Assembly (NCBI GenBank): GCA_021234155.1
Contig: JAJEKV010000010.1
Span: 5,864,871-5,928,870, forward strand
From: Isoetes taiwanensis
Lineage: Eukaryota > Streptophyta > Lycopodiopsida > Isoetales > Isoetaceae
DNA: 64,000 nucleotides
Reading direction: 5' to 3'
The notes beneath the pieces were generated by a model. It was not told where the DNA came from and made no database searches. It worked only from the letters and a program-made list of their open reading frames with translations. The translations under genes and the position numbers were made by a program. Below, piece after piece: positions 1 through 64,000 of the stretch (its first letter is position 1; every line of letters begins with the position of its first letter).

Positions 1-1159
1 CCATGACTTCTCTCCTCGACGAAAGATTATGCCCTCTGGCCCTAGCTCGAGATGCTAACGCAGCACCGATGTCTAACGTCTTCCTGCACCTGTAATTTGC
101 TGCCTTGTGTTCTTCCATTTGAAACTCATGTGCGTCGAGTTGGTGAAGGCGTCGAGATCCTCTTTCTGATGTGAGCTCGTGGACGTGGTATCGGGGACTT
201 GATGCCATTGGTTACCAGATTTTCTTCCCATTTGATGGAGATTGATGATAGGTCGGTGGTGTCCTGTTCTACTCGTTTGTCGGTTGAGGTGTTTGTCGTT
301 GTGCTTCCCTCCCTTGGGTCTGCCTTTTCGGTCTCCTCTCCTTATCTGTCTGTAGATCGTCTGGGTCCTCGATGTCTTCAAGAAGTTGCGCCTCTAGCTC
401 TTCTGTGGCTCTGGCCCTGTACTTCGAAAGCAACGCTCGTATATTCTAGAGTCTAATGGTCTACTTGAAGGGCTCTCCTACAACATTCTGGGCTCTATAA
501 GCAAGCAAGATGGCTCGAGCAGCATTACTGGAGACATATCTATAATCTTCAAGTCTATGGACATTAGGACATGTGGTATGGCATGAAATGAGGTTTGTTT
601 TAAGCCTTCATGATGTTTGAGGCATACTCTAAGGTCCTAGCAAAATTGGTTTGGGGGAGGGGTCCAATCTCTACACATGGAGTGACTTGGGCAGCTTTAG
701 ACTCTAGCTCCTTTCTAGATATCTTGGCAATATGGGGTGTCAATGTGGCGGCTATATAAGTCAAACTCTATTAGAAGGACACAGAATTAGATCAAGGTTT
801 ATGCCTTTGGCATGAGCAGAGGTGATATACCAACAATTGAACTTGGGTTGCTGAGGTCTAGATGACTATAACAAAGGGGTGTTCTTGAGCACTTCTATCT
901 AGGAGTAAGGCATCAGCTTCGAGCCGAGAGCAATACTTGCGAGGTACTAATGGGGTATGCTTCTATTTACAAACAAACCACAGTTTGGAAAAACAATTCA
1001 AGGGTTTGAGCCATTTTGGTCATTTTGAGCTGGGGTTTGACATTTCTAGTCTAAGTTTAGGTCATAAATGAATTCTAGACTGTCTAACGGTCCTATTACA
1101 ACAAATTTCAGGCGATTTGGAGCTCTGTAGCTCAAGTTATAGAGGTTCAAAGTTTGGAT

Positions 1160-1226
1160 GTCTCATGGTATGCGCTGGGAGGCAAAACCAAAATTTGGTT
1201 TTGGGTCTGGGCACACACCGTGAGAC
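1160..1226. repeat. Foldback hairpin, copy 1
   Basis: Inverted repeat with arms GTCTCATGGTATGCGC and the near-complement ending in CCGTGAGAC. The loop holds a second small inverted repeat (AACCAAAA / TTTGGTTT). It is one of three related copies inside the retroelement. The outer arm carries two changes relative to copy 2. Confidence 0.8.
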
Positions 1227-1373
1227 ATTTGACCCAATTTGGTCAAAACTAATCTAAACAAGGTGAACTAAGGGTCAAAACATGATAATCTCGCCGAGAT
1301 ATGCAAGATTAACCCCTTACTTGGTCGATTTGGAGATGTTTAGGACTAGTTTAGGACTAGTTTAGGTATGAAG

Positions 1374-1440
1374 GTCTCACGGTGTGCGCTGGGAGGCAAA
1401 ACCAAAATCTGGTTTTTGGCCTGGGCGCACACCGTGAGAC
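1374..1440. repeat. Foldback hairpin, copy 2
   Basis: Perfect 16-bp inverted repeat: GTCTCACGGTGTGCGC pairs with GCGCACACCGTGAGAC. It is preceded by a short tandem duplication (tttaggactag). It starts about 97 bases beyond the stop codon of the H3-like ORF on the minus strand. Confidence 0.85.
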
Positions 1441-1537
1441 ATTGGGCACTATTTGGCCTACAAATGTCCAAATTTACTAAAACAAAGGGCAATTGTTGCT
1501 AATTCGACCTAATTAACATCAATTATGCACATATAAC

Positions 1538-2096
1538 TTACAACGAAACACTTTGTTCTCCTTTAATGTGGCTGGCGAGGTGCATGTCTTTCTTCATTAA
1601 GGTCACCCTCTTGACGTGTACAGTGCAGACTGTTGAGTCTTCAAAATGTTGGACCAGCTTCTGCTCTACTGCTTCTTGAACCTTGGCCTCCCCCTCTCGT
1701 TCTGCCCTCTCCTCTTCTTGTATCTCCCGCTCTATCTGCTCGTACACTTCTTGGATCTCTTCATCCATTGAACCCGGAGATCCAATGTCCTCTTCCTCCA
1801 GTGCTTCCGTTGATCCCTGGGATCCCTACTCGACTGGCTGGTCCCCTTCTGTTGGCTTAGAGGAACTCCCTACCTCCAGGTTTGGATTGAAGTGCTCGTC
1901 GTCTGAATCATCGGAGGAGGCTGGCTGGTCGGCTAGCCGTTCCTTGATGACTACCTTGACGGTCGGGGTCTTCTTCGTCTTTCGCTTGGGCTCCTCCATG
2001 CCTTTGCCCTTCCGCTTCTTGTTTTCTTCGGCCTCCTTGGCCTCTGGCTGTTTCGTCTTGTCGAGGAAGTCGAGCGGTCTGTTTGGTGCGTCCCAT
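1538..2096 (-). pseudogene. Histone H3-like ORF inside an LTR element, frame-broken
   Basis: The minus-strand ATG at 2096 opens with MGRTKQTAR, eight of nine residues of the histone H3 tail. The tail frame soon loses H3 likeness. A second frame gives a Lys/Glu/Asp-rich linker, has an in-frame TAG near 1828, and leads to codons 1768-1538. There about 42 residues align without gaps to the H3 C-terminal helix region (FED, C.H.KRVT, M.KD, LA, GE conserved; about 23 of 42 identical by eye). The normal alpha-N and first core helices are replaced by Glu-rich sequence, so this is not a working nucleosomal H3. It sits where gag would start, so I infer an H3 gene captured by the retroelement and later degraded. 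The N-terminal match alone could be chance; the C-terminal match is solid. Confidence 0.65.
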
Positions 2097-2336
2097 GTCG
2101 ATCGGAGGTCGGGCGCCCTAAAATCGCCTCGAAATGCGGAGCAAATTTCTAAACAGGAAGTCTACAAATGAGGGGGGGTCTAGGTCTATTTATAGATTGG
2201 ACAATTTTAGGTCAAATTCTAAGTTACTCTTGGAATTCTAACTAATCTAACTAATCTAACTAATTCTTACCTTAAAACTCGATTTAGCATGTTAGTTTGT
2301 TAAAATTCATCATGTTTCAAGGTGATTATGGCCCAT

Positions 2337-2392
2337 GTCTCACGGTGTGCGCTGGGAGGCAAAACCAGAATTTGGTGCGCATACCGTGAGAC
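2337..2392. repeat. Foldback hairpin, copy 3
   Basis: Shorter copy of the same hairpin with arms GTCTCACGGTGTGCGC and GTGCGCATACCGTGAGAC. Part of the loop is missing. It lies between the primer site and the H3-like ORF, in the presumed leader of the element. Confidence 0.8.
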
Positions 2393-2582
2393 CTTTGCTA
2401 CTTTAGGTCAAAATTTATTCAACTTTTTAGTTTTCTTGGTTCTTCAATTCTTCTAACTGTTACTAGCTTAGCATATACCATAAAAATGAGAAAAAAATTT
2501 CCCACTTTTTCGAGGTTGGAGAATCCTACTAAGTTAGTACTACTGGGAGCATGGCCAGTGCTTTGCTCTTGGTCTCCAAGAA

Positions 2583-2594
2583 CATTTGATACCA
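2583..2594 (-). promoter_or_regulatory. Primer-binding site of minus-strand LTR element
   Basis: On the minus strand, one base after the LTR end, the sequence reads TGGTATCAAATG. This resembles the plant tRNA-Met-type priming site TGGTATCAGAGC with changes in its last bases. It fixes the element's orientation and identifies 2596-4213 as its 5' LTR. Confidence 0.75.
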
Positions 2595-2595
2595 C

Positions 2596-4213
2596 TGTGA
2601 CGTCCCCTACTCATATACGGTACACTCACCATATACAAACAGGAGTTCATCCCCCATACCAGCTCCACACTGATACAGGGCCCTCCACGTATCACGGTAA
2701 CCTTGATGAGTTCCAGTGGGAAGAATGAAGGGGTCATTTGCCCTGTCTCCCGCAGGGCCGACCTAGCTGCGGAAGCGTAAACATACATGTCAGTATCTAA
2801 GAGCAACACATATCCACCTCGAGGGATGGTACATCACATCTGCATAGACAACGATCAACACAATGCATATGGGAAATCCTACCCAAGGCTCAGACTCGAA
2901 GGGATGACTGACGGCTTGGGTCTCCAGAGTTCATTGCAGACAGAATTCATGGCAATGGATTTGGCTGGCATAAGAACATGGCTTAGGGTTGTCCACTCCA
3001 TCTGCCCCTCCTGTGCACACTTTGCAGAGTAGGCTGAAAAGTGTTGGGACCTGACTGTAGCCCGCCGGATGCATAGCCAAAGGGGCTATTCCTAGGTTGC
3101 ATCTCCCCAGTTCCGATGGGGCAGGTAGGGATCACTCCCTCCAGAGACCTACATGCTGACTCAAGGTGACTAGAGGGCCACTGCCCTTATTCGACTTGAA
3201 CCCAATGGAGAGTGACGCATCACTCCACGGGTGTCGAGCCCATGCCTTGCCCACACGCAGTGGCAAGCCATTAGACCTAGTCCACAGGGATCCCCGGTAG
3301 ACTTTACACACCAAAGGGATCATTCTCATGAGTCAGGACATGAACCTCCTTGTAAGCCAGTCTGGCCCCTTCACCCACAACCAGGCGTGGCTCCTGTGCA
3401 CAGGTCGAATTTACAGTGCACTAAAGAGGCTAACTAGGAGCATCATTTACTAGGCTTTAAGGTCTCCACCCCCCTTCCCAATACAATGAGTTCACAGAGA
3501 TACATCATCAGATACATATCACAGAAGAACTAAAGAACAAGATCTAATCTAAATCACAGAGTTAGGTTCTTTAGTTATGGCTTGATATCTAGAGATCTAG
3601 ATGGCTGCTATAGGCAAATCAATAGGGTAAACCTACTTATTCTATGTCTGGGAGGCGGTTTAGGCTATTGATTTGGCAAAATACCTGATCCTTGGCTTGC
3701 TCCTCCTGTTCTGAACTCGACCATGCTGCAAAACTGCTTGAAGATGAAGCTAGAAGGGAAAACTGATGGCCTAGTCTACAGAGACAGACTTTGGGAGGCG
3801 AGATGGGCTCTTGAAGCAAGCAAAATAGAGCCCTAGAAGCCTTTGGATGAAAATGGAAAGTTAGGGTTTCCTAAGCCTATATAGACTAAGGGTTAGAGCT
3901 AGGGTTCCCATTATCCCCTTTAGGCATGTGGGATAATTGGATGTGGCCCCACTTATATTAAATAAGTGGCCTAGGATATCCACATGTATAAATGTGTACA
4001 CATGGATAAATGTGTACACATTGACACACACATGGATAAGTGTGCACATGAGCAAATGTGCCCATAATTAAATGCACACACCATGCAAGTTGCCCCCTAG
4101 GGTGTTACTTGCTCGGCTACACGTTGGCGTACACGTCAGTCGGAATGGCGTGTACGCGTGACGAGGCAGTACAGTATACGTCTTAGGACCGTATACTGTG
4201 CTGGAACGTCACA
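2596..4213 (-). mobile_element. 5' LTR of a TGTGAC-type retrotransposon
   Basis: 1618-bp block bounded by inverted termini TGTGAC...GTCACA. Its inner side adjoins a primer site. Parts around 2980-3130 are related to the LTR at 57857-59391 (shared text around the 'gttgtccactccatc' and 'cacactttgcag' blocks), so both belong to one lineage. Just inside the 5' end (minus strand) is a hairpin ACAGTATACG / CGTATACTGT. The partner 3' LTR is not in the window. ORFs inside the LTR are short and unconvincing. Confidence 0.8.
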
Positions 4214-4740
4214 ACATTCTAAGACTTCTTGGCACGCCCATCTTTGGCGCTGATGTGATGGTCCAACAGCCCACATGACATCTAAATAAGACCAGATATT
4301 ATCCTAAATGATACAATAGCATTCTTGTTTGGCCTAGGACTCTTCCTAATATGTTTAGATTTCTTCATGCTATGGCGCATCTCCGGCCAATTTGGATTAT
4401 GCTTTTTCCTTGATTGGTGTCCTAACATCCGTCCAGTAATGCCCGCTTTTGACTTTTAATTATAAGGGAATAAGATGCACTACAATAAATAAACCAGAAT
4501 GGGTTGGGAATCACCATTTGGTTCAACTTGGATGTTAATTTGCAGTGGAAAACCTCAAATTTTGGAGATGAATTAAGTTTCAAAGGGGACACTAAAGTTG
4601 ACACTTCTAGGGAGTTTTTTCTCTTAAGTGCACCATAGATGGTCCACCTTCCTCATTTACTAGACTAGCCTAGCATCAACAGAAAATGTTCTACCCCTTG
4701 GATCATCACCTGAGAACACTTTGAAGGGGAGTATTGCAGA
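4214..4740. other. Non-coding gap
   Basis: AT-rich sequence between the LTR and the LINE remnant. No gene, tandem repeat or strong inverted repeat seen. Confidence 0.5.
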
Positions 4741-6500
4741 AACTTAAGCAACATACTGGTAATATCTCTTCTGAACAATGGATACAATTACCTGATGCAG
4801 TCCAATGATCCTAATAGGGTCCGCAATAATGTGCCAATACTGCGGCAAATGTTGCTAGGCTTGCAATGTCTCGCAATTGGCAAGGCTGCAGATTTGGATG
4901 GCATGCAAGATGAATGGTTAAAATGGGTTGAACCTCATATTATCTCGGTCCTGGCTATTCTGGTCAATAAGGCCCTCAAGAAAGGCTTCTCCTCACGATG
5001 GATAGGCAGCAGAGTGGTCCCAATGTATAAGGAAGGTTATTCCACCAATTACCACATAATTATGGTTAGTCTAGTGTTAGCAAATTTGGACAAGAATTCC
5101 TAAGCAGCAATTAGCAGCATGGCAGAGGAAATGGGGGTATGAACATTTGCACAAGAAGGGTTTAGGCCTAAATGCTCCATCATAGATGAGATTATCACAT
5201 TGCACGCCTTGTTAGAAGATAACACAAAATAAATAGATGGATTTGTATTGCTGCTTTATTGATTTCGTGAAGGCTTTTGACATGATCTCTAGAGAGAAGC
5301 TATGGGAAAGATTAATGCAGTTGGAGATCGCTCAAGGGTTTGATTAATGTAGTATAAAGATGATATGAAACACGCACAACTCGAATGCCACCCTCAATCC
5401 ACCTTATCAACAGTAGTGTCAGAGTCCGCCAGGGGTGTCCACTCTATCCCACATTGTTTGGGCTATTGATCATCTTGAGGACTAGCTCACTCAGCATGGA
5501 GGTGGAGGGGCCTAGATGACTCATCATATCATTTGAAAACTGATATGGATCTCTTAGCACATACTCCGGCAAGTGGGGCTGCAAGTATGCGGTAGCATCT
5601 CAATGCATTGAGTGCCTTCTGACAGCACACTGGAATGCACGTCAATTTGGTCAAGACCAAGGTACTCTTGATATCATCTTCGAAGCAGCATAGATAGTCT
5701 TGCTTCACTTCTCAATGCCAAAATGTGGAAGTAGTACAAGCATACAAATACTTAAGCGTGGAGTTCACTACTAGCACGTACTGGGATATTTGTATTAAGA
5801 AACGAGTAAAGGCATGCAATGCAGAATTGCTACAAAGCAAAGCTTTACGACTGGTCCCATTAATCACACTTGTTTGGGGTTTTGATAGAGTCAGTTGGAA
5901 TAGAAATATGGAGGCCAGTAATATCGTCTGCCACTGGAGAGGACTTGGAATAGGTCCAAAAAGCATTTTTGACTCGAGCACTTGGAGTCAAATCAACACA
6001 GTCCCGTATCAAAAAAAAAAATTAGGAGACAGTTCTTACACAACACTTTAAAATCTATTGAAAGAAGAAACGAGCCACTTGATTTTCTAGGTAGAATATG
6101 CGGGAACATGGACGCATACAGGTCCAAAGAAATGAGGATTAAAATAGCCTCAAGCAGTATCTAACACACGTGTTTCCTTAGTAAGATATGGGATGCCAGT
6201 GCTTTAGAGTTGGTAAAGACATCGCATTATAAAAGACGGATCAATCCCAGGCTTGCCAGGAGCCCCCATCAATACTTGTTAACACATTTGATAATGAAGA
6301 AGTGCATGGTGATCATGTCTATTCAAACTAGCATACACCGCCATAGAATTGATACAAGGAGATGGGCCAAGAAGAGCGAGAAAACAGGATTTGCCAATGC
6401 TGCCAAATTGGGGTTATTGAAGATGAGTGCCACACTCTGCGAAATTCCCCAACATTTGCGCTGTTGGGGAATACCGCACCTAACCAACCACTAATGTAAT
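4741..6500 (+). pseudogene. LINE reverse-transcriptase remnant
   Basis: Decayed non-LTR retrotransposon ORF2. Codons 4795-5103 match the start of a LINE reverse transcriptase (a 'GKAADLDG' block, then 'NKALKKGF' and 'VVPMYKEG'). The reading then jumps frames several times through 5150-5700 with stop codons. The segment near 5740-5830 ('AYKYLSVEFTTS..WD') matches the region after the RT palm. The typical catalytic box is not intact. It is followed by the family's 3' tail. Clearly inactive. Confidence 0.75.
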
Positions 6501-6815
6501 ATTGCACACACCTTTAGTAATGCCAGCGTAATATATCTAAGAGGTGCATGCGAGCTTAATGTGTCGCTCACTACATTGGCATGCAAATGCCTGCGTAGTA
6601 TATCTAAGAGGTGCATGCGAGCTTAATGTGTCCGTCACTACATTGACATGCAAATGTACAGTTTATCAACAAGCCTATTATTGCTAAGGTTTCTCCCTCA
6701 AAAACTCTTCGAGGCAGGGATTTTTTAATTCTGAACTGTAATAGGTTTATTATGTTTTTACTTTTGTTGTTTGAGTCCCAAAGGCCTATTGATCTTCATG
6801 GATGACATTCAATTT
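6501..6815 (+). mobile_element. LINE 3' tail with hairpin (copy a)
   Basis: Downstream end of the LINE above. It contains a ~67-bp tandem duplication (6527-6590 and 6594-6657, 'ctaagaggtgcatgcgagctt'). Then comes the family hairpin at 6671-6748, with arms AAGCCTATTAT and GTAATAGGTTT around a core 'ggtttctccctc...ttttttaatt'. A degenerate form of the terminal box 'gggtcccataggcc..ttgg' lies at 6772-6805. Confidence 0.65.
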
Positions 6816-8990
6816 TAGTCAGTTCAATCTAAATCGTCGTTGACCCATTCCGTATATGTCAAGTGGTAAGCGTGTGTCCCCAGTGTTTACAATCTTTTGT
6901 CAATAGCACATTGAAGAGAGATAAATCTCATCTCTTACAGGAGGATCTGATATGGAACGGAGGACTTGACCCTAGTGCATGATTCAAGAAGGTTTTCTGA
7001 ATAGCAGCCCAAAGGCCCATGTGGATTTGACATCATCTCCATCATGTCCAGGGCATATGCATGCTACGCCCTGCCATTTTTGGAACCTGCCAAAGTACCT
7101 GCACTAGGTACTTTTGGATTGGGTACTATTTTCTTGTTCTTTTGGTCAAAACTAATTCAAAAGTTCAATGTAAAATGTCAAAAGCATATCAATGTTCATA
7201 GTTAAGATAGAGATAATACTATTGGAGGTCAAAACGAATGCATTCAATTTAACATTTGTAGTTATTGAGATATTATAAAAGTACCCAGTACCCAGTGTTG
7301 GGTATTTTTTTAGGTAGTTTTATGGTTCCTAAATGGTACTTTTTTTGATAGGGTGTAGCATGCTTATGCCCTCCAGTACATTACAAGTAGTCCTTGTGAG
7401 TATGGGAGAGAACCAGATAAATCAAGAATTGCAGTCCTTAAGAGCAGTTTACATGCACAAACATCTCATGATGATATTCTGTTTTGCTTGAAGAAACATG
7501 AAGAGAAATGGTAACGATCACGAATAATGGCCAGCAACTTTTCATGGATGACTCTGACTCAATGGCACATGTAAATCGATCCATACAAGACTTAACCAAA
7601 CATCTTACATGAGCTGATGATAGCCATGCAGACCTATCTGAGTTGATCCATTAAGGAGAAAATTATTTATCGGCCAAGTGCAAACTGACCCATGTGGCAG
7701 TCCCTACGCCTCCATGCCATTTTAAAAAACAAGTTTAACACATGAAAAGTGTGTGTCTATAGGAACAATTGTAAAGTTCGGCAAATATTCTTTGTAGCAC
7801 ACATAGCCTTCCATCTTGCAATATCCATATTTGATTACAAGCATCCCAATTCATATTAATTGTGAACTCTACACTAAAATACATGTATATATGCACTACC
7901 TGTACTTTGCCCTTAGTATGTGAATGATAACACAAATATTTGGCAAAAAGATGAAAGGCAATGAATTACTTTAAATTGAAGCAGATTATTGCCTTTGAAT
8001 GTTGAGGGGTGAGAGGACAATTTGAAAAAACATTGTCAATGTATACAATATGTGCATCATCATGCCAAATGCTTTCTATTTAATGGCATTCCTTTGTGAC
8101 ATATCATATACTAAATATTATCAAATCAATATACTAAAAAGTGAGATGATTCATCCATTGTATCTACATTGAACTTGGAATTCTTATGAGTATTTCTAAT
8201 TTCAGACAATAGAGAGCAAATAGTCATGTATGTATTCATTAGAAGACCATATAACTTGTTTACATTTGGAATGTTTTGTATATTTTCAAAATCAGACAAC
8301 GGTTAGTCATGCATGTATTCATACCAGATAAGTTGTGATTCTCATAAGGGACAAACAAATAGCAATAGAATATGATTGCTATGTTCTATCATGTGTACAA
8401 AACCCTAGACATAGATGAACTTGTTATGAAACTGCAAATATTAAGGCATGAAACACATAGATTAGAAGATATTTTATATTCATACCTTCTAGATCTATCA
8501 AATGAAAAAATGTTATGGAGATCTATGATTGCAATATATGAACTTGAATTTGGAATAAGAATTCCAATAAAAGAGCTTCATGCGCTTAATTGAGTTGTCA
8601 AATTCCAACAAAAGAGCTTCATTTGCTCAAATGAGTTGTCAAATATGTGGATCTTCACTTTAGATGATGAGGATTACAATGTATATGTAGCATTATAACA
8701 GGGGGTTTTTTTTGTGATTTTATACGCTTTTTGGCATGGTTTTCATATGATTTTATGGGCGTATTCACGTGAACATACTAAACAGTATTTCTAGAGTGCA
8801 CTCATTTGTTAGCCATTGATTTTAAGGAAGAGGAAAATCGTGTGGTTGTGGGGCTTTTATTGTTAATATTAGGTTTGCAAAGATTAGGTTAATATTAGGG
8901 TTTCGGATTTGCTTGTAGTTTGTTTCTGCACAAGAGCTGCTTCCAAGCCTGGGCCACCAGCATCGGCCACAGGTGGGTGGATTGACAACT
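6816..8990. other. AT-rich non-coding stretch with one LINE scrap
   Basis: Apart from the small LINE fragment at 7735-7935 this stretch shows no convincing coding exon. A 73-codon ORF at 8372-8593 has no recognisable domain. Confidence 0.4.
7735..7935 (-). pseudogene. Small LINE fragment
   Basis: 66-codon minus-strand ORF resembling the post-palm part of the LINE ORF2 ('VEFTINMNWDAC', compare 'VEFTTSTYWD' at 5760). It continues with 'LQDGRLCVLQRI'. No flanking LINE parts are seen, so it is an isolated old fragment. Confidence 0.55.
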
Positions 8991-10600
8991 ACAGCTGCAA
9001 AACCCGAGCTCCATGTGGATTAGCTTACTGGTTGAAACAAAAGAGGCTAATCTTTTGTTTGAGAAGATATTTGGGGAGATCGGATCATTTGAGGCGGCAG
9101 CCTGCAACAAATTGGTTTCTACAAATCAGCTTAGGTTTTTCCTTCTGGCAGGAGCAGCAGATGAACCTTGACTAAATTTGTCCACCTCCTGGTTTTGTTT
9201 TTCGCTATCCCACAGTGGGCCGGAAGGGTTTGCAGACTGCCGGAGTTCATTAAAGGAGGGCAAGCTGCAGTGGTTATAGTGGGCCGGAACAAGCTTGCAG
9301 ACTGCCGAAATTTGTGAGAGGAGGGCAAGCAGGTAAGAATCAATTTCGAAGTAGCAGGGGCCAGCACCGAACTGCAGAACTTTGCTGTAAAAATTGAAGA
9401 TGAAGAATCTATATCATTGCCTGACCTGCGGCAGAGCTTATTAAACAAAATTGGTCGTTACTTGAGAATGATATAGTTGTGTTTGGCAATTTTCTAGCAT
9501 GGCAAGAAGGGACAGCCTTCGAGACTGTTTCTCTGGTATATATGCCTAAACACATGGTGTTTTATCCATATTATTAAAGTGTCTTTACTATCATAATGCA
9601 GGTTGTGCAGCTTCCTCAACTCTGAGTTCTCCTGAAGCTCCGATTTCTCAGAACAGAGCTGCCGATTTGGACAGCATATTGGCAGCCAGCATGGACCACC
9701 CCTGCAATCGTTTTATCCGGCAAGGGCAGGCAAGGGCATCTGGAGCTGTGACTTATTCCTGTGGCCGAAGTAATTGGAGCGGAGAAGCCTCCCTTGTTCT
9801 GCTCTTGGCAGAACCACCTTGTAGCATTGGCGTCAGATTTATATGAAAGGTCGAGCTTTCTATTAAGTTTCCAGAGCCTTGGATAAGTTGGAATGATATA
9901 CAGATTCCTCAATCCATGTTGTAAAGGTGTGAACTCTATCTATTTGAGATGTTTGTAGTTCTAGATAAGTTTCCATTTTTCTTACATAATTTTACATTAG
10001 CGGACAACAATATGCAGGTAACACTGACATTATCCAATTCCTTTTGGCTTATCTTGTCAAGCCTGACGGCTGCACAACGCATTCATATCAGTATGCTTAC
10101 ATCAATATTAAGAGCTCTTGCTCTTTTTCCATTCGAATCCGATTGGTCGTATAATAAATGAATTTGCAAAACACAGGCGATATTGATTGAAATGTTGCGA
10201 TGTGGGCAAACATGTTTTTGAACATGTTTTTCCAACTTATGTCAAGATTTGTGCTTATTGGCATTGTGAATACAGTGTCACTTTGGGCAATCCTGCCTCT
10301 TTTGATACTTTTTTACGTTGCTTATATTTATTTTCAGGTATTTGCCTATCCATAACCTAATCTTGTTAGCCTCATTCTATTGCTGGAACTATCAGACATG
10401 CTGCTTGTTTGCAATTGTCATATTTGTTTTTAGAACAATCTTGTTGGGACACCATATAACTGCAGTAATCACATTATGGAATCAAGCAATGCTTCTTTCT
10501 TGGTGTTTGTCTCTTTGGGGTCAAGCTTTGCATTTGCAGTGCCTTTGCATGCTTATGTTTAGATCCAGCTGTCTGTATAGTTTTTATTCCGGTTTTTGGT
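8991..10600. other. Possible spliced non-coding transcript region
   Basis: Several consensus-like splice sites occur on the plus strand (CAG/GTAAGA near 9333, TGCAG near 9600, TGCAG/GTAACA near 10018). None of the intervening segments codes for a recognisable protein. A ~64-bp tandem duplication lies at 9216-9331. It could be a non-coding gene, or the splice-like sites could be chance. Confidence 0.25.
9216..9331. repeat. Tandem duplication, ~64 bp unit
   Basis: Two adjacent units share 'gtgggccggaa', 'tgcagactgccg' and 'ggagggcaagc', with several substitutions and small length differences. Confidence 0.7.
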
Positions 10601-10608
10601 ATGGCTGC

Positions 10609-10736
10609 ATTGACTTATAAGCGGTAACCAATGTGTTTGCGTATATTTGGGTGGCTCTTGTATGCAATGCACATTGACTTATAAGCGGTAACTAATGTGT
10701 TTGCGTATATTTGGGTGGCTCTTGTATGCAATGCAG
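10609..10736. repeat. Tandem duplication, 63 bp unit
   Basis: Two nearly identical adjacent copies of a unit beginning 'ttgacttataagcggtaac' and ending 'cttgtatgcaatgca'. I see one base difference between them (accaatg / actaatg). Confidence 0.85.
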
Positions 10737-10928
10737 GGAATTGAGATTACAAAATGTACTCAATAGTTGTTTGCAATGGAAATAATTTGTTCATCTTGAT
10801 ATTATTGTGCTTTTTAGTAATTAATATTTACGCCCAAAAAATTTACCTATGTTTGCTTTAGTTAGGGCCCGAAGGGCCCAAATTTTTTTTTAATATAACA
10901 GACAACATACAACTACCATTGATATTAT

Positions 10929-11309
10929 TAACACAAACCATTGCATTTAACACATTTAAAATAAAATCCCCCTTAAACCCCCTTTGGTTTGGGTGCATAT
11001 TCACACGGGGGGTTACTCCGGGCATCGAGAGCTGTCAGATGGGCATATTTGCCCTTTATTCCTTGATCTGGACCGTACATAGCGATCCTCGTTTGTGGGG
11101 TATGCATGTACAAGTTTTTGTATACTGTATATTGAGATTTGCAAAATACTATAAGGTTTGAAAGAATGTACTTAATGGTGTTAATTTTGTACATGTATTA
11201 TAAATATTTTTTTGGGGCTCTCGCTGCCCTACATAACCCCCCGTGTGAAATATGCACCCAAACCAAAGGGGGTTTAAGGGGGATTTTATTTTAAATGTGT
11301 TAAATGCGC
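10929..11309. mobile_element. Foldback MITE, copy 1
   Basis: About 380 bp with long terminal inverted repeats. The left arm (10943-11015, 'gcatttaacacatttaaa', 'tttggtttgggtgcatatt', 'cacacgggggg') is mirrored at 11235-11308. No ORF of its own. A second, more diverged copy is at 45527-45875. The class (hAT or PIF-like) cannot be assigned because clean target duplications were not found. Confidence 0.8.
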
Positions 11310-11484
11310 TCGTTGCATTGATTTCAAGGTATAAGTGTGATATCGACATACGGTATCACCACTAATATCACATCATGTCCTTAACGCAGAGTTACTTGCT
11401 TATTGCAGAGTTTTCATCATTTTTTGTGCCTAGTTCAATCCAAAGTAGCAACACCTTTTCTTTTTCGCTCCTATATGTTCTTCT

Positions 11485-12227
11485 GTGGCATCCCATTTTG
11501 ACTCACCTCAAAGTGGAGCAAATCGAAATGTTGAATATTATAAGAAATGCATCCAACAAAGAAATGCTTTAAATCCGTTTAAGGGGCTACGAAACGAAAC
11601 TGACTCTAAGTCCGAGGAGGAGGAAGAAGAGGAAGAAGTGGAAGAGGATTTTGGGGAACCTTCGGACTTCAATGCTCGACCATTGTTTCTGGTGTGGCAT
11701 AAGCCACTGAAGGTAACAAAGGAGAAAAAAACAAGAGAGAGGGCCTTCAAACTCAAGCAAGACATTGAGTTTGAGAGGAAAAAGGCAGCATTCAACGTTT
11801 GCTTCTGGCGGCGGACCATATACAATGATTGGTACTGCGAGCGAAATATGCCGAAATTCATCAAGGGCGGTAGACCAAAGAATCGGCCCAACCCCCTCCA
11901 CCAAGGATGCGGACGTCGAAGATGGTCCACCACGGACCCGATTCGAAGCACGCCAGTGTTTTTCACGAGATTTGGCACTTCTAGCAGTGCACGAATCTCC
12001 TAATATGGAAGGCTCCATTCGAGCGCCTCCTGCGAGAAGTTTTGCAGGAATTCAAGGCGGACTATCAGATTACCTCAATGATGGTCCATGCACTTCAAGA
12101 GGCGTCCAAAGTGGAGCTCATCCAACTATCTGAAGAAGGCAACCTCTGTGTCATTCATGCAAAAAGGATTACAGTTATGCTCAAGGACTTGAATTTGGCA
12201 CGGAGGATTAGGAAAGACAAAATTTAG
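11485..12227 (+). pseudogene. Second histone H3-like pseudogene
   Basis: From about 11940 to 12227 one frame aligns to the H3 histone-fold from the alpha-N helix to the C-terminus: 'HEIWHF.QCTNLLI', then 'APFERLLREVLQEFK', 'VHALQEA' and 'LCVIHAKRITVMLKD', ending 'LARRI'. An in-frame TAG replaces the Gln that normally follows the Tyr of 'RRYQKS'. Upstream (11485-11940) is a Glu-rich stretch (eight Glu in a row near 11620-11645) and basic sequence instead of an H3 tail, in other frames. The alpha-1 and alpha-2 helices are much better preserved than in the copy at 1538-2096. It is non-functional as written. Centromeric H3 is unlikely because there is no lengthened loop 1. Confidence 0.75.
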
Positions 12228-12333
12228 GAAGAGTTGTATAAAATTTTGAGTTAATATGTATATACTTTTATCTTAATAATAATTTGCAAAAGTTTACTAG
12301 CTAGAATGTTGAAATTTAGGTCAAAAAAAATGT

Positions 12334-12615
12334 GACCCGGATCACTCGGTGCCAAATGCCTTTTCGAGGGTCTCGGATATCTCATTCGCGCGGAATAACT
12401 TGGTTTGGCCAACTTTGTGCTTAAAAGTGTTAGATTAAGGTGAAATAAATTGGTAGATAAGTTAGAATTGAGCCAAATTTGCACTCTAGCACCTTAAATC
12501 ATCCAAAATATCAAATTTCAACCAAAAGAGACTCACCTGGATCATTCGGCGCCAAATACCCTTTTCAAGAGTCTCGGAAACCCCATTCGCACGGAGTAAG
12601 CCGGTTTAACCAAGT
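12334..12615. repeat. Pair of ~75-bp direct repeats after the H3-like pseudogene
   Basis: Copies near 12334-12410 and 12533-12610 share 'cggatcactcgg(t/c)gccaaat', 'tttcgaggGTCTCGGa' and 'cattcgc.cgga.taa'. They start roughly 107 and 306 bases after the stop codon. The H3-like ORF at 1538 has the same geometry, with paired repeats about 97 and 312 bases beyond its stop. Confidence 0.7.
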
Positions 12616-13052
12616 TTGATCTAAAGTTGGCCAAAAATCACGCCAACAAACCATTCCAGCATGTTTCTTGCCTTGTCTTAGCTAGATTAGCACTTCCAAT
12701 CAGTCAAATTTTGTCATCATTTTGGACTATTTGTTACCCTAGTTTTGTTCCAATGGCTCCTACCTATTTCATTGAATGGTACAACAACACCGACCACATC
12801 AGTGAAGTACCAGCCGAAGAAACCTTCCAGGCATTTGATCGCCTCTTTAATCTGCATGCAACACTGACAAGGGCACCCTTCTACACTGACAGTATATGTT
12901 AGTATGACCAGCAAGTATCCCAGGTTATTTTATTGTTTAAGCTCCATATTAGGAAGTCACCAGACACCAAGCCTAGTGGACACCTACATATCCTATCCGA
13001 ATGGACCATAATGGGCATGTATCAACAGAAAGTTCTATTACGTCGAGGTTCA
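12616..13052. other. Non-coding gap
   Basis: No recognisable gene. A 91-codon ORF (12627-12902) has no known domain. At 12934-12980 lies a segment ('ccatattaggaagtcaccagacacc') that recurs at 23343-23380 next to the SINE-like element. Confidence 0.4.
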
Positions 13053-13235
13053 TCATTCTGGGAAGGGACTCGCGAGAAACACAAAACCGGCATTCATCTC
13101 AGCAGATTTTCTACAATGGTGGATAGTGGGTAGCCGCGCACATGCGAACTACCCATGAAAAATAAAGGGAATATCCAATTATATAATTTCGACCCCATAA
13201 AATACAATGCTAATAGATGTTTGGCTGGTGTACCT

Positions 13236-13314
13236 GCCGAAAGCTTATCACCGGGATTAAAAAACCCCGCCCTTTCGGGTTTTCGAGGAAAAACCCTAGT
13301 GATAAGCCTTCGGC
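13236..13314 (-). repeat. LINE-type hairpin, copy b
   Basis: Outer 16-bp helix GCCGAAAGCTTATCAC / GTGATAAGCCTTCGGC (one mismatch) around the family core, which on the minus strand reads ggtttttcctcg...ggggttttttaatcc. It is not followed by the usual LINE terminal box, only by a possible distant relative near 13150-13200. Confidence 0.8.
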
Positions 13315-13710
13315 AAGGGGCTTGGACAAACGTAAGGTAGAGAAATCGCTCCCAAAACCCATGAATGGAGAAGTCCATTACGCATGCCGCCGCCAACCCT
13401 GCACCGCACATCACCAACACAAAAAAACGTAACAAAACAAACCTCCCAGAGTGGAGGGGCTGATCACACGTGCCACGCGACAGTAAAACAAAAACCTCGT
13501 CAAATAGAGGGGCTGGTTACGCGTGCCAGACGACAAATACAATAAACAAAGAAGGGGGGGAGGGTGGGTTCAAAGAAAAGAGAATAAGGTACTGCTGAGA
13601 GAGAAGAAAAAGCGCCGATGAGACGTTGATGCAGAACCGCGCCTAAAATAGCGAACTCCCAACCAGAGAAGGCATGTGCCGCATGCATGCATGCAAGACA
13701 TGCATGCTCG

Positions 13711-13765
13711 CCCCATTCTAGAATGGCGATCCGATGTCTCGGATCGATGGGATTCTAGAATGGGG
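13711..13765. repeat. Promoter-proximal palindrome, copy 1
   Basis: Arms CCCCATTCTAGAAT / ATTCTAGAATGGGG enclose a core with ATCCGA...TCGGAT. The core is the same as in 15188-15240, but there the arms have different bases. Confidence 0.8.
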
Positions 13766-14086
13766 CTCGCATGAAACCAACAAACCGCCCGAATACCAAA
13801 GAACTTCCTTAACAAACTGGAATCGAGGACGAAGGTCACAAGATGAAGGCTAAAGAAGAGCCAAGGCCGAGAAAGGACATGCCACAGCATGAAAGAAACG
13901 CCAAATTGGCTAAACCAAGCAGGAAGAAGCCCCTCCCCTGCCTGGAAATAATTCAAAGAGAATAAGGTACTGCTGAGAGAAGAGGAAGCGCCGATGAGAC
14001 GTTGATGCAGAACCGCGCCTAAAATAGCGAACTCCCAACCAGAGAAGGCATGTGCCGCATGCATGCATGCAAGACATGCATGCTCG

Positions 14087-14141
14087 CCCCATTCTAGAAT
14101 GGCGATCCGATGTCTCGGATCGATGGGATTCTAGAATGGGG
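14087..14141. repeat. Promoter-proximal palindrome, copy 2
   Basis: Identical to the copy at 13711-13765, within the second copy of the 209-bp direct repeat. It is preceded by a run of 'gcatgcatgcatgc'. Confidence 0.8.
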
Positions 14142-14365
14142 CTCGCATGAAACCAACAAACCGCCTTGCTTCTCATTCATCTCAGCAGATTTTCTACAAT
14201 GGTGGATAGTGGGTAGCCGCACACATGCGAACTACCCATAAAAAATAAAGGGAAAATCCAATTATATCATTTGGACCCCAACAAAATACAATGCTAATAG
14301 AGACTGGGCTAGTGTACCTGCCGAAAGCTTATCACCGATGTGCCAAGGCAAAATAAAAGGGTAAT

Positions 14366-14442
14366 GGCGACAACTTCTCATCGGGATAAAAAACCCCGCC
14401 CTTTCGGGTTTTCGAGGAAAACCCTAATGAGAAATGGTCGCC
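14366..14442 (-). repeat. LINE-type hairpin, copy c
   Basis: Outer helix GGCGACAACTTCTCAT / ATGAGAAATGGTCGCC (14 of 16 pairs) with the same core as copy b. The helix bases differ almost completely from copy b, yet pairing is kept. Confidence 0.8.
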
Positions 14443-15169
14443 AACAACCTTGAATGTGTTGCCTGGAGAACGGAGAGAAACGAGTTGATGGCTTAACATA
14501 AATAGAGCACGACCCAAAAAAAACGAGTTGATGGCTTAACGCAAAATAGAGCACGACCCCAAAGAAGCGGCAAAAGCCTCCCCCGCATGTATCCATGGAG
14601 AACCAAAGGAGAGGGGTGATGGCGAACGTAAATAGAGCAAGACCCCGCCAGACGGGCGTAAAACGGCGGAATCCTCGCAAGCAATACCAACAAAACTCCC
14701 AAAAAGAACACCCGTAAATGGTCGAGAAAATAAATAGCACAAGCTGCACCAAGAAGGCCGAAAATGAAAAAAACAGAGGAAAAAGAACATAACAGAAAAG
14801 ATAGCATCACCCAATGGGTGGAGAACCATTATGTAAAATATGCATCACCCTCGAGGTGGAAATAAACAAAGATAAAGCATCACCCAAATGGGTGGAGAAC
14901 CATTATGTAAAATATGCCACACCCTCGAGGTGGAAATAAACAAGATCACCAAAGCAGGTGGAGAACAACAAAGAGGGAGGGCGATGGAACGTAAATATAA
15001 GAATAGCAACACTCACAATGTGGAGAACAACAAAGAGGCATGAACAACAAAAAAATACAAATGAAAAGACGATGCGCCAATCGCGGAACGTGGCGGGAAG
15101 GGAGGGAAGCTACGAGAGGATAAGAAGAGAGTCAGGAGAAGACGCCGATAACCGAGCCAAAACGTAAAT

Positions 15170-15183
15170 GGCCTAATATAGCC
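15170..15183 (-). promoter_or_regulatory. TATA-like core promoter candidate, copy 1
   Basis: On the minus strand GGCTATATTAGGCC sits within a ~110-bp block shared with 23070-23200 ('ggcctaatata', 'acgccgataaccgagccaaaac', 'gctacgagaggataagaag'). Conservation of this block at two unrelated sites suggests a transposon 5' end with its own promoter. No transcript evidence. Confidence 0.35.
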
Positions 15184-15187
15184 ATTT

Positions 15188-15240
15188 CCCCTTCCCAGAA
15201 TGGCGATCCGATGGCTCGGATCGATGGGATTCGGGAAGGG
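15188..15240. repeat. Promoter-proximal palindrome, copy 3
   Basis: Same core as 13711-13765, but with arms CCCTTCCC(a)GAAT / ATTCGGGAAGGG. The core also occurs at 23164-23200, where the right arm is missing. Confidence 0.75.
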
Positions 15241-16261
15241 ACTCGCGAGAAACACAAAACCGGCCGACTACCAAAGGACTTCCTTAACTATAAGCCTAGT
15301 CGCCGCCGAAAACCTCTCCATTTTAAACCGATAGCAAGAAGACACTCCCCGCCACCACCCCGAAAGCAAATGGACAGACGCAGAGAAAAAGAGAGGAACG
15401 AAAAAAGAGGGCCACCGTGACGGAGTAGCGAGGAGATGAAAGGAACCGTAGAAATTAGGCGCTGAAGGATAGTGGCGTGGCATGCGAATGAAGGCAAGCT
15501 GGGGAAGAAAGGAAACCGTGATCCGGAAGAGTCCGGGTTCAAGCCAGAAGAAAACTACACATTGATCTAATTTAAAAACAAAGCAGCTGGCGAGCGAAAG
15601 CCGTGGGGAGAAAAAAAAACGAAGAAGAAGAGCCAAGCACCGGGCCACGGACGATATCAGCCAATGACCCCGAAAAAGGAAAGGATATTAGAGAAAAACA
15701 ATGAAAAGAAAAGCACGCCACCGATGACTAATCTAAGGAAGTGCCCCGACCGGACGCGGCAGCTAGCCAAGAATGACCAAAAAAAGGAAGCACATTAGAG
15801 AACAAAACAACGAAAAGGAAGGGACACCGCCACGATGACGAATCGAAGGAAGCGCCTCGGCATGCCAACGAGAACGGCAACAAGGCGAGGACAAAACAAA
15901 CCACGTTAATACATTACAATGCATATATGATATGGATGCAAATCCGCGGACTGATGTCCGTGAGATAGTAGTCTTATTTGAATACTGATTACGGACCAAA
16001 GCTCGTGAATGTGGCTACGGATGAAGTCCGTGAATGTGGCTATGAGTCCTTCCAACCGTGGCCAAGAACTAATACCAAGTGGCCGAGATAAAAAGGCAAG
16101 GAGGAAAAATCTTACGATAGGAATGTAAAAATGCATAGACATAAAGAAGACAAAGTGCAACCCGACATATGTTGTCAACAAGAAGTCTAAGCGATGATGA
16201 AGGTTCATAAGGATGTAAAAAAGGGGGAACAAGATGAGGAGAATGAAAATGCTAAGGTCCG

Positions 16262-17012
16262 CACAAGGTAGCATAGGAGAAATGTGGTGTGTCAAGACAA
16301 ATACCCTATGCATAAATCCATGAAAAAAGGCCCCAATAGGAAAACATACTGCGGCAAACGAGGGACGAGATTGATAAAGAGAATGTAGACATACTAACGT
16401 AACTGCATAAACTAGAAGCCCAGCCGCCGCGACCGCCAGGTGTCGAGTCGGGCACGAAGCACGTAGCGAGGGTGAGACGAAGAGGAGCACCAACGACCAA
16501 GCGCGAGAAGAACGGGAACAAAGGCCCCCATGAGCGGTTAAAAAGAACAAAACGTGCATAATGGTGAAGCGGCAAGCTGCAAGACGACAAGCACTCAAAA
16601 TGACGTGAGCAATTAGAAATGATAAAAAATCAACAATTCATGAAAAAGAGCCCATAACGGATATACAATAGGAAAATACGACAGGAAGACGAAACCGACG
16701 AGGTGAATAGGGTTCAAAGGAGAAATATAGTGCAAAAGAGCTCGCAAATGCAAAACATGACAAAGTGCAAAAAACCATGGCAAAAAGAAGAATCGGAATG
16801 AGTATAAGGAAGTGCCAAATGCAATATGCGGCATAAAGAGCACAGATACAAATGACGTGTAATACTAAGGTCTGATTCAGGGTAGCATAGGAGAAATGTG
16901 TGGTGAAGCAGAAGACAAATACCATATGCATAAAGCCATGAATAAAGGCCTCAATAGGAAAAACAAACTTGGGCAAACGAGGGACGAGATTGAGGAAGAG
17001 AATGTAGACATA
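16262..17012. repeat. Diverged direct repeats of ~135 bp
   Basis: 16262-16393 and 16876-17012 share 'gtagcataggagaaatgtg', 'tatgcataaa.ccatga' and 'aaacgagggacgagattga', with small indels. Confidence 0.75.
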
Positions 17013-17328
17013 CCAGCACCGCGCAAAAGAATGGTCGAGAAGGAAACAGAAACTAAAGTTAATTCGGAGCACAAGGAAACGCAAAAAGGAGGCGTAACTT
17101 AAAAAACGATAAGCCCAAGGAAACAACGCATAGGCCACAGAAATAAAGTAAAAATGCGACCAGAACTTAAACAAGTAGATCAACCGGAATAACCCAGACA
17201 ACTGTTAAAGAGTGCGGGGCATCAAAAAACAAGATAAACCACAAATGCAAAAAATAAAATCCAACAACTATGGGAAACCTAGAATGTGGAAGATAACACC
17301 ACCCGAATAACGGATACCCCCTGATAAT

Positions 17329-17711
17329 AAGCATAACATGGAAACTAGGTTGAGACACCGTATATAGGAAAAAAAGCAAATTCAAATGACGCCGAACATA
17401 AAAAGTCAAACAACCATGTAAACGCATATAACGCAAAAACATGCCAACATAAAGCGAAACCATATTGTCAACCATAACGCAAAAAAGATAACAACCATGA
17501 AACATCTGGAAACATATAGAGGCAATAACGTGAAAAAGCCAATGCAACCATTGTAATGCTCCATCTGCCCAAAAGAGGAGAACAACGTTCACGAATATGA
17601 AAAAGAAAATCAACCCTCATAGTGCATAATAAGCATAACGTGGAAACCCAGTGGAGACATCGTATATAGGAAAAAAGGCAAATTCAAAGGATGCCGAACA
17701 TAAAAGGTCAA
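17329..17711. repeat. Diverged direct repeats of ~80 bp
   Basis: 17329-17410 and 17633-17711 share 'gcataac(a/g)tggaaac', 'gagaca.cgtatataggaaa', 'gccgaacataaaa'. Spacing is ~304 bp. Confidence 0.75.
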
Positions 17712-19144
17712 AATAGATCACGTGAATGCAACATAGGGATAATATCAAGGTAAACAACAAGAATGACGAAAACATAAGGTGCCAGAGATGAAAAGGACAA
17801 TACATGTAGAATAATATGCCACACGGACCAGATGCGCCCCCTACGCTAAAAGCAATATACACGTGCAAAAACACACCTTATGGAAAAAACACTTTAATGA
17901 CCAAGTTAAACCCATACAAATGCACCCATAAGGTCAAAAGGCTAATGCTCTCCCATCGTCCTAAAGAAATTCCAAACCAACAGGAATGACACATATCGAG
18001 ACAAAATTGAATATGTAACAAGATGAATCGTAACAAATAACCCCAAAATATTATGCTACGGATTACGAAATGAAATGGACATGGGAGCAAATGCAGCAAA
18101 TAGGAAACATGCTAAACCACAGTTGCACAATGAAAATCCGCAAGGTCTATTCGTATATGCCAAGGTAGAAAACCCGCCAAGAGTAGTTACCAGGAGTGTT
18201 GTGTAGTAATGTGTTCATCCTCAAACGCACAAATGAGAAGGAACCGAAGAAAATAAAAGAGCACCACAAGATTAGAAATTGAACATTGGCAAAATATGAG
18301 CACGTATAAGTTTGTTTGCAGACCCAAATTGTTACATATGACAAGAATTGAAAATTCCCATATGAAAGCAAGTCATGTACCATATTCACCTCTTTAGGAA
18401 ATACGCATGCAAGAATGCCCTCATGAAAAAAACAATCCAATGATTAATCCATAACCATACATAGAAATTTAAAAAGTAATGACGAGGCACGTGGAGAAAC
18501 AATGAAGGCGTCAATAGAGTGGTCAATGCATGCGTCAAATTGATACCAGATAACCCTAGGATTTAGTCAGAAAAACCAGAGTAGTGTGCCAGCCATGTGG
18601 TAATAGCATAACTCGCCTTCTAAGGTATCTAAACCAGCTCACAACAACATTGTGCAACCCTTCAAAAATGATGAATGTAAAAAATGAAGATGATATTGCC
18701 GCTCCTGTGAATTCCAATAGAAAAAATCATTAAATGTAAAGAAAAGATGCATGTATCTAGACAAATAGAGTAGCCACCATATGATGCCAAAATTGTTTTC
18801 ATTAATTTCATCCTAAGACGTGGAGAACAAAGGGAATATAGAGATTTGGAGGGAAAAAGTGCCCGAGGAAATGTGGATGAGAAAATCAAGCACATATGAA
18901 GATCCAACATTCAAAGCCATAATGCCCTTCCACAAATCTTATGGACTCGTTAGATCTTCCAAGTGGATGACAACCATCACGCCTAATAATATGCGAAGCT
19001 TTTGGAAAACTACATACCCCATCCCGATGGGCTTGTTCAAATGTAAAACCAGTGACATGAAGACTAGCCAGCAAATAAATAATGGCAACATATCTCATCG
19101 AAATTATAAAAGCCATGACTGGCGAAGCAAAACCAAATATGAAT

Positions 19145-19170
19145 AAAAAAAAAAAAAAAAAAAAAAAAAA
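19145..19170 (+). repeat. Poly(A) run of 26 bases
   Basis: The run directly follows 'gaat', forming AATAAA at its start. It closes the A-biased region on its right side, which would fit the 3' end of a retrotransposed plus-strand RNA. A chance homopolymer is also possible. A similar tract (AAT followed by 21 A) is at 21129-21149. Confidence 0.5.
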
Positions 19171-20255
19171 CTTTTAATCCGTTCAACGAACAGACTATCA
19201 TCTGCTATAGACTTTAGAAAGTAAATAGCAGAACCATTTGCAGCCTTAAACATATTCAGGTCTATGTTTAAGCCAGGACATGATATCATGCTAAAAAATC
19301 TATTTATGTCCATACCATTAAGCTTATCATAATAAAAGGCAATGCATGTACATTCAAACATTCATTACACCTTTTTTGCGGAATACAAAACTGCTAATAA
19401 CAGTTATGGTATTAAATCATAATGTGCTAAAGAAATGAACAGATCTTAATATTTACCTTGTGTTTGCTGTCATAAATCACAATATTTACAAATCTTAAAA
19501 CAATCTTGACAATATAACTAATGTACCATCCTTTGTCATCCCAAATACTTGTCCAACAAGAACAGAATATTGAGTATAGAGCAAAGAAGCCAGTTACCTG
19601 CAGTAGAACCAAAGGACAGTTAGCCTTAATCAGGGTAAGAGCCTAAGCTACTAGCAGGTAAGCAAAGGTTTCTTTGAGGTTATCCCCCATCACTATAACA
19701 ATATTCAGGCCTAATGCCAAATGAAAGGATCTCTAGAAAATTTTATACAAATCATCCATCCCGGGTCATGGATGCTTTAGCATCAACCTTCATTCCATCA
19801 GATCTGAGTCAAACCTGCTGTAGAACTCTGTGCACCACATCTCACATCTGCAATAATTACACTGCTACACTTGCTATTATTTCTGCTTAACAATGAAACC
19901 TATGGCTGAATGTTTCCATGTGTATTATTCACCTTTGAGCAGCATTATCTTTCTATATTAAAGAACAAGGTCAAGAAATCAAAGATCTTAGTCTTACTGC
20001 ATCAACATCAAATGTATTTTTCATCCCCTGTTAAGTCATATAATAAATCCTAAAAGACAATTACAAAGCTGGAAAAGATACATCAGTATTTTCGTCCTTG
20101 ATCACAGGCCATATATCAGACTTCAATCTTCTCTAGAATTCCAGATTCATGCTTAAACAAAGGATTAAGAAGACTAACAACTTTTTCCTATTCATTCTTT
20201 ATTTCTTCTCAATCAGAGGTTTAAAAAACAACATAATCTATCATTCAGTACAGCC
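19171..20255. other. AT-rich non-coding stretch
   Basis: No coding exon recognised. A splice-donor-like CAG/GTAACT occurs on the minus strand near 19600. Confidence 0.4.
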
Positions 20256-20847
20256 CTATGCATTTATCCACCAACAATTACTATAAGCATTTAGAAAAAA
20301 GACCATCCAGACCTTAGATGAATGCCCAATGGCATTAGGATTTTCAGGTTGAGCTGCTCCATTTGAACTGCATGCAATTCCATTGTTGTATGTGAAATCT
20401 TCCCCTGCTTCTTTGTATGAAGATTTGCCATTATCCTCCCTTTCATTATGATTCCCTTTGCCTATAGCCCAGCAATTAGCCACCAGATCATTCTGCTTAT
20501 CTTCCTCATGCTCAGCCCCTTTACCAAAATCGCTTCCCATACATGCTGCAGGAGTAATAGCAGAGCTATGGTACTGATAAATCTTCTTACCTCCACTTCC
20601 CTTCAATTTTTCTTCAGCTATTCTTTTCTTTGTGGCATTATTCAGATCCCCTTTCTTTCTCCCCATTGATGGGGTCTGTATGATCAGCCAGCAAGAGCAT
20701 AGAGCTATCTCCGACCTTGCTCTTTCCTGAAAAACCTGAAGTCTTATAAGGACCCAACATGTCCTTAATACCGACTGTTCTAGTCGGGTAGGCATCATGC
20801 CTTTGTATGCCTCCAGTTCCGTCGCTCACTTCTGCTGATCTCATCAC
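20256..20847 (-). CDS. Unidentified minus-strand coding-like exon
   Basis: Two overlapping minus-strand frames look protein-like. One frame (20847-20638) begins 'MMRSAEVSDGTGG' and is Gly/Ser/Asp-rich with 'LLLADHTDPINGE'. The other (open from 20798 to 20256) carries a Lys-rich then Asn/Gly/Glu-rich sequence ('GSGGKKIYQYHSSA'). A frameshift near 20650 would join them. I do not recognise the family. Because the promoter-like block at 23070-23200 is on the same strand upstream, it might be the first ORF of a transposon, or a host exon. Confidence 0.3.
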
Positions 20848-21149
20848 TTTCCCTTATCGTTCTCATGATTTCCATGCCAGATATTTTGCCCTAAAATTTT
20901 TTTTCCAAGTAATGTAAACCCTATATTTTGCCATTTACGGCATTATTTGCCTACATTATGCCAAAGCCAAGTAATGTCCTAAAAAATAACCCAATTAACC
21001 AATACCATATTGCCCTTACATTTACCATTTATTTGTACAATGTTCATGGACCATACAAGATATTACCATGTCGTCATGTCTTTGTAAAATAACCAAGTCC
21101 ACTTCGAGAGCATAAAGCCTATTACAATAAAAAAAAAAAAAAAAAAAAA

Positions 21150-22590
21150 CGAACACCTCATAGAAAAACAAAATGTATAGAAGTGCAATTTCTGTATGGA
21201 GAATGCATCATTCAAAAACCATATAAATGTTAAGACCTTAGAGAACATGTAAACCAAATGAATAAGCAACGAATATATAAGAATTGAGCTGCTCCTAAAC
21301 CGAATGGAGAAAAAGAAAGATTTGGCTGACAGCTCATGTGGAGAAAAAGAAAGGAGACAGAGCAGTAGATGGAGCAAATTCTGCAATAGCGTTGCCAGCC
21401 TAAAGCCTCCCTGTAGAAAAGTAGGAGGAGATAGACAGAACCTCTGGCCCTATGGCTGCTATGGGATTTATTGATCGAGTGACACACATGTAGATTGAAC
21501 TGAAAAGCCAAATCGGGAGGCAGATCTGCAGGAGTCTTGAGGCAGCCATCTGAACAGTCGGAGTGCAGGATGCGATTGATTGAACTACAGGTTGTACAAA
21601 AGTTAAAGCGCATCTATGAATTGAGACCAATCGGACAAGGCCATGGCGAAACGTCGTCTGATTGCACAGGAATTAGAGCATCAGGAGGCTTATAGATGGG
21701 CAAGAGGAGCTTATGAATTGCAGGTGGAGGATGAAAAATCAGAGAGAGATGGATTAGAATCGAAAAACATATCGTAACAACGGTTTCCCGGAAAGTTTGG
21801 ATTGGGAAAAGCATCAAAAGGCAGCCAAATCGCTATCTCTGAGGAGCTTGGGCTGTCGGATTGTCTCGATACTGCCCAGAACAATCACCAGAGAATTGGA
21901 TGGACTACAAGATCCCTGCATGCAAATGAAAATGCCGAAGCCAAAGGGAGCAAGGATCAATCACGAATTAATAGAGCTGTAACTTAATGTGCATGGACTA
22001 GATCTGAGCTAACTATAATGGAAACCTAATCGCCCTTAAGATTCAGCCATGCAGCAGAAAATTCATAGCAGATAGAGCAAGAATGATCCACAAACTTACA
22101 GATCCGCCAATCCTCATGCGTTACTTCATGCCTGTGAGAGAACTGAGCTAAACATAAACAATTATATATCTTTATAAGCATGCAATCAGAACGAAAATGG
22201 CAAAAAATATGCCAATGATTCAACAGGGAAACCAAATCCGTCCCACAGCAAATGTGGACCTGGATCTCTACCACAAAAGCCTCGCATTCTCACGAAGCCA
22301 TACAGCAATAGAAATGCTGTGACAGACTGTAGTATGAAACCACATTGACCGAAAAAGAACTGGAATGATGCTAACTGGCAATAAAATTACCTGTCCAGGA
22401 TAAGTTGCCGTTGTGATGTCCAGAAATCGTTGAGCTGTGTGGTGCAACAGAGCTCAAATTCGAGGATGGAGGTTGGGAGAGAAAAAATAAGAGGTCCGTG
22501 AGCTGATACGAAAATCGATGAGGCAGATGTTGCATGCAGCTCCAACCCTGATCCGTTCCTGCGCACGCCCAGCCAGCTGGGCCGAAAACC
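21150..22590. other. Non-coding stretch
   Basis: No recognisable protein. Several short ORFs on both strands lack domain features. It may be leader or intron of the minus-strand unit that starts near 23150. Confidence 0.35.
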
Positions 22591-23138
22591 CACCTAACAG
22601 ATCGGAATGGAAAAAATGAAGCTCAGATCTGGATTCCTGCGAAAAATCGATGGCTTAAGCGTAGGCTTAGGCTTAGGCTTAGTTCTAGAGGAAATTAGAA
22701 TCAAGGAGACACGAATCCAGTCCAGGGAAAAAAGGGTCGAGAGAGGAAGCTGGAAATAGCTGAAAATGATCAATGGAGTACAGCCACCAAGATGCCGAAT
22801 CTGCCTCATAAAAAAGTGCAGATCTAATCACTGCAACCAAGCTCGAAATCGGGACGAGGAAGTACCGATATAAGTGAGGATTCGTGAATGCCACTCTGCA
22901 AGAAGTTCTAGAGAACAAAAATAAAAAGCACACAGAGTGATTTGATGGAAATTGGTAGAGCAATCTCGGCTGGAACCAGCCAACAAAGGCGATGTGAAAA
23001 CCAGCTGAGAAGAGATGGTGATAAAGCTGAAGAAGATGCCTAAAGATGAAGAGGAGCAAGATGAGGAGGAGACGAAGCTACGAGAGGATAAGAAGAGCTG
23101 CTGTGAGAAGACGCCGATAACCGAGCCAAAACAGAAAT

Positions 23139-23152
23139 GGCCTAATATAGGC
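23139..23152 (-). promoter_or_regulatory. TATA-like core promoter candidate, copy 2
   Basis: Minus-strand GCCTATATTAGGCC in the block shared with 15100-15215. Downstream on the minus strand lies pyrimidine-rich sequence typical of a plant 5' leader. A short (aggctt)n run follows near 22660. Confidence 0.35.
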
Positions 23153-23202
23153 GCTCGTCCCTTCCCAGAATGGCGATCCGATGGCTCGGATCGATGGGAT
23201 TA

Positions 23203-23400
23203 ATATAACCCCTAGCAACTCCCATAAAGAAATGACATCTAAGGAAAGGTTTGAACCCCTGACCAAAATAAACAAGTTTTAGGCATCACTAGATCTATAC
23301 CAACTCACCAGATACCCAATATGTTTTTCATTTTTTTGTTTAAAATCCATATTAGGAAGTCACCAGACACCAAAGCCTAGTAGACCAGTGTATAATTTAA
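23203..23400 (-). mobile_element. tRNA-derived SINE-like segment
   Basis: On the minus strand, 'gagttggtatagatctagtgatg' resembles a tRNA-type A box. About 30 bases later comes 'ggggttcaaacc', close to the B-box / T-loop consensus. The part 23343-23380 recurs at 12934-12980. No clear poly(A) end or target duplication was found, so the call is tentative. Confidence 0.4.
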
Positions 23401-24180
23401 GGGATCTCCATGTTCGCAATGTCAATTCTAACATGGCTAATTCCTATAATTTTTAGTCTTGCTATGTCTTGTTCTTGGTTAAAGGTCCAAAATTAATTGT
23501 TCTAAAAAATATTTCAATTTGGCTAATCTATATTTTCAAAGACATACCCTTGGCGACTTTAAGCAGCAAAAGAGTGCTTCATTTTAGCTTGGGGTAAGTA
23601 CACGAAATCTACCTAAATCCTACTTTTAACTTTGATTTTCGAGCTTAGCTTTAAAGTGGATGTGCTTATAATGGACTTATAATGCCTTTTAACATATAGG
23701 CCAATGCAATTTGCGCTGCCATCAATTCGATTGTCTAAGGATAAAGTATTCTAACCAATCAACATTATTTACCAAAATTGCTACTTGTCTCAATATAAAT
23801 CAAATTGTTCAGATGAATGTTTAAATTCAGCAAATCTTTCAGCAATTAAATTTCTACTAGTGTCAAATATGCACATCGCGTTGAACATATGAGCATATTT
23901 AAATATGCGATTTCCGTCTCCCTTTCTTAAATGCCATCAATGGTTTAAAGGCAAGGTCAAAATAAAGTTGGTTGCTTTGTGCACATTGGCCTGTATTTTA
24001 CCTGTACAATGAAATGAGTTAACAATTTCAGAAGATGGTGATAGTTCTTAACAAAATTTGTCTACAAAAAAATCATACTGTATCATAGAATAAAGAATGC
24101 AGGGCTGATTTGCCTGCGACAGCAGGCATTGCAATGGGCTAAATCTAAAGTGCATGGCTGAATGGAAAATGGGAACAATG
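23401..24180. other. Non-coding gap
   Basis: No gene seen. A ~50-bp segment at 23999-24045 ('tgtacaatgaaatgagttaa') recurs diverged at 24832-24880, on the other side of the LINE insertion. Confidence 0.4.
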
Positions 24181-24184
24181 GATA

Positions 24185-24830
24185 GAGGAAGGAAGGAAGG
24201 AAGGAAGGAAGGAACGAAGGTATTTTTATCGTCCACGGAGACCAATCGGTCTATGGGACCCAATAAAAAAGCGCAGCAAGCGGATTACTACCCGGATTAA
24301 AAAACCCCTGCCCCGAAGGGTTTTCGAGGGAAAAACCGTGACAGCAATCAGCCTGCTGACAAACTGCTCTAATATACGAAATGCAAAAACACACAAATAT
24401 ATACACTCATGTACCGTACCCATAGTGCCTGATCAGCGAGTAGCCAGGCGGGGGCAAAGGTGGGCTCGCAGATCCAGTACCTCCTGAATGTACGACCCTA
24501 GGGCATGTATTGACGGTGTGTTCATCAGCAATAGGGGCAAGTCCGGCCGTACTAAGGGAACGATCCGCCCGGATCCGGTGAATCCCGGCAACTCGGAAAG
24601 TGTGAGACTCATCCTCAATGGCACCCGTTTTGACAAAGATCGACAGAGCACGCCCCTGGCAGGACTCCCCAATCCACCTGCCCGTCTCGATGCGGAGATG
24701 GTGGGCACCTGTGCGAATGGAGGCAATGAGTCTGCGCTTTTTCAGGGGCAGCTGGGAACGCAGGTAGAGTTGCGGGCCCCGGGACAAGGTCAGAAAAATA
24801 CCTAGTTACTTTGGGCAGATCTGACCTCCA
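24185..24830 (-). mobile_element. 5'-truncated LINE 3' end with hairpin (copy d)
   Basis: Minus-strand order: the C-terminus of ORF2 (24787-24407, with 'IASIRTGAHHLRIETGRWIG' and 'AIEDESH'), the hairpin at 24275-24357 (AGCAGGCTGATTGCT / AGTAATCCGCTTGCT, ~14 of 15 pairs with wobble), the terminal box 'gggtccca' ... 'ttggtctccgtggacgat', and a (TTCC)n tail at 24185-24220. The ORF changes frame in its distal part, so the copy is dead. Confidence 0.8.
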
Positions 24831-24859
24831 ATTTACTTGTACAAAGTAATGAGTTAATA

Positions 24860-27297
24860 ATTTCTCTTCAAAAGTAAAGGCAGCAGCAGAAAATGTGACT
24901 CCAAAGAAGAAGTCAAAACAATTAAAGCAGTAGAAACAGGTAAGAAAGCATTTTATTTCAGTGTACAGCAGCTGAGAAGTCCATGACATCCTATGTTTAC
25001 AGGTCCTAATGAAGAGGAATCTTCCGAGCATCAAGATCTAGAGCAGGATACTCTTAAGTTTGTGTCAAATCTTGCTTCTGACATAGTAAAGGAGGCTGAA
25101 TTTCATGACAATGAGAAATCAGGAGAGGTTGAAGACGAGGATTCTGGACCTAATAAGAATCTGAGTGAGGAAACCAAAAAAGAAGGGAAGGAAATGGATC
25201 GACTCAGAAAACGAGATCGCCAGAAGCGTAAGAATGATCTCTCCAGGTAACTTGATCTACATATCTTACATTTTTTTTTACATCTAGTATCCAAGTTAAA
25301 AACTTTAAAATAATATGGATAGTAGTAGACGAATGTAGATGATTTGTGTAAATGTACTGGTCATTGAACCCGGTGATCGGATTCTCGAATCTGGGCCATA
25401 TGATACCTTGCTCAACCGAATGATGAAGCTCAAGAAGGCTAGGATTTTCCCAGGATCTTTGCCTGAAATGGAGTGTTATTTATTTGAACAAGATGTGCTG
25501 GACATGGATGTGGGAAAAATTTTCAACCGGCATGTGGATATGTATGCCAGGTACTGGACTTTGAACTTGTTCATTTGTATGTGTAAGTCAAGTTAGTAAT
25601 TTTATCCTTTTCAACTTGTTATAGGTACCGCTGACTCGTGTTCCGGATGATAAAGAAGTAGGACGCCCGGGTTCTTCCCACCGGACAACTTCATGGAATT
25701 TGCAAAGATCTTGCAAAAGGCAAGCGAAAAAAGATAAATCTATATGGCGACCTCGGCGTGGAAGAGATATTGTAAAGGTAGCTCTTACTGAGGGGATAAA
25801 TTGGCTGAAGTGCGGATGGATCATGATTCCAATGCTATGTAGAGTTCTTGAACATCACACTTTGGGCATCTTCAACATGGCACTTACTAAGAGTAAGAAC
25901 ACCATCAACATTCAGATCTTCAATTCTGCCGAGGACATTGACGTTGACATGAGGTATTTTGTATTTCACATCTCCTTTTATTAATATTGAGTAGATTGGA
26001 TACCATGTTAGAAGCTTCTTTCATTCATTTGCTAAAAACTAGATCTGGTCTTTTGCAGGCTCCACATCCTCACTATGGCACGCGGTTGTGTCGAGTGTCC
26101 CACTTTTTTGAAGCATGGACAAAATCCTTCACCAGTTGTGAAGATTCATAAGTGTCCACAGCAGAAAGATGGGGATTCATGTGGCCTCTATGTTGCAGCT
26201 TATATGCAGAAGTTTGTAGAAACAATTGTGTGTGGTAAAACTACCAATGTGAGTGTCTCACTTCTTTTGTCTTGCAAACAAATAGTTTTTAATACTTATT
26301 ATGTAAGTATTGTTGCCACATTTGCAGATTACCCGAAAGTGGTTCTTGCCAAAGTATGCGGAGGATCGTCATGATGTTCTCATCCGAGCACTACTTCAGG
26401 AGTTAGACCACATTCACATCGCACCCGAAACCATTAGACCACCTGGTACTAATAAATATGGATGAGAAACAGCCTATCCCTATTGTCAATGCTAAACACT
26501 ATTTGATTATAAAATACACATTTTTTCATTGAATTTTAATGAATAAAATCTCTTTTTATTCAACTCCACCATACTTTATTGATAAATTGCATGTTCTTTC
26601 ATATCAGGTGTACAGAAAAGGTTGATAGTGTTTGATATCAATAATGTTTTGGCAAAACAAATACATAGGACTTTGGTATCAGATGATCAGCTAGTTGGAA
26701 ATTATGACATAATAGGTAAGAAAGTGTTGTTTTTAAGGCCCCACCTAGACGAATTCCTGGAATTTGTATTTGAACACTTTGAAGTAGGAATATGGCCATC
26801 AATAGCTCCATGGAACCTATCAAGAGTAGTGGATAAAATCTTCACAATGACGCAGATAAGGGACTTAAGGTTCACCTTTGATGGAAGCCATTGTTTGGAG
26901 CTGCCTTTCCAGATTGCAGCATGTGAAGACAAACCTTTGTATCTGAAGTCAATTGAGTTTATATGCGAGAAGTATCCAGACAGGAATGACAGCAACACAC
27001 TAATAGTAGACGACTCCGAGTACAAGATGCTCTTCAATCCCACCGAAAATTGCATATGCCCGCCTTCATGGCAGGAAAGTGATGTTGAAGACACAGGTCT
27101 CTTGACACTTCTGAAACCATGGCTAGAGGGTTTGTTGATAGCACCAGACCTGCAACAGTATGTGAAGCAGAATCCTTTACGCAATCCAACCGATGTACTA
27201 ACAACAGCTGTCTGGAGGCAAATGATTTCAGAGGGCTACAAGGACGGAGATGGCATGTCCAGGCTATGGACAAGCTGCAAGAAAGTAACATATTGAA
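24860..27297 (+). CDS. Ulp1-type cysteine protease fused to an FCP1-like domain (multi-exon, possibly broken)
   Basis: Putative exons on the plus strand: ~24872-24939, 25003-25246, ~25339-25550, ~25625-25953, 26059-26248, 26328-26445, 26608-27297. The second exon is acidic/basic and coiled ('EEESSEHQDLEQ', 'DRLRKRDRQKRK'). The protease part spans the exons ending at 26445 (C48 family; deSUMOylating proteases). A donor after CCTG at 26445 and an acceptor (TATCAG) before 26608 join the protease frame exactly to the FCP1 exon. Without that splice the protease ORF would stop at 26465. The joins 24939/25003, 25953/26059, 26248/26328 and 26445/26608 keep the frame. Around 25625-25800 frames conflict (three frames look coding in turn), so this copy may carry indels. 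Exon 25339-25550 could not be joined cleanly. It could also be a transposon-captured gene. Confidence 0.5.
26059..26445 (+). CDS. Ulp1 catalytic exons
   Basis: Two exons, 26059-26248 and 26328-26445, split by an 79-bp intron with GTGAGT donor and TTTGCAG acceptor. The first holds 'QQKDGDSCGLYVAAY', the Gln and Cys active-site block of C48 proteases. The second ends 'ITRKWFLPKYAEDRHDVLIR'. In the exon before (25840-25953) the catalytic His lies in 'EHHTLGIFN' (the usual HW is HH or HT here), and the usual Asp position reads Asn in 'IFNSAED'. The Asp-to-Asn change may lower activity. Confidence 0.7.
26608..27297 (+). CDS. FCP1/SCP-like (NLI-interacting factor) domain exon
   Basis: Single exon of ~229 codons after an acceptor at 26607. 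The HAD motif I reads 'FDINNVLA': the nucleophile Asp is kept, but the second Asp of DxDx(T/V) is Asn. Plant FCP1-homology proteins of the 'DLNGLL' type also have Asn there. 'FEVGIWPSIAPWNL' and 'LIVDDSEYK' match later conserved blocks. Ends with TGA at 27295-27297. By family it would be a Ser/Thr phosphatase-like or pseudophosphatase domain, nuclear in known cases. Joined in frame to the upstream protease exon, it suggests a fusion protein. Confidence 0.75.
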
Positions 27298-27545
27298 ACA
27301 GCAGAATAGTATGTACTGGCTTCACATCGGCTGTGACCAGATTTTGAATGTAATTTAATGTTAATATAAAACATGAACAAATGAGACTTGTATATATTGG
27401 CATCATATCGATATGACCGGGTTGTATATCTTGTGATATGTAATACAAGAGTTTTTGTCTCCATACATGTTCCACTTTTACGCTTTGTTGTTTCATGAAT
27501 CAAAAGAAAAGCTATTGATATCCATTATAACAGAACAAGTTCACG

Positions 27546-27905
27546 AGACTAGTTTAACTTCTTCATGCAACAATTGATGAACATTTTGTACTTTTTCGAT
27601 ATACATTGTGCTTGGAAACAGAAGATATTGTGTGATCTTTTGAAATTTAAGTAAATGCACTTGATTAAAAAATAAGTAAATAAAAAAAACTTGCAACAAT
27701 CGACTAGTTTTCTCAACATAACTGAGACTAGTTTAACTTCTTCATGCAACAATTGATGAACATTTTGTACTTTTCTGATATACATTTTGCTTGGTCACGT
27801 AAGATATTCGTGATACTTTGAAATTGAAGTATCAAAATGCACTTCAGATTAAAAATAAGTAAATAACAAAAAACTTGCGACAATCGACTAGTTTTCTCAA
27901 CATAA
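27546..27905. repeat. Tandem duplication, ~180 bp unit
   Basis: Two adjacent copies beginning 'gagactagtttaacttc' (27546 and 27723), each ending 'cgactagttttctcaacata'. A few indels separate them. They lie in the 3' flank of the FCP1 exon and upstream of the transposase end. Confidence 0.85.
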
Positions 27906-28025
27906 ATTGAAGATGATGGCAAATATGAAAGTTCCTTTGTATAGAACTTAGTCATGTGCACTTAACAATCTCGTGTAGGCTTGATATAAGCATGTCATGC
28001 ACCTCTCGTGTGATCATATATGCCG

Positions 28026-31000
28026 TCATGCGTGCCCCTTCAACTTATGCTTGACCTTTGCGATCGTGAACTTTGCTCCAATTACTGATTCATTTGGTAC
28101 CAATACTATTTTGTCATCCAACAACTTGTACTTGTGGTTTGTGCCTTGTAGCAGTTGATAGTAATGACCAGCTATAACCCTGTCACCAGCAAGCATTCTA
28201 TTTCCATAGTCGTCAATCACATCTTCCTGAAGAATATGCATCTCCTTCACGCATAGGAGGACGAAGTATGGAACATTTTCATGATTCCCTGGAGCAGCAA
28301 AAGATGCAAATATGTCTCCAACTAGCTCTTCTTGTTCGTCGACCTGGGCCGAACTAGGCTCCAGTTTGTGCAGCTTCCACGCACCACAATGCTCGAGATT
28401 CTCATATTCTCCCCATCTGTAATTCAAGCAACCATGGCAAAAATATGACAGGGATCTATACATGACAAGTGTTGGGTCAGCTGGATTAATAGCAGACACA
28501 CAATGTATAGCTAGAGTACCAGGCAATGTCTCACAAGCTGAACGAGGGTCCCCGTTAATGTCTTCTGCCATCACCTCCCATATGACTCTGTCCATTTTGC
28601 ACTTCTTTTGTCTCAGCAAAGTGCAAGCAGAGTTGGCACCCAAAATCGGAACATCATTCTCTTTCCTTTGCTCGTCTGCTAGGAACCTTTTCTCCAAAGC
28701 GGCCTGCCCATCATGTTCTCCTTTTCCATGGCCTGAGCCAAAATAATTCCACTGCATCCTAATTTTATACATGTTATAATATTGGGCCACATTCAAATAA
28801 AAGGCTCGAGAACACTTAAACCGAAAGCAAAGACACCCATCAGACCACATGACATGGTATTTGATGTGGCCAAAACCTTTTTGCATCATCCAAATATGGT
28901 GCTTCTTGAGTGCAGCCTGAACAAAGAAAGCATCATGCTTCATAACATCGGAAACATACAAATGAACAGTTTTTTTCAGCTTGCCATTGACTTTCATCAT
29001 GGTTGTATGCACCAGAATAGTTATCTGGTCATTGTTTCAATGCTCGGACTGAACCTCCCTGAATGGCTGCAAAGTGTAGTTCTCTGCAAAGTCCATTACT
29101 GACAAAACAGAATCATCCCTCAAATTTTGCACTGATTTCCTGAATTGTTTGCTCTGCCAACTTGCTGAAAAGTTGTGAATAGTGAACTTTGTAAGGTGCT
29201 GAAACATCTTGTCAAGCAATGTACCTGGAGTCCCGCTTTCAGTAACAAGCTTCAACCTCCTTGAAGTGCCAGCTTTGGAAGGTTCGTTCACGTACTTGTA
29301 AACTTGCCATTCAATGTTCTCATTCTGCGACTCTTTCTCCTTAGGACAGATTTGAATATTTTCAGTGCCACAGTTCTGGCACTCTCCCTTGACACAGTCC
29401 AAACTATGCCACTCTTCGCCTTCCTTATCACAGACCGTAGCTCTCCACATAGCACCAACATTTTGAAATGTTTTAGAAGGAGCTTGGCAGACACCATTGT
29501 TCTCATCTGCTGCACAAACACCACAAGAACATGTACAATTGGCATGAAATTTGCTCCTCAGGACGCTAAAAGCTTTTCTGTATAGATCAGCTTGTTCATG
29601 CTTCACGCAACAGCATGTGTTCCTCTCTTTCAATCTTCTCACACACGTAGGCTTAAGCAGCTCGAACTTTCTGATGCTAATCTTCACTTCAGGATGTTCA
29701 TCTTTGAACATCTCATACAATTCACTCTGCACGGAAAAAAGCGGCATGTATAAGTAAGATATAAATTAGAACTACTTACGAATTCAAAGACATGTTGCAG
29801 ACATTGCATTAGTTCTATGGCATTCAGATCATGATTTGATATACATTCAACTACTATACCACAACATCGTACATACTATTTACATGATATGTATAAATGT
29901 ATAAAGAATGTACTCCAAAGAGTTCCAGATGTACATAAAAAACTCAATATGTAACCAGGTCACAGACAGTGTCACTGTATTGCAGATGTATGTATTCAAT
30001 ACTTTTCTTATGGAAGGAAGTACATTTAAATACTTTTATGTATCACCCTATCTTTCAAAATTATCTTGAAGTCAGGAAAGCTTAAAATGTACTATAATGT
30101 ACTTGGGAACTACAAAAATCAAGACTATAATAACACAGCCTGACTTTCAACACATTTTCCGCCTTATGCCACATTGGATGTAATTGGAAGTACATCCAAG
30201 TACTTTTCCTGTTAAACATAGCTCATTCAGTACCTCCAAGTGTAAAAATATAATTACTGTAGTTGGATGTACTTCAATGTATATCAGATACATCCCTTGC
30301 ATGGAATGCAAATAGGATTACTAAACTTATCCAGGATGCACAGAAGCTAGCTTCTATCAAGCTTGCAAAAAAGAGGATTAAAAGACTTAAAACTGACCTG
30401 GAGCATGTCCAAAAACTAGATTGGAAGTGTTCTTTTCTTCCTGACATCCCTGTACTTTGGAGAAGTTTTTGTGTGGGTTAACCAAAACTCATTTACCAAC
30501 TGTTTGGTTGATTCCGGAAGCATGTCTGCCCTGGGTTGCCTTCCTGCCAGTGCCCACATATTAGCACCTGATAATGACATCCGCTTTCTTCTAATTGCAG
30601 CTTTTGTGAGGTTTCTTGCTTGCACTTGAAGAATTCTGGAGGCTACTCCTTTTTGCCTGAGTTTTCCATTCTCACCAACAATCATTGATAACAGGGAATG
30701 CTTAGCTGCTAATTTATCATTGCTATTTGCTTGTTTCACTTCCTGCAGACCTTCACGGATATTTTTTAGCATAGTATCCTTCAGAATTGCTTGCACTGGA
30801 TTTCCAATGGCAGGTTCAAAAAAGAAGTGAAGCCTTTCATCCCGAACAGTTTTCACTGCTAAAGCTCTCCTTTGGACATGACGTAAATCTTGAACCTGAT
30901 CATATATAAATTTACAAATTTCATCAATCTTACGCTTCATTTTCTTTGTCACATTCCTGATATTGCAATCTTCTTGCGCCATTTCTGTTCCTTCGTTGTT

Positions 31001-31048
31001 CATCATGGTTCTTGCGTGGTTTAGGGTTAGCTGGAGGAATTCTGGCAA
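28026..31048 (-). pseudogene. DDE-type transposase, near intact, one nonsense codon
   Basis: Minus-strand gene in two parts. The N-terminal exon (31048 to ~30416, ~210 aa, basic, helical, 'SGANMWALAGRQP') ends 'FWLTHTKTSPKYRDV'. A long exon follows from an acceptor GTGCAG near 29730 ('SELYEMFKDEHPEVKI', then Cys-rich 'NTCCCVKH' and 'CTCSCGVC') to the stop at 28026. It contains 'DFAENY' (first Asp), 'WSDGCLCFRFK' (second Asp) and 'NYFGSGHGKGEHDG'. These blocks match a transposase-like family I know from cnidarian and other animal genomes and from seed-free plants; I cannot name its superfamily. A TGA at 29037-29039 stands where the family has Trp; frame and similarity continue unchanged on both sides. 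The exon 1 donor is unclear, since a TAG at 30416 precedes the best GT. Terminal inverted repeats were not found. Confidence 0.7.
29750..30415 (-). other. Probable intron of the transposase gene
   Basis: Non-coding 670-bp spacer between the two transposase parts. It is AT-rich with many 'gtac' words (gtacatt, gtactt, tgtacttcaatgta). A plus-strand 72-codon ORF here (30263-30481) has no domain and overlaps exon 1. Confidence 0.45.
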
Positions 31049-31424
31049 GAAGGAGGGAAATCCTGGAGCTGGGTGAAGTTTTAGCCAGAAAGTGGGAAAT
31101 TCTCCTAACGTTCAGGCGTTTCTTGGAGTGGTTAGAGCGGCCGGAATTGAAATCTGCTTCATGATTGCGTTTTAATTGATGTGGCAAGTAATTCTGAGAA
31201 AAAAGATTCCTTAATATAGCTATTATGTACATACTGAAAAAACGGTTATGTATTTGAAATGTGATACATCTCTTACTCTACATTTGGCCAAATGTAAGAC
31301 ACCCTAGCTTTCTTTTACCCTGATATTGGATTTTCTACTCTAAGCATGCTTCATGATGATGCCAGCGATAAAAGCCCCATCCAGAGCAACAGTGTAGATG
31401 GTGTGAACCCATAGCAATAGATTT

Positions 31425-31980
31425 ATGGAAGTTAATTATTACAGTGCTGATCGAGCTATTAATGAGAATGACACAGGGATCTATCCCATTGAAAATTTGA
31501 ATGCGCAAACTCCGAGTGGGATGCCTCCTCATCAATTGACTTTGAAGGCTGGCATGATTGTCATGTTATTGAGTTCTGTTTCTACACGTAAGGGACTCTA
31601 CGATGGCATTCACCTCATTATACGTTCATTGGGAAGACGTGCTATAGATGCTGAGATTGTCACTGGAAAAAATATTGGAAGCAGAGTATTCATATTATGC
31701 AGAACTCCCATTCCACTTTGAGCACATACAATTTCCATTGCGTCCAACTTTTGGTATGACAATCAACAAGTCCCAATGCCAAACAATGAAAATAGTTGGT
31801 TTGTATTTGCCAAATCCAATATTCAGTCACGGACGACTCTAGATGGCACTCTTGAGAGTTCAAGGAATCCAAGGCATAAAGGTACTCATTCTATCGAAGG
31901 ATGGAGATGCTAGGGTTGATGTCGACAGATCAAGATATACAACAAACATTGTATACAAAGAACTCTAAGTGTGAATCTGA
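31425..31980 (+). pseudogene. Helitron Pif1-like helicase C-terminus
   Basis: C-terminal part of a Pif1-family helicase as found in plant Helitrons. Recognisable blocks are 'IYPIENLNAQTPSGMPPHQL', 'LKAGMIVMLL', 'RRAIDAEIVTGKNIGSRVFI', 'FGMTINKSQCQT' (normally KSQGQT) and 'GLYLPNPIFSHGRL'. There is a frameshift near 31715 and an in-frame TAG at 31840 where Tyr of 'LYVAL' is expected. Similarity continues to about 31965. The Rep/HUH domain and N-terminal helicase motifs are missing. Confidence 0.8.
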
Positions 31981-32089
31981 TACTTAAAAATCACTACTTC
32001 TAATTTATCTTTGTTCTCATTGATACCTTCTACTTTCTTTCTTCCTTTTATTTGTATTGTACTTATTACTTACTTCTTCATCCATGTAG

Positions 32090-32707
32090 ATGGCGCGTAT
32101 TTTGGTCTCGTGGTATGTCTTCGGTCACCATGTCGCCAAATGCCTAAAGGGTGACAGGACTTACCACATCTCCACTGTTACTTTTGTCATACGTGCTCTT
32201 GGGTGGTATGATTGGTAACGAAAATATCATGCTCATGTACATGGGGTAGCAAGCGTGGAAATTGAGGATCTCATTGTAAAGCTCAAAGAAATCTTTAACA
32301 CTGACGAGATTGTCAAGTTGGAGCGCTTTATCCAACTAATTGGTGCCTTCCTGTTTGCTCAAGTCTACCTGAGGGAATATTGTTTACGCGGATGTGCTTT
32401 GAGAGTGGTAGGTGGAGGATAGCGTACATGTATCTATTTATTGGATAATGTAGTGCTTTGTCTAACCTTCAAATGCTTATCTTTTTTCATCAGATGAGAA
32501 ATGACACTGTGCACTGATGAATTGGTGCCGTGGTAGCAAAAGAACTCACTTGCATTGGAATATGTAATGGAACACTTTTTAGGGTGCTTGATAGTCATGA
32601 GACATCGTGGGCAGTTCGAATCAATGACTCGCCCATGCATTTCACTTTTACCCCGGCTAAGGTGTTATCTATCGGGGAAGTGAAGATATCATGGGAGCAT
32701 CCATGGT
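32090..32707 (+). pseudogene. Possible OB-fold ORF downstream of the Helitron helicase
   Basis: An exon from 32090 (acceptor TGTAG before ATG) to 32407 (donor GTAGGT) is open except for TAA at 32216-32218. It encodes 'RTYHISTVTFVIRALGWYDW' and 'VEIEDLIVKLKEIF'. After the intron (acceptor TCATCAG at 32493) a second stretch reads 'IGAVVAKELTCIGICNG', 'RVLDSHETSWAVRIND' and 'KVLSIGEVKIS'. The strand pattern and spacing recall an OB-fold of the RPA/STN1 type. Plant Helitrons often carry RPA-like genes after the helicase. The identification is tentative; the frame at the second exon start is broken. Confidence 0.35.
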
Positions 32708-33036
32708 GATGTGCGCTATGTGGAGATGTATATTTGGAGTTCCATCATGAATTAATACATCAATAAGTCAAGACAAGATCTTGTGTTTTATGAATTCGTA
32801 CTTATTTTTTATTGATGTAAACTACTTCTAAGAATGACATTTCAGCATCAATTTTGGATTTGTCTTTCCAGATTTTTGTCTCTAAAGGTAGTAGTAACTG
32901 TCCCCCACATTCCTTAAAAAGCATAGTTTTCTCTATTGAAATCCATGAACGCATATGCTCACTGTCATCAGACAATTTCAATAACAAAAATAGTTACAAA
33001 AGCAAATAACGTCGAAGTTTCCCATATGGATGTTCG

Positions 33037-33157
33037 AGGCCGAGTAAAAACACATGCCATGACATTAGCCCAGGGACACATTTACTAGAGCGTTAAAGGC
33101 CGAGTAAAAACACATGCCCGAACATTAGTCCGGCAACGCCGGGCACACGCTTACTAG
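33037..33157 (+). mobile_element. Tandem Helitron 3' ends
   Basis: Two related units, each ending in CTAG: 33037-33088 ('acacatttactag') and 33097-33157 ('gcacacgcttactag'). The second has a hairpin CCGGC-aac-GCCGG about 11 bases before CTAG and is followed by T, as expected at a Helitron 3' terminus. They lie ~1.1 kb downstream of the Pif1 remnant on the same strand. Confidence 0.6.
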
Positions 33158-33284
33158 TCCCTATCTAAAATAGGTAATTGCTATAGGCAAAATTAATTTG
33201 CATATTCTTGAAAAGTTTCCCCTGTCATGTCGGGAAAAAAGTTAGCCAAACCAAGAGACGAAATGTATAGGTAGATAGATAGGG

Positions 33285-33391
33285 GAACTGCAATTTGTGT
33301 GCCATTCCCGTACACGAGAAGGGGCCCCGCGACCAGTGGTAGCAAGGAGTGGATCTTTCGTATGCCAGAGTGGCACACAAACTGCAGTTCC
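33285..33391. repeat. Foldback sequence
   Basis: Inverted repeat: 'gaactgcaatttgtgtgccat' near 33287-33307 pairs with 'gtggcacacaaactgcagttc' near 33369-33389, with a ~60-bp loop rich in G and C. Probably a small MITE or a stem-loop relic. Confidence 0.65.
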
Positions 33392-33879
33392 TTTATAATA
33401 CAGAAGTTGGGGGTCGCTTGATCCAGAAGCAAAAAGATATCGAAGCATGTCCGAAAGCAAACAAATATGGAAGTATGAAAAAACACAGATATAGAAGCAG
33501 ATTTGGCAAGCTACATATATGGCTTGGCGAGCTTCAATGTAGATTTTTGTGTTGCAATAGCGGCGACTGCAAACTCTAATGATACATTAAATTCTTACCT
33601 GCTACGAACTAGTTAAGACCTTAATCTTTTACCTGCTACGCACCCTTTGAGAAGAATTGAAGCCCCAACTTCCATTCCGTGTTGTAGGCCAGGTCATGTG
33701 GCACCACCAAAATGCGCCATAGACAACAAGGTGATGTTACACAGAGGGTTTCCTATAAAGAATTGAAACTAACTAAAAAATACAAGAAATTTATTGCGTC
33801 ATCCAAGACTGTCGCGAACATTTCATTTGTTCGACTCAGTGAAAAAGGCCACCCTGTTTTTTTATACCTAGTAAAAAAA

Positions 33880-34430
33880 AAAACAATCAAAACACCACCT
33901 GCGCACCCATCTACCCATGAAAAAGCGCAGGGTGACTGCTTCCATTCGCACAGGTGCACACCACCTCCGCATTGAGACAGGGAGATGGATTTAGGAGCAG
34001 CGGAAGGACAGAGTCTGTCAGTGCTGTCAACAGGGCGCCATTGAGGATGAAAGTCATGCCCTCCAGGCCTGTCCGGCGTATGAGCATATCCGGGCTCGGT
34101 ATGCTCGGTTAGTTGTGCCCCATCAGGCCCTGCACGGCCTCTGTAGGCTTGTTGGGATCGTACCTCCGGGAGGTAATGGATACGCGGACTCAGTTAAGCC
34201 CCCCTGACCGACATTAACCTCAGCTGTGCTTGTGATTATGTATATAACTGTGCAGTATGTCAGCATCCTTATTGCTACTAAGGTTTTTCCCCCGAAAACC
34301 CTTCGGGGCGGGGGTTTTTTAATCCTGGTAGTAATGCGCCTGTTGCTCTCTCTTTGTACTTGGGTCCCATAGGCCAGTTGGTCTCCGTGGACGATAAAAT
34401 CATATTCTATTCTATTCTATTCCTAGGTGT
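33880..34430 (+). mobile_element. 5'-truncated LINE 3' end with hairpin (copy e)
   Basis: Plus-strand ORF2 C-terminus with 'ASIRTGAHHLRIETGRWI', a stop, then 'CQCCQQGAIEDESHALQACP' (a Cys/His cluster of the zinc-knuckle type) up to about 34205. Next come the hairpin 34271-34335 (ATTGCTAC / GTAGTAAT), the terminal box 'tgggtcccataggcc' ... 'gtctccgtggacgataaaa' (34362-34400) and a (TATTC)n tail. Confidence 0.8.
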
Positions 34431-34439
34431 ATGTTAACA

Positions 34440-37280
34440 GAGGTGCTTAAGATAGCAAGTTGAGATGTCTAGTGCTTGAGATAGCAAGTGGAGATGTCTG
34501 ACTATCGTTGGCTAATTTGCGTCGGCTCTCAAGGCCATTGGGATAAATGTCTTATAAATATTAAGATAAATGTTCAACTTTTATTGCAAATTGTTTGTCC
34601 TATGGAGTACTTTACTTTAAACAATGAGGCGTCGCGATAAATTTCTTGGAAATATCAAAATAAATGCTTTTTTTTATTAACACTAGAGTTGTCCGTTGAT
34701 GAACCCAAATGGGCTCATTCGTATACTTTTTCTGAAATTTTATTCTAGCTCCAAGGTAAAGAATTTGTCTACATACTCACAATATGTCGTCCTCCATGAG
34801 TGTACCAAGGATAATTCTGTACGTACGAAATTAAAAATTTTGACGTATAAAGTTCAAGATACATATTTTATTGTTTAAAACGTATTTCACGAGCGAAAGA
34901 TAAGACTAACCATCTCTAATTGCATGCACTAGCGCCTCCATACCTACCAACATTCATCCAATCCATTTTCATTTGCCATAGAACTTGAATTAGAAGACTG
35001 GGCCATGTAGTTCTATCAATCAATCAGACAACAATATTTACACCGTCCAAATGCATGCCCTAGCACCAATTTTAACAACTAAACTACTTGCAGTTTTTCG
35101 ACATCCTTGAGATCTCAACAAGTAGTTAGAAAGCTAGGATAATTATGCTCTTCTTAACTGCATACTATTTTCACTATTTGGGGGACTCAACCACAAAAAA
35201 TTCCTTTTTTTTTTTAAACCCCAGAAGATACATGAATTTGGAGTTGTAATAGAGAAGATCCCACCCACATCTCAAAACATGATTTTAACCATGCTAGAGG
35301 AGGGTTGATACTATACTATCCCAAGCTAGATACATTCAATTCAAAAGATGTGGTTACAATAATGTCTAATTCCCTAGAAGTGTCAAAAGGTGTGACACTA
35401 TCCCTATAAATACCATTTCTTTTACCTTCAAACACAGCTTACCTTCACAGTTCAAAGGATATTACATTACAACCAATGATAACACACTTCATTAGATAAA
35501 CTGGTTCTCTGTATAATCCAAACATCTTTGCTATGACAACAACAAGCTGTACAGAAACATTTTTTGGAGCAATACTGGGGTAATTAGTTCATTGCAATTC
35601 GCCCTTTAAATCAACTAATTTGTCTGATTGTGTATTTTGTTCTGCTCAAGTTTTGTTTGTCAAACATGAAAGAGCACATAATAGAATTTTAAAAAACTTT
35701 CCAAAGCATCTTGGTCTCTTGCTACCCCATACATTGATGCATAAAATTAAATCAGACAAACTTATGTCTGTGTTTAGCTATTGTGCAGTATATGCTGAAC
35801 ATTAAAAAACATGATAACCATGTGCAAACAAAGCTAGCTATGTAAAAGTATGCATAGAGGAAATGCTAAGAGTAGGCAGTTTTACCAATAGAATGGAAAA
35901 TGTAGAAGAAGGTATCAACATTAATATTAACCATATCCATAAAGCTTTCGAATAGGTTATGCAATTGGCCACATCCTAACTTGTTTGTTCTGATAAATCT
36001 ACATGCAGATAATTCGTTTTTCTCTTCTTCTTGGGTGCAGTCACTTTATCTTTATCCAGAATCTTCAACAATGAGGTCTCGGTTTCTTGAAACCACCTTA
36101 CACCATGGCCATGAGAAACTATTGCACTTTCAGTAGTTCTTCATGATTTTCCACACATACCTGACTTTTTACACAGAAATCATATTTTGGCCTATCGTTC
36201 TTATACATTTCAGCAAGTTTAGGATCCAACGGACTATGCAAGTTGAGATCTTTAATAAGGACTATGCAGGTTGCTTATGATGAACATGGCACTCCATTTA
36301 TCACTAAACACTAGACCAAGGCATAATTGTCCACTACTGCTATCAATATTGGGATGGGAGATCTTACTTCTAAATACTAATTTTGGAAGCTTGAAAGGAT
36401 ATTGAAAAGGAAATTCTTTCACCTTTATAATCGACTTTGCATGGGCGTTGTGAGCCTATGCAATATCCTGGGATTAAATCATGTTACTTGCCAAAGGAGG
36501 AGCATCTTGCCAGCACAAAAAAACACATAGATGCAGTGATTAGAACATGTGTTGCTAAAATGCGATTCTTTGGAAAAGAAGACATATCTGGTTCCATAGC
36601 TGCAGCCTTCAGATGTGAAGAAAGGGCCTATTAATCCAAGTGTCTCGCTTTTGCTGCAACCTTATATCCCTAGATGCAAGCTCCATAGCCAAGTGTCATA
36701 CCCACAGAGCTTACAAAACTCAAAAACCCACCAAGCTTATTGATCCGCCATGATGCAGAGCTGCAAGCAGAGCCGACCCAGAGTGGGCCCAGAGCCGCCA
36801 TAGCTAGCGAAGGACGATGCCCAACAAATCCTGTACATAAGAAGAGGGCGTAAGCATAGCCACGATACTTTTTGGTTGTCCAATAGTTAGATCAAGGATC
36901 CATCATCCAAATTAGGGCGAGATGCATTACATACTTACACCAAAACCTTATAATATAAGCTAGAAATAGAGTTGAATTGGCTAGTTGTGAATATCAGAAT
37001 CAAAGGCCAAGCAGCTGGGGCTATGACTGTTTGTATTGATGTATCACAAAGACTGCAGAAAATTTTCAATCATTGCAGCAGTGCAATTAATTTGACACGA
37101 CTATTTCAACTCTGTCATTGATGAGAATCTTGGACTGGAAGTGTCAAGAAAACCTTGCAACTGAAAGTGTCATGATGAAAACTTGGGGTTGGAAGTGCCA
37201 ATTTTCTTTCTCAAAACCCATCATGTCTGTTGCCAATAAATATTGAAAGTAGTTCTTTTGTATATATGTTCTACAGAGTA
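34440..37280. other. AT-rich non-coding stretch
   Basis: About 2.8 kb with no recognised gene. Short ORFs (34696, 35620, 36437) have no known domain; the last (65 codons, 'YLPKEEHLASTKKHIDAVIRT') could be a stray exon. Confidence 0.4.
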
Positions 37281-37379
37281 TTTCCTTGATCTTTTCTACC
37301 AATATGGTATTTATCTATTTGGAACACTATGTTAAATTGTCTATTTTTACCATAATGGCACAAGGCCTATTTTTGTATG

Positions 37380-37942
37380 CAATAACACGAATGGAAGAAT
37401 TGGCAGATCTATCCATCAAGAAATTTGGAGTTGAGAAGATTGCAAAGGAGGTTGTAAGCTTGCAAGTGTGATATTCTATTTCTAATTATGTAATTAAATG
37501 TATATTCACTTTGCCAGCAGATTCTAGATACGTGCTATATCATCTAAGGATGTTTTCAAATACTCGTGTTGTATATGACCTTTCAGTGGAAAAAATTTGT
37601 AATGATTCTCTTCTCTTTAATTTTACTTGCAGAATTCAATGACTCCAAATTATAATGAATGTTGCTGCAATTGCAACTGATGGAGCCGGTCTAAGCCATG
37701 TGCAAGTGTCTCCAAGAGGTGTATTTTCCATCCACATCAAGCTAGTATGTTTCAGATTTTGTACATTGTCTCAATTGGATTATATCGCAGAAAGGTTTAG
37801 AATGCTGCCTGAGTTAGGGAATAAGCATTACCTTACTGATGATGGATGGATTAAGGTCGTGCAAGAAGAGAAAGCTAGGAAAGACCTAGCTGAAAAAATT
37901 AAGAAACAAAAGCCACAACATAAAAAGGCAAAGCAAGCATAG
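37380..37942 (+). CDS. Unidentified spliced exons
   Basis: A coding-like segment at ~37380-37471 ('RMEELADLSIKKFGVEKI') may be an upstream exon. An exon from a TTGCAG acceptor at 37632 (ATG at 37655) to 37719 ends before GTGTAT. It joins in frame, across a ~72-bp intron ending TCGCAG at 37791, to 37792-37942 ('RMLPELGNKHYLTDDGWIKV', then a Lys-rich tail). The product is not recognised. It sits just before a LINE tail, so it may be a gene fragment. Confidence 0.35.
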
Positions 37943-38009
37943 AAAATAAAGGATAGGGAATTAATTGAGGCAGCTCAGAAGATTAGAAAAGATGAGAGAA
38001 TAGTGCAAA

Positions 38010-38342
38010 AGAATTGAATTGAATTGAATTAAATTAATTTTTATTGTCCGTGAAGACCAATTAGCCCATAGGACCTAAACAAGGAACACGGCAAGCGTAC
38101 TACTGCTAGGATTAAAAAACCCTCGGCCGGAGGGTTTTTGAGGGAAAAAACTTGGCAGTATAGATATGATGAGAGACTGTACAATGATATATGACAATGT
38201 TACATTGTGATGTGTCTCAGTGCATCGTCCGAGGACATAACTGAATGTGGGCATCCATGATGTCCCGAAGATAAGATCCTAATGAGCCCACTGACGCTGT
38301 ATCCAATAATGCATGTAGCTGCTGGTTACGAAAGATCAAGTC
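38010..38342 (-). mobile_element. LINE 3' end, distal half, with hairpin (copy f)
   Basis: On the minus strand: the last ~40 codons of LINE ORF2 ('LHALLDTASVGSLGSYL', stop at about 38217), the hairpin 38101-38160 (TACTGC / GCAGTA), the terminal box 'gtcctatgggctaattgg..ttc' and a (CAATT)n tail at 38017-38033. Its proximal half lies beyond the copia insertion, at 41834-41970. Confidence 0.75.
38338..38342. repeat. Target-site duplication, left
   Basis: AAGTC immediately before the copia LTR, matched exactly by AAGTC at 41834-41838 after the other LTR. Confidence 0.85.
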
Positions 38343-39101
38343 TGATGATTTTTATTGTACTTCAAGCCTTAACTTTTAAGAAGATTGTCACAACAAATTC
38401 AAAGTCTATAGCCACCTTAGGAATTCACCATTCAACTTCACGTTATTCTAAGGTCATTAAATACAATAACTTTCAATGGTCATTGAACCAAATAGTCAAT
38501 AAACCATTGAATATAATTCGAACCAGCACTGTAGCAACGGGATTGACTTAGTTACTGTAGCTTCTCTGACCAGATCCTGATTTCAACCTATTCGTTCAAT
38601 TCCGGCATCGTTCCCCCTGTGTATATACTTGATCAGCTCTTCATAATCATATATATACGCAACCTCCTAATTCTAGCAATAGCAAGGGGAGCCAAGATGT
38701 GGTCACTCATCCCCTTGTATTATCGTCACCCTGCTGCGGCTTTCCAATCTAGGTCCGTCCACTTGTCAATTGTGCATCTCCTTTATCTAGAAAGTTTATC
38801 AACTTGCCTAAAAATTCGGAGTAGATAGGCTTGCTGTCCTTAAATTTCGGCCCTCGTTGACTTTGACTTATTTGACCAGTCAACCCAAAACCCTAAGTGG
38901 CGGGCAGGGGGTATCTGACTTTTTCTAGTGAGCGTAGCAATGCCCGGGTAGTACTAGCCCGCCACCCTAATTTTCTAAGCATTGAGTTATAACTTAGAAG
39001 TTGATCTACTGCCACTGCTTCTCATAGATCAGTACTGCATGACTTTGCAAACCTTAACTAATACAATTCTGCTAATATCACATGACAACTGCATTTCAAC
39101 A
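38343..39101 (-). mobile_element. Copia 3' LTR (complete, 759 bp)
   Basis: On the minus strand it starts TGTTGAAATGCAG at 39101 and ends ...CA at 38343. A polypurine tract (GAAGGGGGAA) lies directly inside it at 39102-39111. It is nearly identical to 41148-41833; I count about 12 mismatches in 686 aligned bases, so the insertion is young. It contains the ~90-bp GGCGGGC module at 38884-38975. Confidence 0.9.
38884..38975. other. GGCGGGC module in copia LTR (copy 1)
   Basis: Sequence 'aaaccctaagtggcgggc', 'agggggtatctg', 'ctagtgagcgtag', 'actagcccgccaccctaa'. Outer inverted repeat GGCGGGC / GCCCGCC and inner CTAGT / ACTAG. Closely related to segments at 59585 and 59700 in an unrelated element. 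Confidence 0.75.
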
Positions 39102-39116
39102 TTCCCCCTTCATGTG

Positions 39117-41147
39117 ATATTTACTGCACTGCAACAATGCCGTTATTTGCTGAAATCTTGAAACTGGCAGGGCCTTTGTAAGAATATCTGCCATTTGATC
39201 TACTGTGCTGACATAAGTTAGATGTACTTGATCTTTCTTCACCATGTCTCTAATAAAATGTACTTATAATTCAATGTGTTTTGATCTTTCATGTAAAATT
39301 GGGTTTTTTGTCATGGCAATGCAGCTAGTATTGTCACAATATATAATTGTTGGTCCTGTTTGTGTAAAACCTAACTCTTTCATAAGTCTTCTTTCCCAAA
39401 CTAACTCCTTTGTCAACAATGATGCTGAGTTTTGCATTTCCATGCAACTGGAGCTCCACCTAACAATACAACATATCCTAAAGTGGATTTTTGTTTGTCC
39501 AAGTCTCTTGCCCAGTCAGCATCACAATAGGCTTGCAATTGCAAGTTAGTATCATTGAATAATATGCCAAATTGTACTGTACCTTTCAAATACTTCAAAA
39601 TCCTTTTGGCTGCATTCCAGTGTGCTTTCGAGGGGTGGTTGTTATTGTATCACGCTAAGTATATTATTTACCAAATGCAATATCAGGTCGAGTACAGTTG
39701 GCTACATATGATAGACATCCAATCAAACTTCTATAGGGTACCCTTTCCATTTGCATACTTTCCTTTTCAGTTCTTGGACACATTTCACTAGATATTTTAT
39801 GACCAGGTACCATGGGAGTGGCTGCCACATTGCAATTTTCCATATGAAATCTCTTCAACATATTTTGGATGTGACCTTGCTGACTTAAGACAAGTATTTT
39901 CTGATCCCTGTTTCTGTATATATCAATCCCAAGAAATTTTTTTAACTCACCAAGGTCAGTCATTTGGAATCTTTTCTTTAGAATTTCCTTACAATGGTTT
40001 AATACTCTATTGCTTTTAGCCACCATAATATTGTCATCAACATACAATGCAATGATACACCATTCATCTCCAAAATTAAATCTATATAGATTCCCATCAC
40101 CATTAAGTTTTTTGAAACCTTGTTCTAACAAATATCCATCCATGCATTTGTACCATTCTCTAGGAAATTGTTTGAGACCATACACTGCTCTATTTAGTTT
40201 CCAAACTTTCCCTTTTTCTTCATCAAAGCCAGCTGCAGGTTTCAGATAAATTTCTTCTTCCAATTTGGCATTTAAAAATGCTGTGCTCACATCCATGTGA
40301 TGTATTTCAAAACTACATGCATTAGCAATGGCCAGAAGCATCCTTAAACTGTTTATCTTGACTAAAGGTGAAAAAGTTTCATCAAAGTCTTCACCCTTTT
40401 TCTGTGTAAACCCTTGTGCAACAAGCCTGGCTTTAATTTTGCTTGTTTTTATTCGATATATCCATTTATTTCCAACTATATTTTTGTTCAAGGGCATATC
40501 TACTACAGTGTAAGTACCTATTCTTTTAAAAGCCTTCATTTCTTCTTCCATTGCATGTCTCCAGTGTTTTTCATTAATGTCACTTATGGCTTCATTATAA
40601 CTTTGGGGTACTTTATCAGATTCAAGCACTAGTATGTCAAATAATGTATGAATCTCACCTTCAATTGGCTTAAATCTTTTGCTTTTTTCCACCTCAGTTC
40701 TGCCATGCAGTTCCACGTCATGTTTAGCTTCATCTGCTAATATTTGAGCTTCTGTCCTTTTTGCTTTCCTTTTGGGTTTGTCTGGCTTAGTAACTTCTTC
40801 CTCTTCCATTTCAATGCTTTGATTCATCCTAGGTTCAATTTCTGGCTCTGGGGCTATTTCAGACTCATTATCAGAGTCACTCATATCCATTTGATCTTTA
40901 ATTCTCTCCTCCTTCTCATTTAGATTTTGTTTTATTTCTATCAACTCTTCTTCTTTTTTGCATTCAGACATATCTTCTGAATTTATCTTAGGAATCTTCC
41001 TATAGAATTCTTTCTCATTGAAAACAACATGTCTACTAATAATGATTTTCCTTCTTGCAGGATCATATAATCTGAATGCCTTAGAATTTGAGTCATACCC
41101 TACAAGATATGCTATGTAGCCTCTATCATCCAATTTTTTTTTTAATT
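39117..41147 (-). pseudogene. pol: Ty1-copia pol remnant (integrase tail, RT, RNase H)
   Basis: ORF 41133-39664 (489 aa) starts in the integrase C-terminus ('LVGYDSNSKAFRLYDP'). It passes an acidic linker ('DMSDSDNESE') into the reverse transcriptase: 'WRHAMEEEMKAF', 'AFLNAKLEEEIYLKP', catalytic 'YVDD' near 40045, and 'TRPDIAF' at its end. Frameshifts and stops follow at 39600-39670. RNase H follows (39598-39413, 'YCDADWARD') and continues with further breaks to ~39120. Gag, protease, most of integrase and the primer site are absent: the deletion joins a poly(A) of the integrase straight to the 5' LTR. It cannot move by itself. Confidence 0.85.
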
Positions 41148-41833
41148 CTTAGGAATTCACCATTCAACTTCACGTTATTCTAAGGTCATTAAATACAATA
41201 ACTTTCAATGGTCATTAAACCAAATAGTCAGTAAACCATTGAATATAATTTGAACCACCACTGTAGCAAAGGGATTGACTTAGTTATTGTAGCTTCTCTG
41301 ACCAGATCCTGATTTCAACCTATTCGTTCAATTCCGGCATTGTTCCCCCTGTGTATATACTTGATCAGCTTTTCATAATGATATATATACGCAACCTCCT
41401 AATTCTAGCAATAGCAAGGGGAGCCAAGATGTGGTCACTCATCCCCTTGTATTATAGTCACCCTGCTGCGGCTTTCCAATCTAGGTCCGTCCACTTGTCA
41501 ATTGTGCATCTCCTTTATCTAGAAAGTTTATCAACTTGCCTAAAAATTCGGAGTAGATAGGCTTGCTGTCCTTAAATTTCGGCCCTTGTTGACTTTGACT
41601 TATTTGACCAGTCAACCCAAAACCCTAAGTGGCGGGCAGGGGGTATCTGACTTTTTCTAGTGAGCGTAGCAATGCCCGGGTAGTACTAGCCTGCCACCCT
41701 AATTTTCTAAGCATTGAGTTATAACTTAGAAGTTGATCTACTGCCACTGCTTCTCATAGATCAGTACTGCATGACTTTGCAAACCTTAACTAATACAATT
41801 CTGCTAATATCACATGACAACTGCATTTCAACA
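41148..41833 (-). mobile_element. Copia 5' LTR, 3'-truncated
   Basis: Copy of 38416-39101 with no net length change. It lacks the 73 bp equivalent to 38343-38415, so the deletion took the end of this LTR as well as the inner region. The outer end TGTTG (minus strand) borders the target duplication AAGTC. Confidence 0.88.
41616..41707. other. GGCGGGC module in copia LTR (copy 2)
   Basis: Same module in the other LTR. Here the right arm reads GCCTGCC, one change that turns a G-C pair into a G-T pair. Confidence 0.75.
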
Positions 41834-41970
41834 AAGTCATCATAGTTAGCGCAGTGTGACTGAATGCCGGACAATGCTGCAGAGTGTGGCTTTCATCTTC
41901 AATGGCACTATGTAGAAGTGGAATGGGAGATTGGCACCAGGAGATTGAGAAACATATTGTATAGTGTGAG
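41834..41970 (-). pseudogene. LINE ORF2 C-terminus, proximal half
   Basis: Starts with the target duplication AAGTC (41834-41838). Minus-strand 'AIEDESHTLQHCP' matches the Cys/His block of the LINE copies at 24400, 34050 and 54860. Removing the copia element and one AAGTC brings it together with 38010-38342 in a frame that matches the copy at 54791-55051. Confidence 0.7.
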
Positions 41971-42330
41971 GCAACCTCACATCTCTCTTTCTTAGCCAAG
42001 AGAATTCAACATGATAGCATATGAAATGATGAAGAAGAGATATATGCTATTGACAAGCAAGAGGGAAGGTCCATCAAGCTATAGGCCATGATGGTAAGCG
42101 TGCTCAGCTTATTACTTTCATTTCGTTTTGGAAGTTATATTTATGATAATATCATTGCATGTTTTTTGAGATGTCCAACTGCAAACTCATTCTTCTTTTG
42201 AGTTTTCTCATGAAGGCTTTTGAGCCTGTTGTTTGGCTTTACTACAAATTGATAGTATAAATGAGGAAATAAACATCACAAATATGGATAATTACAAACA
42301 TTGTTGTTTAAATACACATTGTCATTATAC
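41971..42330. other. Non-coding gap
   Basis: No gene or repeat recognised. Confidence 0.4.
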
Positions 42331-43242
42331 GTAAACCACCGGAAAGCGAAATTCCTCGCTTTTTTTATGTTTCTTTAAAACATGTAATTTTTGCCCTGGG
42401 GTTTCTCAGCGGCGCCGCCACAAGTTTATTTACAGTTGATTTAACACTACTTTACACAGATTTCACACATATTTCTTCTTTAAGCGAGCCCATAGAGTAC
42501 AAAAAGTCCGCCATAGCTGACACCTTGAAGCCTGGAAAATAGTTCTTTTCTGCGCCTGTAAAACCTTGATGCTATACTCTTTCCTGGAATCAGCATTTAC
42601 TCGATATTCTACTTGGCATTCACATTTATTTAACATTCTGAACGCCAGAACGTAGAGAATAGGGGCTAATCATGCCGATCATCCCACCAGAGCGGGCAAC
42701 TCCGGCATCAAGATTCAAGATAACAGATGATGGATAAGGCAAAAATAGAAGGATTTCTAAAAAGCAGAACAACAAGGCCCATCTTATCATCCTGTTTCAC
42801 CAAGATTAGAAGCGGGCAGAAATAAAACAAGATTACAAGATCAATTTGGCAGGCTCACTACTTTTGCAGATGAATCAGCTAGCAGAACCTATTGGACGGA
42901 ACTCAAGAACCTGTAAAACATCAAAAAAATCATTAGAAGCTTCTCCATTTCAAGGAATGACGGCATCAGGGAATGAACTCGAAAAACAAGAAAATATACA
43001 TCACTGACCTCCAAAACTGCTCCATTTCAAAAGAAAGGTCGCCAGACATGTAGCCTCAACTATCAAATCCTCCAAAAACTCGCCAAGAACTCAAAAGCCG
43101 GTGAGCATGGAGCGCCATGGGCTGAAAACGGACTCGCCATAGCCCGGACGAGAAAGAAATAAAGAAAAAGTACAGCTGGAAAAAAAAAAAAAAAAAACTA
43201 TTTTCTCTCTTGTCGCCGGAATTTCGCTTTCCGGTGGCTTAC
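42331..43242. repeat. Inverted repeat pair 0.9 kb apart
   Basis: GTAAACCACCGGAAAGCGAA (42331) is mirrored by TTCGCTTTCCGGTGGCTTAC (ending 43242), ~24 bp. The word TGTCATTATAC flanks the left copy (42320) and recurs at ~43401. The inner part read on the minus strand looks like a GC-rich 5' leader with an acceptor-like TTTTACAG near 42912. Either a transposon or an inverted duplicate of a promoter segment. A poly(A) run lies at 43179-43197. Confidence 0.5.
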
Positions 43243-43429
43243 GTGAGGGAGCCGCCTGGTTCTCGGGGTTTCCGGTGGGGGGAAACCGATAAGCGCCGCC
43301 CGGGCTGCTTTCGCGGCTTGGCGCTTTGCCGATTTCCAGCCGAAACCCCTAAACCAGCGGTTCCCTAGCACAAACATTGCTGCAAACAATTGACTCTCTT
43401 CAACTTTGTCATTATACATCATTGTAGCC

Positions 43430-45480
43430 TTTAATGGGTTGCGAGTGGAGCCTTCAATGGGCTGCCTGGTATCCTATGGGGCTGCTCACCTAGTCCTGAT
43501 GGTACTAGTACCACCACCTCTTTGACAGTCTATAACTATAAGTGGCCTTACCTATTTTGCATGTTATCAAGCTTGGGTGTAGGTTATCTTGCTGGGCACG
43601 CAACGATATAGTATGCATAGCATTTGAGATGCATACATGTCTGTAATTCCAATTATGCCCTTAGGTGAGCAGCCAATGGACACCCTCCCCTAGAAGAAGA
43701 TGAAAAACAAGAAAAAAAATTCACGTCATGCCGTTGGCCTTGAAATGTAAAAGCAACACTTGTTGAAATGTAAAAGTAACACTTCTGTATCACTGAAGCT
43801 TTTACAAAAACATATTACCAAAGGCGAAGCATAATCTGTTCACAAATTGCAGGTGGTATTACTTTTTAGCATCAGTATAAACATCATCTAGCATAATAAC
43901 ATGGGGTTTCATGTGTACTTTTTGCACGCTTTTCAATATAATTTTGCAGGTTCTTCTTCTCTGGTGCTACTTGATTTTGATAGGATAGCAAATAGCATCC
44001 TCACGCTATATATGTCACCCAGCATTATTTCTTGCTAAGGCTATTCTGTGAATGTTCATTGCCGTGACAGACCCATGCTTACCAAGTATGTTTTTTTCTA
44101 TACTGGGCACGATTCTTATATGTTAATGTCAAATATTCTTTTGAGTTAAGTTGGATATTAATAGCAATTTAGAAGTTGCAGAGATAATGTCAGAAAGCCT
44201 TTTGCTGTAAGTTGGATATTACAAACAAATTTACAGTGGCAACCATTTGGAAGTGCTGGAAATTTTTTAACTCTACAACTCACATTTATAATAATCATGA
44301 AGAGATGCAGCAAGGTAGGAACACAGATTCAATGCAACTTGGCTCATTTAGTGGCACATTCACATTTACATTACCAATTGAATTTCATGCCAGAAAATGC
44401 AAAAAGATAAAATATGTCCCAGCGAAAGTCCACACAAGGAAATCAATAGCAGCATCTCATTTCTTAGCAGATAACATTATGTAGTACATCAGACGGGCAT
44501 ATCAATTTATAGAGGCTAGTTGCTTTTTAGCTGTCTCACACTCACTAGTGCTACTTGTGTCTCAGGAGTATTCATTCGACATCTAGACGGGTGCACCATG
44601 AATTCTGAGACTGAACCATGAATTCTGAGGCTGAACAACAAAGGGCAATAAAATGTCTGGAAGCTGCACTAGAGCACTGCATCTCTGAGGTATCTAGGAT
44701 TCCATTTGGAATCATTTTTTTTCCTCTGTCGAATTAAAAATGTAACCGCTGCCTTGGTATATTCAGGGCATGAGGTAGAATTGGGTGTCTAAGATAGAGG
44801 GTTTTTTATTAGATGTAACGTCTGTTTCAAGAAAATGGGCTGTGTATGCAAGTGGTAGAAATACATTTTAGAAATTAAATTGGTCAAGAAGTGCTTCAAG
44901 CTGAGGAACCAGAGTTGTCGTCCTGAGGTTATGTATGTTGTTATGAGAATAGGAAGAAGATATCTTGGTAGCTGCAAGATCAGGGCTTCAACTGTCTATC
45001 ATTTCCAGTCCTTTTCTTCTTTTTTGAAATGCTATAGCTATATTAGTAAGGGAAGTGGAGAACTAGTAAAGTATACTTCGTGAATCATAAAGAAATGAGG
45101 CAAGGACAAGCTGTAACTGCCATGTAAACATGAACGAACAAACCATCAGCCTGTGCTAATCTTTGATACATCTCATGGTATACAATCTTTACATCCTATC
45201 CATTAATTCTTAGTTTTGGCTGCCAAGTTCCTTAAATTTTGTGATTAACTACATGTATGTTTCATTTGTAGATTCTTTATTCATAAATGCTATTTATTGC
45301 AAGAAGAAAATGTGTAATCCCATGGGTTACTCTGTTTTGCTATTTTGATGTCCAAACATCTTGAAAGTAACGATTGGCATATCCATCATATATTAACTTC
45401 TCATATTCTATTGAAAATGTTGCTATTGATATGTAAATTAAAGGAAATAAAGCAAAGGTCAATTATAAGCCCCTAAGACC
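43430..45480. other. AT-rich non-coding stretch
   Basis: No recognisable protein. ORFs at 44212-44484 and 44880-45083 have no domain signature. Confidence 0.4.
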
Positions 45481-45526
45481 CTAAAGTGACCCAAAAAAAA
45501 AAAAAAAATTAAATAAATAAAAATAA

Positions 45527-45875
45527 CACAAACCATTACATTTAGCACTCTTAAATTAAATCCCCCTTGAAATCCCATTTGGTTTGGGTGCATATTCACA
45601 CAAGGGGTGATATAGGGTGCCGAAAGCCTAATACATGTATGAAATCAATGCTATTTAGTATATTGCCTCAAAACTTATAGTATTTTGCAAGCCGTGCTAT
45701 ACAATACACCCAAACTTGTACGAACCCCACAAATGAGGAATGCTATCTATGATCTAGATTGAAGAATAACTTCTAAATATGCCCATCCAACAGCTTTTAA
45801 TGCCCAGAGTCACCCCATGTGAATATGCACCCAAACTAAAAGGAGTTTTAAGGGGGATACATGTCTGTTACAAAT
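45527..45875. mobile_element. Foldback MITE, copy 2
   Basis: Relative of 10929-11309: left 'aacacaaaccatta', 'tttggtttgggtgcatattcacac' (45533-45602); right 'gtgaatatgcacccaaac' ... 'aagggggat' (45818-45858). The inner part is in the opposite orientation to copy 1 ('atagtattttgcaa' versus 'ttgcaaaatactat'). Confidence 0.75.
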
Positions 45876-46001
45876 GCGAGGGGAACTGGCATAATATACA
45901 AATTGCAAATTGTAAGCAAAATGTTCTGAGGCGTCGTGATAATAATCCTTAGCAAAGAACCCACCATTTATAACTCAGGATTAGATGGAGTTGAAAGAAT
46001 A

Positions 46002-48605
46002 TTACATCTGCAAAGCTTTGATATTGGGAAAAGTTCCATGTGTGAGATGATCATGAACTGTTTTAAGCTTGGAGCAGGCCTTTGCTCTAGGACAATGAGA
46101 AATGTAAACACCTCCCAAGTTATTGGCCTTGATATATGCGACTTTCTCTTTAATAGACCGAGCATTATCATAAACACAAATCAGCCTTTTCTCTGGATGA
46201 TAAGCATATGGTGCTTTAGCCTCGTCGTCCCACCGTTCCACAAATCCATGGTCGACCAATTCACTTGGACAAAGGCCATGTATATCACCTGGCAGGCCTG
46301 GCTGTGCCGGCTTGCCAATCTCATCAGCATTGTGAAATCCCCAAATTAAATCAGCAATGCCTATAAAGAGTTTAGAAGAATCAACCCCTCTAGACATGTA
46401 GTATTCAACAGCTTTAGCATAACTCCACTTTTGATGGGAACTTGAATACAAATTGGTTCTATGGTAAGCTGTTTCTTCGAATGTCATATGACCCAACTGA
46501 ATTTGATCGACTAGATGGGAGATCCTTTCTATTGGCCATTTGGCAAGCATGCCAATTACAAAACCTGGAGGCAATGCGCTTCGCAGCCCCTCAAGCACAA
46601 GTATAAAGTTTTCCTTATCTTCCGGTCTCGGAATATTGCTGAGAAACATCCAGTCAATTAGAAGGCCATTGAAAATTGGATAAGCTCTGCACAACTCTAA
46701 CACAGATTCGATAAACCTTGTGCGATTTTCATCGGTAGAGAATGCATCTGAAAATGGCCTTCGTATGCAAAAAGAGAGATTAAGCTTCTTGCCTTGATCT
46801 ACAACTAGCTTTTTGAATTGTCCAAAAATTCCCAAATCCTGCTGAAGATTTCCAGACAACTGGTTTTGGGGTTCAACGCCTGTACCAATAAAGGGGTTAC
46901 CTACAATATGCCAAGGATGCGTGAATTTTATCTGCCCAGAGGATTCAACACTCAGACCGGACAATTCAATGTCGACCAGACTATCTATGGGTAGATGTCT
47001 AACTCCTTTCCCAAAAAACTGTGTCGAAAAACAGTAAATTGCTCTCCTTCCAGTGGGGGTAGAGATCCGAGGCATCATCTGAAACTCAACAGTGGGGTAG
47101 AGAGTTTTTGTATACATTCTGAAATTCGACAGTACTCTCTCATCAATGTAACTTGGCACTTCATCTGGTATGATCAAAATGCTTTCCTTGAAAGCCCATA
47201 GATGGTCACAAATATCCTCAAAACTAGGACGTTTGTCCGGGTCTACTTCTAGGCAATTAGATATGATCGTGTAGAGAGGGGTAGAGAGGCCCTGTTTTAA
47301 TAAGTCTTCCATTATAGCTGAGTTAGGGGGCTTTCCACTAAGGATCTCCATGCAGACAAGGCCATAGCTATACACGTCAATCTTTTTAGAGTAGTTTCCT
47401 TCATCTCCTGCAGCCATCTCTGGGGCCATGTACAATGTCGAACCTTTCTTCTTTGTGTGAATCTCATCTCTGGTCTGAAAGTTTGCTTTAGTTTCCCCAA
47501 AATCAGCAAGTTTGATAGTCAACTTCCCAGCCGCTGTCTTCACCAAGATATTGTTGGGCTTTATGTCCCTGTGAACCACATTCACTCTATGTAAATCCCT
47601 CAATCCTTTGGCAATTTGGAGCATAAGATCAGTTGATTCATACACGGAAAATGGAGTAACTGTTGGATTTTTCTTTTTCTTATCCTCTATAAGCTTTTTT
47701 AGATCCATGTCCATGAGCTCCATAACAATGATTTTCCTGCTGCCATGGCCATCAAATTCAGCTTCTGACTGCCCGAATACCTGTACTATGTGGGAGCTAT
47801 TTGCAGCCAACAATTCTTTAACCAAAGTATACTCAGATTCAAAGTTGTCATCGTAAAAGAACTGTTTAATAGCTACTGGTATTGTTTCACACCAAATCCC
47901 TTTGCTGACACTTCCATAACTGCCACTTCCCAAACACATCCCTACTTTTAGATCATTATATGCAATACTGAATGCAAATGGATGCAAAGCTCTCCCGTCC
48001 ACCAACATTTCAAGATAATGTTTAAAACGGTTCTTCATGTTAAAATTTTTAACCCAGCCCAAACTACTACTGTCTCGCGTATGGGCTGATGTGAGGGCAT
48101 CCTGGAGCATGCTACAATCTAACTTCACTTTATCTTGAAGTTGCTTAATAAGTTTCTTTTTATCTGGTTTATCAACTCGGTCAAACTCCAGAATACCTGC
48201 TATCAACTTATTCATCATGCTAGAGTATCTTTCTACATCATCAACAATCTCACAAAACTCACCTGCACTGCAGAAAATAATAAGATTTGATTTTGCGAAG
48301 TCTTTCTCTCCACATCTCTGAAGGAGTCGTAGGCCCCTTTCCAAAACTCCAAGCAGCTCTTTCCCCACTGCCTCTGCATCTGCAGACTTTGTGTTTATTT
48401 CTTCTCGAAATCGACCCATCCACCATAATTGCACATAATGTGCTGTGTAAACTACAAGGATTTTAAGAACATCACATTTCTTTTGATGAATCAGCTTCCT
48501 GCTGCTAAATGTTGTATTAATTTCGTGATTGAGAGCAAGGATATCAGCAACCCAAACAGGTCGAATCTGCTCCATGGATCTAAGGTAAGGTGCCATCAAT
48601 GGCAC
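46002..48605 (-). CDS. Protein kinase with N-terminal helical domain and C-terminal GH18-like domain
   Basis: Intronless ORF of 867 codons. The second Met (codon 11, 48575) is a likely start because the paralogue at 53943 begins there. Residues ~12-200 are helical and may be a four-helix bundle like plant MLKL/RPW8-type domains (inference). Residues ~221-475 are a Ser/Thr kinase: Gly loop LGSGSYGSV (225-233), Lys247 in VAIK, HRD 345-347, DFG 368-370, APE 394-396, so it should be active. Residues ~515-850 resemble chitinase family GH18. The DxxDxDxE box reads FNGLLIDWM (645-653): one Asp remains and the catalytic Glu is Met. The end 'AYHPEKRLICVYDNARSI' and 'KANNLGGVYI' match the GH18 C-terminus. 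No signal peptide or membrane segment is evident, so both domains would be intracellular. Likely a signalling kinase with a sugar-binding-like or scaffolding tail; the ligand is unknown. Confidence 0.85.
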   Translation of the reverse strand: MPLMAPYLRSMEQIRPVWVADILALNHEINTTFSSRKLIHQKKCDVLKILVVYTAHYVQLWWMGRFREEINTKSADAEAVGKELLGVLERGLRLLQRCGEKDFAKSNLIIFCSAGEFCEIVDDVERYSSMMNKLIAGILEFDRVDKPDKKKLIKQLQDKVKLDCSMLQDALTSAHTRDSSSLGWVKNFNMKNRFKHYLEMLVDGRALHPFAFSIAYNDLKVGMCLGSGSYGSVSKGIWCETIPVAIKQFFYDDNFESEYTLVKELLAANSSHIVQVFGQSEAEFDGHGSRKIIVMELMDMDLKKLIEDKKKKNPTVTPFSVYESTDLMLQIAKGLRDLHRVNVVHRDIKPNNILVKTAAGKLTIKLADFGETKANFQTRDEIHTKKKGSTLYMAPEMAAGDEGNYSKKIDVYSYGLVCMEILSGKPPNSAIMEDLLKQGLSTPLYTIISNCLEVDPDKRPSFEDICDHLWAFKESILIIPDEVPSYIDERVLSNFRMYTKTLYPTVEFQMMPRISTPTGRRAIYCFSTQFFGKGVRHLPIDSLVDIELSGLSVESSGQIKFTHPWHIVGNPFIGTGVEPQNQLSGNLQQDLGIFGQFKKLVVDQGKKLNLSFCIRRPFSDAFSTDENRTRFIESVLELCRAYPIFNGLLIDWMFLSNIPRPEDKENFILVLEGLRSALPPGFVIGMLAKWPIERISHLVDQIQLGHMTFEETAYHRTNLYSSSHQKWSYAKAVEYYMSRGVDSSKLFIGIADLIWGFHNADEIGKPAQPGLPGDIHGLCPSELVDHGFVERWDDEAKAPYAYHPEKRLICVYDNARSIKEKVAYIKANNLGGVYISHCPRAKACSKLKTVHDHLTHGTFPNIKALQM

Positions 48606-48709
48606 ACTTACGACGAAAATGGCTCGACGGACCGGCAGCTCCTCGGCAATTTTAGATCCTAACCATTGGATCCAGATCAGTGATTAGGCGTAATGTGCTG
48701 TCACAGCCA

Positions 48710-48735
48710 GATAAACAGGCAGCAGCCTGTTTATC
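48710..48735. promoter_or_regulatory. Palindrome upstream of the kinase gene
   Basis: Perfect inverted repeat GATAAACAGGC / GCCTGTTTATC with a 4-base spacer, ~105 bp upstream of the annotated start. 'gataaac' recurs at 48740, 48759 and 48788. It could be a protein-binding site or a leader hairpin. Confidence 0.4.
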
Positions 48736-48739
48736 ATGA

Positions 48740-51249
48740 TAAACCGGCAACAAGAATGATAAACAGGTAGGCTGAGGCAGCAACAATGATAAACCGCCAC
48801 AGAGGCACTGACCGAAGGGATCTGTCCTTCAAATCGGCCTGTTTGTGGCTCACGCACAGCAGCAGCAACAGAATTTGAAGGATCAAACACCTGTTTGTGG
48901 CTTACAAAAGAAAGCTTACACAAGTCGGATGTGATTTCCTTTAAGATAAAATACACACAGCAACGGATTTTGAATGGAAAAAATGGAAAAGTTAAACTAG
49001 GAGAAGGCAATAAAGCACCAAAAACTGAAAAAATAGGCTCTGGTGGGCTGCCGCTGCAGCATGCCGAAGGACATAAATTGCTCAAGCTCCAACGGCCAGA
49101 TTCGTGATAAGCTCTAGCAGCCCGATTTCTTAGCCAGATTCCTCAGCCGGATCTGAGGATTTCTTAGCCAGATTCCTCAGCCAGATTTCCAATCGGCCTT
49201 CCAATTTGTGCAAGAGATTGTCCTTCCAATCGGCCTTCCCTACTCCCTACTTTGTTCGGCTTGTGGAAGAGTGGAAGAACATCTCTCTTTCGTGGATTGA
49301 TTGCTTGTGCTCTGCAAGATCTTGCTGCTACAACGAATCAGAGGATTGAATCAGAGGCAAAATTGCCTCGGACCTCCCGGTTAAAAGGTCAAAACCCCAC
49401 GTTCGCCCATTACGCCAAAAAAATGGGCTCGTCCTGATGGGCTCGCCCATTTATTAGGCCTAACGGGCTCTCATGGGGTTTAACCCCTTCTTCACTGCTC
49501 AGATTTAACAATGGCTCATTGGAATCTCCAAGACTTGCCCTTTCCAATGACCCTAAAACCGCCCACTCTGGTGCCCCATAATAGGGCTGGCCACATGATC
49601 ACTTTTTCTCTGATTCTGATGGGAAAACGGAGGTGGAGGCCTCCGTTCGAGGTCGGGGCAGTTTTGAATGTTCCATTCCGGCAGGGGGCGGACCAAAAAC
49701 ATTTAGGCCCTTTTTCCACAGCAGTCTTATTTTATGGTTGTCTCGTTTTTATAAGACACCCTTTTGAGCTCCATGTCAGCTCCATGTAATACATAAGACA
49801 CCTCCTGAAAAAATCGATTTTCCATTACTGAAATATAAGACATGTGCTATTGAGATAAGACCTGTCTTATAATCTAGCTTTTCCACAGACCACCATTTTC
49901 CAGATTTTTTCGAATCTTGGAGCAAAGAGGTTGCTATAGCAATCTATCTGGAGATATCTAGAGATACTAGGAGAAATCCACCAGGAGCAATCCACCAGAA
50001 GCAAAGAATCGAAGCAACCTACCAGGAGCAATCTATTAGGAGCAAGAATCAAAGCTTTTGTAAACCGATCTGTTTGCAATCCGACCTATTTGATGCAACT
50101 ATGGCAATCCCAGAGCAAGAATAAAAGCTTCATGGATCACTGGAACAGGGCTTTCAAGCCCAGAGCAGAAAACTAAACCAAATCTGAAATCAAAGCTTTT
50201 GTAAACCGATCTGTTCACAATCCGACCTGTTTGATGCAACTATGGCAATCCCAGAGCAAGAATAGAAGCTTCATGGATCACCGGAACAGGGCTTTCAAGT
50301 CCAGAGCGGAAATCTAAATCGGAACAAGGCTTTCAAGCCTGTAAATCCACTTGTTTGATGCAGCTATGGCTTCTTTGCAAAGCAGGCTCTTTCAAAAAAA
50401 CCGAATCGAACAGGTGCTTCAAAAATCTGAAAAACAGATCAAATCTTTACAATCGAATCTGCAAATAGGTTGTTTCAAAAAACCAAATCCAACCACAGGT
50501 GCTTAAAAAATCGAATTGAAGAACCTAAATCTGCTTCAAAAACCTTTTGACCGATCATCTTTCGATTCGCATGCTTCTAATTTTTCCTCTATTTTGCGAC
50601 AGCCTTGAATTGCGGCGAACTTGACCTCTGATTGGTTATGATTCGTTGTCTTATTTTGTGGCGGGGGATTTCCCCCGGAAGAAAATAAGACATTAGAGTT
50701 GTACGGCATGCATTTAAGACATGTCTGAAAAGTTGTCGTGGAAAAACTATGGTGTCACATTTGCTTATGTGGCCCAATAATAATCAGCCAAATTTAAGAC
50801 ATATGCGCCATGGGAAAAGGGCCTTAGACCGATCTGTTGTTCTTCCTCTCTTCCGCAATTCTTCCCCCTCTGTTTTGCCACTCCTGCCCTCTCTCGTATC
50901 CCCTCTCGTATGAAATTGATATACGGAAGTGGAGGTCAGAAAAATCTCATGTGGCCACCCCTAATGGCTCACTTAAGTATCCCTATTATGGTTTTTAGTC
51001 GTAAGGTGGTCAAAATCACACGTATCAATATTCAAATTAAAGCTGTCAGTGAGCTCTTTGCAATGATATCTGTCCAGTAGCTAGTCGCCTCCCGTGGAAA
51101 AATAGTTTTTGATAAACATAAAAATAGCAAAATTGGCAGCTCTTGGCCATTCAAACTAAAAGTGCAAATAAGAAGCTCAAATGGAAAATCTTAGCCCTTC
51201 AATCGAGCCATCAGGTGTGCCATAGGGCACCTCAGCCGATGAAGGGCAC
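48740..51249. other. Kinase 5' flank and non-coding repeats
   Basis: No gene recognised. Holds a ~40-bp tandem pair ('gatttcttagccagattcctcagcc', 49118 and 49158) and a longer direct repeat at 50055-50315. Short ORFs lack domains. Confidence 0.45.
50055..50315. repeat. Tandem repeat, ~138 bp unit
   Basis: Two units beginning 'cttttgtaaaccgatctgtt', including 'tttgatgcaactatggcaa' and 'gcttcatggatcac.ggaac'. A partial third copy follows near 50340. Confidence 0.8.
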
Positions 51250-51790
51250 CTTACCTTAGCACTGGAAGTCGATCAAGCTGCTGATTTTCTGGGAATGATC
51301 AAGCTTGCCTTTAACTAAACTAGCTGTTGCATTTCACACGTCTTTAACACGTTCTAATATTTTATTATGACTATAAGGCCTCTCATAGTTTGACTTTTTT
51401 TTGTAGCATCTGTAGCTCTACTTTTCAATGCAAACAATACCAAGTCAACACACAATTTCCAAATTGCATAATCAAAGGATCAGATGATAAATTTATCATT
51501 AAAGGATCAATGATAAAATCAAGCCAATGGGTACTATAGCTGTCTAACTGTATTGTTTACTTGAAAAAGAATAGTCTACTAGTAACTATGCAACAAAGCA
51601 TATTTGTATGCTTACAAATTATGCACCACAAGACGGGCAGTCTTGCCGAACGCCTCGTCCATGAGTAAGGGCATTTGCTATATGAAGGTGCATAAGTAAG
51701 TGCATTTATTGTACTTGCGTGCATAAATAAGGGCCTTTTCACATGATGTCTGGCTATCCCATTTTATATAAGACATCATTTATGACTCCA
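51250..51790. repeat. Dispersed repeat family R, copy 1
   Basis: Shares long segments with 54290-54691 plus 55247-55520, and with 55555-56207: 'tttattatgactaaagcctctaa', 'gtagctctacttttcaatgca', 'aagaatagtctactagtaac', 'gaacgcctcgtccatgagtaa'. No coding capacity. Type unknown. Confidence 0.7.
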
Positions 51791-53072
51791 AAGCAAACAA
51801 TAAGGCCCTTTTTCTATAGTAGTTGCAAAATATGACTGCCATATATAATATACGACACCCCATTTGTGACTCCATGGCTAAAAATGAGACATAGAAATTT
51901 AAACTTGATTTTCCACTACATGGTAGTGCTGCCATGCTATGGCAGCATAGAAGAGCATGACACATGTTGATATACTTATGCCTGCATATTGATTTGAGCA
52001 CAGATATACAAGCACCATTTATTTGAAGAATTCACATCCCTAGAGATCACAAGTGGAGACTTGAAGACCAAGGTGAAGACATTCATGAAAAATCACAGAA
52101 GCATGCAAGGAAAGGAGATTCAAGCAAAGCAATTTGAAGTTTGGAAGACCCCTTGAATTGACTTGGTATGTGGTTTTACTTTGAGTTCTTGGCATGACTA
52201 CTTCACATGATCCATTTCTAAAGCTCATCATCTCTTCTCCTATGCAAAATATCCCATTTGCCTCAAATTTCATGCCTTGCCTTCATATCCCATAGCAAAT
52301 TTGACAAAAAACTTTTTTTCTAGTCAAAACATGTCATTCATACACCATTCACACTTCACACATCCATCATGCCACCACCATCTTGAAAAAGCAAAAAATT
52401 CCACTCAATTTGGGCACTCCCATGACCTAAGTTCATATTCTCTCTCTAAAAGTCAAAGTACAGAGAGAAAGTGCACAAATTCCAAAAACGAGCATGAAGA
52501 AGTCAAGCAATCAAATTATTACACAAGATTTGTAAGTTCATGTGCAGTAGTGCCAAGCTGCTCCACTTCATCACCAAAGATTGCCAAATCACCATCCACA
52601 TCATCACCATTGCCATGTCATCTCACACACATGTCACCCTTCATGAAAAGCTTATTCTTTCAAAAATTTCTTCTAAATAAGTTATTTAGACTATTAAGGG
52701 GCCGCATCATCACTAACGCCTCCACATGACCACACACGTGTCACCCACATTATTTCCATCTCATCAAAAAGTTTTGACTAGAAAAAAGATGTTTTGCCAA
52801 CTTGTTTGACACCTCATCATCTCACATTGCCATGTCATCCCCCACTTACCAACTCATCTTGCCTACTTGCCACCTCACCATGTTCTTACCCCATTTTGAG
52901 CCAAAAAGCCAAAGTGTCCATTTTGCAAAAAAGATTCTTCCCGTCATAAAACAAAAAAAAAAAAAAAAAAAAATCCATTTGCAAAAAAGAACTTTCAAAA
53001 AAGGGCTCATTTTGACCTTCATTCTTAAATTCTTGGGAATCGTGCTAAGGTTCGTGAATTAAAAAAAATTTA
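51791..53072. other. Non-coding stretch
   Basis: No recognisable gene. The 150-codon ORF at 52277-52729 is Ser/His/Pro-rich and low-complexity ('catcaccac' words). A run of 23 A lies near 52950-52973. Confidence 0.4.
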
Positions 53073-53943
53073 CTATCTCTCAACTATTGAATATCCGAAT
53101 GCCTGTACTATGTGGGAGCTATTTGCAGCAAACAATTCTATAAACATTTTACGCTCAAATTCAAAGATGTCATCGTAAAAGAATCGCTTGATAGCTACTG
53201 GTATTGTTTCACACCAAAGCACTTTGCTGACACTTCCATCAGTGCCACTTCCCAATGGAATCTCTGATTTTAGATCATTATATGCGATCTCACTTAATTC
53301 AAATGGATGTGCAGCTCTCCCCTCCACCAGCATTTCAAGATAATGTTTAAAATGGCTCTTCATGTTAAGATTTTTAACCCTGCCCAAACTACTATTGTTC
53401 TGCATATCAAGATTTTTAACTCAGTCCAGACTACTACTGTCTTGAGTATGTGCTGATGTGAGGGCATCCTGGAGTATGCTACAATCTAACTTCACTTTAC
53501 CTTGAAGTTGCTTAATAAGTTTCTCTTTTATCTGGTTTATCAACTCGGTCAAACTCCAGAATACCTGCTATCAACTTATTCATCATGCTAGAGCATCTTT
53601 CTACATCATCAACAATCTCACAAAACTCACCTACACTGTAGAAAATGATAAGGTTTGATTTTGCAAAGTCTTTATCTCCACATTTCTGAAGGAGTCGTAG
53701 GCCCCTTTCCAAAACTCCAAGCAGCCTTATCCCCACTTTCCTTGCATCTGCAGACTTTGTGTTTATTTCTTCTCGAAATCGACCCATCCACCATAATTGC
53801 ACATAATGTGATGTGCATTCTACAAGGATGTTAAAAACATCACATTTGTTTTGATGAATCAGCTTTCTGCTGCTAAATGTTGTATTAATTTCGTGATAGA
53901 GAGCAAGGATATCAGCAGCCCAAGCATTTTGACTCTGCTCCAT
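53073..53943 (-). pseudogene. Truncated paralogue of the kinase gene
   Basis: Close copy of the N-terminal part of 46002-48605. It starts 'MEQSQNAWAADILALYHEIN' at 53943. A frameshift near 53515 breaks the frame; a short internal duplication near 53385-53440 repeats 'VKNL.M'. It continues to 53073 through the Gly loop (here LGSGTDGSV) and VAIK, and stops after 'QAFGYS'. Most of the kinase and all of the GH18-like part are absent. Confidence 0.85.
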
Positions 53944-54207
53944 TGATCTGGGACTGTAAGTGAGTATCGGACTCGAAGTCGATCAAGCTGCTAATTTCCT
54001 GGGAATGATCAAGCTGTTGCCTTTAACTGGGAATGATCAAGTTGTTGCCTTTTTTGGGAATGATCAAGCTGATTTAGCGCAGGCTGGCTAAAGTCAACAC
54101 ACAAAGAATAGACCGATAGAGGCCTTCATAGAATCTAGGGCAAACAAGGTTCTAATTAGTAAATGAGCCAGTAGAGGGAAGTCACTTCCCTAATACATGA
54201 AAATTGA

Positions 54208-54262
54208 TAGAGAGAAATGTTTGCGGCAGCCTTGGCTGCCGCGATAAATTTCTTGTATGTAA
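54208..54262. repeat. CACTA-like subterminal hairpin, copy 1
   Basis: GCGGCAGCC / GGCTGCCGC with a TT spacer (54223-54242), followed by 'gataaatttcttgta', which resembles the inner part of a CACTA right end (tttcttgtagtg). The reverse complement of this segment matches 56208-56262. Confidence 0.5.
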
Positions 54263-54289
54263 TATAAGTATTGTATGTAAAATAAGACA

Positions 54290-54691
54290 CTAAGACAACT
54301 TCCACGTTCTAATATTTTATAGCCACACATTTCCATGTTCTATAACTCACACACTTCCATGTTTTAATGCTTTATTATGACTAAAGCCTCTAATAGTCTG
54401 AATTTTCTTTATAGCATTATGTAACTCTACTTTTCAATGCACATATAATTAGTTCAGTCCTATTAGCATTAGCATTATCTTCTTTTTGGTAGTCTTTTAA
54501 TATTTGGTTATTGTGTTTGGTGATGGAGCCTAGTCCCCAGGTTTTAGATGGGTTGTTGCCCTTGCATGTGCCGTCCCATAACCCGTTGGGTTCCCGTAGA
54601 CATAAAAATTCATCTTATCTTATCTTATTATCATATGTGAACCCCATAGAAATGATCAAGATGTTATCTTATCTAACCAGCACAAGCTTGG
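54290..54691. repeat. Dispersed repeat family R, copy 2 (left part), with an old LINE tail
   Basis: Family R sequence continuing at 55247 after the LINE insertion. Inside it, 54571-54640 reads 'gtcccataacccgttggg' ... 'gtagacataaaaa' and then (TTATC)n, a diverged LINE terminal box with its own tail repeat. Confidence 0.6.
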
Positions 54692-55246
54692 CCCTGGTTC
54701 GAGGCCCACTGGTCTACCTGCATTCTCAGTTGCCCATGAAGCAGCGCAGGATCATCGCGTCCATTCGAACAGGGGCCCACCATCTTCGGCTTGAGACGGG
54801 TCGGTGGATTGGAGAGCCCCGCCAGGACAGGCTTTGTCAGTGTTGCCCGCTGGGGGGTTGTTGAGGATGAAAGCCATGCCTTCCAGAGCTGTCTAGCCTA
54901 TAGTCAGATTCGGGCTCGTTACGCCCTCTTGGTGCGACCTGGTCTGCCACTGCACGAGCTACTCAGTACGCCGTCAGTTCGATCCCTTGGCTCCTACCTC
55001 CAGGAGGTTTTGGATCTGCGGACTCACCTCTGTCCTCGCGCCCCTACCTAAGGTGCCGGGAATTCATGTGTATATGTATATTTGTACAGCTGCCAGCAGG
55101 CTTGTTGCTGCGATGGTTTTTCCCTCGTAAGGGGTTTTTTTAATCTGGGTAGCAACGGGCTTGTTGCACCCGTGTAATTTGGGTCCCATAGGCCGATTGG
55201 CCTCCGCGGACGATAAAAGAACCTTCCTTCCTTCCTTCCTTCCTTT
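54692..55246 (+). mobile_element. 5'-truncated LINE 3' end with hairpin (copy g)
   Basis: 554-bp insertion. ORF2 C-terminus in two frames ('ASIRTGAHHLRLETGRWIG' near 54750-54820; 'EDESHAFQSCLAYSQIRARY' to a stop at 55051). Then the hairpin 55094-55166 (CAGCAGGCTTGTTGCT / AGCAACGGGCTTGTTG, fully paired with wobbles), the terminal box 55179-55218 and a (TTCC)n tail. The flanks 'gcacaagctt' and 'caagacg' are continuous in the uninterrupted copy near 55768-55800. Confidence 0.85.
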
Positions 55247-56207
55247 AGCAAGACGAAAGCAAACAATACTAGGTCAACACACAATTTGCAAATTGCAGGA
55301 TCAAAGGATCAGATGATAAAATTAAGCCAACGGGTACTATTAGCTGTCCCAATTATATTGTTTAATTGAGAAAGAATAGTCTACTAGTAACTATGCAATA
55401 AAGCATATTTGTATGCTCATAAAATATGCACCATAAGGCCTGTACACCACGTCAAATGTGCTTGTTGAACGCCTCGTCCATGAATTCAGGCATTTGTTAT
55501 ATGCATAGGAATCTAGACCGGTATTTCACATTTAATTTATTTTATGTGGGTCTTTAACATAAGACAGTAAGACAACTCACACACTTCCATGTTCCAATAT
55601 TTTATTATGACTAAAACCTCTAATAGTCTGACTTTTTTTTGTAGCATTCTGTAGCTCTACTTTTCAATGCACATATAATTAGTTCAGTCCTATTGCATTA
55701 TCATCATGCCAACCCCATTGAAGAAAAATTACATAGAAATGATCAAGCTGTTAACTTATCTAACTAGCACAAGCTTCGCCCTTTATCAAGACGCCAGCAA
55801 ACAATACTAAGTCAACACATAATTTGCAAATTGCATATTCAAAGGATCATATGATAAAATCAAGCCAACGGGTACTATAGTTGTCCCAACTGTATTGTTT
55901 AGTTGAGAAAGAATAGTCTACTAGTAACTATGCAACACATCATATTTGTATGCTCATAAAATATGCACCACAAGGCAGATCACGACAAATGTGCTTGTAG
56001 AACGCCTCATCCATGAGTAAGGGCATTTGTTTTATGAAGGTGCGCAAGTAAGTGCATTTGTTATACTTGCGTGCATAAGTAAGCATTGAAATATTGGCGT
56101 TTAATGTAAGATGCGTCATACACTTCCATGTTATATTATTTTTAACTAAGGTCTCTAATAATTTGAATTTATTGTAGCATCTATCTCTACTTTCTTATCT
56201 ACATTAG
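55247..56207. repeat. Dispersed repeat family R, copies 2 (right part) and 3
   Basis: 55247-55520 continues copy 2; 55555-56207 is copy 3 and includes the empty site of the LINE insertion. No ORF of note. Confidence 0.65.
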
Positions 56208-56262
56208 CACTACAAGAAACGTATCGCGGCGGCCAAGGCCGCCACGAACATTTCTCTTCATC
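56208..56262 (+). mobile_element. CACTA-type terminal inverted repeat with subterminal hairpin
   Basis: Begins CACTACAAGAAA, the classic plant CACTA terminus, with the element running rightwards. Then a hairpin GGCGGCC / GGCCGCC at 56228-56243. A matching right terminus with the same hairpin was not found downstream in the window. A weak 'tttttcttgtagta' occurs near 62234-62245 without the hairpin. Confidence 0.5.
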
Positions 56263-57856
56263 TATCTCGTCTACATCGTTTTCTCACCTTGTGTTCAAGA
56301 AGAAAATAATGTGCGATTAAGAAGCGAGAATGTAAAGTTATTGCATTTCCAAACCTGTGAAACTAGACCCATTATTTATTAACGAACATCTATTAATACG
56401 ATGTTGTAAAACACACTCGGATTAGAGATATTTTTGTTTCCCCATGAGTACATTGAAACTATAAATGGTTTGTAGATAGCATTCGATTGTTATTATATTA
56501 ATCTATTTCTTGGACAAACTAGCAAGGTTAGAATTGCAACATAGGTCACCATTGACCATTGGTCTAAAGCTTTTCTTAGTTTTTTCAATGATTCCTTGAT
56601 GTCTTATAGATCACAACTTTATTGTTCAAACAACTCAAATTTCCCTTCCCTTTGAATTCTCTCACCCCATTGCCCAAGACTTTCCACATGCAAGCCCTTG
56701 TTGAAAAATGTTGCTTTTTTATTTACATGTTATACAATTTCATCAAACAATAACGAATTATACATCAAGAGTAACAAAATCTAACAGAATTATTTCATTA
56801 TCCATATTTTTCTCTAGCTTATTATATGTTTAGAGTAACAAAATCTAGCACAATTATTTTATCCTCAGTATTTTTCTTTAGTTTATTTTTTAATTAAGTG
56901 TTATAATAAACATTGAAAGTGACAACAATTTTCAACACAGATAAGTTATACAACCATTAGCCTTCAAGAAGGGAAAATTTGTGATCCATCAAAGCTTCTC
57001 CATCACAATGTTAGTTCTCATTATTAAGTCATGCTAATGACTTTCAATGCATCTTAGGCACCTGCAAATTCCTAATGTTGGATTGCCTAATCTCCGTAGA
57101 AATGCTAGACTCTGTGACATGAATATCCCATCCAATTTGCCAGGCATTGAACTTGCAAATAAAACAGCCCAGATTAGGAATGACTGATGTCAATGCTGAA
57201 TGATTTTGCAATTAAAGTAGTCCAGATTAGAAAAGTGTGGTGTGGATGCTGAAAACTCTTCCAAAGAGCAGAAAAGGATTTCTGCATTGAAAAATCTAGC
57301 CTATTGTTTTGACAACAATGTCGACTTATTGTTGCCTAATAAGGCTTGCACTCGCAAGAAACAGAATTACCATGGTTGACTGACAAAAAACTGTGATAGA
57401 GGTGGTCTTTGATAAGGATGACGTGACTGCTCTTCTCTCTGGCTCTTGGAAACTGTGGCAACACCTAAATGCTTCAGGCCGTAGAATGCAACATGTCCAA
57501 AAGACCTGTATAATTAAACTCAATGAAAAATTAGATGCATTTTAACAAAAATAAAGTAGATTTCATCAATAATTGCAACAAAATTGTACTTGCAACGCAA
57601 CCCAACTATTGCTGCAAGATCATTAGAGTTCATAACCTTTCCACTTGGATCATGAAAGTATTGCTAGGTGAGCACAAAATTTATTCAGTAATAAAATATG
57701 AAACCAAACTAATGAAGCGCACTTTTAAGATTTATGCTACTACTTTATTAGCATCTAAAGAAAAGAAGTAGTTGCAACAACTATTTCAAGAGCCAGATAT
57801 CTATTTCTGGATTTTCAGTTCATCAGTTGGAGACGACATAACAGTTTGTCGGTAAT
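56263..57856. other. AT-rich non-coding stretch
   Basis: No gene recognised. Diverged short repeats ('cagattagg'/'cagattaga') near 57170-57235. It may be the inside of the CACTA-type element. Confidence 0.4.
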
Positions 57857-59391
57857 TGTGACGTTTTACGTATTTATATGGTATACGTATAAATACATTG
57901 ACACATCACGCTGTACATATACGCCATCATGGGTTATAGCTAACCTAGTGGGTTAACCTAAATGGGTTAAAATTAACATTAACCTAATTAATGGAATAAT
58001 TAGCCTAATTAAGCTAATTATTAATGCCATGTGGCATGATTCGATTGGCCAAGGGAGGGTTTTGCTAGTTTAGTCTATTTTAGGTTAATCCTTGAACTAG
58101 AATCGACCAGGAGCTCTTCAACCAGGCGCTTCCCCAAAACCCTACAGCAGCTGAGATGGATCATCCTCAAGACAACGGCTCGAGTCGCTTTAACGATTAG
58201 TCCGTAGGATTAAGTGGGATTAGTAGGATAGCGCCTCTGAGGCATCTCTGTGTGTGATGGTTCCTGTTTTTTTCTCTGTGATTTAGCAATAGAGACTAAC
58301 CCTTGTTTGAAAGGTAAGATGTTCTTCTTTCTGATTCTAGACTTGCTCTGAAATGATGGATTGATGGTTCTTTGCATAGTATTACTCTGGAAATGGGGGA
58401 ATTACGGGGGGTAGAGACCTCTGAGCTCATATATCATAGTATGTTTCTAGTTAGCGCCCTATAAATCCCATTAGTTGCGGCCTGTGCACAAGATCCCACC
58501 GAGCTGTAGAATCTATGGCGTTAGTGAAGCACCAGATAAGGGGCCGTAGTGATGAAGTGTGGGGTGTGGTTTAGCCTGAGCATAAAAGGCTACGGGAACT
58601 CCTTTAGTGAGCTAGGCCTAATAGTCGGTCACGTAGTGGGCCGGGTATGGGTCTGACACTCCCTGGGTACAGAGGTGTGACCCGAATGGGGCATCTTGTA
58701 CTTTGACGATAAAGTTAGGGGAGTAAGTCGGGTACGGAAGGAGATGCTAAGGGATCTCCTCCTCTAGCTCACCCATGGATTCACTACGACTCTGGGAGGG
58801 GACACTTCCCCGACCTGCCTCATCGGACCAGGGAGATGCAACCTGGAGTAGCCTCACGGGCCTCCCCCTTTGAGCCTACGTCTCCGAAAGGCTACAGTGA
58901 CGCCATAGCTTGATTCAGCTCATCTGCAAAGTGTGCACAGGAGTAGCGGATGGAGTGGACAACCCTAGCCACTGTTCTATGCCAGTCAACGCCAGGTTAT
59001 ACCTCTGTCTGCTGATCTCTTGAGACCGAGCCGTCAGTCCATCCTCACATGAGTCTAAGCCGGGGTAGAACCTGGGGTTTTGGGGTGTTTTCCTTAGCAT
59101 TAGATGTATCCTCTCTGTTATCAGTATTGGGATGGATGTGCCACCCTTCGTGGTGGTTATTTATGATGTGATTATGCTGTATGCTAACCTTGTATTCACG
59201 CTTCCGCTATCTAGGAGATCCATTGAAGGCATGGACCGGAATGGCACCTCCGTGTCCTTCCCTTGAACATCCATAATATGGATGGCCCGAGGTAGACAGA
59301 GGGCCCTGCTCATGGTGAGATGTTGCCATGGGAGGGGAAAGTCCCTGTATGTATACGGCCGGGGCATCGTATATATTCCGGGAGTGTCACA
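57857..59391 (+). mobile_element. 5' LTR of a second TGTGAC-type retrotransposon
   Basis: 1535 bp with inverted termini TGTGAC (57857) and GTCACA (ends 59391), followed after one base by a primer site. A hairpin GTATTTATA / TATAAATAC starts about 12 bases after the LTR 5' end, as in the LTR at 2596-4213. It contains the segment (58423-59028) that recurs inverted at 60109-60722. Confidence 0.85.
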
Positions 59392-59392
59392 G

Positions 59393-59408
59393 TGGTATCA
59401 GAGCATGG
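59393..59408 (+). promoter_or_regulatory. Primer-binding site
   Basis: TGGTATCAGAGCATGG, the plant tRNA-Met-type priming site, one base after the LTR end. Confidence 0.9.
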
Positions 59409-59584
59409 TTTTGGGAAACCAAAGTACTGCACTGGCCACATACTAACGCGTTAGATCGGTAGTTAGTGAGGATAAATTTTGGAAGTAGCCTTAGTTTCTT
59501 GGTAGTGTGGTAAATGATGTATTAGTAAGTTAGTCCGATTCATGTGTAAATCCTAGTTTTTTTTTTGGTAAAGTGGAAAATACA

Positions 59585-59672
59585 GGCGCAAAACCCTAAT
59601 CGGCGGGCAGGGGGTACCTGGGTTTCCCTAGCGCGCGTGGCGAGGTCTGGGTAATAGCTGCCCGCAGACCTA
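59585..59672. other. GGCGGGC module in LTR-element leader (copy 3)
   Basis: 'aaaccctaatcggcgggcag', 'ggggtacctg', 'ctagcgcgcgtgg', 'gctgcccgcagacctaa'. The outer helix GCGGGCAG / CTGCCCGC is perfect over 8 bp. Confidence 0.75.
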
Positions 59673-59699
59673 AAAAAATAAAAAAAAAAAAAAAAATGG

Positions 59700-59786
59700 T
59701 GAAACCCTAATCGGCGGGCAGGGGGTACCCGTGGTTTGCTAGCGCCTATGGTGGGGTCGCGATAGGGCCTGCCCGCAGACCTAAAT
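59700..59786. other. GGCGGGC module in LTR-element leader (copy 4)
   Basis: Tandem neighbour of copy 3: same outer helix, with the inner part changed to GCCTAT ... ATAGGGC. Separated from copy 3 by an A-rich spacer. Confidence 0.75.
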
Positions 59787-60108
59787 TGCGAATTCCGCCT
59801 GCTTAATTTTTTTTTTCTTCCAAAATTTAGGGTTATTTGAAATTTAAGTTAGTTTCATATCTTTTCATTCCAACGTTTTTTTTTTCTTGCACCTTCTCGC
59901 TTCTCCTAGTCGCCATAGCCACCGGACTTGGAGGTCGCTTCCGCCATAGCCCATCTCGTTTGTAGCTTTGCTCCTTATCTTCCTAACCTAGGCGCCAGCT
60001 CAGCGCCACCTTGTTCATCATGGGGGAGGCCAAGCAAGTGTATAAGAGGACTCCTCGCTACACTAGGTGTTCGATAGCGCTTCCCTAATGGCTGAGCTCT
60101 TGCCCCAC

Positions 60109-60722
60109 CGGTCTCAAGAGATCAGCAGACCGAAGTATAACATGGCGTTGGCTGGCATAGAACAGTAGCTAGGGTTGTCCACTCCATCCGCCCCTCCTGT
60201 GCACACTTTGCAGATGAGCTGAATCAAGCTATGGCTTCACTGTAGCCTTCCGGAGACGTAGGCTCAAAGGGGGAGGCCCGTGAGGCTACTTCAGGTTGCA
60301 TCTCCTTAGTCCGATGAGGCAGGTCGGGAAAGTGTCCCCTCCCAGAGTCGCAGTGAATCCATGGGTGAGCTAGAGGAGGAGATCCCTCAGCATCTCCTTC
60401 CGTACCCGACTTACTCCCCTAACTTTATCGTCAAAGTACAAGATGCCCCATTCGGGTCACACCTCTGTACCCAGGGAGTGTCGGAGTGTCAGACCCATAC
60501 CCGGCCCTCTACGTGACCGACTATTAGGCCTAGCTCACTAAAGGAGTCCCCGTAGCCTTTTATGCTCAGGCGAAACCCCACCCCACACTTCATCACTACG
60601 GCCCCTTATCTGGTGCTTCACTAACGCCATAGATTCCACAGCTCGGTGGGATCTTGTGCACAGGCCGCAACTAATGGGATTTATAAGGCGCTAACTAGAA
60701 ACATACTATGATATATGAGCTC
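60109..60722 (-). mobile_element. Inverted LTR fragment
   Basis: Reverse complement of 58423-59028 with moderate divergence (for example 'gcgccctataaatccc' versus 'gcgccttataaatccc'). Together the two form a ~610-bp inverted repeat with a ~1.08-kb spacer. Probably a second related element inserted or rearranged here. Confidence 0.85.
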
Positions 60723-60739
60723 ACACAAGGAGCCCAAAA

Positions 60740-60970
60740 ATAAACTATTGTATTTAATTAGTACTATATCAGCTGAAAACCACCATATACATGGTTTTTC
60801 ATGCATAAATTTATTTGATAGAAGAAAACCACATGCAATAGTGGTTTTCCATACTCATGGTGGTTTATGATACAAAAATTAATACTAATTATTAGCGAAA
60901 TTTTGGTTGGTTAAAACTAATAGTGGTTTTTGTGCGTGCTATAGTGGTTCACTAAAAACATTTGATAAGC
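60740..60970. repeat. Cluster of short inverted GTGGTTTT motifs
   Basis: 'gaaaaccaccat', 'agtggttttcca', 'tggtggtttat', 'agtggtttttg' and 'agtggttcac' recur in both orientations within 230 bp. This pattern is typical of transposon subterminal regions, but no terminus was identified. Confidence 0.4.
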
Positions 60971-61132
60971 CAAGGTTTAATTTCTTTTATTGCCTAAGTT
61001 ATAGTTCCATGAGCATACTCATGAAATGAAAAACTATAGTATTAAGTTGTATGGTCCTGTCCTATAGCTATACATTCCAAACGTCTGGTATAGGATTCCA
61101 CTAATACAATTTAGGATGAAGGAAACTGCAGG

Positions 61133-61223
61133 GGGTTTCCAGAAATAAATCGCCTGGTGGCCCCTGCGAGCTGCGGCATCCACGAACGGCCCCGCCAAGG
61201 GGTTTATTTTAGGAAACCCCCGA
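61133..61223. repeat. Hairpin of ~90 bp
   Basis: GGGGGTTTCCAGAAATAAA pairs with TTTATTTTAGGAAACCCCC (two mismatches). The loop is GC-rich. Confidence 0.65.
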
Positions 61224-61345
61224 GCCAATGTGGTTACGCCACGTAAGTGTCCACAAGGCATATTTTTTTGCTAAGAGAAAAAATTTGCTCGATGTTTGTC
61301 TTTTCTTCTCTTCCGCTTCTCTTTTCTTCTCTTTCGACGAGTGAT

Positions 61346-61377
61346 GGAGATGGTGCGGTGCACACCGCACCATCTCC
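61346..61377. repeat. Perfect 32-bp palindrome
   Basis: GGAGATGGTGCGGTG / CACCGCACCATCTCC with only two central bases. Followed by 'gttgtttggttgtac', a word type common near plant PIF/hAT-like ends. Confidence 0.75.
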
Positions 61378-61429
61378 AGATGTTGTTTGGTTGTACATTT
61401 TGTGACGGATTTGGTGGGGCCAGAGCATA

Positions 61430-64000
61430 ACCTATTTTTTCATCTGTTTTTTGTTACAAGATTAGACAGAAATCCTAGTTCTATCATAGCCGAGCACCGC
61501 CATAGCCAAGCATGTAAGCAGCATAGCCGCATAGCCCATAAAAGGTGCGTCTAGAGCCAAAACCACTTCAACTCTGGTGCCATCCAAGTCCTAAATCGAC
61601 GACCTTCATCGCCAAGATGCTCTATAAGAAAATGCCCTGCAAGATGGCCTGGGCCAAAATTGGAACTAAAAAAACCTTCTGGAGGTTTCTTGGTGGAACT
61701 TTGGCGGCGTCGCCTGAGCAATGGTTTACTGTTTAATACAAAGGGCTTAAAAACAAGAAATTTTTGCTTTGTGCATTACGGATTTGTGGAGATGGGATGG
61801 CATTGAACTTCCACCGCTAGGTAAATTGGGGTGCATGTTACCCAACCATTATCACACTGGTCCAGGGTACTTTTATTGACTCCTTGAGTTCAATTCTAAA
61901 GCGGGATTGACTATATACATTGTACCCTCGAAAAATACAATATGTCTAAACAGTAAAAATGCCGTTTGGTATTTGAGCCTACCAGAAAAAATACCTTAGT
62001 GCGTTTTCTAGTGTATTACGCCGAAAATATTTTATTTTCTTGCCGGAAAATTGCCAGAAAATTTTCAGGATGACAAGAATTTAACCCAAGTGGGTGGATT
62101 TTTAGGGGAGAAACTCCCTTATTTTCAGACCATGCATTGTGCAAGTCGAATGCAAAAAGAGGCAGGCTATTTTTAACACATGAAAGGCAAAGTATGGGTG
62201 ACTTGCATGCAAGGGTATCTAAAGTTATCACAATTTTTCTTGTAGTATTCAAGTTGAATAAATGTATTCGATGAGTCCAAAAAAAGGTTTATTTCTTTCT
62301 TGTGTAGTTCTTTATCAATTTGTATTTTTGACCTAACCCTAAACTAAACGACGGCCATTCCTCTATCCTCTGCGCATATTTTTCTGCTATTATATGGCGA
62401 ATGTTGAGGAGCAGATGACTCCGGCGTAGCAGCACATGGCTCTATTGGTATGTTTGGATAAGCAACATTCAATCCCTCTGGATCTCTCCACATTCACCTT
62501 AGTGTCGGACTAAACGTGTTTGCAGAAATGTGCATCTGATTCTGGGCTCTCCAGATATTGAGATAAAGTTGCAAGATGGATGAAGTTTGTTTTTCTCTTC
62601 TTTGTCATGCAGATCGCCATCCTAGAAGCATCAGGAGTTTTAGGTTGTCAAAATCAATTTTGTGCCCCAACTTAAAGTTTTGCCCTGTCTTTTCTTCTAT
62701 TTTCCTCATGAACTCGGCCCTTCTGTGTTAGAGTTGAATACAAAAGCATGTAATTAGATATCTAAGAATAGCTCAAGACCACCGGCTTTGCCCAAAACCC
62801 TTGTCGTTTTTTCTTAAAGTCTAGTTTTTTCTCTCTTCCACTGCTATTTTTTCAGCTCTATTGGGCGATTCAGAGCATGCATCATGCATTGCCTTTTTGA
62901 GCAGCTCCATGATTTGTGAGTTCTTCTTACAGTTTCATCAGGGACTTGTTATATTTGCGGGGAATATGCACATGGCCAGTACCAGCGGGATGTGTTTCTA
63001 GACTATACTGCTGCAAATCTGAGGTTGTTTTTCTTACACGTTTCTAGGACGTTTTTCTTTTGTTATATTGTATCTTATATTCGTGACTTTATACTTTATT
63101 TCTAGTTAAGTTAGATGATTGTGTTGATGAAAGATTGCTATGGTCACGAGGGTCTTTAGTAGATGCTTATATGCTATAAGGATGCTTTGCTACAAGATTA
63201 GGGAGAGTGCAAACTATGCATTGACCTCTTTTACTGGTCTAGTCACTCTTACAACCTCTGTTCATTTTAAGCTAGGTTCTTCTCCTTTGACATTTTATCT
63301 GCTATTAGGCGTCATTCTCATCAGATCTGCCTTTAAAAGGGTTCCTGGCAACTAACGATTAGGGCATTACACACTGTTGGGGTATTTCTACAAAGATAAT
63401 GTGATTGATCTTGCTAGAAATCTAGTTTATATTCACCAACAACATTGTAACAAGACATTGGGCTTGAGACTTTTTATTGCCAGTAACCGCATCATTTTCT
63501 CATGTTCAAACTTACCTTCTACTTTCTGCTTTCAGAAGTCCTGGATGAGCGAATTTATGTCTCGTCGGATAGGTCAGTTTTAATTTTGGAGCATTATCTT
63601 AGCTTCAGGTAGTCCTTTGTTGATAGTATCAAAGAAAGGGTTTTTCACCTTTACTTTAAGGGTAGTATTCAAAGTTATATTGGCCAATGACCAGAGTTGT
63701 CAAAAGAGCTCCCTTTTCTGGTAACTCTTCCTTCACAGATTTTTATTTGCAATTAATAAAACTGCCTATCTTGCTTAACAACATTCTAGAATAGAACTGC
63801 CCATTTTTCTTAACAAAATTCTAGAAGCATTTCTTAGCTATTAGACCAGGGTATGATCATCTGTCTAATTTACTTTCCTGGTTTAATTAGCAAAGTGAAT
63901 ATTGTAAAAGCACATAAATTCATTGCCACAAAGCAAACTTAAATGGTTTGGTTTCTTGCGGAACCGACCACTAGAAAGGATTTGCAAGATGAAATTGTAA
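61430..64000. other. AT-rich non-coding stretch
   Basis: No recognised gene up to the window end. Short ORFs at 61545, 63140 and 63377 have no domain signature. Confidence 0.4.

Follow-up and report, generated by a model that had tools for sequence, protein, structure and literature searches.

In the kinase fusion proteins of wheat, effectors are believed to be perceived by the fused domain and signaling to be left to the kinase; one of these proteins, Pm13 of Aegilops and wheat, joins an MLKL-type N-terminus (MLKL_NTD) to an intact kinase, as set out in the accessible part of PMC10951266; the same text contrasts Pm13 with animal MLKL and the Arabidopsis MLKLs, which are pseudokinases. In the accessible parts of the literature surveyed, all kinase fusion proteins named as cloned resistance proteins come from wheat and its relatives, and a chitinase-type fused domain was not seen among the plant kinase fusion proteins in the available text of PMC10951266. 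Chitinase-related and kinase domains are combined in tobacco CHRK1, a chitinase-related receptor-like kinase whose chitinase part is extracellular (PMC4707873, available part), while NLR receptors with integrated decoys carry a domain of another protein fused as presumed bait (PMC11218826, available part). PMC12512272 and PMC11218826 deal with ferns and lycophytes, as far as the accessible text of both extends, and no report of an architecture made of a helical N-terminus, a kinase and a pseudo-GH18 barrel was found in the open-licence literature searched.

The gene considered here lies in the window, i.e., the whole stretch of 64,000 nucleotides of the quillwort Isoetes taiwanensis that was analyzed, and it shares some traits with each of these systems. 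A putatively MLKL-type N-terminus and intact catalytic kinase residues are common to it and Pm13, and extra fused domains to it and the wider class of kinase fusion proteins, but the quillwort gene has a degenerate GH18 barrel after the kinase, belongs to a lycophyte, and its role would follow by analogy. The window protein joins a kinase with catalytic residues to a non-kinase domain and some of its relatives join one to a second kinase, the two arrangements that define a kinase fusion protein. As in animal and Arabidopsis MLKL, an N-terminal helical domain stands before a kinase-fold domain, which in the quillwort retains the VAIK Lys237, Glu248, the HRD Asp337, Asn342 and DFG, catalytic residues that a pseudokinase lacks. 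The likeness to CHRK1 consists in a chitinase-related domain and a kinase sharing one protein; the order found by Pfam (helical N-terminus, kinase, GH18) is reversed with respect to CHRK1, as the initial annotation had indicated, no membrane segment is seen, and L048, a stand-alone relative of the barrel, has chitinases of bacteria and fungi as its nearest solved structures among the best 60 of 135 matches. Kinship with CHRK1 was rejected, since order, location and GH18 type all differ, and the likeness is one of analogy. Integrated-decoy NLRs likewise fuse a foreign domain to a signaling protein as presumed bait, but Pfam finds neither NB-ARC nor LRR in the window protein and the signaling core is a kinase. 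Chi-lectins such as Ym1 and YKL-40 are secreted, stand-alone proteins that keep their sugar-binding residues; they share with the quillwort barrel a GH18 fold without the catalytic Glu, whereas the latter is fused to a kinase, has much of its pocket rewritten and has lost all the sugar-binding markers named below.

We read the gene as an intracellular kinase-fusion receptor of a lycophyte, in which the GH18 barrel would act as an integrated sensor or chitinase-derived decoy, the kinase would relay and the N-terminus would execute, and we assign to this reading a probability of about 0.45, i.e., somewhat under one half.

Gene structure and predicted domains

The intact open frame of 867 codons reported in the initial annotation was recovered at positions 46002-48605 of the window, minus strand, when read from a GTG at 48605. 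Its paralogues have in common a start at or near ME..., and the sequence upstream of that start differs among them; the likely start is therefore the ATG at 48575 (MEQ...), which shortens the protein to 857 aa (Table 1). Both Pfam matches of the window protein, kinase (E 1.6e-40) and GH18 (E 4.9e-32), are far over their cut-offs, and the kinase proved complete, with its catalytic residues present, as first described. Pfam gave no match in the first 200 residues and no CBM, and nothing in NCBIfam was over any cut-off. A membrane helix, whose absence had also been noted, was not found in the window protein by hydropathy: the usual Kyte-Doolittle threshold is 1.6, the highest 19-residue mean was 1.41, and the N-terminus is not hydrophobic (at most 0.54 in the first 30 residues).

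Table 1. Positions of the predicted features of the quillwort gene, numbered along the window; residues in 857-aa numbering.
Feature	Position	Strand	Basis and remarks
Coding sequence	46002..48575	(-)	857 codons + stop; likely start ATG (MEQIRPVWV...); frame continues upstream to GTG at 48605; start by paralogue comparison
N-terminal helical domain, aa 1-200	47976..48575	(-)	putative MLKL_N type via bridging paralogue; helices from low-confidence model; no direct Pfam match
Ser/Thr protein kinase domain, aa 212-460	47196..47942	(-)	PF00069, 139.6 bits; G216, G218, K237, E248, D337, K339, N342, DFG 358-360 present
GH18-like TIM barrel, aa 503-857, catalytic Glu lost	46005..47069	(-)	PF00704, 112.3 bits, aa 571-825 matched; predicted structure
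Former catalytic box NGLLIDWM, aa 636-643; M643 at catalytic Glu position	46647..46670	(-)	sequence and motif table
End of barrel strand 6, aa 695-698, former Met-x-Tyr-Asp	46482..46493	(-)	variable among paralogues
End of barrel strand 7, aa 739-745, former pocket Tyr and Arg	46341..46361	(-)	variable among paralogues

The N-terminus was initially described as MLKL-like. None of the 28 family N-termini scanned directly against Pfam matched MLKL_N at an E of 1 or better; the weak matches were PhoU, the best of them (E 0.0023, one member), DUF7792 in three members (best E 0.044) and MCAfunc in one (0.09), and any further ones stayed at chance level. The family N-terminal profile, nonetheless, finds at 87 bits the N-terminus of a related kinase frame on contig C1049 (L145, its kinase identified by eye), which is itself over the Pfam cut-off of 27 for MLKL_N (PF22215; 31.9 bits, E 1.1e-7) as well as over that for DUF7792 (33.1 bits, cut-off 27). 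An MLKL type is supported by this apparent homology at one remove, through a bridging paralogue, and the initial description holds to that extent, while direct matching does not bear it out. DUF1221, the Arabidopsis type of MLKL N-terminus, was found neither for the N-terminus nor in this genome, in a genome search that matched no control genome either. The single-sequence model of the N-terminus consists of helices (pLDDT 47.5, too poor to test the fold), without any PDB match at E 0.001 in Foldseek, and a PDB profile search reached a best E of 0.33.

The GH18 domain was folded alone, from a 4-row alignment whose other three rows were relatives found on contigs of bacteria and viruses. A TIM barrel in this region, whose absence had been set beforehand as a refutation, was obtained with medium model confidence: the AlphaFold model (mean pLDDT 59.5, pTM 0.66) has the corresponding order of strands and helices, and its Foldseek matches are GH18 structures (probability 1.00, E about 1e-18, TM about 0.6), headed by Ym1, a mammalian chitinase-like lectin (chi-lectin). 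The DxxDxDxE box reads N636-G-L-L-I-D641-W-M643, its last residue being Met instead of the catalytic Glu; the two residues immediately preceding it, Asp and Trp, are kept. The window copy also lacks the beta-3 Gly-Gly and the beta-6 Met/Tyr/Asp, beta-7 Tyr/Arg and beta-8 Trp, and these last three sets we take as markers of sugar binding in GH18. The initial expectation that hydrolysis would not occur agrees with the loss of the Glu and of most substrate residues; on the same grounds an active chitinase was rejected, and the window barrel is, judging from its residues, a catalytically dead GH18.

The paralogue family and its variation

A protein search of the quillwort's own genome (1,658,258,908 bases in 1110 contigs) returned 72 matching pieces, and 38 loci were fetched, L001 being the window gene. 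Fifteen of them, window gene included (L001-L004, L007-L009, L012-L015, L023, L025-L027), carry N-terminus, kinase and GH18 in one open frame, with GH18 to or near its end; the remaining loci are broken, shortened or devoid of GH18, several with frame shifts or stops. Four places lie within 41 kb on contig C1106, two within 8 kb on C1090 and three within 93 kb on C1110, and intact paralogues with the same domain order occur on different contigs. Overall, the architecture has expanded in number, lies partly in clusters and evolves fast. A single freak gene was rejected in view of the many paralogues in the same genome, and a contaminant in view of their location on many large contigs of it.

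The kinase is strongly conserved throughout the family: Lys237, Glu248, the HRD Asp337, Lys339, Asn342 and APE are invariant in 24 of 24 aligned members, as are G216 and G218, and D358 and G360 are nearly so, one of the 24 (L027) lacking the DFG motif. The part after the kinase varies: L017, L019, L021 and L022 have a second kinase there, and the frames of L028 and L030-L033 contain no GH18-like part (a Pfam check of these relatives' C-termini covered L017, L019, L022, L030 and L033). Shortened barrels are found in L016, L018, L037, L020, L036 and L038, the first two falling under the Pfam cut-off. In a tree of N-terminus and kinase, whose deepest forks are weak (72/90), the relatives with a second kinase and those with no GH18-like part are interspersed among the GH18 carriers.

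Variation within the barrel was followed in 22 fused rows, some of which are pieces of fused genes (L034, L050, L055, L056); the tree and motif table built on them leave out the broken L005, L010, L011 and L024, the shortened L020, L036 and L038, and L006, L029 and L058. Both solo genes and both bacterial rows retain the catalytic Glu, which is absent in 21 of the 22 fused rows (23 of 24 in a wider listing of members), with nine residue types at its position across those 21; the one fused row that keeps it is L016, a shrunken barrel. The beta-8 Trp is kept in two of the 22. Twelve motif positions were ranked by variability among 316 well-filled columns in 19 fused rows, the shortened L016, L018 and L037 being set aside and the beta-6 Tyr and Asp left unranked, as these are mostly gaps there. 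Five positions were hypervariable, namely the Glu (percentile 95.9), beta-6 Met (99.7), beta-7 Tyr (99.4), beta-7 Arg (98.4) and beta-8 Trp (93.4), and six were conserved (17.7 to 28.8), namely the three residues of beta-3 Gly-Gly-Trp, the position that opens the box, and the Asp and Trp next to the Glu, each of the latter two kept in 17 of the 22 fused rows. Within the domain, variability therefore peaks in part of the catalytic mouth, the frame of which stayed. The second box Asp, which the solo genes already have as Val or Ile, ranked at percentile 69.6, and the remaining columns of the 25 most variable are mostly ends of other barrel strands, as judged on the predicted model. Seven of the 12 ranked motif positions, including the Asp and Trp beside the Glu, are not hypervariable, an observation that counts against a sensor. 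The initial annotation had named the same Glu loss under purifying selection as its expected support, and the paralogues agree with this in part: conservation extends over the kinase motifs and much of the barrel, but several pocket positions are hypervariable and the replacement of the Glu is not fixed.

Substitutions were compared between pocket and remainder in eight pairs chosen by hand. On a mask of the barrel face, which rests on the medium-confidence model with its first strand set by hand, pairwise counts gave a dN 1.66 times that of the rest with a dS 1.12 times as high; among 357 circular shifts of the mask, six reached the dN ratio and eight the dN/dS ratio. A second mask, placed on the enzyme motifs of L048 alone, gave a dN of 0.216 vs. 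0.120 in the rest (about 1.8 times), reached by 11 of 5000 random masks, and a dN/dS of 0.88 (1.04 against whole-domain dS) vs. 0.59. The strongest pair, L007/L008, had 20 changes in 102 pocket sites vs. 30 in 762 elsewhere, and two of the eight pairs (L004/L009, L012/L014) had no pocket excess. The ratio of amino-acid difference between face and rest was at least 1.48 in nine of 11 fused pairs (0.98 and 0.71 in the other two) and 0.79 to 1.09 in five solo or bacterial pairs, which are far more divergent than the fused ones, making the contrast indicative only. As the pocket dN/dS of 0.88 to 1.04 is not clearly above 1, relaxed constraint could explain these values; amino-acid change is focused on the pocket and is either relaxed or diversifying, positive selection being unproven. 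Over the three domains dN/dS ranged by pair from 0.38 to 1.47, and in the kinase it was at most 0.83 in 14 of 15 pairs, with L001/L002 as the exception (1.47).

The domains of a pair can also differ in synonymous divergence. In L007/L008 the synonymous difference is 0.048 in GH18 vs. 0.271 in N-terminus and kinase (p = 2.5e-12), and a lower value in GH18 (p < 0.05) was found in four of 12 pairs (L007/L008, L004/L009, L018/L037, L012/L014), a higher one in three (L001/L002, L020/L036, L024/L026) and no difference at p < 0.05 in five. Gene conversion or an exchange of modules among copies would be the natural reading of this pattern.

Roles proposed for the barrel

Under the receptor reading, the barrel mouth would bind ligands that change over time, most probably proteins with which pathogens attack plant chitinases. 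Ligand binding would free the kinase, which would then phosphorylate itself or its partners, and the helical N-terminus would come together at membranes and trigger defence or cell death, along the lines proposed for Pm13 and other kinase fusion proteins of wheat; by analogy with these systems, we infer an immune function of the family. It can tentatively be proposed, in addition, that lycophytes evolved an intracellular immune receptor class of their own, pseudo-chitinase kinases, in which an MLKL-type executor and an active kinase are joined to a chitinase-derived barrel that uses its former active site as a diversifying recognition surface, the recognition modules being exchanged among paralogues much as in NLR clusters. 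Were this true, such an independent and expanded set in lycophytes would suggest that immune systems have repeatedly fused a kinase with a worn-out enzyme that serves as the sensor, and it would provide a case in which the catalytic mouth of a TIM barrel has turned into a site of variable recognition. Since chitinases are likely targets of fungal and oomycete effectors, the family would also give a direct route to the effectors that act on this very old lineage of plants.

The barrel could instead be a pseudoenzyme scaffold that dimerizes the protein or regulates the kinase, with a pocket that was set free by the loss of catalysis, now drifts and reads no ligand, an explanation that we regard as unlikely. 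The pocket dN/dS near 1, the two pairs of eight without excess, the persistence of shortened barrels (two of them under the Pfam cut-off) and the members with no GH18 in frame are all consistent with it. Drift, however, does not sit well with five pocket positions being among the most variable columns of the domain while their same-strand neighbors Asp and Trp stay, and the expansion, the clustering and the differences in modules are better fits for a sensor.

Quite improbable is an intracellular glycan sensor, that is a chi-lectin on a kinase, binding chitooligosaccharides or other N-acetylglucosamine glycans without cutting them. The best structural match, Ym1, is a chi-lectin, and the stand-alone L048 has a partial match to the chitin-binding CBM5/12 (32.8 bits, cut-off 26.2), but Pfam finds no CBM in the window protein, the beta-8 Trp is nearly absent from the fused rows, and a fixed sugar ligand should keep the pocket constant. 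The initial annotation had proposed an intracellular sugar or protein ligand; a chitin-type sugar is unlikely for the window copy because most of the residues with which GH18 holds its sugar, on beta-3, beta-6, beta-7 and beta-8, are lost. A pseudogene, an assembly error or a chance read-through is very improbable, for even though several relatives are frame-shifted or interrupted by stops and pairwise dN/dS is broadly spread, 857 codons are open, intact paralogues of the same order lie on different contigs, the catalytic residues of the kinase are invariant in all 24 members and kinase dN/dS is at most 0.83 in all pairs counted but one.

Origin of the fused barrel

The two stand-alone GH18 genes, L048 and L049, keep D-W-E with the catalytic Glu; by eye no signal peptide is present at the start of either, an upstream exon being possible. 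Among the best 60 of 135 matches of L048 to solved structures, the nearest are Paenibacillus ChiW and fungal chitinases, and none of these 60 is named as a plant class V chitinase. In the GH18 tree the 22 fused rows form one clade (support 97/93), with L049 next to it and L048 on the side of the two bacterial rows. The simplest reading of this topology would be a single fusion, the C-terminus being later lost or replaced, with several fusions from near-identical sources as the alternative. The GH18 source may have been an old plant gene or a horizontal transfer. A scan of bacterial genomes yielded two distant GH18 genes, and most GH18 searches in viral contigs were without match, with two distant loci in all. 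Most of the other GH18 genes of the quillwort genome that were examined have boxes of the D-G-L-D-L-D-W-E and D-G-V-D-L-D-I-E kinds.

Divergence of the fused modules

Synonymous divergence of the GH18 module and of the N-terminus plus kinase was unequal in seven of 12 gene pairs (p < 0.05), and both directions of difference were found among these significant pairs, a pattern that points to module exchange or gene conversion between the sequences. The loci concerned include the window gene (L001) and its relatives L002, L004, L007, L008, L009, L018, L020, L036 and L037. In one paralogue, L025, a strongly hydrophobic stretch resembling a membrane segment (residues about 526–544, hydropathy 3.01) sits between kinase and GH18, with a repeated proline-rich motif on its flanks.

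Relatives with other domain compositions

In L017, L019, L021 and L022 the family N-terminus and kinase are followed by a second kinase, an arrangement of tandem kinase proteins, here in a lycophyte. The N-termini of two frames, L145 (G000:C1049) and one on C226, passed DUF7792; that of L145, whose frame carries a kinase (by eye) without GH18, also passed Pfam MLKL_N. L142, which by eye resembles an Arm-repeat protein, likewise passed MLKL_N with its DUF7792 domain.

Stand-alone GH18 genes and features of the window

The stand-alone GH18 relatives L048 and L049 share the catalytic box N-G-V-V/I-I-D-W-E, no signal peptide is visible in either frame, and L048 has a tail that partly matches CBM5/12; they may be plant chitinases located inside the cell and belonging to a bacterial or fungal type.

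Coordinates of the related frames and of further features of the window
Feature	Position	Strand
L048, stand-alone GH18	L048:250-1527	+
L049, stand-alone GH18	L049:214-1377	-
DUF7792 frame	G000:C226:110095-110418	
Open frame resembling HAD/FCP1-type phosphatase (by eye)	window 26622-27296	+
Open frame resembling (by eye) part of a Copia-type retrotransposon polyprotein, reverse transcriptase included	window 39664-41133	-
Tandem array upstream of the kinase-GH18 gene, about two 141-base units, 93% matches	window 50047-50318
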